Source: Sphingomonadales bacterium (lineage in GTDB: Bacteria; Pseudomonadota; Alphaproteobacteria; Sphingomonadales; Govanellaceae). Taken from it: DNA of 44,826 bases. The stretch covers positions 47,718 to 92,543 of the forward strand of contig JACFMS010000013.1 of the NCBI GenBank assembly GCA_019455285.1, read 5' to 3'. Made by a program: the position numbers and the translations under genes. The notes below the pieces were generated by a model. That model searched no databases, was not told where the DNA came from, and saw only the letters and a list, made by a program, of their open reading frames with translations. This document shows, one piece after another, positions 1 through 44,826 of the stretch; the stretch's first letter is position 1, and each line of letters starts with the position of its first letter.

Positions 1-991
1 ACGCCACCAGGCCCGCGGGATCGGCGACGAAGCGATCCGTGAGGCCGCCATCCGGCCAGCCGAAGGCCTGCAGGGTACCGGCCGGATCCAGGCCCAGCCG
101 CTGCAGCGCTGCCCGTGACTCCGCGCGCCGCCGGCCACCCCAGCGCTGGCGCGCCGCGCCGTGGCTTCGCGACAGCGCGCACAAGAGCCGCGAGTCGTAG
201 CCGCCGGAGAGACCGAAAACCAGATTGTCGGCATGCTGCGTCCAGTGGCGGTAGCTCTTGCCGATGATGTCGGCCAGCCGCGCCGCCATGGCGCGCTGCC
301 CGAGCGGATGGGGCTGAGCCGCCGCCACATCATAGGCGATGGATTGATCGACATTGCCGGCCGGATCACAGATGGTCAGTGATGCGGCCTCAAGATTATC
401 GATGCCGCTGATCAGCGAATGATTGGTGGCGTTAAAACCGAAGGTAAGATACTCGCTGATGGCGTCCGGATTGGCCCGCCGCGGTCCCGGCAGGATGTCG
501 GCCAGCGCCAGGGCGTGGCTCGATCCGTAAAGCAGGCCAGAGCGCGCAGCGACAAAAAAGGGTCTTGCGCCCAGACAATCATTGATGAGCACCAGCTTAT
601 GGTCGCGGCGATCGAAGAGAACGGCGACATAAAGCCCGCCGTTCTTTTTCAGTAAAGCGCCGTCTTTAGCTGCCGCCGCCAGACAACGATCGATGGCGAG
701 GCTTTCCGAGCCGGTTTCAGTATCAAATATCACCCCCCAGACCAGCCCCGCAAAGCGCCCGTCCCGATCTTCAATTTTCTTGATGGTGGCGGTCGGCGTA
801 TGGGCCACGGCAAGGACGGCGGCGGCGCTTTCAAAACCAAGCTGAACGTAAGATGGAGAAAGCGCGTGCGAAAATTTTGCAACCTCTGACTCCCGGCGGC
901 CGAAGGCGAGCATCAGGAAATTGCTCGGCGCCTCGGGCGGCCGCGCGAGGATGTTGTTGTAGCGCGCCGCGCCATCTAAGAAAAACGTCAT
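1..991 (-). CDS. asparagine synthase-like amidotransferase (partial, runs off left edge)
   Basis: About 330 residues are visible; the C-terminus lies outside the window. Residues 1 to about 225 resemble the Ntn glutaminase-like half of AsnB-type enzymes (for example NDCLGARPFF at about 137-146). The ATP pyrophosphatase half follows, with the PP-loop SGGYDS at about 262-267. The protein begins MTFFLDG, so the Cys that would follow the initiator Met as the glutaminase nucleophile is absent. The fold should still be able to adenylate a carboxylate but would need ammonia or a partner. The start ATG overlaps the stop of the upstream flippase gene (ATGA), so it is probably translationally coupled in the galE-flippase operon. 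Such paralogues occur in polysaccharide clusters; a role in modifying a sugar acid or a peptide is inference. The reading was translated by hand from the minus strand. Confidence 0.8.
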   Translation of the reverse strand, partial: MTFFLDGAARYNNILARPPEAPSNFLMLAFGRRESEVAKFSHALSPSYVQLGFESAAAVLAVAHTPTATIKKIEDRDGRFAGLVWGVIFDTETGSESLAIDRCLAAAAKDGALLKKNGGLYVAVLFDRRDHKLVLINDCLGARPFFVAARSGLLYGSSHALALADILPGPRRANPDAISEYLTFGFNATNHSLISGIDNLEAASLTICDPAGNVDQSIAYDVAAAQPHPLGQRAMAARLADIIGKSYRHWTQHADNLVFGLSGGYDSRLLCALSRSHGAARQRWGGRRRAESRAALQRLGLDPAGTLQAFGWPDGGLTDRFVADPAGLVA

Positions 992-2451
992 TTCAGCGTT
1001 GTCCTTCGATATTGAAGCGCCGCCGCCCCTTTACGCAGCCACAGCACGATTTCCGGGCCGATGACATGGCCCGTCAGCCATATCCCGAAAATCCAACTGG
1101 CGAGGCCGACGATGGCGGAGACGATCAGTGTCGTTAAATGCGCATGGGGGATCTGCGCCAGCACGCCGTAGGCCGCCGCTGTGGCCGCCAGGGTAATCGC
1201 CGCCACCACGGCGCTGCGCCACAGGGCGCGCAGGAACTCCCGCAGGCGAACGGCAAACAACGGGCGGATCATGTGATACAACAGGATGCCGTTCAGCACG
1301 CTGGACGCCACCTGCGCCCACGCCACCGCCGCCAGCCCGTAAGGGGCGCAGAAGATCACCAAGAGAATGCGGATGGTCTGGACGATGCTCTCGTTGGCCA
1401 ACTGGCGGCGCACCGCGCCATGGGCGTTATAAACGCTGACCAGCATGGCGTAACATCCCACCACCATGCCATTGAGGCACAAGATGCGGGCAACGGGCGC
1501 GGAATCCGCCCATACCTCGCCGAACAAGAAAACGATCAGCGCTTCGGCGGCAAATCCCAGCACCACATAGATCGGCCACAAAAAGCCGGTGATGTAAGAG
1601 AGTGCGCGCAGATATTTCCCCTCGATCTTTTCGCCTTCCCGAATGAGCTTGGCGAAGCCGGAAAACGCCACCCGGCTTAAGGTTTGGATCAACTGCACCT
1701 GAAACACCGTGATCAGCCCGTTGGCACGGCTGTAGAGCCCCACCGCGGTAAACGTCAGCACCTTGCCCATGACGATCTCCGCCGAGCTGCCGCCCGCCGT
1801 GCCGACAATGGACGACAAGGTGGCGAAGATCCCATAAGAGAGGATGCGCCGCCATTCCTTCAGGCTGGGCCGCAGCTTGACATGGGCGGGATACATGGCC
1901 AGCGACAGCACCGACGTGACCAAGGTGCCGGCCACCGAGGCGTAGGCCAGGCTCATGCTGGAAAAGCCGTAAAAAGCGCAGCCGACCCCCACCACGGAAT
2001 GCACGGTCACCGAGGCCATGCCGATATAGAGGGTCTTGCGGAACTCCATGTCGCGGCTGAGCAGCGCATAGGCCGGCTGGCCGAACGGCAGGATGAAGAA
2101 ATTGATCAGCAGCACCAGGATGATGTCGCTCAGCTCAGGCCGATTATAGAACTCGGCGATGACGTCACGCGCCGCGAACACGCCCAGCGCGAAGGACAGG
2201 GAAATGACGATCATCAAGCCGAAGGCGGTGCGGATGATGTCGTCGCTTAAATGCTTTTCCTGAATGAGGTAGCGGCTGATGCCGAACTCGCGCATCACCT
2301 GGATGATGCTCAAGGCGGCAAGACTTAAGGAGAAGACGCCGATCTCCTCCGGCAGCAGCAACCGGGAAATGATGATGTTCGAAATGAATTGCAGAATAAA
2401 CGTGAAATAGCGCTGCAGCAGCGCATAAAACAGGGACTGGCGAACATTCAT
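988..2451 (-). CDS. polysaccharide flippase (Wzx/MviN-like, MATE superfamily)
   Basis: This is a 487-residue polytopic inner-membrane protein with about 12-14 hydrophobic segments. Its N-terminus (RYFTFILQFISNIIISRLL followed by PEEIG) is typical of oligosaccharide flippases of the WzxC/Wzx type. These move lipid-linked sugar units from the cytoplasmic to the periplasmic face. The length is normal for the family. It starts 3 bases after the galE stop and overlaps the next gene by 4 bases, so the three genes form one leftward operon. No glycosyltransferase is visible on this side; the cluster may continue past the left edge. Which polymer it exports cannot be read from the sequence. Confidence 0.88.
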   Translation of the reverse strand: MNVRQSLFYALLQRYFTFILQFISNIIISRLLLPEEIGVFSLSLAALSIIQVMREFGISRYLIQEKHLSDDIIRTAFGLMIVISLSFALGVFAARDVIAEFYNRPELSDIILVLLINFFILPFGQPAYALLSRDMEFRKTLYIGMASVTVHSVVGVGCAFYGFSSMSLAYASVAGTLVTSVLSLAMYPAHVKLRPSLKEWRRILSYGIFATLSSIVGTAGGSSAEIVMGKVLTFTAVGLYSRANGLITVFQVQLIQTLSRVAFSGFAKLIREGEKIEGKYLRALSYITGFLWPIYVVLGFAAEALIVFLFGEVWADSAPVARILCLNGMVVGCYAMLVSVYNAHGAVRRQLANESIVQTIRILLVIFCAPYGLAAVAWAQVASSVLNGILLYHMIRPLFAVRLREFLRALWRSAVVAAITLAATAAAYGVLAQIPHAHLTTLIVSAIVGLASWIFGIWLTGHVIGPEIVLWLRKGAAALQYRRTTLK

Positions 2452-2454
2452 GAT

Positions 2455-3471
2455 CTAGGCCTCGCCATAGCCGTCAGGATTCTGCCGCTGCCAGTTCCAG
2501 GCGTCGGCGCACATGACGTCCAGATCGCGCGCGGCGCGCCAGCCCAAAAGACGATAGGCGCGCGTCGGATCGGCGTAACATTCGGCAACGTCGCCGGGCC
2601 GGCGAGCGACGATCTGGTACGGAATGCGGCGGCCGCTGGCCCGCTCAAACGCGGTCACCACCTCGCGCACGCTGTAGCCCCGTCCGGTGCCGAGGTTAAG
2701 GGTGACCAGTCCGTCGTTTTGCAGCAGATAATCGAGCGCCGCCACATGGCCCTGGACGAGGTCCATGACATGGATATAGTCGCGCACCCCGGTGCCGTCC
2801 CGGGTCGGGTAATCGCCGCCGAAGATCTTCAGCTCCGCCCGCTTGCCGACCGCGACCTGGCAGACATAGGGCAGGAGGTTGTTGGGAACGCCGTTCGGAT
2901 CTTCGCCGATGCGGCCGCTCTCATGGGCGCCCACCGGATTGAAATAGCGCAGGATGGCGATCCGCCAGGCGGGGTCGGCGGCGCGGATGTCGCGCAGCAT
3001 GTCCTCGATCATCAGCTTGCTGCGGCCATAAGGGTTGACCGCCGCGGTCGGGAAGTCCTCGGTGATGGGCACGGCAGCCGGATCGCCATAGACGGTGGCG
3101 GAGGAGGAAAAAACCATGGTCTTGACCCCCGCCTTGGCCATGGCCTCAAAGAGGGTGGCCGAGCCGGCGACGTTGTTCTGATAATAAAGGAGCGGCTTCT
3201 CGGTCGATTCGCCGACCGCTTTTAAGCCGGCGAAATGAATGACGGCAGCAAATTTTCCCTCGGCGAACAGCCGGTCAAGAAGCTCGGCGTCGCGGATATC
3301 CCCCTCAATAAACTTAAGGTCGCGGTTGGTGATGAGCCGCACCCGGTCGAGGGACGCCGCCTTGGCGTTCGACAGGTTATCGAGCACCACCACCTCATGC
3401 CCGGCGGCGAGAAACTGGACGCAGGCATGGGAGCCGATATAGCCCGCCCCGCCGGTCACCAGGATCTTCAC
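2455..3471 (-). CDS. galE: UDP-glucose 4-epimerase
   Basis: It interconverts UDP-glucose and UDP-galactose (or the N-acetyl forms) with bound NAD, supplying sugar nucleotides for surface polysaccharide. It is an extended SDR: the Rossmann motif TGGAGYIGS lies at residues 6-14, the catalytic Ser is in FSSSATVYG, and the YGRSK motif carries the catalytic Tyr and Lys. I chose the GTG start at 3471, giving 338 residues, the usual GalE length. A strong GGAGGG lies 6 bases upstream, and the extra N-terminal residues of a longer reading frame (to 3564) have no GalE counterpart and are Arg-rich. It is the first gene of the leftward operon with the flippase and the asparagine-synthase-like gene, and is divergent from paaA. 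Confidence 0.95.
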   Translation of the reverse strand: MKILVTGGAGYIGSHACVQFLAAGHEVVVLDNLSNAKAASLDRVRLITNRDLKFIEGDIRDAELLDRLFAEGKFAAVIHFAGLKAVGESTEKPLLYYQNNVAGSATLFEAMAKAGVKTMVFSSSATVYGDPAAVPITEDFPTAAVNPYGRSKLMIEDMLRDIRAADPAWRIAILRYFNPVGAHESGRIGEDPNGVPNNLLPYVCQVAVGKRAELKIFGGDYPTRDGTGVRDYIHVMDLVQGHVAALDYLLQNDGLVTLNLGTGRGYSVREVVTAFERASGRRIPYQIVARRPGDVAECYADPTRAYRLLGWRAARDLDVMCADAWNWQRQNPDGYGEA

Positions 3472-3634
3472 TTTATTCCCTCCACGCTCGCCGTTTATGC
3501 CGCGTCGCGGCCTTCTATATAGCCGAGCCTGCCAATAAATCTTTAAGGTTTTAATATGATACAAAAAACAGTTTCGTTTTTATTTTTTTGTGGCATAATG
3601 GGGGCTGCACAAAGAATTCAAGAGGAGTGACCCG
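3472..3634. promoter_or_regulatory. divergent galE / paaA promoter region
   Basis: This 163-base region is clearly AT-rich between GC-rich genes, with T-rich runs around 3573-3590. A possible rightward -10 (CATAAT, 3594-3599) lies about 36 bases upstream of the paaA GTG. AGGAG at 3623-3627 is the paaA ribosome binding site (7-base spacing). GGAGGG at 3478-3483 (minus strand) serves galE. I found no convincing PaaX-like or PaaR-like palindrome. Promoter positions are tentative. Confidence 0.45.
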
Positions 3635-4648
3635 GTGTATACCCAAGGTCTTGATATTCCGAAGGGCGATAAAAGTATCCCCGTCGAACAGGGTGATTCG
3701 CCCGAAGCCGTCCGCTTCCAGGCCCGCATCGACGCCGATGAGAAGATTGAGCCCAAGGACTGGATGCCGGAGGGCTACCGAAAGACCCTCATTCGGCAAA
3801 TCTCCCAGCACGCCCATTCCGAGGTCATCGGCATGCAGCCGGAAGGCAATTGGATCACCCGCGCCCCGACCTTGCGGCGCAAGGCGATTTTGATGGCCAA
3901 GGTGCAGGATGAAGGTGGCCATGGCCTTTATCTTTATAGCGCCGCCGAGACGCTGGGCGTGTCACGCGACGAGCTGGTCGACCAACTGCTGGACGGCTCG
4001 GCCAAATATTCCAGCATTTTCAATTATCCGACGCTGACCTGGGCCGACATCGGCGCCATCGGCTGGCTGGTGGACGGCGCGGCGATCATGAACCAGATCC
4101 CGTTGTGCCGCTGTTCGTACGGTCCCTACGCCCGGGCGATGATTCGCATCTGCAAGGAAGAAAGCTTCCATCAGCGCCAGGGCTATGAGCTGATGCTGTC
4201 GCTGTCGCGCGGCACCGCTGAACAAAAGGCGATGATGCAGGACGCCTTTGATCGCTGGTGGTGGCCGGCGTTGATGATGTTCGGTCCGCACGACACCAAG
4301 GGCGGCGCCGAGGGCATGAAGTCGCAGCATTCTGAGCAGTCGATGAAATGGCGCATCAAGCGCGTCTCCAACGACGAGCTGCGGCAGAAATTCGTCGACG
4401 TGACGGTGCCGCAGGCGGAATACTTAGGCCTCAAGGTGCCGGACCCGTACTTGAAGTGGAACGCCGCAACCAGCCATTATGACTTCGGCCCCATCGACTG
4501 GGATGAATTCAAGAACGTGCTGGCCGGCAACGGCCCGTGCAACAAGAAGCGCCTTAAGGTGCGGCGCGAAGCGCATGAGCGCGGCGCCTGGGTGCGCGAG
4601 GCGGCCATGGCCTACGCCGCCAAGAAGGCCAAGCGTCAAGCCGCCTGA
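3635..4648 (+). CDS. paaA: 1,2-phenylacetyl-CoA epoxidase, catalytic subunit PaaA
   Basis: It is the di-iron catalytic subunit of the PaaABCE multicomponent oxygenase, which epoxidises the ring of phenylacetyl-CoA with O2 in the cytoplasm. The 337 residues match the family length closely. Ferritin-like di-iron ligand motifs are visible: [11 protein letters not shown] (Glu and His of the first helix pair) and [10 protein letters not shown] (E-E-x-x-H). It starts with GTG behind AGGAG (spacing 7). It is the first gene of the paaABCDE operon; paaB follows after a 33-base gap. No other phenylacetate genes (paaK, paaG, paaZ, paaJ thiolase) are in the window, so the rest of the pathway must be elsewhere. 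Confidence 0.96.
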
Positions 4649-4681
4649 TTTATTTGTTTCAAGCATAAGGAAACGCAAGAG

Positions 4682-4969
4682 ATGTCACGCAAGGAGTGGC
4701 CTCTGTACGAGGTCTTTATCAGAAGCCGCAATGGCCTCAATCATATGCACGTCGGCAGCGTGCACGCGCCTGATCCCAAGATGGCGCTGGAGAATGCCCG
4801 CGATGCCTACACCCGGCGCGGCGAGGGCGTGAGCATCTGGGTCGTTGAATCGAACGCGATTGCCGCCTCCGATCCCGGCGAGAAAGCCTCGCTGTTTGAA
4901 CCGCTGGCGGAGAAGGTCTATCGCCACCCCACCTTCTATGACATTCCTGACGAAGTGAAGAACATCTAA
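4682..4969 (+). CDS. paaB: 1,2-phenylacetyl-CoA epoxidase subunit PaaB
   Basis: It is a 95-residue small subunit of the phenylacetyl-CoA epoxidase. In the characterised complex PaaB connects PaaAC heterodimers and helps electron transfer from PaaE. Family-typical features are WPLYEVFIR near the N-terminus, HVGSVHAPD, and the C-terminal YRHPTFYDIPDEVKNI. AAGGA lies upstream of the ATG. Its stop shares one base with the paaC start (TAATG), indicating coupled translation. It has no catalytic motif of its own. Confidence 0.96.
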   Translation: MSRKEWPLYEVFIRSRNGLNHMHVGSVHAPDPKMALENARDAYTRRGEGVSIWVVESNAIAASDPGEKASLFEPLAEKVYRHPTFYDIPDEVKNI

Positions 4970-5736
4970 TGAGCGCCGTCATCGATAAAGCCGATATCGC
5001 ATCTTACGCCATCCGCTGGGGCGATGATGCGCTGATCTTGAGCCATCGTCTGGCCGAGTGGTGCGCCGACGCGCCGGAATTGGAAGAAGACATGGCGCTG
5101 ATGAATCTGGCGCTTGACCTGGTGGGCCAGGCGCGCACGCTTTACACCTACGCCGGCGAATTGGAAGGACGGGGACGCGACGAAGACGCCATCGCCTTTA
5201 CCCGCGAGGAACGCGAGTACAAGAACGCCCTTCTCGTCGAGCAGCCCAACGAGGATTTCGCCTACGCCGTCACCCGCCAATTTCTTTACGACGCCTTCAG
5301 TCTGCCGTTCTATCAGGCGCTGGCGTCGTCAAAGGATGCGACGCTCGCCGCCTTGGGCGAAAAGGCGGCCAAGGAAGTGCGCTATCACGTAAAGCACAGC
5401 GCTGATTGGGTCGTGCGTCTCGGCGACGGCACCGATGAAAGCCATCGCCGCATGCAGACGGCCATCGATGAGCTGTGGACTTATACCGGCGAGCTTTTTG
5501 TCAATGATGACCTGGATCGGCGAATGATTGCCGCCGGCATCGGCGTCGATCTAACCGCACTTAAAGATTCCTGGAACGAGACAGTGAACGCCGTTCTCAA
5601 GGAAGCCACCTTGGTGCGGCCCGCCGACGGCTGGATGGCGACCGGCGGCCGTGAAGGACGGCACAGCGAATACATGGGTTATCTGTTGGCGGATCTGCAA
5701 TACATGCAGCGCGCCTACCCCAACATGAAGTGGTAG
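4969..5736 (+). CDS. paaC: 1,2-phenylacetyl-CoA epoxidase structural subunit PaaC
   Basis: It is the 255-residue ferritin-fold partner that forms the heterodimer with PaaA. It lacks a functional di-iron centre in characterised homologues and has a structural role. Visible family features include GDDALILSHRLAEW near the N-terminus, MNLALDLVGQARTLY, and HVKHSADWVVRLGDGTDESH. The ATG overlaps the paaB stop by one base, and paaD starts one base after its stop. The length is usual for the family. Confidence 0.96.
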   Translation: MSAVIDKADIASYAIRWGDDALILSHRLAEWCADAPELEEDMALMNLALDLVGQARTLYTYAGELEGRGRDEDAIAFTREEREYKNALLVEQPNEDFAYAVTRQFLYDAFSLPFYQALASSKDATLAALGEKAAKEVRYHVKHSADWVVRLGDGTDESHRRMQTAIDELWTYTGELFVNDDLDRRMIAAGIGVDLTALKDSWNETVNAVLKEATLVRPADGWMATGGREGRHSEYMGYLLADLQYMQRAYPNMKW

Positions 5737-5737
5737 C

Positions 5738-6250
5738 ATGACCACCGTCGACGCCAGGAGCAAATCACGGGAAGAACAGGCCGTCTGGGCGGCGCTGGCG
5801 CACGTCATGGACCCGGAGATTCCCGTCGTCTCGGTGGTCGATCTCGGCATCGTGCGCGGCGTATCCATCAACGGCGATGACGTCGAGGTGGCGGTCAGTC
5901 CCACCTACACCGGCTGCCCGGCGACCCAGCTCATCGAAATGGAAATCTTAGAAGCGCTGCAGCGCAACGGCTACCCCAAGGCGCGGGTCAAGCGCGTGTT
6001 GTCGCCGGCCTGGACCACCGAATGGATCAGCGAGCAAGGCCGCGATAAATTGCGCGCCTACGGCATCGCGCCGCCGGCCGCCGTCAAGGGCCGCGTCTCG
6101 GCGCTTTTGGGGGAAGAAGCGGAAGTCGCCTGCCCGCGCTGCGGCTCCCGGAACACCCGCAAGGTGAGCGAATTCGGCTCGACGCCCTGCAAGGCGCATT
6201 ACGCCTGCGCCAATTGCCTGGAACCCTTCGATTATTTCAAATGCCTGTGA
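5738..6250 (+). CDS. paaD: phenylacetyl-CoA epoxidase assembly protein PaaD (MIP18/DUF59 family)
   Basis: It has 170 residues. The N-terminal two thirds is the MIP18/DUF59 domain (AHVMDPEIPVVSVVDLGIV, then YTGCPATQLIE with the conserved Cys). The C-terminus is a Zn-ribbon-like tail with CPRCGS, a central Cys (STPCKAH), CANC, and a last Cys in YFKCL. PaaD is needed in vivo for the epoxidase and is thought to help assemble its metal or Fe-S centres, probably on PaaE; it is not part of the purified complex. It starts one base after paaC and lies 22 bases before paaE. Confidence 0.95.
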   Translation: MTTVDARSKSREEQAVWAALAHVMDPEIPVVSVVDLGIVRGVSINGDDVEVAVSPTYTGCPATQLIEMEILEALQRNGYPKARVKRVLSPAWTTEWISEQGRDKLRAYGIAPPAAVKGRVSALLGEEAEVACPRCGSRNTRKVSEFGSTPCKAHYACANCLEPFDYFKCL

Positions 6251-6272
6251 AGATATAAGGACGGCTATTCCG

Positions 6273-7346
6273 ATGTCGCAGTTTCACGCTCTCAAAATCG
6301 CCTCCATCACCCCGGAAACCGATGATGCGGTGAGCATCGTTTTTGACGTGCCGACAGCGCTGCAAGACACTTTTCGCTTCACTCAAGGCCAGCACTTGGT
6401 GTTGCGCATGACGTTGAATGACGCGGAAGTGCGCCGCACCTATTCGATTTGCGCCAGCCCCGACGATGGCGTGCTGAAAATCGCCGTCAAGCGCTTTCCC
6501 GGCGGCGTGTTTTCCAATTTCGCCACCGATCAATTAAAGCCCGGCGACGCCATCGACGTGATGCCGCCGGTGGGCCACTTCTTCACCCCGCTCGATCCAT
6601 CGCAGGCCAAAACCTACGTCGCCTTCGCCATTGACGAAGGCATCACCCCCATTCTCTCGCTGGTCAAGACCACACTGGCGCGTGAGCCGAAAAGCCGCTT
6701 CGTGCTGTTCTACGGCAACGAAACAGTGAACAACATCCTGTTTCGCGAAGAGATCGAGGACTTGAAGAATTTGTACATGGCCCGCCTCAGCCTGTTTCAT
6801 ATTTTAAGCCGCGAGGAACAGGAGGTTGACATTCTCAATGGCCATCTCGATGGCGAGAAGGCGCGGGCGCTGGTGCAAGCGTTCTGCCCCGCCGAGGTCA
6901 TCGACGAGGTCTTCATCTGCTGCCCGCAGGACGTCACCAACGATATCGTAAGCGCGCTTGGCGACCTGGGCGTCGCCAAAAACCACCTCCACTTCGAGCT
7001 GTTCCACACCGCCGCCCTGGCTGAAAAAGCGCCACTGCCGGCAAAAAAGGAAACCCGGGAGAACGCCGCCCACGTCACCTTGACCTTGAACGGCCGCAAG
7101 ACCGAATTCGACATGCCGCTTGATGGCACGAGCGTGCTGGCGGCGGCGCGCGATCGCGACATCGACGCGCCATTCTCGTGCCGCGACGGCGTGTGCGGCA
7201 CCTGCCGCGCCAAGCTCATCGAAGGCAAGGTCGATATGGCGGTCAACTATGCGCTGGAAGAAGAAGACTTGGCGGCGGGCTTCGTGCTCACCTGCCAGGC
7301 GCGGCCGCTCACCGACAAGATCGTCATCGACTACGATCAGGCGTAA
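6273..7346 (+). CDS. paaE: 1,2-phenylacetyl-CoA epoxidase reductase PaaE
   Basis: It is a 357-residue flavin and 2Fe-2S reductase that passes electrons from NADPH to PaaA. An FNR-type FAD domain is N-terminal (RTYSICASP, the flavin-binding R-x-Y-S). A nucleotide-binding domain is in the middle. A plant-type ferredoxin domain is C-terminal, with CRDGVCGTC and a fourth Cys in VLTCQA. The usual nucleotide-binding GxGxTP motif reads IDEGITP, so its first Gly is replaced by Asp and the next residue by Glu (see findings). It is the last gene of the operon, and its 3' end overlaps the convergent mnmC by 10 bases. Confidence 0.95.
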   Translation: MSQFHALKIASITPETDDAVSIVFDVPTALQDTFRFTQGQHLVLRMTLNDAEVRRTYSICASPDDGVLKIAVKRFPGGVFSNFATDQLKPGDAIDVMPPVGHFFTPLDPSQAKTYVAFAIDEGITPILSLVKTTLAREPKSRFVLFYGNETVNNILFREEIEDLKNLYMARLSLFHILSREEQEVDILNGHLDGEKARALVQAFCPAEVIDEVFICCPQDVTNDIVSALGDLGVAKNHLHFELFHTAALAEKAPLPAKKETRENAAHVTLTLNGRKTEFDMPLDGTSVLAAARDRDIDAPFSCRDGVCGTCRAKLIEGKVDMAVNYALEEEDLAAGFVLTCQARPLTDKIVIDYDQA

Positions 7347-9295
7347 GATTCATTCCGCTTCACCTCCCGCACCCAAAACCGCGCCGGATGGAAGGCGTCG
7401 AGCGCGGCGCGCTCCACCGGCGACGGCAGCCCGGTTACTTGCGCCGCCAACGCTTCCGCCAGCAACGGCGCGGTCAAGAACCCGCGCGCGCCCAGTCCGG
7501 TCAGCACATAAAGCCCCGGCCGATAACGCGCCGCAGGGTATGGCCCGCGTTTGCCCTGCCGCAAGCCCGCGTAAGAGGCCGCATAATGATCCATGTCGGG
7601 CGCGCCGCCTAAGATCGCCAGGTGGTCGGCGGTGGTGGCGCGCACCTGAGCGCGGCCTTTGAGCGTCGCCGGATCAGGGAGCGGCAGGTGCGGGAGCGCT
7701 TTTCCCAAGGCCCGCAGGTTGCGCGCGGCGGCATCGCCTTTGGAGGATACCGGATTATCGGGCGACACCACATCGAAAGTGGCGCCTAGCACGTGCGCTT
7801 TTCCTCCCTCGACATCGGCCGCCGGCGTCAGATAGCCGTTGAACATCAAGACCGTGCGTAGATCGGCAATGCCGGCGAATGGCGGCAGAAAGGTGATCTC
7901 GCCGGCCCGGGCCTGAAACGCGAAGGGCAACGGGGCCAGGCGCGCCGTGGCCAGCGCCGCCGCCAGCACCACGACCTCCGCCCGATCCACCTCAGCGCCT
8001 GACGGATCAAGAAGCGTCCAGCCGCCATCATCTTCGCGCAGCGCCGCAATCTCTGAGCGGCGGCGCACCTCCACCTTCGTCGTCGCCTGCACGGCCAAGG
8101 CCTTGGGCCGCGCCAGCCCGGCGTGGGGCAGATGGAGCGCCGGCTGGCCCAACGCTATCCCCGCCGCCGCCGCGGCGTCCGCCGCTTCCAGATAGCGCAG
8201 ATGGTCGACCGGCAACAGCCGGTCCGCCGCCAGCAGCGCGCCCTGCTGACGCGCCGCCTTATCGCCCAACAGTCGCACAATGCCGCAGGGTTGCCACACC
8301 TGCGGCCCCCACCCGCCATAACGCCGCAGCAGGTGAAGGTAGGCGGCTACATGGCTGCGCGCCACGGCGTTGCCGCCGCGGTCGAGCCACGGCTCCACCA
8401 CCGCCGCCGGATTGCCCGACGCTCCCGCCGCCACAGCGTCCGCCGCCTCGTGAAGCGTCACCTGCCGCCCCAGATCGGCCAGCGCCGAAGCCGCCATCAG
8501 GCCGGCGATGCCGCCGCCGACCACCGCCACCTTACCGCTTGATCTGGGCGGCGGCGCGAACCATGGCCGGGGATCGGGGACAGCGGCAACACCCTCGAAA
8601 CGGGCCCGCAGACATTCGCGCTTCGGCCCGAAGCCCGGCGCTTTTTCCACCGCAAAACCGTGGGCAATGAGCCGCCGCCGGACTTCGCCCGCCACCGTGA
8701 ACGAAGCGAGCCGCGCATTGGGCGCCGACAAGCGGGCGATCTCGGCCATCACCTCGTCGCGCCACATCTCGGGGTTGCGGTCGGGAGCGAAGCCATCAAG
8801 ATACCAGGCGTCAACCCGGGCGCTGAGCTCCGCCAAGGCGGCCGCCGCCTCGCCGAACAGCAACGTCAGCCGCACCCGGCCGTTATCGAAGGACAAGGGA
8901 TGAAAGCCCGCCACCGGCGGCGGGTAAGCGTCAATCAGCGCCGCCGCCAAGGGCGCAAGCTCCTCCCACGGCGCCAAGGCGCGGGCGAGATCGGCGCGGG
9001 ATAGGGGATAGCCCTCGACGCTGACCATATGCAGAAAACTTCCCGGCGCGGCGGTGCGCCGCCACAGATCCCAGGTGGTAAGGAAATTAAGCCCACAGCC
9101 GAAGCCGGTCTCGGCGATCACCGTATGCTGCCGCTTGGCCCACAGATCGGGCGCGCCGATGCCGCCTAAGAAGACATGCCGGGCTTCCCATAAGCCGTTT
9201 TCGGAATGAAAATAGACGTCGCCGAAGGCCACGGCGCGCGGAGTCGCGCCATCGAACGCCACGGCGGCAGGCGATAACTTATATGGCTCGGTCAC
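7337..9295 (-). CDS. mnmC: bifunctional tRNA mnm5s2U biosynthesis protein MnmC
   Basis: This 652-residue fusion has the order of E. coli MnmC. The N-terminal MnmD-like SAM methyltransferase (about 1-240) has ETGFGCGLNFL as the SAM loop. The C-terminal FAD-dependent oxidoreductase (about 250-640) has the dinucleotide motif VVGGGIAGL. The oxidase half removes the carboxymethyl group of cmnm5s2U34 and the methyltransferase half methylates the nm5s2U product, finishing the wobble base of several tRNAs. The C-terminal YVLTGLGARGF is typical of the FAD domain. It stands alone, convergent with paaE. Both halves look intact. Confidence 0.93.
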   Translation of the reverse strand: MTEPYKLSPAAVAFDGATPRAVAFGDVYFHSENGLWEARHVFLGGIGAPDLWAKRQHTVIAETGFGCGLNFLTTWDLWRRTAAPGSFLHMVSVEGYPLSRADLARALAPWEELAPLAAALIDAYPPPVAGFHPLSFDNGRVRLTLLFGEAAAALAELSARVDAWYLDGFAPDRNPEMWRDEVMAEIARLSAPNARLASFTVAGEVRRRLIAHGFAVEKAPGFGPKRECLRARFEGVAAVPDPRPWFAPPPRSSGKVAVVGGGIAGLMAASALADLGRQVTLHEAADAVAAGASGNPAAVVEPWLDRGGNAVARSHVAAYLHLLRRYGGWGPQVWQPCGIVRLLGDKAARQQGALLAADRLLPVDHLRYLEAADAAAAAGIALGQPALHLPHAGLARPKALAVQATTKVEVRRRSEIAALREDDGGWTLLDPSGAEVDRAEVVVLAAALATARLAPLPFAFQARAGEITFLPPFAGIADLRTVLMFNGYLTPAADVEGGKAHVLGATFDVVSPDNPVSSKGDAAARNLRALGKALPHLPLPDPATLKGRAQVRATTADHLAILGGAPDMDHYAASYAGLRQGKRGPYPAARYRPGLYVLTGLGARGFLTAPLLAEALAAQVTGLPSPVERAALDAFHPARFWVREVKRNESYA

Positions 9296-9340
9296 CGGCG
9301 CACTATACGTTCTTGATACATGTCGGCGACGACCATAGCC

Positions 9341-9370
9341 AAAAAAAGGGCCGGGGGATATCCCGGCCCT
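9341..9370 (-). terminator. rho-independent terminator of the TonB receptor gene
   Basis: On the minus strand a perfect 9-bp stem (AGGGCCGGG / CCCGGCCCT, positions 9370-9362 and 9355-9347) with a 6-base loop is followed directly by seven T. It starts 26 bases beyond the receptor's stop codon and before the mnmC start. The A-run on the plus strand lies 5' of the stem, so it is best oriented leftward. Confidence 0.9.
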
Positions 9371-9395
9371 TAAGATATATGCAGAGGAAAAAAGG

Positions 9396-11699
9396 CTAGA
9401 ATCGGAAGGTGATGTCGGCGCCCCAGGTCCGCGGCGTTGCCTTGGTGACGAAATTGAATACGGTCACGTTGGGCACCACCAGCACCACGCCGTCGGCATT
9501 GTAATTTTCATCAAACAGGTTGCGCGCCCACAGCGTGAAGCTCCAGTTTTCAGCATCCAGGCCAATACGCGCATCCACCAGATCGATCGGCTTGCGCTTG
9601 GTGCCCGGCGTATTAAGAGTATCGAAATAGATCGGGCCGGTGCGGAAATAGTCCACCCGCGTCACCATGTCCATGCCATTGCCCAGGGGATAGACGTATT
9701 GCATGCCAACATTGGCGGTGTATTCCGGCGTGAATGGCATGGTATTGCCAACGGTTTGCGGCGCTTCATTGTTGCGCTTGATCTCCGAGTCGATGTACCC
9801 AAAGCCGCCATAGAACGTCCAACCCTCGTCCAATCGCGCCGTGAAGTCGAATTCAAAGCCCCAGATTTCGTTCTTGTCGACGATGGATATCACCCGCGAC
9901 AGGGAGAAGGGAAAGAATTGGAAGTAGTGGGCATTGTTTACTTCCGTGTAGAACGCCGCGCCGTTCACAGACAGTTTGCGGTCCATCAGGCTGGACTTGA
10001 AGCCGATTTCGGCGGATTTCGACGTTTCCTTATCAAATGCATCCTGTACCGTGGTATCGGTGATGCCGTCGATATTGATGATGTTATCTCGACTGCCCAG
10101 CGGATTGAAGCCGCCGGAGCGAAAGCCTTCACCATAGGTTGCATAGAGCGAGACATCATCATTCGGTAAATATCTCAGCGAGACGCGCGGTTGAAAATCC
10201 GAGAAATCACTTTTGCGCACCAGCCCTGAATCGCTGGGATTATTGGTGAACTCGGGCGGCGTCAAGTTGGTGGTTTCGCGCTTCTCCTTGTCCCAACGCA
10301 CGGCAACGGACGCTTCCAGTTGTTCCGTCACGTCGTAGGCCAACTGACCAAATAGCGAATAGGCTTTGTTGTCATTGTCCGTCCAGGTCACCGCCACGGC
10401 GGGATTCTCGCTGTCGGGGCCGGGAGCCGGCTCCGGCACCACGACGCCATTGCCGGTATCAACGGCGCGGTTCAATACGACCTCCCGGCTAAAGTCGATG
10501 TAATAAGCGCCGACGATGTAGCGCAGCGCACGATCGTCGGGCGACGTGAAGCGAATTTCGAAGCTGGTGTCCTTTTGATTTCGTTCCTGATATTGCGTGC
10601 CGTCGCGCGGCGTTGGACCATAGCCTTCAAACAAGCTGGGATCAGTGAAGAAATCGCCGGGCGTGGGGTCGGGATAAAGACCGAACAGCGCCAAATCCAC
10701 GGCGCCCTCGCCGCCCATGTTTTCATCCAGTTTGTGATAGGCGCCGGTCATGGTCAACGTGCCGTAATCGCTGGTCCAATCCATCTTGATGGTGGCGTCA
10801 TAGCGCTTCTGATTGTTGAAGGAGCGCACATTGCCTGAAAATGGAATGGACGTATCATTGATGTCGACGCCGGTCTCGAAGCCCGGCGTGCCGCCGGTCT
10901 GATTGTTGAAATTGAAGGCGTGGCCATCCACGTCGGCATACCCGGCCGTGATATCGAATTCTACTGATTCGGATGCAGCGATCACCACCCGGCCGCGGAC
11001 GATGGCTTCCTGGAAGGGATCTTCCTCGTCATTGAGCGTGATGTTTTTGTAATAGCCCTGACGATCGGTATAGGACCCGGTGATACGGGCGAACACCTTG
11101 TCTTCCACAACGGGGCCGCTGACATAGCCGGAAAGCTTATATTCCTCGCCCTCCACTTCGTAGCCGCCCTTGAGCATGCCTTCAAAAGTATTGGAGGGCT
11201 TCTTGGTGGTCACGAGAATGGCGCCGCCGATGGCGTTGCGGCCATAAATTGAGCCGATCGGCCCTTTGATGATTTCGATCTGCTGGATGTCGACGAATTC
11301 CTGGTTAAAGGCATTGGGGTTTGGCACCAGCACGCCATCCAACACATAAGCGAAGGGCGGTTCCGTGTCGCGCGGCTGAATGACGCCGCGGATATGGACC
11401 TGGCTTTCGCCGATATTGGTGGTCTGTATGAAATGCACGTTGGGGGTAAGGGCGATGAAATTTTCCGCCCGATCGATACCGGCGCGTTCGATGGTGGCGG
11501 CGTTGAAGGCGTTCACGGCCATCGGCACGTCCTGCAAGGTTTCCGACCGCCGGCGGGACGTGACGAGGATTTCTTCAATCGGTGCGGCTGTGGTTTCTGC
11601 CGCCACCGCCGCCGATGGCAATCCCTGCAGGGCCGATACCGCCGCCGCGCTGACGGTGGCCAATAGCACAAAGGACTGGCTACGCTTCTGGTTACGCAT
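9396..11699 (-). CDS. TonB-dependent outer-membrane receptor
   Basis: It is a 767-residue receptor for energy-dependent import across the outer membrane. From the ATG at 11699 (GGAGG 9 bases upstream) it has a signal peptide of about 30 residues ending AAVAAE. A TonB-box-like stretch (IEEILVTSRRR) follows, then the plug domain (QDVPMAVNAF, VHIRGV, IEIIKGPIGSIYGRNAIGG) and a long beta-barrel ending with the aromatic TWGADITFRF. The sub-class resembles the large sphingomonad-type receptors whose substrates are often unknown organic molecules. It is divergent from the GntR regulator and shares with the CoA-transferase promoter the TTGTATACAA motif, so its substrate is probably that of the catabolic genes at 12622-19472 (inference). 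A longer reading frame reaches 11744 but lacks a signal-peptide start. Confidence 0.93.
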   Translation of the reverse strand: MRNQKRSQSFVLLATVSAAAVSALQGLPSAAVAAETTAAPIEEILVTSRRRSETLQDVPMAVNAFNAATIERAGIDRAENFIALTPNVHFIQTTNIGESQVHIRGVIQPRDTEPPFAYVLDGVLVPNPNAFNQEFVDIQQIEIIKGPIGSIYGRNAIGGAILVTTKKPSNTFEGMLKGGYEVEGEEYKLSGYVSGPVVEDKVFARITGSYTDRQGYYKNITLNDEEDPFQEAIVRGRVVIAASESVEFDITAGYADVDGHAFNFNNQTGGTPGFETGVDINDTSIPFSGNVRSFNNQKRYDATIKMDWTSDYGTLTMTGAYHKLDENMGGEGAVDLALFGLYPDPTPGDFFTDPSLFEGYGPTPRDGTQYQERNQKDTSFEIRFTSPDDRALRYIVGAYYIDFSREVVLNRAVDTGNGVVVPEPAPGPDSENPAVAVTWTDNDNKAYSLFGQLAYDVTEQLEASVAVRWDKEKRETTNLTPPEFTNNPSDSGLVRKSDFSDFQPRVSLRYLPNDDVSLYATYGEGFRSGGFNPLGSRDNIINIDGITDTTVQDAFDKETSKSAEIGFKSSLMDRKLSVNGAAFYTEVNNAHYFQFFPFSLSRVISIVDKNEIWGFEFDFTARLDEGWTFYGGFGYIDSEIKRNNEAPQTVGNTMPFTPEYTANVGMQYVYPLGNGMDMVTRVDYFRTGPIYFDTLNTPGTKRKPIDLVDARIGLDAENWSFTLWARNLFDENYNADGVVLVVPNVTVFNFVTKATPRTWGADITFRF

Positions 11700-11946
11700 G
11701 GCTGATTTCCTCCATAAGGCGAGCGGGACGCGCTCCCGCGTCATGTTTCACTTCAGGGCCTTTTAGGGCTCTGATCCCCTCCCCCTCCTTGACAAGGCTT
11801 GCCGGGGGATTGTTAGTTATTTTGGACGCTCATTGTGGCCTGGATGGTATTTATTGTATACATTTAGGGCATCGTCAAGCATCTGTTTGATAGAACTTGT
11901 ATTTTAAATTGAAAAAATTGGTGTTGTCGTACAAGGAACTGCCGCC
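11700..11946. promoter_or_regulatory. divergent TonB receptor / gntR control region
   Basis: This 247-base AT-rich intergenic region holds GGAGG for the receptor (minus strand) and AAGGAA for gntR. It also holds one TTGTATACAT palindrome at 11854-11863, one base from the perfect TTGTATACAA seen at 14538-14547. A possible leftward promoter has TTGACG (11873-11878) and AATAAA (11850-11855) with 17-base spacing, which places the palindrome inside the spacer. The rightward gntR promoter could not be placed. Confidence 0.55.
11854..11863. promoter_or_regulatory. putative GntR operator, site 1
   Basis: TTGTATACAT contains the palindromic core TGTATACA. It lies about 84 bases before gntR and about 155 before the receptor ATG. 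FCD-type GntR proteins commonly bind short palindromes with a GT-(N)-AC core, which this fits. It matches two sites at 14515-14547. Assignment to the GntR protein encoded at 11947 is inference from proximity and recurrence. Confidence 0.6.
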
Positions 11947-12633
11947 ATGTCCAAAGCGTCTCAGAAGGCTTACGATGAAATTCGACGCCGCATTCTCTCG
12001 GGTGAATTCCCTGAGGGATCCCACCTGAAGGAAGAAGAATTGGCGGATATCTGCGGCGTCAGCCGCACCCCCATCCGGGATGCGCTGCGCAAGTTGGCGG
12101 CTGATTATTATGTACGGAGCGTCCCCAACCATGGCACCTTCGTCTCCCATTGGTCGGGCGAGGAAATCAGCGACATTTTCGTCCTGCGCGCCATGCTGGA
12201 AGGCTATGCGGCGCGGCTGGCAGCGCGCCGCGCCAAGAACCAGGAGCTGGCGGAAATGCAGTCCGCCTGCGAGCAGATAGATGCCCTGCTGGGTAAGCCC
12301 AATACCTTTGATAAGGAAAGCTTTTTTGCCGCAAATAAGCGCTACCACACAGCCTTGCGGGCGGCTGCCGGCAGCGATCGCCTGGCCTCCACTTTAACCC
12401 GGCTCGTCGAACAGCCGGTGGTCATGCGCACCGTGATTTCATACACCATGGAAGATTTCATCCGCTCCAACGCCCACCATTGGGAAATACTTGAGGCGCT
12501 ACGGGAAGGCGACGGCGCCTGGGCGGAGGCTGCCATGCGCGGCCATATCCACGCCGCCTATCACGTCTATCGCCGCGCTTATGGGCTAAGTGACCACAGC
12601 GAGCAGGCCGCCAAGGACATCCTAACCCTTTAG
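11947..12633 (+). CDS. GntR-family transcriptional regulator (FadR/FCD subfamily)
   Basis: It has 228 residues. The N-terminal winged helix (about 1-70) has EEELADICGVSRTPIRDALRK as the helix-turn-helix. The C-terminal all-helical FCD ligand domain (about 85-220) has FFAANKRYHTALRAAAGS and a later HIHAAYHVY, with His residues that often bind a metal and a carboxylate ligand. The effector is probably an organic acid from the neighbouring catabolic pathway. It is divergent from the TonB receptor, and its 3' end overlaps the convergent isochorismatase gene by 12 bases. TTGTATACAA-type palindromes before it and between the CoA-transferase and lyase genes are its likely operators. It is probably a repressor, because one site sits between a -35 and a -10. 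Confidence 0.92.
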   Translation: MSKASQKAYDEIRRRILSGEFPEGSHLKEEELADICGVSRTPIRDALRKLAADYYVRSVPNHGTFVSHWSGEEISDIFVLRAMLEGYAARLAARRAKNQELAEMQSACEQIDALLGKPNTFDKESFFAANKRYHTALRAAAGSDRLASTLTRLVEQPVVMRTVISYTMEDFIRSNAHHWEILEALREGDGAWAEAAMRGHIHAAYHVYRRAYGLSDHSEQAAKDILTL

Positions 12634-13263
12634 GGAGCGTAAGTACGCCAAGGCCGCCGCCTCGCTGACCACATCAGCATACTTTGCCGCCAGATCAAAC
12701 AGATTGGCCTCGTGCGCCGCGCCATTGCGGTCGCCGCAAGCCTCGCGCACCACGATGGGGATAAAGCCATGCTGCAGGGCGTCCAGCGCGCTGGCGCGCA
12801 CACAGCCCGATGTGGAATAGCCGCCGACGAGAACGCTGTCCCGGCCCATGGCGGTCAAGGTAGCCGCCAATGAGGTGCCAAAGAAAGCGCTGGCATACTG
12901 CTTGGTCACCACCAGGTCATCGCTGGTCGGGCGTAGCGAGGCTGGGAATTCAGCCCATGGCCCACCCCGGTCAAATACCCTTAATGATTTGATTTTGCGG
13001 TAGAAATGGCCGCCATCAACGCCGCCCGGCGTATAGACCACATTGGTGAAAATCACCGGCGCGGCGGCCGCCTTGGCGGCAACGTAGAGACGTTCCATGG
13101 CCGCCAAGGCGCTCTCCGCGCCGGCATAGAGCGGCGAGGCGGGATCGAGATAAGCCAACACCGCATCCACCAGCAGCAAGGCTGGACGGCGGCCAAATCC
13201 TAATTCTTCGCCGAACCCGGCCTGGCGATAATCCTCATCCCTCTCCGTTGGACGCTGGGCCAC
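12622..13263 (-). CDS. isochorismatase-family cysteine amidohydrolase (N-carbamoylsarcosine amidase-like)
   Basis: This 213-residue cytoplasmic hydrolase carries the full catalytic triad of the fold: Asp33 (LLLVDAV), Lys121 (VVTKQYASAF) and Cys154 (GGYSTSGCVRAS). The TSGCVRASA context and the IVVREACGDR that follows resemble N-carbamoylsarcosine amidase and maleamate amidohydrolase more than true isochorismatase. It would release ammonia (or ammonia and CO2) from an amide or carbamoyl group. It starts 2 bases after the CoA-transferase stop, so the two are co-transcribed. A hydantoinase-type HyuA/HyuB pair in the same cluster makes a ring-opening then amide-cleavage sequence plausible. The exact substrate cannot be read. 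Confidence 0.88.
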   Translation of the reverse strand: MAQRPTERDEDYRQAGFGEELGFGRRPALLLVDAVLAYLDPASPLYAGAESALAAMERLYVAAKAAAAPVIFTNVVYTPGGVDGGHFYRKIKSLRVFDRGGPWAEFPASLRPTSDDLVVTKQYASAFFGTSLAATLTAMGRDSVLVGGYSTSGCVRASALDALQHGFIPIVVREACGDRNGAAHEANLFDLAAKYADVVSEAAALAYLRSLKG

Positions 13264-13265
13264 CG

Positions 13266-14486
13266 CTAAATGACCCCTTGTGCCCGCAGGTTAGCCATCT
13301 CAGCCGCGCTCAAGCCCAAAAGACCGCCATAGACTTCCTCGTTATGAGCGCCCAGCGCCGGTCCTGCCCAAGTAATCTCTCCGGGGGTTGCCGATAGCTT
13401 AGGAAAGGCGTTTTGCATCATCAAGTTATGAAACTCGGGATGAGCCACGCGCACCACCGACTGCCGGGCGATATACTGGGGATCCTCCAACATGTCGGGC
13501 GCCCGGAAGATCTTGCCCGCGGGCACCCCATGCTGGTCCATGCTCGCCATCAGCTCCGTGGTGCTCAAGGTCCGGGTCCACTGCGAGATCAGCGCGTCCA
13601 GCTCAGCCTGATGCTCGCCGCGGGCGGTATGGGTGGAAAAGCGCGGATCATCCGCCAGTTCGGGCCGTCCCATGGCTTCGCACAGCCGGCGAAAGACGCT
13701 GTCCTGATTGGCGCCGATGATCAGGTCGCCGTCGGTAGTGGGATAGACGTTGGATGGCGCCACCTTGGGCAGGATGGCGCCGGTGCGCTCGCGGATGTAG
13801 CCGCCTTCGGTGTACTCCGGAATGGTGGATTCCATCATCGCCAGCACGGCCTCGTAGATGGCCGAATCCACCACCTGCCCGCGGCCGGTTTTATGCCGCC
13901 ATTCCAACGCCATCAATGCCCCCAGACAGGCGAACGTGGCGGCCAGGGAATCGCCGATGGACAATCCGATGCGGCTCGGCGGCGTCGAGGGGTCGCCCGC
14001 CAGATACCGCATCCCGCCCATGGCCTCGCCGATGGAGCCATAGCCGGCGCGGCCGGCATAGGGTCCGGTTTGCCCGAAACCGGAGACGCGGATCATGATC
14101 AGGCGCGGGTTGATCTTGGCCAACTCCTCATAACCCAGGCCCCATTTCTCCATGGTGCCGGGCCGAAAATTCTCCAGCAGGAAATCGGCCTTGGTGGCCA
14201 GCGCCTTTACCATGTCCTGGCCGGCCTTGACCCGTAAATTGAGCGTGATGGACTTCTTGTTACGGGCCACGACGGGCCACCACACCTTTTTGCCGCGGCC
14301 CCATTCCCGCATGGGGTCGCCTTCGCCCGGCTGTTCGATCTTGATCACTTCCGCGCCATGGTCGGCCATCAATTGCCCGCAAAATGGCCCGGCGATCAGC
14401 TGCCCCAACTCGATGACCCGCAAGCCCTGCAATGCGCCAAAGGCGGGCGCAGCGCAGCCGGCGGTGTGATGGGAATTTGAGGTCAC
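13266..14486 (-). CDS. family III CoA-transferase (CaiB/BaiF family)
   Basis: It is a 406-residue CoA-transferase of the type that moves CoA between carboxylic acids via an aspartyl intermediate. The N-terminal Rossmann-like part has LRVIELGQLIAGPFCGQLM and GAEVIKIE. The catalytic Asp is D179 in GLSIGDSLAA, and AGYGSIGEAMGG precedes it as usual. The start is GTG with GGGA about 10 bases upstream. It heads the leftward transcript with the amidohydrolase. It is divergent from an HMG-CoA-lyase-like gene; a family III transferase plus such a lyase is a known pairing for activating and cleaving a 3-hydroxy diacid (human SUGCT plus HMGCL is one example). The donor is probably succinyl-CoA or acetyl-CoA, by family analogy only. 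Confidence 0.92.
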   Translation of the reverse strand: MTSNSHHTAGCAAPAFGALQGLRVIELGQLIAGPFCGQLMADHGAEVIKIEQPGEGDPMREWGRGKKVWWPVVARNKKSITLNLRVKAGQDMVKALATKADFLLENFRPGTMEKWGLGYEELAKINPRLIMIRVSGFGQTGPYAGRAGYGSIGEAMGGMRYLAGDPSTPPSRIGLSIGDSLAATFACLGALMALEWRHKTGRGQVVDSAIYEAVLAMMESTIPEYTEGGYIRERTGAILPKVAPSNVYPTTDGDLIIGANQDSVFRRLCEAMGRPELADDPRFSTHTARGEHQAELDALISQWTRTLSTTELMASMDQHGVPAGKIFRAPDMLEDPQYIARQSVVRVAHPEFHNLMMQNAFPKLSATPGEITWAGPALGAHNEEVYGGLLGLSAAEMANLRAQGVI

Positions 14487-14514
14487 GGCGATTTTCCCGT
14501 TGAAAGGTAAAAAC

Positions 14515-14547
14515 GTGTATACAATGATGATTTCTAATTGTATACAA
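14515..14547. promoter_or_regulatory. putative GntR operators, sites 2 and 3
   Basis: Two copies of the palindrome lie in the 110-base divergent region: GTGTATACAA at 14515-14524 and the perfect TTGTATACAA at 14538-14547. Their centres are 23 bases apart, about two helical turns, so two dimers could bind the same DNA face. Site 3 lies within the spacer of a leftward promoter and site 2 overlaps its expected start point, which fits repression. The same motif occurs before the receptor and gntR at 11854. Confidence 0.68.
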
Positions 14548-14559
14548 ATATCTTGTCAA
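14531..14559 (-). promoter_or_regulatory. leftward promoter of the CoA-transferase operon
   Basis: The minus strand has a perfect -35 TTGACA (14554-14559), 17 bases, then TAGAAA (14531-14536) as a -10 with 4 of 6 consensus bases. The palindrome at 14538-14547 fills most of the spacer. The rightward promoter for the lyase gene is not evident; the region before its ATG is short and has only a weak ribosome site. Confidence 0.6.
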
Positions 14560-14596
14560 TCAGCGAGCCTCTCGGAGCCCGGCAAGAAGCGGCGTC

Positions 14597-15514
14597 ATGA
14601 TGCAGCGATCCATTTCCATCGTCGAGGTGGGAGCCCGTGACGGGCTGCAAAACGAACCCGGCGTCTTTACCACCGATAATAAGGTGGCGCTCATCAGCCG
14701 CGTCCTGGCGTCGGGCGTTCGCCGCCTGGAGGTGGCGAGCTTCGTCAACCCCAAACGGGTGCCGCAAATGGCCGACGCCGAGGCGGTGGTGGCGGCGCTG
14801 CCGGAGCTTGCCGGCATTTCCTACATCGGCCTGGTGTTGAACATGAAAGGCGCCGAGCGGGCCTTGGCAACCCGCGTCCATGAACTGGGCGCGGTGGTGG
14901 TGGCCTCCGACACCTTCGGCCGCAAGAATCAGGGCCAGACGATTGCGGAGGGCATTGCCGAGGCGGCGCGCATTCTGGCCGCCGCGCGCGCCGCAAAGCG
15001 CACCGCCCAAGTTACCATTTCCGCCGCCTTCGGTTGTCCGTTCGAAGGCGAAGTGCCGGCGGCGCGGGTGATCTCCATCGCCCAGGCCATGGCCGATGCG
15101 GGCGCGGCGGAGATTGCGCTGGCCGATACCATCGGCGCGGCGGTTCCAAGCCAGGTGGAAGACCTGGTCGGCGACATCAGGGCCGCCTTGCCCGGCTTGC
15201 CCTTGCGGGCGCACTTTCACAACACCCGCAACACCGGCATCGCCAATGCCTATGCGGCGGCCAGGACGGGCGTTTCCACCCTCGACGCCAGCCTTGGCGG
15301 CATCGGCGGTTGCCCCTTCGCGCCCAAGGCCACCGGCAATATTCCCACCGAGGATCTTATCTATATGTTGGAGCGGTCGGGCTTTGCCACCTCCGTCAAT
15401 CTGGAGGCGCTGATCAGCGCCAGTCGCTGGTTGGAGGAAACCCTCGGCCGCGCCGTGCCAGGCTTGGTCAGCAAGGCCGGGATTTTTCCCAAACCGCAAT
15501 CACAGGCAGCTTGA
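14597..15514 (+). CDS. hydroxymethylglutaryl-CoA lyase-like enzyme (HMGL / DRE-TIM family)
   Basis: This 305-residue TIM-barrel lyase would cleave a 3-hydroxyacyl-CoA of the HMG-CoA type to acetyl-CoA and an oxoacid. Key motifs are VEVGARDGLQNE (catalytic Arg-Asp), FVNPKRVPQMADA, the metal-binding HFHNTRNTG, and GGIGGCPFAPKATGN with the active-site Cys. Length fits bacterial HMG-CoA lyase. The start is ATG-ATG with a weak AAGAAG upstream. It is followed 25 bases later by hyuA, so lyase-hyuA-hyuB form a rightward operon opposite the CoA-transferase operon. Whether the substrate is HMG-CoA or a relative such as a citramalyl-type CoA is open. Confidence 0.9.
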   Translation: MMQRSISIVEVGARDGLQNEPGVFTTDNKVALISRVLASGVRRLEVASFVNPKRVPQMADAEAVVAALPELAGISYIGLVLNMKGAERALATRVHELGAVVVASDTFGRKNQGQTIAEGIAEAARILAAARAAKRTAQVTISAAFGCPFEGEVPAARVISIAQAMADAGAAEIALADTIGAAVPSQVEDLVGDIRAALPGLPLRAHFHNTRNTGIANAYAAARTGVSTLDASLGGIGGCPFAPKATGNIPTEDLIYMLERSGFATSVNLEALISASRWLEETLGRAVPGLVSKAGIFPKPQSQAA

Positions 15515-15539
15515 TATTATAGCACCGTAGGAATAGCGC

Positions 15540-17591
15540 ATGAGTTACCGACTGGGCGTAGATGTGGGAGGAACGTTCACCGACCTCCTGCTAATAGAGG
15601 ACAAATCGGGGCGCACGTTCCGCGCCAAGGTGCCGTCCACGCCGCAAGACCCCTCGCAAGCCGTCCTGACTGGCGCGCGCATGGTGTGCGATTTGGCGAA
15701 AGTATCGCCGGACAGCATCTCCTACTTCATGCATGGCACCACGGTAGCCACCAACGCCGTGCTGGAGGGAAAGGGCGCGCGCGTCGGGCTGGTGGTGACC
15801 GAAGGCTATCGCCAAGTCCTGCAAATTGCCCGCTCTCTGGTGCCGGGAGGGTTGGCGGGATGGATCATCTGGCCAAAGCCCGAACCCCTGGCGCCCTTGG
15901 AATGCACGGTTGAAGCGCCCGAGCGCATCGGCGCCGACGGCGCCATCGTGCGACCGCTTGACGAGGCGGCATTGCGCCACAACCTGCAATCGTTGAAGTC
16001 AGATAATATCGAGGCGCTTACGGTGTGCCTCGTCAACTCCTACATCAACGACCTTCATGAACGGCGCGTCGCCGCCATTTGCGCCGAGGAGTTTCCCGAC
16101 ATCCCAATTTCCGTCAGCGCCGATATACTGCCGGAAATGCAAGAGTATGAGCGTACGTTGACCACGGTCGCCAACTCAGCGGTGCGGCCAGTGGTGGCGC
16201 GCTATGTGCGCAACCTTGCCCGCGAGCTGCGCGTCTGGGGCATGAACGGCCATATGCATCTGCTGCGCTCCGACGGCGGCTTAATGTCGGCGGAAAAATC
16301 CCAGGCTGCGCCGGTGAATTTGCTGATGTCGGGACCCGCAGGCGGCGTCGCCGGCGCGTTGTGGATCGCCCGTCACGCAGGGTTTGAGAATTTGCTGACC
16401 TTGGACATGGGCGGCACCTCTACCGATGTGGCGCTCATTGAAAAAGGCGTACCACGGTTGCGCCGGGAAACTTCCGTGGGTGGTTTGATGGTGCGCGCCT
16501 CCTCCTTGGATATTAGAACCGTGGGCGCTGGCGGCGGCTCCATCGCACACGTTCCGGCCCTGACCAAGGCCTTGCGCGTGGGCCCGGAATCGGCGGGTGC
16601 CGCGCCGGGACCGGCGGCCTATGGCCGCGGCGGCGTCAAGCCCACCGTTACCGACGCCAACGTGGTGCTGGGTTACTTGCCGGAAGCGCTGCTGGGCGGC
16701 GCCTTCAAGCTTGATCGTGACGGCGCGCGCCGCGCCGTGCAGTCAATCGCCGACGCCTTGGGCGTCGGACTTTACGAAGCCGCCGCCGGCATTATCGATA
16801 TCGTCAACGAAAATATGTTCGGCGCGCTTAGGCTGGTGTCGGTGCAGCAAGGGTACGATCCCCGCGAATTTGCGCTCATCGCCTTTGGCGGCGCCGGTCC
16901 GCTGCACGCCAACGCCTTGGGCAAATTGACGCAGAGCTGGCCGGTGATCATTCCGCCCAGCCCGGGCGTGCTGTGCGCCTATGGCGACGCCACCACCCGT
17001 CTGCGGGTAGAAACCCAGCGCAGCTTCAATAAGCGGCGCGACGCCACCACCGACGGCGAAATCGCCGCCATCTTGGCGGAGATGGCCGCCCAGGTCGGCA
17101 GTGAACTGGCGGCAGAGGGCGTATCGCGGGAAGAACAGTGCTTTGAGTTTGAAATCGATGTACGATATGCCGGCCAAGCATTTGAGGTGCCGCTGAAAGT
17201 CGCTGCCTCAGATTTTGAATCTGGACATGGCATCGCATTACTCAGTCGCGCTTTCGATGCGGAACACGAGCGCTTGTTCACCTTCAATCTTGAAGCGCCG
17301 CACGAATTCGTCAACCTGCGCGCCACGGGATTAGGCCAGGCCGCCACCGTCGGCGCCCAAGAGATTGACCGGGGCAATGGCGATCCGGCGCGCGCCAAAC
17401 TCAGGGATCATCAACTTTATATCAACGGCACGTTCCATGACGGCGTGATCTTCGACCGAGCGAAATTGCGCGCCGGCGATATCATCAAAGGACCGGCCAT
17501 CGTGATCGAAATGGATTCCACCACGCTTATTTTAAGCAGCCACATCGGGACAGTTGACAATTTCGGCAACATTCTGATTACGCCGGCGTGA
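15540..17591 (+). CDS. hydantoinase/oxoprolinase family subunit A (HyuA)
   Basis: This 683-residue subunit has an actin-like ATPase fold. LGVDVGGTFTDLLL at the N-terminus is the phosphate-binding signature, HGTTVATNAVLEGKGARVGLVVTEG follows as in the HydA N-domain, and LTLDMGGTSTDVALI with GPAAYGRGG lies in the second half. Relatives include ATP-dependent N-methylhydantoinase, 5-oxoprolinase and acetone or acetophenone carboxylases; all activate a carbonyl or amide with ATP. TAGGA lies before the ATG. It is followed 15 bases later by hyuB. The nearby carbamoylsarcosine-amidase-like gene favours hydrolysis of a cyclic amide, but ketone carboxylation cannot be excluded. Confidence 0.9.
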   Translation: MSYRLGVDVGGTFTDLLLIEDKSGRTFRAKVPSTPQDPSQAVLTGARMVCDLAKVSPDSISYFMHGTTVATNAVLEGKGARVGLVVTEGYRQVLQIARSLVPGGLAGWIIWPKPEPLAPLECTVEAPERIGADGAIVRPLDEAALRHNLQSLKSDNIEALTVCLVNSYINDLHERRVAAICAEEFPDIPISVSADILPEMQEYERTLTTVANSAVRPVVARYVRNLARELRVWGMNGHMHLLRSDGGLMSAEKSQAAPVNLLMSGPAGGVAGALWIARHAGFENLLTLDMGGTSTDVALIEKGVPRLRRETSVGGLMVRASSLDIRTVGAGGGSIAHVPALTKALRVGPESAGAAPGPAAYGRGGVKPTVTDANVVLGYLPEALLGGAFKLDRDGARRAVQSIADALGVGLYEAAAGIIDIVNENMFGALRLVSVQQGYDPREFALIAFGGAGPLHANALGKLTQSWPVIIPPSPGVLCAYGDATTRLRVETQRSFNKRRDATTDGEIAAILAEMAAQVGSELAAEGVSREEQCFEFEIDVRYAGQAFEVPLKVAASDFESGHGIALLSRAFDAEHERLFTFNLEAPHEFVNLRATGLGQAATVGAQEIDRGNGDPARAKLRDHQLYINGTFHDGVIFDRAKLRAGDIIKGPAIVIEMDSTTLILSSHIGTVDNFGNILITPA

Positions 17592-17606
17592 AGGTAGAAG
17601 GCAGTC

Positions 17607-19472
17607 ATGGCAGCAACCATCATTCAAAACAATTCCGCGCCGTTCAGAACGGTCGAGGTGGACCCCATTACTATCGATATCATCGAGAACGCCTTGCGCA
17701 ACACGCGCGAGGAAATGGACGCCACCTTGTTTCGCACCGCCATGTCGCCGGGCATCCGCGAGCAAGGAGACGCTTTTCCGCTGGTCGCCGACCACAACGG
17801 CAAAATGATCGTCGGTCAGTTCGGCAGCTTCATCGATGGCTTTTTACGCGCCTACAAGGGTGATATTGAAGAAGGCGATATCATCTGGCTGTCCGATCCT
17901 TATTCCTGCGAAGGCGCTATCAGCCACAACAACGACTGGTTGATCCTGCTGCCCATCTTCCTGGAAGGGCGTCTGATAGGCTGGGCCGCCATGTTCGGCC
18001 ACCAAACCGATGTTGGCGGCAAGGTTCCCGGCTCCTTGCCGACCGATGCATCCGCCATTTTTCAGGAAGGCATTCGCATTCCGCCGGTGAAGATTTATAA
18101 AAAAGGCAAGTTCCAAAAGGATATCGTGGATATCGTCCTGCACCAGGTTCGCATGCCGGAATGGTGTCGGTCCGATTTGAACGCACTGATTGCTTCCTGC
18201 CGCGTGGCGCAGCGCCGGGTATTGGAGTTATGCGCGCGCTTCGGCGTTGATGTCTATGTCTCGGCCACGCAAGAGCTGCTGGCCCGCAATCACCGCGCCA
18301 TGAAGCATTTGATCGCCACTACCGTGGGAGAGGAAAAAGTCACCTTCCAGGATTACGTGTGCGACGATGGACGCGGCTTCGGTCCTTACAAGATCAAGTG
18401 CACCATGTGGCGCGAAGGCGAGCGGGTGATCCTTGATTTCGACGGCACCGATCCGCAATCTGAATCATCCATCAATTTTTACTTAAATGAAAACATGCTG
18501 AAGATGTTCTTTGGCATCTATATGATCATGGTCTTCGATCCACAGATACTGTTCAACGACGGTTTTTACGATCTGGTGGACGTGCGTATTCCCGAAGGCT
18601 CGCTGCTAAAGCCAATCTTTCCCGCCGCCTTATCCTGCCGCACGCACGCCCTGGGCCGCATCTTTGACGTGCTCGGCGGTCTTTTAGGCCAACGCACGCC
18701 GCAGTTCTTAAACGCCGCGGGATTTTCCTCCAGCCCGCATTTAATGTTTTCCGGCTTTGGCAAGGATGGCCAATGGTTCCAATTATTCCAGATCGGTTTT
18801 GGCGGCATACCCGGCCGCCCCTTCGGCGACGGCCCGGACGGTCATTCCCTGTGGCCCGGCTTTACCAATGTGCCCAACGAATTTCTCGAGCGCTATTTCC
18901 CGTTACGCATCGAACGCTATGAAACGGTGCCCGATTCCGGCGGCGCCGGTTTGCATCGCGGCGGCAACGGCATCTTGATGGCATACCGCTTCTTAGAAGA
19001 GGGCACAATCGCCATCCATGACGATCGTTGGTTTACCTATCCCTGGGGCGTCAATGGCGGCAAGCCTGGCATGCGGTCGCGAAAATATATCGAGCGCGCC
19101 AATGGCCGCAGCGAAATATTGGGCGCCAAAGTGGATGACGTGCGGGTTCAAGAGGGCGACGTTCTTTACTACATCACCTGGGGCGGCGGCGGTTGGGGCA
19201 ACCCGTTGGACCGTGACCCCCAGTTGGTGGCGCTGGAGGTGCGGCGGGGCTTGGTGACCAGGCTCGGCGCACGGAACAATTACGGCGTGGTGCTGCGCGA
19301 TGATATGAGCGTCGATGCCGAAGCCACCGCCGCCCAACGCGCTGAGATGGCAACCGCGATAGCGGCCAACGAAATCTTCAACTTCGGCCCAACCATCGAT
19401 GAGCTTCGCCGGCGCTGTCTGGCGGAAACCGGCCTGCCAGCGCCAGAGCAGCCGGTGTGGAAGCGCCGTTAA
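17607..19472 (+). CDS. hydantoinase/oxoprolinase family subunit B (HyuB)
   Basis: It has 621 residues and is the partner of HyuA. Recognisable features are ITIDIIENALRNTREEMDAT near the N-terminus, HNNDWLILLPIF, the glycine-rich DSGGAGLHRGGNG, and the C-terminal WGGGGWGNPLDRDP followed by a long helical tail. In the family HyuB completes the ATP-dependent hydrolase or carboxylase heteromer in the cytoplasm. It is the last gene of the rightward operon; no clear terminator was seen in the 57 bases before the opposing tRNA. A separate C-terminal HyuB fragment lies at 43026-43388 and is not simply a copy of this gene's tail: the glycine motif there reads CGGGGYGDP and the flanks differ. Confidence 0.9.
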   Translation: MAATIIQNNSAPFRTVEVDPITIDIIENALRNTREEMDATLFRTAMSPGIREQGDAFPLVADHNGKMIVGQFGSFIDGFLRAYKGDIEEGDIIWLSDPYSCEGAISHNNDWLILLPIFLEGRLIGWAAMFGHQTDVGGKVPGSLPTDASAIFQEGIRIPPVKIYKKGKFQKDIVDIVLHQVRMPEWCRSDLNALIASCRVAQRRVLELCARFGVDVYVSATQELLARNHRAMKHLIATTVGEEKVTFQDYVCDDGRGFGPYKIKCTMWREGERVILDFDGTDPQSESSINFYLNENMLKMFFGIYMIMVFDPQILFNDGFYDLVDVRIPEGSLLKPIFPAALSCRTHALGRIFDVLGGLLGQRTPQFLNAAGFSSSPHLMFSGFGKDGQWFQLFQIGFGGIPGRPFGDGPDGHSLWPGFTNVPNEFLERYFPLRIERYETVPDSGGAGLHRGGNGILMAYRFLEEGTIAIHDDRWFTYPWGVNGGKPGMRSRKYIERANGRSEILGAKVDDVRVQEGDVLYYITWGGGGWGNPLDRDPQLVALEVRRGLVTRLGARNNYGVVLRDDMSVDAEATAAQRAEMATAIAANEIFNFGPTIDELRRRCLAETGLPAPEQPVWKRR

Positions 19473-19529
19473 ATACGACTTCGGTAGCGTCTGGGAAATA
19501 AAAAATTATTGTATTTCAATAAGTTGAAA

Positions 19530-19605
19530 TGGTGGAGCTAGGCGGAGTCGAACCGCCGACCTCTGCAGTGCGATTGCAGCGCTCTCCCAACTGAGCTATA
19601 GCCCC
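19530..19605 (-). tRNA. tRNA-Ala (anticodon CGC)
   Basis: The minus strand folds as a 76-base tRNA. The acceptor stem is GGGGCTA / TAGCTCC with the G3:U70 pair that identifies alanine tRNA. The D-arm is GCTC/GAGC, the anticodon stem CTGCA/TGCAG around loop ATCGCAC (anticodon CGC, reading GCG), and the T-arm GGCGG with GTTCGA. The CCA end is encoded. It stands alone in the gap between hyuB and the histidine kinase gene. Confidence 0.97.
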
Positions 19606-19708
19606 GCCGGTCAATCCTGGACCCGGCGCTTTTTCCAGCGCAGGCGTTTTCTATATTGGTCTTGGGCGATTTGCAAGCCAATCGTGTCCACCCGGCCCGC
19701 CGCCCCGG

Positions 19709-21622
19709 TCACGCCGCCGCGATCTTGTCGGCCGGGAAGCGGATGATCACCGTAGTGCCCTGGCCGGGCGTGCTGTCGATGGCGAGCGCCCCCCCTTGGC
19801 GTTCGACGAAGGCGAGCACCAAGGGCAGGCCAAGCCCGGTGCCTTCGTGCTTGCGGTTGAGGGAGGAATCCACCTGACCGAACGGCATCTTGGCCTTGGC
19901 GATGCCGCCCTTATCCATGCCGATGCCGGTATCGGCGACGCGGATTTCAAAGCCGCCGTCCTCATCGATCCGCGCCGCTACCAGAATCTCGCCGCCGCGC
20001 GGCGTGAACTTGACGGCGTTGGACAGGAGATTGAGAAAAATCTGCTTCATCAGCCGTTCGTCGGCGATCAACAGCGGCAGATCGCCGGGCAGATCGGATT
20101 TCAAATCGAGACCAGCCTCCCGCGCCCGCGGCCCCACCAGCCGCAAACAGTTGGCCAGCACGTCATTCAAAGCCAGCGACGCCTCGTGCACTTCGAGCCG
20201 TCCCGCCTCCACCTTGGAAAGGTCGAGAATGTCGTTGATGATATCCAGCAGATGGGTGCCGCTGGCGTGAATATCATTGGCGTATTCGACGTATTTTTGA
20301 TCCTCGATGCGGCCGTGGATCTGACTGCGGATGATTTCGGAGAAGCCCAGGATGGCGTTCAAGGGCGTGCGCAATTCATGGCTCATGTTGGCCAGAAATT
20401 CCGATTTGGCGCGGTTGGCGATATCAGCCGATTCCTTGCTGGCGATAAGCTCGGCGTCTTGCCGCTTGCGATCGGCGATATCGCGACCGATGACCAATAA
20501 CAAGGGATCGTCGTCAAAAGCGATGATATCGGCGGAAATCTGGATATCGCGAATCTCGCCGCATTTGGCGCGCCCTTTCAGTTCGATGCCCTGCACGCTG
20601 CGCTTATTGCGCAGCGCCTCGACAATGCGGTCGCGATCGGCGGGATCGACGCCCACGCCGAGGTCAGCGGCGCTGTGGCCGATCACTTCTTCGCGCTTAA
20701 AGCCGAATAGATTGAGAAAGCTTTTGTTGACGTTGACATAAACGCCGTCGCTCAAGCGCATCAAGGCGATAAAGTCGGGGCTGGTTTCAAACACCCGGGA
20801 AAACAGTTCCTCCGATTGGCGCTGCGCGGTCTGCGCCGCCTTGCGGTCGGTGATGTCGAAACAGCAAGCCAGCACCGCCGGCTCACCCTCCCAGTCGACC
20901 ACCGACGAGCGGCAATCGACCCATACCTCGTTGCCGTCCACGCTGATCAGGCGAAACTGGTAATCGGTGGGCGCCGGTCGGCCTATCAGCCGCGCCTGGA
21001 TATTCTCCATCACCTGCGGCAGATCATCGGGGTGAACAAAGGGAACGATCGAGGGCTGCGCCATGGCCGCATCGCGGTTCTGCAACCCGATCAAGTTCGC
21101 CAGCGCGGAATTGCAATAGAGCGGCCGCGCGCCGCGATGAATGATGATGCCCTGCGACAGCCCTTCCAGCACCTGCCGATATTGTTCGGTCGCCATCTGG
21201 CAGGGAGTGACATCGATTGCGGTCCAGATCGCCACGCCCTTGCCCAGCGCGTCATCCGCCCGGGCAAGGGGGCCTTCCAGGAGACGCACGATGCCGTCGT
21301 TGCGCCTGATCGAGAGCCGCAGGGTGGTGCGCATGGCGCGATCGCCGTGCAGGCGATTTAAGGCCGCGGTGAAAAGTTGCTGATCCTCGGCGAAAATATG
21401 CTCGTCGAGCCGTGCCGGAGCCGCCGTCAGATCAATGCCGAGAAACCGTTGCGCGTCGGCGGTGGCGGCCAGCACGCGGCTGTCGTCGCCAAGCGCCATC
21501 ACCATGCCCGGCAAAAACCCCAAAACCGAGGTCAAGAGGGCGGCGGCCGGCGCCGCTTGCGGTGCCGCGTCAACCATGCCAGGCCTCGGCAGGAGGCGCG
21601 CCTCGGTGGGTATGTTCATCAC
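19709..21622 (-). CDS. multi-PAS sensor histidine kinase
   Basis: It has 637 residues with no signal peptide or membrane segment, so it is probably cytoplasmic. It has about three PAS-like units: a degenerate one at about 35-135, a second at about 145-260 ending CCFDITDRK, and a third at about 270-390 ending IGRDIADRK. A short linker leads to the kinase core: H-box FLANMSHELRTPLNAILGFSEI with His415, N-box NLLSNAVKFTPRGG, and G-boxes DTGIGM and GTGLGLPL. It ends at the catalytic domain with no receiver, and no response regulator lies next to it, so it is an orphan kinase. It is divergent from the autotransporter gene. The signal sensed is unknown. Confidence 0.93.
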   Translation of the reverse strand: MMNIPTEARLLPRPGMVDAAPQAAPAAALLTSVLGFLPGMVMALGDDSRVLAATADAQRFLGIDLTAAPARLDEHIFAEDQQLFTAALNRLHGDRAMRTTLRLSIRRNDGIVRLLEGPLARADDALGKGVAIWTAIDVTPCQMATEQYRQVLEGLSQGIIIHRGARPLYCNSALANLIGLQNRDAAMAQPSIVPFVHPDDLPQVMENIQARLIGRPAPTDYQFRLISVDGNEVWVDCRSSVVDWEGEPAVLACCFDITDRKAAQTAQRQSEELFSRVFETSPDFIALMRLSDGVYVNVNKSFLNLFGFKREEVIGHSAADLGVGVDPADRDRIVEALRNKRSVQGIELKGRAKCGEIRDIQISADIIAFDDDPLLLVIGRDIADRKRQDAELIASKESADIANRAKSEFLANMSHELRTPLNAILGFSEIIRSQIHGRIEDQKYVEYANDIHASGTHLLDIINDILDLSKVEAGRLEVHEASLALNDVLANCLRLVGPRAREAGLDLKSDLPGDLPLLIADERLMKQIFLNLLSNAVKFTPRGGEILVAARIDEDGGFEIRVADTGIGMDKGGIAKAKMPFGQVDSSLNRKHEGTGLGLPLVLAFVERQGGALAIDSTPGQGTTVIIRFPADKIAAA

Positions 21623-21791
21623 GATATTGCAGCCGTCTAATTAAGTCAGCCCGTTGCAGCGTCGAAGGTCAGTATGAGGCTTAAGCCTTACCCAACTGTA
21701 AAAAACAAATCGCACTTGGTAAGCAAAGCGTTAACCATCTTTGGCGGATAACAGGGAGCGGCCATTGCCGTCGTTTGGAGTTCCGCTTTTC

Positions 21792-24062
21792 ATGCGCTCA
21801 GCCCTACTTTCCACGTCGTGGCGTTTATCGGCCGTCCTGATGGCCGCCGCATTGTCTGCTTGCAGCGGCGGCGGCAGCGGCGCTGTCGGCGGCCTCAGCC
21901 CATCGCCGACCCCAGCGACGGCGCCGCCGCCCACCTACGATACCGCCGAATACCGCGCCAATTATGGCTTGGGCGCTATCAACGCCATCGCCGCCTATGA
22001 GGACGGCCTATCCGGCGAGGGCGTCACCGTGGCGGTCATCGACACCGGTATCGATCTCGATCATCCCGATCTGAATACCAACATCAGCGCGCAGAGCATC
22101 GGCATTTCAGCCGGCACTTATGCCGCCGCCAATGACGCCGACGCTGAGGGCCATGGCACCGCGGTGGCCGGCGTCATCGCCGCCGAAAGGAACGGCAGCG
22201 GCATGCACGGCGTCGCCTTCGACGCCACCCTGTTGGCGATCAACGCCAGTGATCCCGCCACCTGCCCCGGGGAATGCGAGTTCGCCCAAAGCGCGTTGGC
22301 CGACGCCATTGATTATGCCAAAAACCGCGGCGCCAAGATCATCAACTTAAGTCTCGGCGGCGCGGCCGCCGGGCAAAGCCTGCAAAACGCCATGCAAAGC
22401 GCGGTGGAGGCCGGGGTGATCATCGTCATCTCGGCCGGCAACGATGGCGCCGCCATCCCTTCCGAGCTCGCGCAAATCGCCGGCGCCGGCTGGGCCGATG
22501 GCCGCATCCTCATCGCCGGCGCGGTGGACGCCAACAACCTCATCGCCGATTTCAGCGACCGCGCCGGCGACGCCTTCAAATCGCTTTATGTGGTCGCTCC
22601 CGGCGTCTCGGTGCGCACCACCGGGGTGGGCGGCGGCCAAGTGATCGCCACCGGCACCTCGTTCTCGACCCCCCATGTGGTGGGAGCGCTGGCGCTCCTG
22701 GCCGAACTGTTTCCCAATTTAAGCGCCCACGATCTGGCCGAGATCATCCTCACCACCGCCCATGACCTCGGCGAGCCCGGCATCGACGCCATCTACGGCC
22801 GGGGCATCATCGATCTTGACGCCGCCATCCAGCCCCTGGGCGTGACCGGCATCCCGACCGCGGGCGGCATCGTGCCGGCCGCCGCCGACACGCCGGCGCT
22901 GGCGGCCACCGCCTTGTCGCTGTCGCCCGCCTTTGGCGATGCCCTTGCCGGCCATGCCGCCTTCGCCAACGCCATGGCGCTTGACGGCTACCGCCGCTCC
23001 TACCGTTTTGATCTGAACCGCCTAACCGCCCGGTCTGACGGCAGCCGTGATTTGTTAAGCCTGATCGACAGTCGGCGCTACGGCATGGCGCGGCGCGAAA
23101 CCGTGGCCCCGGGCGTCACCTTGAGTTATGCCGCCGCCCGCGATGGCGAGCTTGACCGGCTGATCGATGCCGCCGCTGCCGAAAAGCCACGGCTCAGCGC
23201 CCGCCTTGGGTTGGAGCGCGCCTATGCCGACGGCAGCCGGCTGGCGCTCTTCGTCAACGATCCCGCCGCCGCTGTGGGCGGCGATTCCACTGCCGGAGTA
23301 TTTCTTCAACGGCAATCCTTGGCCTTCGGCCTTCTGGAGGACGACAGCGTCACCGCTCACGCCGAACGGCCGTGGGGCTTGGTGCGGCTGGGATTGACCT
23401 CCAGCTTCAGCAGGATCGAGGATGGCGCCGGGCCGCTTGCCGGCGGTTCAAGCCGACTGGCCATGGCCTCGGCCGCGATGGCGCTGGGCAGCCAGACGAC
23501 GGTCAGCCTGGGTCTTGGTCTGCTGGAAGAAGACGGTCTGGTGCTGGGCAGCCGTTCCGCCGGCGCGTTGCGCCTGGGCGAAGGCGCGACCACGCAGCTC
23601 CTGGACGGACGCCTGACATGGGCGGCGCGCCCGGATGTTACCGTCTTCGCCCATGGCGTCATCGGCCGCACCAGCATTACGGGTGGCGGCGGCAGCCTGC
23701 TGCGGCCGGCCGGCGATCTTGTCGTTGCCGCCGCCGAATTGGGCGCGCTGTGGCGCGGCGCGCTTCATGCCGGTGATGTCTTCGGCCTGCAACTATCGCT
23801 GCCGCCGCGTATCGAGGCGGGCAGCGTCGTCATCGGTCAAATCATCGGCCGCGACTATGCCGCCGATCGTTTGCAGTTTGCGGAAACCGCCGCGCCGCTG
23901 TCGCCCAGTGGGCGGGAAATGGATATCGAGGCGGCTTATGCCTTATCGCTGATCGGCGACGCCACGCTGCAAATCAACGCCAGCTACGTCATCGATCCCG
24001 GCCATCGCGCCGACGCCGGCGACGCGGTGTCGTTCCTGATCTCGCTGTCGCGGGCGTTTTAA
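21792..24062 (+). CDS. S8 subtilisin-like serine protease autotransporter lipoprotein
   Basis: It has 756 residues from the ATG at 21792; a TTG at 21741 would add 17 residues before the signal peptide. The signal sequence ends in a lipobox LSAC (Cys24). The catalytic triad is Asp84 (AVIDTGIDLDHPDL), His121 (EGHGTAVAGV) and Ser290 (GTSFSTPHVVGA). After a linker, the last about 280 residues look like a 12-strand autotransporter barrel ending ISLSRAF with a terminal Phe. The lipoprotein plus subtilisin plus barrel layout matches SphB1 of Bordetella and NalP of Neisseria, which mature other surface proteins. No obvious client gene is adjacent. It overlaps the convergent ligase gene by 4 bases. 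Confidence 0.9.
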   Translation: MRSALLSTSWRLSAVLMAAALSACSGGGSGAVGGLSPSPTPATAPPPTYDTAEYRANYGLGAINAIAAYEDGLSGEGVTVAVIDTGIDLDHPDLNTNISAQSIGISAGTYAAANDADAEGHGTAVAGVIAAERNGSGMHGVAFDATLLAINASDPATCPGECEFAQSALADAIDYAKNRGAKIINLSLGGAAAGQSLQNAMQSAVEAGVIIVISAGNDGAAIPSELAQIAGAGWADGRILIAGAVDANNLIADFSDRAGDAFKSLYVVAPGVSVRTTGVGGGQVIATGTSFSTPHVVGALALLAELFPNLSAHDLAEIILTTAHDLGEPGIDAIYGRGIIDLDAAIQPLGVTGIPTAGGIVPAAADTPALAATALSLSPAFGDALAGHAAFANAMALDGYRRSYRFDLNRLTARSDGSRDLLSLIDSRRYGMARRETVAPGVTLSYAAARDGELDRLIDAAAAEKPRLSARLGLERAYADGSRLALFVNDPAAAVGGDSTAGVFLQRQSLAFGLLEDDSVTAHAERPWGLVRLGLTSSFSRIEDGAGPLAGGSSRLAMASAAMALGSQTTVSLGLGLLEEDGLVLGSRSAGALRLGEGATTQLLDGRLTWAARPDVTVFAHGVIGRTSITGGGGSLLRPAGDLVVAAAELGALWRGALHAGDVFGLQLSLPPRIEAGSVVIGQIIGRDYAADRLQFAETAAPLSPSGREMDIEAAYALSLIGDATLQINASYVIDPGHRADAGDAVSFLISLSRAF

Positions 24063-25393
24063 AGCGAAAACACAACGTCGAGGTCGCCGGCGCGGGCCAG
24101 CTCCTGCAAGCGCCGACGATCGGTCTTGCCGGTAGTCAAGAGCGGCCAATCGGCAATGCCGTAAACCACCGCCGGCCAGGCGTTGCGCGGCAGATGGGCG
24201 CGTAAGGCGGCGGTGAGATTTTTACGTTCCAGCGGCGCTGCCGCAGCGACGGCGGCGATCACCTGACCCGCGCTCTGCCAGGCGGCGGCTTCCCGCGCCC
24301 CGGCGGCAAGGAGCGCTCGTTCGATCTCCATCAAGCTCAACCGTTCGCCGCCGACCTTGATCACCTGGTCGTGGCGACCAAGCACGTGCAACTGATCACC
24401 GCGCCACTCGCCGACATCGCCCGCCGCGATCCACGCGCCATGATCGATGATGCGGCCGTTGACATCCAACGTGCCCAGCGATGCCGAAGCGCCTTGAAAC
24501 AGAATGGGGCCGATATCCTCACCGTCGAGGCTCACCTTCAGCGTCGGCAGCGGCCGCCCCACCAGCGTCACCGGGTCTTGCGCGGTGATGACTTCGCGCA
24601 CCGCAAGGCGCGGCATGGCTTCGGCGCAGCCGTAATTGTTATATAGCCGCGCGTGGGGAAACAGTCGGCGCAATGCCGCCACGTCGCTGATGGGAAACGG
24701 CGCGCCGGCGAAATTTACGACTTTTACCGCCGGCAGCGGCGGCACCTGATCTAACCCTAAGCCGATGGCGAAGCGCAGCCACGGCGCGACCAGACACAGC
24801 ATCTCGACGCCGGCGTCGCGAAACCGCTCCAGCGCGGCAAGCGCATTAAGGGCGCCGCCGCTTAAATAGATTTCCCGCTCATAGAGCACTGCCCACAGCA
24901 ATTGATTGACCAGGGCATAGGAGTAGGCGAGCGGCAGCACCACGCCGGTACTGCGCGCGCCGGCAAGCCCTTGCGCGTCATGAATCGCCGCGATGCCGGC
25001 GGCGAGATTGGTTTCGTTGATGGCGACCAACTTCGGCTCGCCGGTGGAGCCGCTGGTCATCAGCGCGAGAAACAAGCGTTCATCCGCCGCCGCGCCGTCG
25101 CCACCCACAAGGCGGCCCTCTACATAATAGGCAAACCGCCCATAAGCCGCGCGCAAGCCAGCAAGCTTGGCCGGCGGCAGCGCCGGCGATATCACCACCG
25201 GCCGCACGCCGGCGGCAACCGCCGCCAGAAAATCCGCAACGCCATCTTTTGTGTTGGCCAACGGCCACAGCGCCGCTTGCCCGGCATACGGCGCGAACGC
25301 GCGCACTTGTGCGGCGACGTCAAGGGTCGCGCCGTCGAGGCGAAAGCCGCCTTGACCCAGCGCAGCTTTGGCGATGGCGTCGCGCAGCGTCAC
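24059..25393 (-). CDS. DltA-like adenylating enzyme (AMP-binding, carrier-protein ligase)
   Basis: It is a 444-residue ANL-superfamily enzyme. The P-loop is LMTSGSTGEPKLV, the adenylate motif YNNYGCAEAM, then AGDVGEW and GRHDQVIKVGGERLSLMEIE of the hinge, and the C-terminal Lys in TTGKTDRRRL. It is shorter than typical acyl-CoA ligases (about 500-550) and near DltA size. It would activate an acyl or amino acid with ATP and load it on the carrier protein encoded at 27878-28126. It starts with GTG 1 base after the stop of the microprotein gene and is the last gene of the five-gene leftward operon. The acid activated is unknown; D-alanine is only one option. Confidence 0.88.
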   Translation of the reverse strand: MTLRDAIAKAALGQGGFRLDGATLDVAAQVRAFAPYAGQAALWPLANTKDGVADFLAAVAAGVRPVVISPALPPAKLAGLRAAYGRFAYYVEGRLVGGDGAAADERLFLALMTSGSTGEPKLVAINETNLAAGIAAIHDAQGLAGARSTGVVLPLAYSYALVNQLLWAVLYEREIYLSGGALNALAALERFRDAGVEMLCLVAPWLRFAIGLGLDQVPPLPAVKVVNFAGAPFPISDVAALRRLFPHARLYNNYGCAEAMPRLAVREVITAQDPVTLVGRPLPTLKVSLDGEDIGPILFQGASASLGTLDVNGRIIDHGAWIAAGDVGEWRGDQLHVLGRHDQVIKVGGERLSLMEIERALLAAGAREAAAWQSAGQVIAAVAAAAPLERKNLTAALRAHLPRNAWPAVVYGIADWPLLTTGKTDRRRLQELARAGDLDVVFSL

Positions 25394-25394
25394 C

Positions 25395-25514
25395 CTAAAA
25401 CCCCTGATAGACGAAGCCGACCTCGCCGACGCCGGCGATGACGAGCAGGATAAGGCCGATCACGTAAAACGCGATGCGCCAGCCGCGGCGATCGAGCGGC
25501 AGAACGATTTTCAT
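25395..25514 (-). CDS. DltX-like acyl-shuttle microprotein (39 residues)
   Basis: This small gene has 39 codons. The N-terminus is short and basic (LDRRGWR at 7-13). A single hydrophobic helix of about 19 residues (about 14-32) follows, then a short outside tail ending Phe34-Val-Tyr36-Gln-Gly-Phe39 at the very C-terminus. In Gram-positive Dlt systems DltX is a one-helix microprotein whose C-terminal hexapeptide (FxYxxF-type) takes the acyl group on its Tyr from DltB and passes it to DltD. The gene lies exactly between the MBOAT gene (ATGA overlap at 25511-25514) and the DltA-like gene (1-base gap). The same frame reads upstream through the MBOAT gene, but that part is a shadow. Confidence 0.82.
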   Translation of the reverse strand: MKIVLPLDRRGWRIAFYVIGLILLVIAGVGEVGFVYQGF

Positions 25515-26716
25515 GACAGCACCCCGAACGTCAGAATTTTGGCGTAAAGCCGCAGGCTCGTTTCCAGATCGAAGGCGACGAAGGTCAGCGCATAACCGAT
25601 GGAGACATACCACCAAGTGGCCAGCGTCGCCGCCACGCGCCAGGCGATGGTCAAGCGAATGTCGGTTGCCCACTGCTTGTCGTTCGCCCAGCGGTGATAG
25701 GCCGCCAACAGCGACAGGCCTAGCCCATGATGCAGTCCCCACAGCGCCCAGCCCGGCGCCGGCGAGTGCCAGACGCCGATCATCAGGAAGGTGGCGAGGA
25801 GCGCCAGAGTCGGCGAGCGGTAGTTGCCCAAGATCGGAAAGTAGATGTAGTCGCGGGCCCAGGACGACAAACTGATATGCCAGCCGCGCCAAAACTCCGC
25901 CAGATTGGGCCGCAACAGCGGGGCCTGGAAATTTTCCATCAGCTTGATGCCGAACAACAGCCCGGTGCCGATCACCATGTGGGTATAGCCGGCGAAATCG
26001 AAGTAGGTATATAAAAACCGCGCGAACGCCGCGAGGAATGCCTGCCACCACAGCATGCCGCCGGCGATTTCCGCCGTCATCGGCACCGGATAGATCGCGA
26101 TCTTGATCAGCATTTCCGCGATGACGAATTTGAAGATCAAGCCGATGAGCAGCCGCTCCGCCGCCGTCGACGCTTGGTTCCAGGAAAAGGATACGGCGGC
26201 GAGCTCCTCCTTAAAGGCGGCGAAGCGTTCGATGGGTCCGGCGGCGAACATGGGAAAGAACAGGATATAGGCGAAGTAGTCGATCAGCGTGGCGTCGGCA
26301 AATTTGCCGCGGCTGGATTCGATCAGGAAACTGACATGCTTGAAGGTATAATAGCTGATCCCCAAAGGTACGGCGATCTCGCCCAGCGCGCCGAAGTGGT
26401 GGGCCAGCGGCAACACGTATTTGAAAGAAATCAACAGTGATAAGGGTACGACGATGGCCAGCGTCAGGCGCAGACCGCTGGGGTTGCGGCGCAGCCACGA
26501 GCCTAAATGAAAGACCGCCAGTGTCAGCAGCAAAAGCCCCGTCGTGGCCGCCGACGCATATTCGAAACTGACGCTCGTCAGTTGAGCAATGCCTAAAAAT
26601 CCGGCGCTGGCGAGGCTGAGCAACAGCGCGCGGGCGCGGGGTGTGCGACAAAACGCCCAGTAGCCGGCAAGGGAGAGCGCCAGAAACGGCAGGTAAGCCT
26701 GGGTTTGATAGAGCAT
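25511..26716 (-). CDS. MBOAT family O-acyltransferase (DltB/AlgI-like)
   Basis: It is a 401-residue polytopic membrane protein. The MBOAT core is clear: FWRGWHISLSSWARDYIYFPI, then FLMIGVWHSPAPGWALWGLHHG with the invariant His. It would move an acyl group from the carrier protein or a thioester in the cytoplasm to the outer face of the inner membrane. Its C-terminus ends ILTFGVLS and has no FxYxxF-type tail, so it lacks the fused shuttle motif seen in many Gram-negative MBOATs; that motif is on the next gene instead. It starts 3 bases after the stop of the SGNH gene. Confidence 0.92.
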   Translation of the reverse strand: MLYQTQAYLPFLALSLAGYWAFCRTPRARALLLSLASAGFLGIAQLTSVSFEYASAATTGLLLLTLAVFHLGSWLRRNPSGLRLTLAIVVPLSLLISFKYVLPLAHHFGALGEIAVPLGISYYTFKHVSFLIESSRGKFADATLIDYFAYILFFPMFAAGPIERFAAFKEELAAVSFSWNQASTAAERLLIGLIFKFVIAEMLIKIAIYPVPMTAEIAGGMLWWQAFLAAFARFLYTYFDFAGYTHMVIGTGLLFGIKLMENFQAPLLRPNLAEFWRGWHISLSSWARDYIYFPILGNYRSPTLALLATFLMIGVWHSPAPGWALWGLHHGLGLSLLAAYHRWANDKQWATDIRLTIAWRVAATLATWWYVSIGYALTFVAFDLETSLRLYAKILTFGVLS

Positions 26717-26719
26717 GGC

Positions 26720-27856
26720 CTAGGAACCCCCTGCCGGCGGCCGCAGCAACGGTCCCACCACGCTCAAGAAGGCCGTGCTCCATTTTCGCCGGCCGCTGTC
26801 GCCGACATGCGTGGAGTCATAATAATCCTCGACGCCAAGCGCCGCCGCGCCGTTGATGTCTGGCGTCAGCGCCGCCGTTTCCTCGCGCAGCCGCGTGATC
26901 AGCGCGCGATAGGCTTGCCAGCGCTCAGCGCCATAAAACGCTGCGTCCCGTCCGGCGATCATCGGCGCGTCGATCACCACGATACGCCCGCCGGCGGCGC
27001 GAATGCGCCGCGCCGCGGCCATCATCAATTCCTCATTCAGCCGGACATCCGCCGGCCGCGCCGCCGCCATGGTATCAACCACCAGGCGATGGTGCGCCGC
27101 CTGCGTCGCGGCGTCGCCATAGGGCAGTTCGCGATAGAGGTGAGGGCTGCGCGGCGGCGCGGTGACGCCGTAGACATTTTCCCGCAGCCAATTCTCCGGC
27201 GCCAGACGCAGCCAGCGGTACAAAACCAGCCGCAGCGCATTGCCCGTGGCGGCCAAACGAGTAACGAACGATACCTGCCGCAGCGCCGGAACATCTTGTT
27301 CAAGATCGTCAGCCAGCGACATGAAATCCAGCGGAATCAGACTGGACGCCACGGCGGTGGCGGCCGGCGCGCGCTTGAAAAGCCGGCTCGGGCTTAAAAT
27401 GAAAATGACCGTGGCATCAGGCTTGAGCTTCAGGGCGTCAAGATAAACCAGCATCTCTCCCGGCGTTTGATCACGGCTGGTCAAGACGGCGACGCGCAGC
27501 GGCCGGCCGGCGGCGGCGTTCAGCTGCTGTTGAAGTTCAAGCTCGATGGGCAAGGCCTCGCGGGCGGCGGAAGAGCCAAGCACCACGACATCAGCCGTTT
27601 TATCGCGCCAGCTCAGGGCGCGCCCGTACGTCCACAGCACGTCATCGGTTTCGCGGTAGCGCCCCAATTCCAGCCGCCGCGCCAGATAGTCCCGATCGGT
27701 GGGGTCGAAGGCGGCGAAGATCGCCCCGCGGACGGCAAAGACCGCGACAATGAACAGCGCCGTCAGCGCCGCGATCCAGGCCCAGTCGCGGCCCTGTAGC
27801 GGCGCATGGCGGATGTCGATGATGGTCTGGGTGACGCGGCGCGGCCGGCGAGCCAT
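26720..27856 (-). CDS. SGNH/DltD-like membrane-anchored acyltransferase
   Basis: It has 378 residues. A single N-terminal membrane anchor (about 27-50, WIAALTALFIVAVFAVRGAIF) is followed by an extracytoplasmic domain. VVVLGSSAAREAL (about 90-102) carries a likely catalytic Ser in a GSS context as in DltD, and the C-terminal YYDSTHVGD has the Asp-x-x-His pair of the SGNH triad. It would take the acyl group from the shuttle Tyr and place it on an envelope polymer. GGGGAG lies before the ATG. Order and spacing (21 bases after the carrier gene, 3 bases before the MBOAT gene) support one functional unit. Overall similarity to DltD is structural rather than close. Confidence 0.83.
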   Translation of the reverse strand: MARRPRRVTQTIIDIRHAPLQGRDWAWIAALTALFIVAVFAVRGAIFAAFDPTDRDYLARRLELGRYRETDDVLWTYGRALSWRDKTADVVVLGSSAAREALPIELELQQQLNAAAGRPLRVAVLTSRDQTPGEMLVYLDALKLKPDATVIFILSPSRLFKRAPAATAVASSLIPLDFMSLADDLEQDVPALRQVSFVTRLAATGNALRLVLYRWLRLAPENWLRENVYGVTAPPRSPHLYRELPYGDAATQAAHHRLVVDTMAAARPADVRLNEELMMAAARRIRAAGGRIVVIDAPMIAGRDAAFYGAERWQAYRALITRLREETAALTPDINGAAALGVEDYYDSTHVGDSGRRKWSTAFLSVVGPLLRPPAGGS

Positions 27857-27877
27857 GATGGCGTCTCCCCAGTAAGG

Positions 27878-28126
27878 TCAGAGAACGCCGCGGGCGGTCA
27901 GGAAACGGCCGATACGCGACAGGCTGTCCCAGTTGTCCAAGGTAATGTCGGCCGGATTGATGGCGACGCCGAATTTTTCCTCGACGAAACTGATAACCTG
28001 AAGGAGCGACATGGAGTCGATGAGCCCGGCGGTAAACAGCGGCTCGTTGGGGTCAATCTCGTCCGCGCCGAGACCGCCGAGATCCGCCACCATTTGCCGC
28101 AGCCCCGCCAACCGATCGTCCGTCAT
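27878..28126 (-). CDS. acyl carrier protein (DltC-like)
   Basis: It is an 82-residue acidic carrier protein. GLIDSMSLLQ contains the phosphopantetheine attachment Ser38 in a D-S-M context, and the helices predicted on each side fit the carrier fold. As first gene of the operon it would carry the acyl group activated by the DltA-like enzyme to the MBOAT protein. The ribosome site is a G-run (GGGGGG) upstream of the ATG. It could in principle serve another adenylating enzyme, but the operon makes the local one most likely. Confidence 0.9.
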   Translation of the reverse strand: MTDDRLAGLRQMVADLGGLGADEIDPNEPLFTAGLIDSMSLLQVISFVEEKFGVAINPADITLDNWDSLSRIGRFLTARGVL

Positions 28127-28185
28127 GATTACCCCCCCTTCCTGCCGGCGGATAGTGCGCCCGGGTTGGTAAAATTTTGCCTAAT

Positions 28186-29883
28186 TCAAGGGGCGGCCAA
28201 CGCCGGGGACAGCGCCTTCAAGGCGTCGTACTGGCTGAGAAACACCTGACCTGTCAAGTGATCGAGAAAGGCGGATTTTTTTAGACGGTCCATCACCGGC
28301 CCCTTGATTTCCGAGAGGTGAAAAGTAACGCCGGCCGTCTTGAGCCGTTCGTTGATCGTTTCCAGACTTTCCAGGGCGCTGGCATCGACGAAATTAACGG
28401 CGCTGCACATCAGCACCAGGTGCTTGATCTCGGGATGATCGGCAATCAGCTGCGCGATCTGGGTTTCCAAATAGCGGGCATTGGCGAAATAAAGGCTTTC
28501 GTCGACCCGCAGGTTCAAGACCTCGGGCGCGGTCAGCACATGATGGCGCAGCACGTTGCGGAAATGCTCGCTGCCCGGCACCCGCCCCACCACCGCCATG
28601 TGCGGCCGGCTGGTGCGCCATAAATGCAGCGCCAGCGATACCGCAACCCCGGCCGCCACGCCCCATTCCACGCCCTTCGCTAAGACCACGGCGATGGTGA
28701 CCATCATCGCCGCCGCATCGGTGCGGGCATAGCGCCAGACCCGGCCGACGGCATTAAAATCCACCAGTTGGGAGACCGTGACGATGATGGTGGCGGCCAG
28801 CACCGCCTTGGGCAGGGCGGCCAGATACGGGGTCAGATACATCATGGCAAAGAGGATGCCAAGGGCCGATAGCGCCCCGGCGAGCCGGGTCGCCGCGCCG
28901 GCGTCGAAATTGACGATGGAGCGGGCAAAGCCGCCGCTGACCGGCATGCCGCCACTGAAGGCGGCGGCGAGGTTGGCCGCGCCCAGCCCCAACAGCTCAC
29001 GGTCGGGGTCCACCGAATCGCGCCGCCGCGCCGCCAGGGTCTGCGCCACCGACACCGATTCGACGAAGCCGATGAGGGCGATGGCCGCCGCCGCCAGCAA
29101 CAGATCAAGAAGCAACGCCGGCGAAAGGGGCGGCAAGGTCAAGGGTGGTAGCCCCTGCGGCACCGCGCCCACCACCGCAATGCCCATCGCCTTAAAATCA
29201 AAGGTGATGCTGGCGGCGATGGCGACGATCACCGCAAACACCGGCGCAATACGGCTGGCCAGCGCTGCGCGCGATGCGCTCAGCCCGAGGCGGCGAGCCA
29301 GACCCGGCAGCAGATGCCGCGCCCACAACAGAAACATGATCGTCGCCAAGCCCACCGCCGCCGTGGGCAGGTGAAGATGAAAGCCCACGGCGGCCAGCGA
29401 ACGGCCGACGTCGAGGAGCGTATAGCCATCCAGCGGTAGACCGCTTAAGGGTTTGACTTGGCTGACGATGATGATCAGGGCGGACGCAGTCATGAAGCCC
29501 GAAATCACCGGGTGGCTTAAGAAATTCGCCAACGCCCCCAGCTTCAGCGCGCCAAAGACCATGAGCACGACGCCGCTCAAGGCCGCCAACGCCAGCGCCG
29601 CCGCTATCGGGGTCACGCCGGCGGCGGGATCGATGCCCGAGATGGCGGTGGCCGTCATCAGCGATATCACCGCCACCGGTCCCACCGCCAGCACGCGGCT
29701 GGAGCCCAAGGCGGCGTAGGCAACGAGCGGCAGCACGCTGGCGTAAAGCCCGGTTTCCACCGGCAAGCCGGCCAACAAGGCATAAGCCAGGCTTTGCGGC
29801 ACCAGCATGATGCTGACCACCATCGCCGCCACGAGATCGGCGGGCAGAGTAGCAGGGGGGCGCAGCTTGCGATCTTGCGGCAT
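28186..29883 (-). CDS. SulP-family anion transporter with STAS domain
   Basis: It is a 565-residue inner-membrane transporter with about 12-14 membrane segments in residues 15-430 (SulP signature MVSIMLVPQSLAYALLAG near the N-terminus). A cytoplasmic STAS domain occupies about 445-555, with VNFVDASALESLETI. The family moves sulfate, bicarbonate or dicarboxylates; the substrate cannot be told from sequence. It lies 59 bases upstream of the carrier protein gene on the same strand, so read-through into the acylation operon is possible. A palindrome TGACGCGCGTCA lies 17 bases before its start. Confidence 0.93.
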   Translation of the reverse strand: MPQDRKLRPPATLPADLVAAMVVSIMLVPQSLAYALLAGLPVETGLYASVLPLVAYAALGSSRVLAVGPVAVISLMTATAISGIDPAAGVTPIAAALALAALSGVVLMVFGALKLGALANFLSHPVISGFMTASALIIIVSQVKPLSGLPLDGYTLLDVGRSLAAVGFHLHLPTAAVGLATIMFLLWARHLLPGLARRLGLSASRAALASRIAPVFAVIVAIAASITFDFKAMGIAVVGAVPQGLPPLTLPPLSPALLLDLLLAAAAIALIGFVESVSVAQTLAARRRDSVDPDRELLGLGAANLAAAFSGGMPVSGGFARSIVNFDAGAATRLAGALSALGILFAMMYLTPYLAALPKAVLAATIIVTVSQLVDFNAVGRVWRYARTDAAAMMVTIAVVLAKGVEWGVAAGVAVSLALHLWRTSRPHMAVVGRVPGSEHFRNVLRHHVLTAPEVLNLRVDESLYFANARYLETQIAQLIADHPEIKHLVLMCSAVNFVDASALESLETINERLKTAGVTFHLSEIKGPVMDRLKKSAFLDHLTGQVFLSQYDALKALSPALAAP

Positions 29884-29900
29884 GGCGTCTCATCCTTGCC

Positions 29901-29912
29901 TGACGCGCGTCA
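29901..29912. promoter_or_regulatory. 12-base perfect palindrome before sulP
   Basis: TGACGCGCGTCA is a perfect palindrome in the 121-base gap between the sulP-like gene and the glycosyltransferase gene, 17 bases from the sulP-like start. It could be an operator. Only one copy was noticed, so the function is unproven. Confidence 0.3.
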
Positions 29913-30004
29913 AGAATGCCCGCATGTTCGCCCTTTATGCAAGCCGTCGGAATAGGTAAAGTCGTCCGCCGTTCATTTTACAGATAAGGACCTCAAGCAA
30001 CCCC

Positions 30005-30976
30005 ATGCCGCAACCGATCACCCTCGCCGCCGTCATTCCGACCTACAATACCGGCGATTATCTGCGCCAGGCGGTGGTTTCCTTGCTGCGGCAGCGGGAG
30101 GAGGGGTTTCGTCTGACCAGGATCGTGGTCGTCGATGATCGCTCCAACGATCCCGCCGCGCTCGCCATGCTCAAGGAGGTAGCAGCGCTTGACCCGCGCG
30201 TCATGGTGCTGACCAACGAGCGGCGCAAGGGCTCGGCCGGCGGCCGCAACCATGGCGTTCTGGCAGCCGACGCCGAATGGATCGTGTTTCTCGATGCCGA
30301 CGACGTGCTCCTGGAGGATGGCGTCGCCTGCCGGGTGGCGGCCCTGAAAGCGCATCCCGACGCCACCTGGATCGGCGGAGATTTCATCCGCTGCGATCTC
30401 AACATGACGCCCTTTGAAGCGCCGTTCTTGAGCGTCAAGACGAAGCCGCGCCAAGTGCTTTACGCCACGCCCGGCGACATGATCCGGCTGGAGCGGCCGC
30501 TGGCGGCCTTTATCGCGCAAAATCTCGCCACGCCGAGCGCCGTCATGGTGCGCCGCGACCGCTTGCTCGCCGCCGGCCTGTTCGATGAGGATTTGCTGCG
30601 GGCGCAGGATTACAATCTGTGGCTGCGCTTGGCGCGCGACAATGATTTTCTGTTCGTGCGCCGGCCCGTCGCCTACTACCGCATTCATCCGCAGGCGATC
30701 ACCGAAAGCGGCGCGCCACGCCAGTGGGGCGTGCGCGCCTTTGAAAAGCTCCGAGACGAGCCGTGGATGTCGCCCCATCGCGGGCTTCTCATCCAACGCA
30801 TCGCTCATTTCCTGGTGGAGGAAGCGCGCTATTACCGGCGGCGCGGCGAGCGGATCAAAACATGGCGCGTGGTGCGCCATGCTTGGCGCTATGCCCTGCG
30901 TCAACCCATGGCGGCGCTGATGGCCGGGCGCGAAGGGGTGCTGGCGCTGCTGCCGTTTGGCCTTGCCCAACGATAG
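30005..30976 (+). CDS. family 2 glycosyltransferase
   Basis: It is a 323-residue GT-A fold enzyme. AAVIPTYNTGDYLRQAVVSLL is the nucleotide-sugar-binding start, VVVDDRSNDP follows, and FLDADDVLLEDG holds the DXD metal-binding motif. A C-terminal region with LLRAQDYNLWLRLARD is common in the family. No membrane segment is seen, so it would act at the inner face of the membrane in polysaccharide or LPS-type synthesis. AAGGA lies 15 bases before the ATG. It is divergent from the SulP gene and next to the envelope acylation operon, whose target polymer it might help make (inference). Confidence 0.9.
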   Translation: MPQPITLAAVIPTYNTGDYLRQAVVSLLRQREEGFRLTRIVVVDDRSNDPAALAMLKEVAALDPRVMVLTNERRKGSAGGRNHGVLAADAEWIVFLDADDVLLEDGVACRVAALKAHPDATWIGGDFIRCDLNMTPFEAPFLSVKTKPRQVLYATPGDMIRLERPLAAFIAQNLATPSAVMVRRDRLLAAGLFDEDLLRAQDYNLWLRLARDNDFLFVRRPVAYYRIHPQAITESGAPRQWGVRAFEKLRDEPWMSPHRGLLIQRIAHFLVEEARYYRRRGERIKTWRVVRHAWRYALRQPMAALMAGREGVLALLPFGLAQR

Positions 30977-31007
30977 GCGGGGCAACACCACGCTTTATTA
31001 TGATTGG

Positions 31008-32090
31008 CTATACTCGCGCCATCCCCGCGATCGCCTGACCGATGACCTGGAGCGCGCGGGTTTCGATCATCGCCAGCCACTCCGCGGTTGCCGGATAGAA
31101 GAAGTGACGCAGTTCCTCGCGAATGCGGCGGCCCAGATCCGAGTTGACGTCACCATGATTGATGAGCCAGCAATCGTCGATTTGCAGGCCCAGCAACCGC
31201 TCAACCTCGAAGGTGCCGTATTCGAGCGCCGTCGGCACCACCACGGCGTTGCCGAGCATGCGCTCCAGCGCGCCGCACAAGTCGCCCTTGATCTCATAGG
31301 GAATGTCTTCCGGCCGTTCGCCAACCGCCGCCATGTCATGGCCATACCAGCTTTTCGCCAGCGCCAGCCCCGGACTGCCGGTGGCATTGGTGTTGATCAG
31401 CATGCCATGCCCGAACGGCCCAAGGCCGGTGTGAAAATCAATCAACGCCACCGCTTTGACCGTGCGGGCGTTGTGCGCAACAATCTGGCGAAAAGTACGG
31501 TTGGACCAGGTGGGCTTTTGTCCGCCAAAGCCGATGCCGGTGGGGTCCGCGTATTGACCTTGAAATAGCGCGCAGACAAAAGCGCGCTCGCCGCGCTCGA
31601 CACGAAAGGCGGCAATGTCGGCGCGCGCCTGATCGCGCAAAGGGCCATCGTAAGCCGGGCAGCGCAGCGCCGACCGCAAGGCTTCATAATGGTCGTTGTT
31701 TGGCAACGGCGCGGAGAAATCGAGGAAATTGCGATTGAGATCGACGTTGTCCTCGGTCTGGCGGCGCGACCAGGCGCAACCCCAGGGATTGAGCATGTGC
31801 ACCACCACTGCCGCGACGCCCTCCGGCAGCCGCGCCGGACCGCCGCTCTTGATCCACGCCGCCTGACAGCCCGAGCCGGCAAGCCCTTCCAGCCCATGGG
31901 TGCCGGAGACGATGAAAACCACCCGCTCGGCATCAGCGGGGCCAAACCGCGCCACGTCGGTCGCCAGTGCGCCGCCGTCCGGTCCCTTTTCAGGATGAAC
32001 ATGGGCTGTCATCGTTGCGCCGGCTTGTTCGGCGGCGGCGCGAAACTTCGCCCGTGCGGAAGCATAGGTTGCTGCAAAATGATCCGACAC
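31008..32090 (-). CDS. DUF2817 / M14-like zinc carboxypeptidase family protein
   Basis: It is a 360-residue cytoplasmic protein. VSGTHGLEGLAGS contains the H-x-x-E zinc pair (His65, Glu68) of the carboxypeptidase-A-like fold, and VDLNRNFLDF fits the substrate-binding Asn-Arg of M14 enzymes. A downstream LIDFHTGLGPFGHG supplies the third zinc His. The DUF2817 family is related to succinylglutamate desuccinylase and M14 peptidases, but its substrate is not established. It stands alone, convergent with the glycosyltransferase gene (31 bases between stops). Confidence 0.85.
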   Translation of the reverse strand: MSDHFAATYASARAKFRAAAEQAGATMTAHVHPEKGPDGGALATDVARFGPADAERVVFIVSGTHGLEGLAGSGCQAAWIKSGGPARLPEGVAAVVVHMLNPWGCAWSRRQTEDNVDLNRNFLDFSAPLPNNDHYEALRSALRCPAYDGPLRDQARADIAAFRVERGERAFVCALFQGQYADPTGIGFGGQKPTWSNRTFRQIVAHNARTVKAVALIDFHTGLGPFGHGMLINTNATGSPGLALAKSWYGHDMAAVGERPEDIPYEIKGDLCGALERMLGNAVVVPTALEYGTFEVERLLGLQIDDCWLINHGDVNSDLGRRIREELRHFFYPATAEWLAMIETRALQVIGQAIAGMARV

Positions 32091-32213
32091 CAGACTCCTC
32101 CAGACTGATTATTAGTGCCCGCTTTTTTACGCGATCTTTGACAAAAGCGCGCGGGAATTTTTAAGCCTTGTGTCAATATGAGCGGTAATCGGCAACCAGA
32201 GATCGGTTTTTTT

Positions 32214-32861
32214 ATGTGCTTTTCGGCTACGGCGAGTTTTTCGGCGGCGGGCGTCACGGCAATCCTCGGTGTCGCTTGCCTGAGCCGGGCGCGGCGCTGG
32301 CGCGAGACGCCCTTGGCGAGCTTTCCTTTGCTGTTTGCGGCGCAACAGGCGATTGAAGGCGTCCTCTGGCTGCGCCTCGGCTACGGTGACGGCGGCAATG
32401 GCGCCATCACCGCACTCAGCGTCGCCTTTCTCTTGTTTGCACAAGTGTTATGGCCGATGTTGACGCCGGTCGGCGTTCTGCTTGTGGAGCCTGACCAACG
32501 ACGGCGTCTCGCCATGAAGGGGCTTGCCGTGCTATCGGTTTTCGTAGCCGCCTATCTTCTCTATGTGATGGCGAAAAGCCCATATGAAGTGTCGGTCGTC
32601 GGCGGCAGCTTGCGCTACGCCACCGAGATGCGCACCCCCTTGCCCGGCGGCAAGGCGCTTTATGCCGCCTGTACGGTGCTGCCGTTTCTTCTCTCCTCCC
32701 ATCGTCCGCTCGCCATCATGGGCGGCATCTTGGCGGTGGGATTGGCGGTATCGCTTTACGCCTTTCAGATGACATTCCTTTCAGTGTGGTGCTTCTTCGC
32801 CGCTATCGCCAGCGCCGTGCTTTATTGTCATTTTGCAAATACGGAGCGGCCATCGTCATGA
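32214..32861 (+). CDS. DUF6629-like membrane protein
   Basis: It is a 215-residue integral membrane protein with about 6-7 hydrophobic segments. The start at 32214 was chosen because MCFSATASFSAAG at the N-terminus is the hallmark of this family; an upstream ATG (32178) would add 12 polar residues. The function is unknown. It is convergent with hsp20; only 33 bases separate the stops. The 122 bases upstream hold no other recognisable signal. Confidence 0.75.
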   Translation: MCFSATASFSAAGVTAILGVACLSRARRWRETPLASFPLLFAAQQAIEGVLWLRLGYGDGGNGAITALSVAFLLFAQVLWPMLTPVGVLLVEPDQRRRLAMKGLAVLSVFVAAYLLYVMAKSPYEVSVVGGSLRYATEMRTPLPGGKALYAACTVLPFLLSSHRPLAIMGGILAVGLAVSLYAFQMTFLSVWCFFAAIASAVLYCHFANTERPSS

Positions 32862-32894
32862 GACGTTTGCCGCTCCGCAATACGATCGTTCGCT

Positions 32895-33434
32895 TCACGC
32901 CGCCTTGACGGTGATCTTCTTTTCCGGCTTCACCGCTTCCGGTTTTTTCGGCAATGTCACGGTCAACACGCCTTTCTTGAAGCTGGCCTCGATTTTGTCG
33001 GCATCGACTTCGTCCGGCACTTTAAAGCAGCGTTCGAAACTGCCGAAATGGCGTTCATGGAGATAGTAGTCTTTTTGCTTCTCCTCCTTTTCCTCTTTTT
33101 TCTCGCCTTTGATCACCAGATTGCCGTTGGCAAGCTTCACTTCGATGTTTTTTTCATCCAATCCCGGCAACTCGGCCATGATTTCATAGGCCTTATCTTT
33201 TTCCACCACGTCCACCGCGGGCGTGGCGCTGACGGTAAAATCGCGCCGCCACAGCGGCTCGACATCGAATATGGGACGGCGGAAAGGAGAACGCCATAAG
33301 CCGCGGTCGAAATCCTCAAACAACCGATCGACCTCGCGGCGCAGGTTTTCAAACGGCCACCACCCCGCCGATGGTGCGGGCGCGAGGGCTTTTTCCTCAG
33401 ATTTTACAGGCAATTTAGTGACAGCTTCAGCCAT
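32895..33434 (-). CDS. small heat-shock protein, Hsp20/alpha-crystallin family
   Basis: It is a 179-residue ATP-independent holdase chaperone. The alpha-crystallin domain covers about 70-170: VSATPAVDVVEKDKAYEI, LPGLDEKNIEVKLANGNLVI, ending SFKKGVLTVTLPKKPE with the G-x-L motif. A WWPFENLRREVDRLFEDF segment precedes it, typical of bacterial class A Hsp20. GAGGAG lies upstream of the ATG. A 7-bp inverted repeat (33451-33481) sits in the leader and might shape heat control. The gene stands alone. Confidence 0.94.
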   Translation of the reverse strand: MAEAVTKLPVKSEEKALAPAPSAGWWPFENLRREVDRLFEDFDRGLWRSPFRRPIFDVEPLWRRDFTVSATPAVDVVEKDKAYEIMAELPGLDEKNIEVKLANGNLVIKGEKKEEKEEKQKDYYLHERHFGSFERCFKVPDEVDADKIEASFKKGVLTVTLPKKPEAVKPEKKITVKAA

Positions 33435-33450
33435 GGTCGGTACTCCTCAA

Positions 33451-33481
33451 GAAGTCAGGGGGAAAATATTGTAATGACTTC
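33451..33481 (-). promoter_or_regulatory. inverted repeat in the hsp20 leader
   Basis: GAAGTCA (33451-33457) and TGACTTC (33475-33481) are perfect inverse copies separated by 17 bases, immediately upstream of the hsp20 ribosome site GAGGAG. In RNA it could form a hairpin next to the ribosome site; in DNA it could be an operator. It is not a recognisable ROSE element and I see no clear sigma-32 promoter. Confidence 0.35.
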
Positions 33482-33527
33482 CGTCGCCGCCCGCGCTGAC
33501 TGCGGTCATTGCCCCGCCGTTTTGTGG

Positions 33528-34637
33528 TTACGGCCACGCCAGATCGAGCGCGCCATCACTTCCCACCGTGACCCGGGTGCCAAACGGCGCGCTGGCGTTG
33601 CTCAGCGTCCGCGCCAGCCATGCCGCATCCTCAGCCGAGGCGCGGTGGAGGCGAAACTTGCGAATCCGGAAGGGCGTCATGGACAATGACAGCAGCCGTC
33701 CCGTGGGCGGCTCCAGGCTCAGGCCATAAAGCAGCGCCAGATCACCGCGATAGGCCTCATAGCCGCTAATGCCCTCATAATCATTGATGAAATCGCCGCA
33801 GCCGTACAGAATCAGTTTGCCGCGGTAGACCTCGATGCCTCGCGGATGGTGGGAGGAATGGCCGTGGATGACGTCAATGCCCGCCCCATCGATCAGCGCG
33901 TGAGCGAAGCGCCGCTCCTCATCGCTGACCTCATAGCCCCAATTGCCGCCCCAATGGAGGGAGAGGACCGCCACGTCGCCCGGTTTTTTGACCGCGCCAA
34001 CGGCCTTGCCGATGTCGGCCACGGCGGCTGGCGTCAACTGCCGCAGCAGATTGACGCCCGGCCGCGCGGGTGTTGCGGCCCAGGCGGCGGGAATGCCGCT
34101 GTCGGCGACGCCGAAGGCGAAGACAAGGATACGGCTCCGCCCGTGCCCGGCGAGAATGGCCGGCGCGGCGGCCTCGGCGCTGCTGCGGCCGGCTCCCGCA
34201 TGGCGAATAGGCAACGCATCAAGCGTCTCCAGCGTATCGAGAAGGCCGTCCCGACCCCAATCCAACACGTGATTGTTGGCCAGCGCGCAGCAGGAAATGC
34301 CGACAGCAGCTAGACAGCGGGCGTTTTCCGGACTCATGCGGTAATTGATGCCCTTGTCCTCGGCCCGCTCGGCGCGGGTGATGCTGGTCTCCAGATTGAC
34401 GATCCACACCGCCGGTTTCAACCGCGCCAGCGCCGCCGGCGCGTCGCCCCAGATGTAGTTGAAGTCCGCCGGAGATGGGATCACGCCGTTGACTGCTTCC
34501 GCCAAGGCCACGTAATCTCGCGCCGAGGTCACGCACGATTCATAAAGCGTCGACGAACAGGGATGGGGCAAAATCTGATCAATGCCGCGCCCGGTCATCA
34601 CGTCGCCGCAAAGCGCCATGACCAAAGGTTCGCTCAT
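33528..34637 (-). CDS. CapA family protein (metallophosphatase-like fold)
   Basis: It has 369 residues. MALCGDVMTGRGID at the N-terminus, NLETSITRAE, CALANNHVLDWG, VLSLHWGGNWGYE and GHSSHHPRGIEVYRGKLILYGCGDF are the conserved blocks of the PgsA/CapA family, named for poly-gamma-glutamate capsule synthesis. There is no signal peptide, and no pgsB or pgsC gene is nearby, so it is likely a soluble family member of unknown role rather than a capsule gene. Its start overlaps the stop of the DUF72 gene by 4 bases. Confidence 0.88.
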   Translation of the reverse strand: MSEPLVMALCGDVMTGRGIDQILPHPCSSTLYESCVTSARDYVALAEAVNGVIPSPADFNYIWGDAPAALARLKPAVWIVNLETSITRAERAEDKGINYRMSPENARCLAAVGISCCALANNHVLDWGRDGLLDTLETLDALPIRHAGAGRSSAEAAAPAILAGHGRSRILVFAFGVADSGIPAAWAATPARPGVNLLRQLTPAAVADIGKAVGAVKKPGDVAVLSLHWGGNWGYEVSDEERRFAHALIDGAGIDVIHGHSSHHPRGIEVYRGKLILYGCGDFINDYEGISGYEAYRGDLALLYGLSLEPPTGRLLSLSMTPFRIRKFRLHRASAEDAAWLARTLSNASAPFGTRVTVGSDGALDLAWP

Positions 34638-35368
34638 CGTCCGTTCTCGATCAAGCGGATCAATTGCGCCGCATTCTGCGTCGCATAGCCCGCTTCGTCG
34701 TTGTCGAAGTAACAGTAGACGTCAAGACCGTCCTTGCGCCAAGCCCGGATGCGCTGCGCCCATTGGTTGAGGTTTTTTTCGCCGTAGCAGCCGCGATAGG
34801 CGCCGTCGGGTCCATGCAGCCGCACATAGGTAAAGTTGACGGTCAACAGGATCGGCGATTGCCGATAATCCAGATCATAAAGGCACAGCGCCGCATTGTG
34901 CTGGCGCAACACTTGAAAAATTTCGTCACACAACCAGCTCTGGTCACGAAATTCGAAGGCGTAGCGATGGGCTTTTGGCAATACTTCAAGAAAGCGGCGC
35001 AACCGATCGACATTGACGCGCCAGCGCGGCGGCAGTTGAAACAAAACGGGCCCCAGCTTGGAGCCCAGCGCCTGTACCGCCCTAAAAAAATGTTCTGTAC
35101 TCTGCGGCGCATCTTTCAACTTTTTCATATGAGTGATGTAGCGACTGGCCTTGCAGGCAAAAATAAAATTTGCCGGCGTGGCGGCGTTCCAGGCGGAAAG
35201 AACATCCAACGACGGCAGGCGATAAAAGGTGTTGTTGATTTCCACCGTGCGAAAATGCCGCGCGTAGAACGCCAGAAAATCCTCGGTCGCTGCATCATCA
35301 GGGTAAAACCGCCCCGCCCAGTGGCGGTAATGCCAGCCGGAAGTACCGATGTACGCCGTGCCGACCAT
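34634..35368 (-). CDS. DUF72 (YecE-like) family protein
   Basis: It is a 244-residue TIM-barrel-like protein. AYIGTSGWHYRHWAGRFYP at the N-terminus, VEINNTFYRLP, FIFACKASRYITHMKKL and LGPVLFQLPPRW are the family's conserved blocks. The molecular function is unknown; some members have been linked to Fe-S or nucleic-acid roles without firm proof. It is translationally coupled to the downstream capA-like gene (ATGA overlap). Confidence 0.9.
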   Translation of the reverse strand: MVGTAYIGTSGWHYRHWAGRFYPDDAATEDFLAFYARHFRTVEINNTFYRLPSLDVLSAWNAATPANFIFACKASRYITHMKKLKDAPQSTEHFFRAVQALGSKLGPVLFQLPPRWRVNVDRLRRFLEVLPKAHRYAFEFRDQSWLCDEIFQVLRQHNAALCLYDLDYRQSPILLTVNFTYVRLHGPDGAYRGCYGEKNLNQWAQRIRAWRKDGLDVYCYFDNDEAGYATQNAAQLIRLIENGR

Positions 35369-35404
35369 GACTTTTCGTCCTTGGCGCCCTGCCGCGAGTC
35401 CGCG

Positions 35405-36136
35405 TCACCGCATGATATCAGAAGGCAGCGGCGGACCAAAGGGATCGGAGCGTTCAGAAAAATCAAATTTTTTCTGCCACGGCTGATCGCGCAAGCCCAA
35501 GGCCTCCCGCACGATCGCTAGGTGTTGACGACTGCCGGACATCATGATTTCTCCAGCGACTTGCGCCGCGGCCAGACCGCGATGACCAAGCCAAACCTCG
35601 GTTAAGGCCTGCAAATCCGCCGCGATGGTGACGTCGACATCATAACCGGGATTTTTCTGACAGACGTCTATTTCCGTTTGGCGCAATACCATCCACCAAT
35701 AACGTGCATGACGAAACGCCTTAGGCACGCCGGAAAATTCAAACTGAACGACCAGTCTTTGCTCCGGCAGTGACCGCATATTCAAATGTCGGCGCAAGCC
35801 CCACATCAATTGCGCCGGATCGGTGTCCTGAAGGGCGATGCGGCCGCGGCCATGCGCCTGCCCCCACGCCGCCATCATATCGATGATCGGCCGAAAGGCC
35901 TCACCGGCGGCGGTCAGGCGGTATTCGCGGCTTGGGGTTTTTTCGATGATCCCAGCCTCCTCCATCTCGCGCAGCCGTTGCGCCAATAACGCCCGCGAAA
36001 TTTGCGGCAGACCCTGCTGCAACTCGCTGAAGCGCCGCACCCCCATGCACATCTCGCGCAGCAGGAGCGGTGTCCATCGCTCGGCGAAAATTTCCGCCGT
36101 TTTTGCCACCGGACAAAAAGAAGCATAGGATTTCAT
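35405..36136 (-). CDS. HxlR-family regulator with C-terminal SCP2-like domain
   Basis: It has 243 residues. The N-terminal winged helix of HxlR type (about 1-100) has CPVAKTAEIFAERW with the conserved Cys8, then RFSELQQGLPQISRALLAQRL. A further 140 residues resemble a sterol-carrier (SCP2-like) domain, including YDVDVTIAADLQALTEVWLG. HxlR proteins are usually 100-130 residues, so the extra domain may sense a lipid or acyl-CoA. It is divergent from the acyl-CoA-dehydrogenase-fold gene, with a palindrome at 36155-36172 between them that may be its operator. Confidence 0.88.
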   Translation of the reverse strand: MKSYASFCPVAKTAEIFAERWTPLLLREMCMGVRRFSELQQGLPQISRALLAQRLREMEEAGIIEKTPSREYRLTAAGEAFRPIIDMMAAWGQAHGRGRIALQDTDPAQLMWGLRRHLNMRSLPEQRLVVQFEFSGVPKAFRHARYWWMVLRQTEIDVCQKNPGYDVDVTIAADLQALTEVWLGHRGLAAAQVAGEIMMSGSRQHLAIVREALGLRDQPWQKKFDFSERSDPFGPPLPSDIMR

Positions 36137-36154
36137 GGCAGAACAGTATCAGTC

Positions 36155-36172
36155 TGCCGAGCTTCCTCGGCA
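36155..36172. promoter_or_regulatory. inverted repeat between hxlR-like gene and flavoprotein gene
   Basis: TGCCGAG-CTTC-CTCGGCA is a perfect 7-bp inverted repeat, 18 bases upstream of the regulator's ATG. AGTCTG occurs on both sides as a direct repeat. This position suits autoregulation and control of the divergent gene at 36282. A run of six T lies 8 bases beyond it on the plus strand, so a weak rightward terminator is the alternative. Confidence 0.45.
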
Positions 36173-36281
36173 AGTCTGTTTTTTGAACTTTTATCCTCCG
36201 CCCAGGCTGGCACCATAGGGGCATGACGCGCCGGGAATGGATCCGTGCTTATTTTCTTTAAAGACTTGATGAGGTGCAAAA

Positions 36282-37421
36282 ATGTCGAGAGCAATCAAGC
36301 TGAAACGCCCAGCGACCGATTGGCTGGCCTTAGCCCGCGATCTGGGCCGCGAGTTTGCCGCCAAAGCGGCCGTGGTGGATGCGCAGGATCAGTTCGTGGC
36401 CGAGAATTTCGCCAAACTCAAGGCCGCCGGGCTGATCTCGGCCGGCGTTCCGGCCGAGCTCGGCGGTGGCGGCGCGACGGTCGGCGACTTGGTTAACATC
36501 TTGCGCGAGCTGGCGAAATACTGCGGCTCGACGGCCCTTGCCCTATCCATGCACAGCCATCAGGTGGCCACTGCCGCCTGGCGCTGGCGGCATCAACAGG
36601 CGCCGGTGGAGCCGCTGTTGCGGCGAATCGCGGCCGAAGATCTGGTGCTCATCAGCAGCGGCGGTTCCGACTGGCTGGCAAGCTCGGGCGAGGCGACGCG
36701 AGTGGACGGCGGCTTTCGCATCCAGGCGCGCAAAGCATTCGCCAGCGGCGCGCCGGCGGGTGACCTTCTCATGACCAGCGCCGTCTGGCAAAACCCCGAC
36801 TTAGGCCCCGAGGTGCTGCATTTCGCCGTACCCTTGAAGGCCGAGGGCGTGCGTCTGTTGGACACCTGGCGCGTCATGGGCATGCGCGGCACTGGCTCGC
36901 AGGATATCGAGATTAGGGACTTTTTCGTGCCGGATGCGGCCATCAGCGGCCGCCGGCCACAAGGCAAGTGGCACATCCTTTACCATACCATCACCATGAT
37001 TGCCTTTCCGCTGATCTATGCGGTCTATCTCGGCATTGCCGAGGCGGCGCGGGACCGCGCGCTTCTCATGGCGCGCCGCCGCATGACGGATTCAGGCCTG
37101 CCGTATCTGATCGGCGACATGGAACGCGAGCTTCTGACGGCGCGCCTGGCGCATGATCACATGCTCGGCGTCGCCACATCGAGCAGCCCCGGCTATGAGA
37201 CCACCAACGCCATCATGATGGGCCGCGCGCTGGTGGGCGGATCCGCTATCCGCACGGTGGAGAAAGCCATGGAAGTCGCCGGCGGCGCGGCATTCTATCG
37301 CGATCAGGGTCTGGAGCGTCTTTATCGCGATGTGCAGGCGGCGCGCTTTCATCCGTTGCAGGACAAGGCGCAACTCAGATTCGCCGGCCGTTTCGCGTTG
37401 GGCCTTGATATTGATGAGTGA
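36282..37421 (+). CDS. acyl-CoA dehydrogenase-fold flavoprotein (possible group D monooxygenase)
   Basis: It is a 379-residue FAD or FMN protein of the acyl-CoA dehydrogenase superfamily: helical N-terminal domain, middle beta domain (SSGGSDWLAS, then MGMRGTGSQDIEIRDFFV), C-terminal helical bundle. The C-terminal block LERLYRDVQAARFHPLQDKAQLRFAGR has no Glu where MCAD-type enzymes carry their catalytic base and resembles DszC/HpaH-type flavin monooxygenases. It may therefore be an oxygenase using reduced flavin rather than a dehydrogenase. No flavin reductase is adjacent. The HxlR-like regulator is divergent. A weak stem (AGGCG/CGCCT) follows the stop. Confidence 0.85.
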   Translation: MSRAIKLKRPATDWLALARDLGREFAAKAAVVDAQDQFVAENFAKLKAAGLISAGVPAELGGGGATVGDLVNILRELAKYCGSTALALSMHSHQVATAAWRWRHQQAPVEPLLRRIAAEDLVLISSGGSDWLASSGEATRVDGGFRIQARKAFASGAPAGDLLMTSAVWQNPDLGPEVLHFAVPLKAEGVRLLDTWRVMGMRGTGSQDIEIRDFFVPDAAISGRRPQGKWHILYHTITMIAFPLIYAVYLGIAEAARDRALLMARRRMTDSGLPYLIGDMERELLTARLAHDHMLGVATSSSPGYETTNAIMMGRALVGGSAIRTVEKAMEVAGGAAFYRDQGLERLYRDVQAARFHPLQDKAQLRFAGRFALGLDIDE

Positions 37422-37691
37422 GGCAGGCGGATTATTTCGCCTCCTATTCGTCCACTCGTCCGTCGGGAACAGGATGCGGACATAGAGTATTTGCAGAGCG
37501 ATTGGCCTCTTTACGGCAAAGGCGAAAGCTCCCGGCATTGCAGGATGACGGCAGCTTCCCGGCCCCGCCCTAATTTCGCATATCTCTGGCTCGCGGTTGA
37601 TAATATTCCGCGATGCGGCGCACATGCCGTTTTGGGAATGCCCGGAAGAATACCTTGCGGAAACCGAAACTTTTTGGCGCACGCACCGATC
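37422..37691. other. intergenic gap without recognisable gene
   Basis: These 270 bases separate two convergent genes. Apart from a short stem just after the flavoprotein stop (AGGCG ... CGCCT, about 37424-37442, no T-run) I see no RNA gene, repeat or coding sequence of convincing composition. Confidence 0.5.
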
Positions 37692-38192
37692 TTAAAGCGT
37701 TTTCTCAATCAGATACACGGTGTAACCGCCGTAAGCACGCGACAACGTGGTGCGAAATCCCATTTTGTGATAAAGCGAATCCTCGGTGGCGACCGAGGAA
37801 TAGAGTGTTTTGAAGCCCATGTCGCGGGCAGCATTCAGCACACACTCCGTCAATTTACTGGCGATGCCGTGGCCGCGCGCTTCTTCCGCCACCCACATGT
37901 TGCTGAGCCAGGGCGTTGCGTCGCTATAGACCTCCTTGTGCTTGACCGCGCCCATGGTCACGGCGCGCAGGCTGACGCAGCCGACATACCTGCCGGCAAG
38001 AACCGCAATGAAGGTAATCGGCAACTGTCTGCGCGGAACAGCCAGGGCGAACAACGCCGCCATTTCCGCGCGGTTCAAATCGGTGAACGCGCCCCAGCTT
38101 TCCAGATTCTGCGCGATCACCGCTTCGCGAAACTCGGGCCTGTCGCGCAGATCGCAGAGGATGAGGTCTTGAACGGAAGAAGATGCGGCCAT
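37692..38192 (-). CDS. GNAT-family N-acetyltransferase
   Basis: It is a 166-residue acetyltransferase. The acetyl-CoA-binding motif A is WVAEEARGHGIASKLTE (R-x-x-G-x-A type), followed by YSSVATEDSLYHKMGF typical of motif B. It has no signal peptide. The substrate is unknown. It starts 9 bases after the stop of the thiolase-like gene, so it may be the last gene of that operon, although its activity has no obvious link to acyl-CoA breakdown. AGAGG lies before the ATG. Confidence 0.9.
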   Translation of the reverse strand: MAASSSVQDLILCDLRDRPEFREAVIAQNLESWGAFTDLNRAEMAALFALAVPRRQLPITFIAVLAGRYVGCVSLRAVTMGAVKHKEVYSDATPWLSNMWVAEEARGHGIASKLTECVLNAARDMGFKTLYSSVATEDSLYHKMGFRTTLSRAYGGYTVYLIEKTL

Positions 38193-38201
38193 GGCGGACC
38201 T

Positions 38202-39356
38202 CTAGGGTTGTTCATTGGACAAGATAAGCGTGGCGCAGGCGCTGTAAAATCCGCCCCAGCCATGGCAGAGCGACGTGCGCACGCCCCTAACCTGCGCCGG
38301 AGCCTCCCCGCGCACCTGGCGTATGCTCTCCTGCATGGCGAACATGCCGTAAGAGCCGGTGTGCGCATAGCGCAAGCCGCCGCCGTTGGTGTTCAAGGGC
38401 AATCGGCCGCCGGGCGCGGTGTGGCCCGCGGCAATGAATGCCGCCGCTTCGCCATAATCGAGAAAACCTAATCCCTCCAGACCCTGCAGCGGATTGTGGG
38501 CGAAAGCGTCATAGATCATCACATGATCAATATCGGCTGGCGTCAGGCCGGCGCTGTGGAACGCCTGGCGCGCCGACACCCGAACAAACTCAGGCCGCAA
38601 CAGATCGCGCACTTCGGCGATGCTGCACACATTGCTTTCCGCCGCTTCGCCGGAGCCCAGGATATAAACCGGCGGCTTGGGAAAATCGCGCGCCCGATCG
38701 GCGCTGGTGAGCACCAGCGCCGCACCGCCGTCCGCCACCAGGCAGCACATATCGCGGCGAAACGGATAGGCGATCATCGGCGACGACAGCACGGCGTCAA
38801 TGGTCGTCGCGTCGCGCTTCATGGCGCGGGGATTTTGCGCCGCCCATTGACTTTGCGCCACCGCCACCGCCGCCAGCTCTTCCTCGCTCACTTTGAATTC
38901 GCTCATATAGCGCAGCACCGGCAAGGTGAACATGCTGGCGGCTCCGCTCCAGCCATAAGGATTGGCGAACTGATCGCCGAAACTGCCGGGCTCCACATGG
39001 CCATAATACGGACCGGCGACACGGGAGCGGCCGCTTTCGCCATGCACCACCAAGACCGTGCTGCAATAGCCGGCGTCAATCGCTGCCGCTGCGTGGCGCA
39101 CCATGTTGATCCACGAACAGCCGCCGATGCTGGTGCCTTCATACCAGGTGGGATAGATACCCAAGTAAGACGCCAGATCCACCGGACTGACATAGCCGCA
39201 GGCGATGCCGTCGATATCCCGCGGTTGCAGCGCGGCGTCGCGCATGGCGTTCAGCGCCGCTTCGGCATTCAGTTGCATGTTCGAGGTGTCGGGAATAACC
39301 CCGATGTTGTCGGTTTCCGCCGCGCCTACCACGGCAATGCTTCCCCGGCGCTTCAT
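38202..39356 (-). CDS. thiolase-fold enzyme (SCP-x / BbsB / Ltp2-like)
   Basis: It is a 384-residue thiolase-superfamily protein of the non-decarboxylating lipid-transfer type. A candidate nucleophilic Cys80 lies in TSIGGCSWINMVRHAAAAI. NTNGGGLRYAHTGSYG gives the His loop, and TSLCHGWGG resembles the C-terminal Cys loop. Members of this branch work with a small DUF35 Zn-ribbon partner, here encoded directly upstream with a 4-base overlap, as in BbsA/BbsB (thiolytic cleavage) or Ltp2/ChsH2 (retro-aldol cleavage). It probably removes a short acyl unit from a CoA ester. Thiolase and aldolase activity cannot be separated from the sequence alone. Confidence 0.88.
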   Translation of the reverse strand: MKRRGSIAVVGAAETDNIGVIPDTSNMQLNAEAALNAMRDAALQPRDIDGIACGYVSPVDLASYLGIYPTWYEGTSIGGCSWINMVRHAAAAIDAGYCSTVLVVHGESGRSRVAGPYYGHVEPGSFGDQFANPYGWSGAASMFTLPVLRYMSEFKVSEEELAAVAVAQSQWAAQNPRAMKRDATTIDAVLSSPMIAYPFRRDMCCLVADGGAALVLTSADRARDFPKPPVYILGSGEAAESNVCSIAEVRDLLRPEFVRVSARQAFHSAGLTPADIDHVMIYDAFAHNPLQGLEGLGFLDYGEAAAFIAAGHTAPGGRLPLNTNGGGLRYAHTGSYGMFAMQESIRQVRGEAPAQVRGVRTSLCHGWGGFYSACATLILSNEQP

Positions 39357-39760
39357 GATGCGCGCTCCGCCGGGCGAAACACGGGAACGAAAATTTCATC
39401 GGAAAGTTTTTTGAAGGTCACGGTAAGCGGCATGTCAAGCGCAAGCGCATCCGGCGTTTGCGGACATTCGACGATGTTACTGACCATTTTTGGCCCTTCC
39501 GCCAGGGCTACGATGGCGATGGAAAACGGCTCCTTGGGCCAGCCCGGCGGCGGCCGATGGTTGATGACGTAGCTGTAAAGCGTCGCCCGTCCGCTGGCGG
39601 CGAAAACCTTGACGTTTTTTGACGCGCAGCGCGGACAAAAGGGCCGGGGCGGAAAATACACGTGGCCGCAGTCGCCGCATTGCTGCAACAACAACTCGCC
39701 GCGCCCGGCACCTTCCCAGAAATGCCGGGTTTCCGGCGTGATCAGCGGCAGGTGGGTCAT
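39353..39760 (-). CDS. Zn-ribbon OB-fold protein (DUF35, thiolase partner)
   Basis: It has 135 residues. The N-terminal rubredoxin-like Zn ribbon has Cys28, Cys31, Cys42 and Cys45 (QCGDCGHVYFP and FCPRC). An OB fold follows (GRATLYSYVINHRPP, then FSIAIVALAEG and LDMPLTVTFKKL). Such proteins bind acyl-CoA and complete the active site of thiolase-fold partners. It overlaps both the ligase gene upstream and the thiolase gene downstream by 4 bases, strong evidence that the three act together. Confidence 0.93.
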   Translation of the reverse strand: MTHLPLITPETRHFWEGAGRGELLLQQCGDCGHVYFPPRPFCPRCASKNVKVFAASGRATLYSYVINHRPPPGWPKEPFSIAIVALAEGPKMVSNIVECPQTPDALALDMPLTVTFKKLSDEIFVPVFRPAERAS

Positions 39761-41316
39761 GGCAATGTCATTCCTTGCTTGATCAAGGCCGCCTTAAGCT
39801 CCCTTTTCAATACCTTGCCCATGGCGTTTCGCGGCAGGGCGTCGCGCACGATCACCGCCGATACCCGCTGATGCTTGGCGACACGATCATTGATCCATGC
39901 GACCAGCGCATCGGGATCGATGCGCGCCGCCGGCTTTGCCGCCACCACCGCTACCGGCGTTTCACCCCAACGCGCGCTGGGCATGCCGACAACGGCGGCT
40001 TCGGCAATATCGCCATGACTCACGATCACCTCTTCGATATCCGAGGCGTAGACATTCAGACCGCCAGAAATGATCATGTCCTTCTTGCGGTCGACGACAT
40101 AGAGAAAGCCATCCTGGTCAAAATAGCCGATATCGCCGGAACGAAAAAAAGCATTGCCCTGCCGGTCCCGCCATATCAGGTCCCTGGTTTCATCCGGCCG
40201 GTTATAGTATCCCTTCATCATGGCGCCGCTGCGGCCGACGATTTCACCCACTTCGCCCACCGGCAGTTCGTTGTCCTCATCATCGATCAGACACACCTCG
40301 CACCCCGCCACCGGCTTACCCACCGAGGAAAGCTTTTCCGGATTGTCGCGGATGAACAAGATGCTGGCCGGCGCGCCTTCGGTCATGCCGTAGACTTCCA
40401 CCAGCGTTCCCGGCCACAGTTCCTGCAATTTTTTCTTGAAAGCCGCTTGGAACATGGAGCCGGCCACATAGACCAAGCGCGTTGCCGACAGATCATAGCT
40501 GGCAAAGTCGGGACGCTCGATCAGCCGCTGCACCTGCACCGGCACCAGATAAAAATGCGTCGCGCGCTCCCGCGACGCCAATTGCAAAAAGCCGTGTTCA
40601 GAGAATTTCTCCATGATCAGCACCCGGCCGCCGCCCCACACCGTCGCCAATAAGGCGGGAATGCTGAGGTTGGTGTAAAGCGGCGTCGAGATCAGCGTCA
40701 CCGTCGTTTCGTCAAATCCCAGACCCGCCATGCCGCTGGATTGCGCCACCCGAGTGGCGTGGCTGTGCAAGATGCCCTTAGGGTCGCCGGTAGTGCCGGA
40801 GCTGTAGACGATGTTGAAATCGTCATCAGGGCTGGCGGCTCGGGCTTGACGGCGATCATCGGCATGGCAAAGCCGCTCATGGAACGCGGCAAGACTTACC
40901 ACGCGAACGTTCTTCAAGTGAGGTGATGACGCCAGCACCTCCTGCAACGCATTGGCCAGGCGTTCGCTGACCAGGATCAGCGACGGCGCAGCGTTTTCCA
41001 GGATGCGGGCGGCGGCATCGGCCGGCAGCATGGTCGGAATGGTGACCAGGCAGGCGCCCGACTCGATGATGGAAAAAAAAGCCTCGACAAACGGCGCGCC
41101 GTTTTCCGCCATCAGCGCCACCCGCTGGCCGGGTCCTACCTTCAGCTCCGCCAAAACCGCAGCGCCTTGACGCACGATGCGGGCAAAGTCGCACCAGGTT
41201 CGTTTGACCTTGCCATCCTCTATCGCCACCGTCTCGGGCCGCGCGGCGGCATGGGCGGCGATGCGCGCGGAAAAATCTTCAAACGAGCCGGAGACAGATT
41301 GCAGGTTTAAACGCAC
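39757..41316 (-). CDS. acyl-CoA ligase (AMP-forming, class I)
   Basis: It is a 519-residue ANL-family ligase: P-loop IVYSSGTTGDPKGI, adenylate motif VEVYGMTEGA, RSGDIGYFDQDGF, hinge VVDRKKDMIISGGLNVY, and the catalytic Lys in RNAMGKVLKREL. It is full length for the family. It would make the CoA thioester of the carboxylic acid that the operon degrades; an aryl- or branched acid is as likely as a fatty acid. It follows the second SDR gene by 4 bases and overlaps the DUF35 gene by 4. Confidence 0.93.
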   Translation of the reverse strand: MRLNLQSVSGSFEDFSARIAAHAAARPETVAIEDGKVKRTWCDFARIVRQGAAVLAELKVGPGQRVALMAENGAPFVEAFFSIIESGACLVTIPTMLPADAAARILENAAPSLILVSERLANALQEVLASSPHLKNVRVVSLAAFHERLCHADDRRQARAASPDDDFNIVYSSGTTGDPKGILHSHATRVAQSSGMAGLGFDETTVTLISTPLYTNLSIPALLATVWGGGRVLIMEKFSEHGFLQLASRERATHFYLVPVQVQRLIERPDFASYDLSATRLVYVAGSMFQAAFKKKLQELWPGTLVEVYGMTEGAPASILFIRDNPEKLSSVGKPVAGCEVCLIDDEDNELPVGEVGEIVGRSGAMMKGYYNRPDETRDLIWRDRQGNAFFRSGDIGYFDQDGFLYVVDRKKDMIISGGLNVYASDIEEVIVSHGDIAEAAVVGMPSARWGETPVAVVAAKPAARIDPDALVAWINDRVAKHQRVSAVIVRDALPRNAMGKVLKRELKAALIKQGMTLP

Positions 41317-41320
41317 GAAA

Positions 41321-42091
41321 CTACTCCTTCAAACTCGGCAGCGCCGCCGTGACGCCATCGTCGGCAACGATCACCGCGCCCACCAATGGCCGTGACATAT
41401 CGGAGGCCAAGAAAAGAATGACGTTGGCCATCTCCTCAGGGTCGATGTAGACGCGCCCGGTCGGCGTCAGCGCCCGCAACTTTTCGTAAACGGAGTGAAA
41501 TTCCGGCGTGCGCACGATAGCGTTGATCGGCGTCTCCACATTACCGGGCGCCACCACGTTGGCCCGGATGCCCCGAGGCGCCAACTCTGCCGCCAGCGAG
41601 CGCGTCAACTGGATGACCGCGCCCTTGCTGGCCGCATAGGCGCTGGATTCGGCGAGCCCCGTAACGCCGGCCGCAGAGCTGACGTTGACGATGGCGCCGC
41701 CGCGATCCGCCATGGTGCGCGCCGCCGCGCGGCACATCAGATAGGTGACACGCAAGTTGACGGCGACGACGCGGTCGAAAACGGCGATGGCGTCATCGGC
41801 CAGAATGGGATTAGGCTGCCAGACGCCGGCGCAGTTGACCACGATATCGGGAGCGCCCCATTTCTTGCCCACTTTTTCGACAATGCTTTCCGCTTGCCCG
41901 TCTTTCGCCAGATCGCCCGAGGTCACCAGCGATGGGCCTGCCATCATCGCGGCGGTTTCCCGCAGCGACGCTTCCGTTCGGCCCACCAGCGCCACTTTCG
42001 CCCCTTGCCGCGAAAACGTCACCGCCGCGGCGCGGCCAATGCCCGATCCGGCGCCGGTGATGATGGCGGCCTTGCCCTCCAGCATATTCAT
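41321..42091 (-). CDS. short-chain dehydrogenase/reductase (second SDR of operon)
   Basis: It is a 256-residue classical SDR: TGAGSGIG cofactor motif near residue 12, NCAG (VVNCAGVWQPN), catalytic Ser in NVSSAAGVTG and YAASKGA (Tyr and Lys). The ATG at 42091 overlaps the upstream stop (ATGA) with AAGGA 9 bases before it; a GTG one codon earlier is possible. It is probably a beta-hydroxyacyl-CoA dehydrogenase, given its place between another SDR and the ligase. Confidence 0.92.
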   Translation of the reverse strand: MNMLEGKAAIITGAGSGIGRAAAVTFSRQGAKVALVGRTEASLRETAAMMAGPSLVTSGDLAKDGQAESIVEKVGKKWGAPDIVVNCAGVWQPNPILADDAIAVFDRVVAVNLRVTYLMCRAAARTMADRGGAIVNVSSAAGVTGLAESSAYAASKGAVIQLTRSLAAELAPRGIRANVVAPGNVETPINAIVRTPEFHSVYEKLRALTPTGRVYIDPEEMANVILFLASDMSRPLVGAVIVADDGVTAALPSLKE

Positions 42092-43023
42092 CACTTATTT
42101 CCTTCGGATTTTACTTTTGGCGGCATCATCAGCGGTTCCGGCAGATTTTTCTCAAACGGCGCCATGACCTCGGCAAAACTTGCTGGCGTATAGCCGTTGG
42201 TCATGTCGCCGATCTGCGACCAACGGGCGGCGACGTCTTCAGGCGCAAAGCCGTCGATGCCGAAATTGACTCCCGGTGATCGCTGAAAACGGATGCAGTC
42301 CACATGCCCTGCGCCCGCCTCGACGAATGCGCCGCTCACCGGGCAGGACTCATGGCACAGATAAGCCACCACGGGGCTGACCAGATCGGGCGACATCACC
42401 GCCAGATTGCGCGGTGAGACGGTGCCGCCGGCAAGCGCTGAGGCCGCAGACGGCGATACGGTGTTGACCTTGATGCCGACTTTCTCGCCTTCGTGCATCA
42501 ACGCCAACGTCAGACCATGCAGACCGAGCTTGGCCGAACTGTAGTTGGCCTGACCGAAATTGCCCCACAGACCCGCCCCCGACGAGATCATGATTACCCG
42601 GCCATACTGCTGATCGCGAAGGTGCGGCCAGGCGGCGCGGGTGACGGAAAAACTGCCGAACAGATGTACGCGATGCACGTCCATCCATTCTTCCACGCTC
42701 ATTTTGTGAAACGAACGATCGCGCAAAATCCCGGCGTTGTTGATAATGATATCTACCCGGCCAAAAGCGTTGATGGCGTCGGCAATGATGTTTTCGCCGT
42801 TTTCCACCGAGTGGGCGCTGGCGATGGCTTGCTCGCCAGCAATGCGAATTTCATCCACCACTTTGGCCGCCGGGGATTGCCCATCCCCGCGACTGACATC
42901 ATTGACCACAACCTTCGCCCCGCGCGCCGCCAGCAGCAGCGCATAGGCGCGGCCCAACGCGCCGCCGCCGCCGGTAATGATGGCGACGCGGTCATCAAAA
43001 CGCAAAGTCGTTTGTCTGAACAT
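42091..43023 (-). CDS. short-chain dehydrogenase/reductase (MFE-2-like hydroxyacyl-CoA dehydrogenase)
   Basis: It has 310 residues. It opens with LRFDDRVAIITGGGGALGRAYA, very like the (3R)-hydroxyacyl-CoA dehydrogenase part of peroxisomal multifunctional enzyme 2. NNAGILRDRSFHKM and the catalytic Ser and Tyr-x-x-x-Lys (MISSGAGLWGNFGQANYSSAK) follow. The C-terminal extension of about 50 residues is longer than in a classical SDR. It starts 2 bases after the HyuB-fragment stop. Two adjacent SDRs with DUF35 and thiolase genes recall the bbs beta-oxidation cluster, but no hydratase gene is present here. Confidence 0.92.
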   Translation of the reverse strand: MFRQTTLRFDDRVAIITGGGGALGRAYALLLAARGAKVVVNDVSRGDGQSPAAKVVDEIRIAGEQAIASAHSVENGENIIADAINAFGRVDIIINNAGILRDRSFHKMSVEEWMDVHRVHLFGSFSVTRAAWPHLRDQQYGRVIMISSGAGLWGNFGQANYSSAKLGLHGLTLALMHEGEKVGIKVNTVSPSAASALAGGTVSPRNLAVMSPDLVSPVVAYLCHESCPVSGAFVEAGAGHVDCIRFQRSPGVNFGIDGFAPEDVAARWSQIGDMTNGYTPASFAEVMAPFEKNLPEPLMMPPKVKSEGNK

Positions 43024-43025
43024 CT

Positions 43026-43388
43026 CTACCTCATTCGCAGACGTCTGGTTTCTCCCTCATCCACCGTGCCGTCCCTGGATATCGCCACACGATATACCTC
43101 GCGCGCCCGGGTGATCGTTACAAAGCCTTCCAACACATCCTCGCGCACCATATCGATGGGGCGTGCCGTTGGATCGCCATAGCCGCCGCCGCCGCAGGAG
43201 GTGGACAGGATAGCTTCGCCCGGCTTGACTTCCACCTGGGCGCAACCGGGCAAATCAATCACGCTGCCGTCGGCCAGCCGCTTCTGGGCGATGGCCGGGC
43301 CGCCGATGCCACCGATGCCACCGATGCCACCGATGCCACCGATGCCACCGGTATCACCGGTATCACCGGTATCACAGGCAAACCGCAT
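43026..43388 (-). pseudogene. C-terminal remnant of hydantoinase subunit B (120 residues)
   Basis: The reading frame from the ATG at 43388 (GGAG about 9 bases upstream) has a repeat-encoded stretch, then about 80 residues (KRLADGSVIDLPGCAQVEV onwards) that match only the last part of HyuB proteins: TSCGGGGYGDPTARP and VTITRAREVYRVAI. Full-length HyuB has about 520-620 residues. The rest of HyuB and any HyuA are absent here, so this is a 5'-truncated relic. Its ribosome site, intact frame and 2-base spacing to the SDR gene mean a short protein may still be made, perhaps as the operon's leader gene. The alternative that it is a real stand-alone domain is less likely. Confidence 0.7.
43303..43374. 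repeat. 9-bp minisatellite inside the HyuB remnant
   Basis: Eight tandem 9-base units: five of CCGATGCCA followed by three of CCGGTATCA. On the minus strand they encode Gly-Ile-Gly and Asp-Thr-Gly triplets in frame, at the 5' end of the truncated gene. The unit length keeps the frame, so copy-number change by slippage would only lengthen or shorten a Gly-rich linker. Confidence 0.95.
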
Positions 43389-43432
43389 AGGATCTAGTCT
43401 CCAAAACCTGAGAAAAATCACGACCTCAGATT

Positions 43433-43455
43433 ATAATTAATGAAATAATTAATGA
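43433..43455. promoter_or_regulatory. tandem 11-bp repeat, possible operator of the second GntR regulator
   Basis: ATAATTAATGA occurs twice (43433-43443 and 43445-43455) with one base between, a 12-base period. It lies in the very AT-rich 165-base region between the divergent HyuB-remnant operon and the gntR gene at 43554. Related AT-rich words (GATTATTTTAATGGAATAATT) follow up to about 43484. It may hold promoter elements for both directions and regulator binding. The motif differs from the TTGTATACAA sites of the first GntR regulator. Confidence 0.5.
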
Positions 43456-43553
43456 TCTGATTGATTATTTTAATGGAATAATTTCGCCGCCGCAACTATA
43501 ATTTCGCCATCCCTGGACCGTGGGATAACGGCCGGTGAAGATTGAGGAAACGC

Positions 43554-44252
43554 ATGGCCATAGCCAAACGGACGGAAAAGCCCAAGAAGCCGGGACGTCA
43601 ACCGGGCAGCGGCGGGGTGCATCTCGCTGAGGTCGCCACCAGCTACATCGAGAATGCCATTCGGGAAGGCCGCTACCTGCCCGGCCAGCGGCTGGTGGAG
43701 GCCGATCTGGCGGCGGAGACGAAACTGGGCATTGGCCCCATTCGCGAGGCGTTGCGGGTACTGGCCGGCGAAGGCGTCATCGATCTTGTGCCCTACAAGG
43801 GCGCGCGGATCCGCCGACTGGAGAAAAAGGACCTGATTTCGATCCTGCAAGCCCTAAAAGGCGTCGGCTATACCGGGCTGACCCTCGTCGCTGAGGCGGC
43901 GCGCCAGGGCAAGGACGTTTCAGCCCTCAATGACGCCATGGCGGTCATTCGCATGTCGGCGCGGCGCACTAATGTCGCCACCTTCATGATCAGGGTCGCC
44001 GACTTTCACACCGTGGTGCACGCCCTCTCCGGCAATGATTACCTCGACAAAATCGCCGGCCGGCTGCACCTCAACCTTTTTCATCGCGAACTTGCCACCT
44101 ATCTGCCGATCGAGGATTGGGATGGCTATGTGGGAACCTACGAGCAGATTGCCAAGACGCTGGTCGCCGGCGATGGCGACAAGGCGGTCAAGGTGTTCAT
44201 GAAGCATATGGACAATCTTATTGCTCGTCTGCGGGAAGAGCCGAGAGCATAA
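43554..44252 (+). CDS. GntR-family transcriptional regulator (FCD subfamily), second copy
   Basis: It has 232 residues from the ATG at 43554 (GAGG upstream); a TTG at 43542 would add four. A basic N-terminal tail (KRTEKPKKPGRQ) precedes the winged helix (SYIENAIREGRYLPGQRLVEADLA, then GIGPIREALRVLAGEGVI). The FCD-type helical domain follows, with FMIRVADFHTVVHALSGN and LFHREL. It is divergent from the acyl-CoA operon and probably controls it; the effector is likely an acyl-CoA or organic acid. It is not close to the first GntR protein in the ligand domain. Confidence 0.9.
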   Translation: MAIAKRTEKPKKPGRQPGSGGVHLAEVATSYIENAIREGRYLPGQRLVEADLAAETKLGIGPIREALRVLAGEGVIDLVPYKGARIRRLEKKDLISILQALKGVGYTGLTLVAEAARQGKDVSALNDAMAVIRMSARRTNVATFMIRVADFHTVVHALSGNDYLDKIAGRLHLNLFHRELATYLPIEDWDGYVGTYEQIAKTLVAGDGDKAVKVFMKHMDNLIARLREEPRA

Positions 44253-44348
44253 AGCTGGCCTGAAGGCCGCATCCGATTCGCGAAGCAGTGCTTCGCTGCG
44301 GTGTGAACAACAGGCTCATTCACCGGTCCCACCTATCAGATAAAATAA
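44253..44348. other. non-coding gap with a small stem-loop
   Basis: No gene is visible after gntR. A stem GCGAAG/CTTCGC with loop CAGTG lies near 44279-44295. Nothing else was recognised. Confidence 0.4.
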
Positions 44349-44371
44349 AAGGGCCCCGATTAGGGGCCCTT
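44349..44371 (+). terminator. terminator-like hairpin after gntR
   Basis: AAGGGCCCC-GATTA-GGGGCCCTT is a perfect 9-bp stem with a 5-base loop. It is followed by ATGCTTTATT rightward and by TTTATTTTA leftward, so it may work in both directions: rightward for gntR, leftward for any transcript leaving the rRNA operon. Confidence 0.7.
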
Positions 44372-44380
44372 ATGCTTTAT

Positions 44381-44399
44381 TGGTTGCGGGGACAGGATT
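44381..44399 (-). repeat. duplicate of the 3' end of tRNA-fMet
   Basis: These 19 bases are identical to 44555-44573, the CCA end, acceptor strand and part of the T-arm of tRNA-fMet. The rest of the tRNA is absent. A terminator-like hairpin lies on the left of both copies. This looks either like an attachment-site duplication of a lost integrative element or the relic of a second tRNA gene. The 155 bases between the copies contain no gene. Confidence 0.8.
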
Positions 44400-44448
44400 A
44401 GTCCTGCGCGCGGTGCTATCGCACCGTGCTCGTTCCGCTGCGCGAAGA

Positions 44449-44488
44449 ACCTTTGGCAAAACAGGCTTGATGCCTGTTTTGCAAGGTT
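44449..44488. repeat. long imperfect palindrome between the tRNA-end copies
   Basis: AACCTT-(tg)-GCAAAACAGGC, loop TTGAT, GCCTGTTTTGC-AAGGTT forms a stem of about 17 bp with a 2-base bulge. The loop TTGAT is the same as in the terminator at 44523-44543. A second smaller stem (CGGTGC/GCACCG, 44411-44426) lies before it. It may be a REP-like element or an RNA structure. Confidence 0.65.
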
Positions 44489-44512
44489 CAAGATCCATGG
44501 ACCCGGCAGCTA

Positions 44513-44554
44513 AAAACACGAAGGCCCGCCTTGATGGCGGGCCTTTTGTGTTTT

Positions 44555-44555
<1 letters not shown>
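44513..44555 (-). terminator. strong terminator downstream of tRNA-fMet (rRNA operon end)
   Basis: GGCCCGCC-TTGAT-GGCGGGCC (44523-44543) is a perfect 8-bp GC stem. On the minus strand, after tRNA-fMet, it is followed by TTCGTGTTTTT. The A-rich and T-rich flanks pair too, extending the stem, and a T-run also follows rightward, so it can act in both directions. It is the likely end of the leftward rRNA-tRNA transcript. Confidence 0.85.
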
Positions 44556-44631
<76 letters not shown>

Positions 44632-44717
44632 GCAATCAGATGTCAGTTGTCAGCAAGACAAGTGATGAGTGCTGTTGCACGCTATATTGTGGTACACTGC
44701 GAAGGGTTTGTATAATT

Positions 44718-44787
44718 CTGACATCTGACATCTGACATCTGACATCTGACATCTGACATCTGACATCTGACACCTGACATCTGACAT
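44718..44787. repeat. 7-bp tandem repeat (10 units of CTGACAT)
   Basis: There are ten head-to-tail CTGACAT units, with one variant (unit 8, CTGACAC). It lies in the spacer between 5S rRNA and tRNA-fMet and is therefore transcribed as part of the rRNA precursor (GATGTCA repeats). CAGATGTCAG at 44637-44646, next to tRNA-fMet, is the inverse of the unit and can pair with it. Confidence 0.96.
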
Positions 44788-44798
44788 CTGTCTTTTCT

Positions 44799-44826
44799 AG
44801 GCCTGGCGACGACCTACTCTTCCAAC
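44799..44826 (-). rRNA. rrf: 5S ribosomal RNA, 3' end (partial at right edge)
   Basis: The minus strand reads GTTGGAAGAGTAGGTCGTCGC then CAGGC, the conserved 3' end of bacterial 5S rRNA (helix with GAGAGTAGG and the terminal stem GCCAGGC). The boundary near 44799 is approximate. The rest of the rRNA operon lies outside the window to the right, transcribed leftward. Confidence 0.88.

Follow-up and report, generated by a model that had tools for sequence, protein, structure and literature searches.

The locus and its genes

The window, by which we mean the whole stretch of 44,826 nucleotides analysed here from a Sphingomonadales bacterium (contig JACFMS010000013.1 of assembly GCA_019455285.1), carries on its minus strand a locus at which genes for a ligase, a carrier protein, an MBOAT acyltransferase and an SGNH protein all lie together, as a Dlt system requires. 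Between the MBOAT and ligase genes lies a very short frame, the main subject of this work. The features are the following:

24059..25393 (-), DltA-like AMP-forming ligase, 444 aa (Pfam AMP-binding; DltA among the PDB matches)
25395..25514 (-), putative acyl-shuttle microprotein, 39 aa, DltX-like in role (orthologues in L001 and L002)
25398..25415 (-), C-terminal hexapeptide FVYQGF of the microprotein (Tyr36 codon at 25407-25409; Tyr invariant in 16 aligned microproteins)
25425..25481 (-), presumed transmembrane helix of the microprotein, its single hydrophobic stretch at about residues 12-30 (17-residue hydropathy 2.7; limits approximate)
25511..26716 (-), DltB-like MBOAT acyltransferase, 401 aa, tail-less (Pfam MBOAT; conserved His280 and His317)
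26720..27856 (-), DltD-like SGNH-type transferase with an N-terminal membrane helix (conserved Gly94, Ser96, Asp347 and His350; fold matches)
27878..28126 (-), DltC-like acyl carrier protein with a DSM phosphopantetheine motif (Pfam PP-binding; weak NCBIfam DltC match)

The DltC-like and DltD-like genes are located upstream of the MBOAT gene on the same strand, and a subtilase-domain protein (Peptidase_S8) encoded at 21741-24062 (+) adjoins the operon. The closest PDB sequence for the MBOAT is DltB (E 1e-32), which also provides the best fold match for its structural model (6bug, TM 0.77; mean pLDDT of the model 78), and all five relatives compared keep His280 and His317. The protein was not classed as a DltB equivalog, given that its score against TIGR04091 (DltB) is 178 bits, under the cut-off of 375, and that its clade stands apart from Firmicutes DltB. 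For the SGNH protein, the best matches of the model (mean pLDDT 70) are the DltD structures 6pfx and 6o93, at a modest TM of ~0.4, and there is no variation at Gly94, Ser96, Asp347 and His350 among seven relatives.

The microprotein gene

The product of window positions 25395-25514 (-) is MKIVLPLDRRGWRIAFYVIGLILLVIAGVGEVGFVYQGF, encoded by 39 codons followed by a TAG stop. A sequence-only reading had described a 39-residue peptide with an FVYQGF tail, an ATGA overlap and one-base spacing, and sequence and translation match this description exactly. The microprotein ATG overlaps the MBOAT stop (ATGA, within TCATGA), and a single base (25394) separates the microprotein stop from the ligase GTG at 25393. 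An F.Y..F ending occurs at only one of the 853 ORF ends in the window (ORFs of at least 30 aa), namely that of this microprotein. The same reading held that the neighbouring MBOAT lacks the shuttle motif, and its C-terminus indeed reads KILTFGVLS, with no FxYxxF.

Two orthologous operons bear on the coding status of the frame. Compared with L001, from the same genus, the microprotein gene has four base changes in 117 nt, three of them synonymous at third positions and one changing V to A, and a stop codon is kept (TAG in the window, TAA in L001). In the Gram-negative species Massilia niastensis (L002) the operon is arranged in the same order, and the MBOAT, also tail-less, shares 51% identity with that of the window; the microprotein gene there has exactly 39 codons, the ATGA overlap and the one-base gap to the next start, and it ends in HFVYQGY where the window has FVYQGF, the frame being preserved though most other codons differ. 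The frame-breaking changes that had been named as a possible refutation were thus sought without success, none being present against L001 and the frame being intact against L002. Because the changes against L001 are mostly synonymous and frame, length, spacing and tail are kept in Massilia niastensis, the 39-codon frame is, on comparative sequence grounds, a real gene.

Relationship to DltX

The microprotein ends in an FxYxxF hexapeptide, FVYQGF, whose Tyr aligns with the DltX Tyr, and its small size and one hydrophobic stretch are as in DltX, the helix topology being presumed. Among 16 aligned microproteins, three of which are Firmicutes DltX, this Tyr is the sole invariant residue. Conservation of the Tyr had been anticipated together with that of the final Phe; the former held strictly and the latter did not, as position 6 varies among relatives (F, Y, I, L or N). 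The proposed likeness to DltX likewise stands for the tail pattern and the presumed role, and by sequence the peptide is no member of the Pfam DltX family. No match to PF12459 (DltX) was obtained for the window peptide or for seven relatives, while Firmicutes controls gave 2e-16 and 2e-20; across 398 genomes of the phylum no Pfam DltX match rose above cut-off, with sub-threshold, chance-like matches only, and a profile comparison of the free shuttles with DltX returned a probability of 22%. By analogy, it is probable that the microprotein works like DltX.

Tail-less and fused MBOATs

MBOAT loci were gathered from species genomes, plasmids and viral contigs, and complete MBOATs were sorted into fused ones, having the hexapeptide at their own C-terminus, and tail-less ones. 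A microprotein was counted if it lay on the same strand, was 30-100 aa long and had a hydrophobic stretch and [FLWIVM]xYxx[FYILNM] at the very end. Such a microprotein was found within 300 nt of 14 of the 22 tail-less MBOATs and of none of the 157 fused ones; the loci are not independent, and a Fisher p-value for these counts overstates independence, free and fused being separated by one change on the tree. For four of the eight remaining tail-less cases (L007, L213, L240 and the Firmicutes locus L134) a microprotein is located farther off in the neighbourhood, L006 ends at a contig end, L245 looks frameshifted and the L018 MBOAT itself ends in an atypical tail. The last, L215 (the G095 MBOAT, 3794-5482), showed neither tail nor microprotein, although on the tree it belongs to the carrier-linked clade described below. 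Atypical MBOAT C-termini are AVYGQR in L018 (5170-6669, Blastochloris) and NYYLAF and NYYLRF in L015 and L017 (Aquirufa).

The claim of a stand-alone shuttle is supported by these data, since the tail is conserved in orthologous operons whose MBOATs lack the motif (L001, L002) and occurs also in the distant L003, L040/L209, L007, L210, L211, L214 and L217-L219 as well as in seven Thermoleophilia loci. Free tails include FRYAGF (L040), FRYADI (L003), FRYILI (L210), LRYLEI (L211), FIYWDN (L214), FRYGQL (L217-L219), FRYVGF (L007) and, on a Leptolinea plasmid (L250), WIYQGF, the gene for which is annotated as a hypothetical protein. In the Thermoleophilia, which served as an out-of-sample set, all seven uncut operons combine a carrier, a ligase, an SGNH protein and a tail-less MBOAT with a microprotein ending in ...EFRYVGF; three more loci ended at contig ends and were left out of this count. 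One Thermoleophilia genome (L274) has a fused-tail MBOAT (2833-4419) directly adjoining the free-shuttle operon (4576-9999). The putative free shuttle is therefore not a one-off, since it recurs elsewhere among Gram-negatives and actinobacteria.

Carrier-linked loci outside Firmicutes carry the free microprotein, and no DltA-like ligase or carrier was present in the neighbourhood of any of 20 control loci with fused MBOATs. The link from carrier to free shuttle is one-way, as free shuttles also occur where no ligase or carrier was detected in the vicinity, in L212, L213, L246 and L240 (FIYVAF/FIYVSF) and in L250. The microprotein scan found no DltX tail near the plasmid dltABCD genes of the Firmicutes Niallia and Lactobacillus (L254, L255), and a scan of viral contigs with Firmicutes DltB returned the query itself as sole match.

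Phylogeny of the MBOAT core

An unrooted tree of the MBOAT core (63 rows) was built with IQ-TREE. A branch supported at 100/99 separates all fused MBOATs from the rest, so that free versus fused amounts to one change; for this reason the survey counts describe retention across deep divergence and not many independent origins. The window MBOAT forms a clade (98/94) with 13 others, from 12 carrier-linked loci and the tail-less G095, and this clade is separate both from Firmicutes DltB (100/100) and from a carrier-less free clade made up of L212, L213, L246 and L240 (99/95).

The ligase and its probable cargo

The window ligase aligns with DltA, in which an Asp binds the amino group of the substrate. 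This residue is common to all five Firmicutes DltA compared and is replaced by Ser in the ligases of the window, L001 and L002; among the other ligases compared, only that of L209 has Asp at the DltA position. Given a ligase that lacks the DltA Asp, the cargo is probably not D-alanine, and probably not an alpha-amino acid at all. In L210, L211, L214 and L217-L219, two successive AMP-binding ligases are encoded ahead of the SGNH-MBOAT-microprotein genes.

Proposed function and alternative explanations

We consider it highly probable, by analogy with known shuttles, that the microprotein serves as a free-standing acyl-tyrosine shuttle for envelope acylation by a carrier-dependent MBOAT-SGNH system in a Gram-negative host. 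The ligase would activate a carboxylic acid and load it onto the carrier protein, and the MBOAT would take the acyl group off the carrier thioester and attach it to Tyr36, which belongs to the presumably extracytoplasmic C-terminal hexapeptide of the microprotein, whose single helix may keep it beside the MBOAT and the SGNH protein. The microprotein would then pass the acyl group to Ser96 of the SGNH protein, which would in turn acylate an envelope polymer. Observation here covers the conserved gene, its association with MBOATs that lack a tail, the Tyr shared by all the aligned microproteins, and the conserved residues and folds of the partners. From the biochemistry of DltX and PatA, the latter forming acyl-Tyr on its fused tail (PMC12148441), we infer that an acyl-Tyr intermediate forms, that the proteins make up a complex and that transfer runs in this direction; the target polymer presumably belongs to the envelope.

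The microprotein could instead be a structural or assembly subunit that joins the MBOAT and the SGNH protein, its Tyr never being acylated. Single-helix microproteins are often scaffolds, and holding is among the roles of DltX as well (PMC12148441), but the Tyr is invariant while the sequence outside the hexapeptide is free to vary, and tail-bearing MBOATs do without any microprotein. As tail-bearing MBOATs need no microprotein and the Tyr is invariant, a shared function of the tail is pointed to, and we regard the purely structural role as improbable. It is less probable still that the 39 codons form an open frame by chance next to an MBOAT that is shuttle-free or served by another shuttle, an idea to which we give almost no weight: the frame is indeed short and overlaps another gene, but it is kept in Massilia with its length, spacing and tail at low overall identity, and equivalents exist in other carrier-linked loci.

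A further explanation is that the peptide is an ordinary DltX and the locus a true D-alanylation operon acquired from Gram-positives. The types of partner (ligase, carrier, MBOAT, SGNH) and the tail pattern are those of Firmicutes Dlt, and in both cases the microprotein gene lies immediately ahead of the ligase gene. However, the MBOAT belongs to its own clade apart from Firmicutes DltB and scores less than half of the DltB cut-off, the microprotein has no DltX Pfam match, and the Asp common to the five DltA compared is missing from the ligase, so that we hold such an acquisition to be very unlikely, between the two preceding alternatives in probability.

Implications for shuttle-dependent acylation

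MBOAT-SGNH pathways other than Dlt have been said to have neither a carrier nor a DltX-like microprotein (PMC12148441, the 2025 PatA/PatB study). The loci with a carrier and a free shuttle in Gram-negatives and actinobacteria contradict this statement, and the carrier-less clade with a free shuttle (L212, L213, L240, L246) forms a further exception to it. In the literature searched, the term "DltX-like" occurred in PMC12148441 only; a 2023 shuttle proposal lies outside that search, and an earlier mention of free shuttles in Gram-negatives is possible. On balance we lean, by a small measure, towards the view that free shuttles represent a broad class, so far unrecognised, within carrier-dependent MBOAT-SGNH systems of Gram-negatives and actinobacteria that load acids other than D-alanine, and that the free state may be ancestral, with fusion having perhaps taken place once. 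That carrier donors go together with separate shuttles can be framed as a rule open to testing, and the tree makes it possible to locate where the fused tail arose. Short genes that may be missed in annotation also become candidate members of envelope modification operons.

Comparison with known systems

Genes of the dltABCD type in Gram-negatives, as in the window, have been noted in Dickeya and Pectobacterium (PMC5541007), and no description of a DltX in these genera was found in the literature searched. TIGR04091, run at E 1e-60 against 197 genomes from a single family, gave no DltB match, a threshold that is possibly too strict for Gram-negative DltB. The PatA/PatB and AlgI-type MBOAT-SGNH systems share with the window the hexapeptide chemistry as proposed here and the occurrence in Gram-negatives, but differ from it in that their tail is fused to the MBOAT and in that ligase and carrier are missing near the fused control loci. 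The DltX of the Firmicutes Dlt system (PF12459; typical size 40-50 aa) is similar to the window microprotein in having one hydrophobic stretch, presumed helical in the latter, and an FxYxxF-type C-terminal hexapeptide, and in both systems the gene stands directly before that of the ligase and alongside those of a carrier, an SGNH protein and a tail-less MBOAT. Gene order differs, being X-A-B-C-D in Firmicutes Dlt and carrier-SGNH-MBOAT-X-ligase in the window, and the window system is further set apart from that of Firmicutes by the missing Pfam DltX match, the separate MBOAT clade, the ligase without the DltA Asp and the Gram-negative host.
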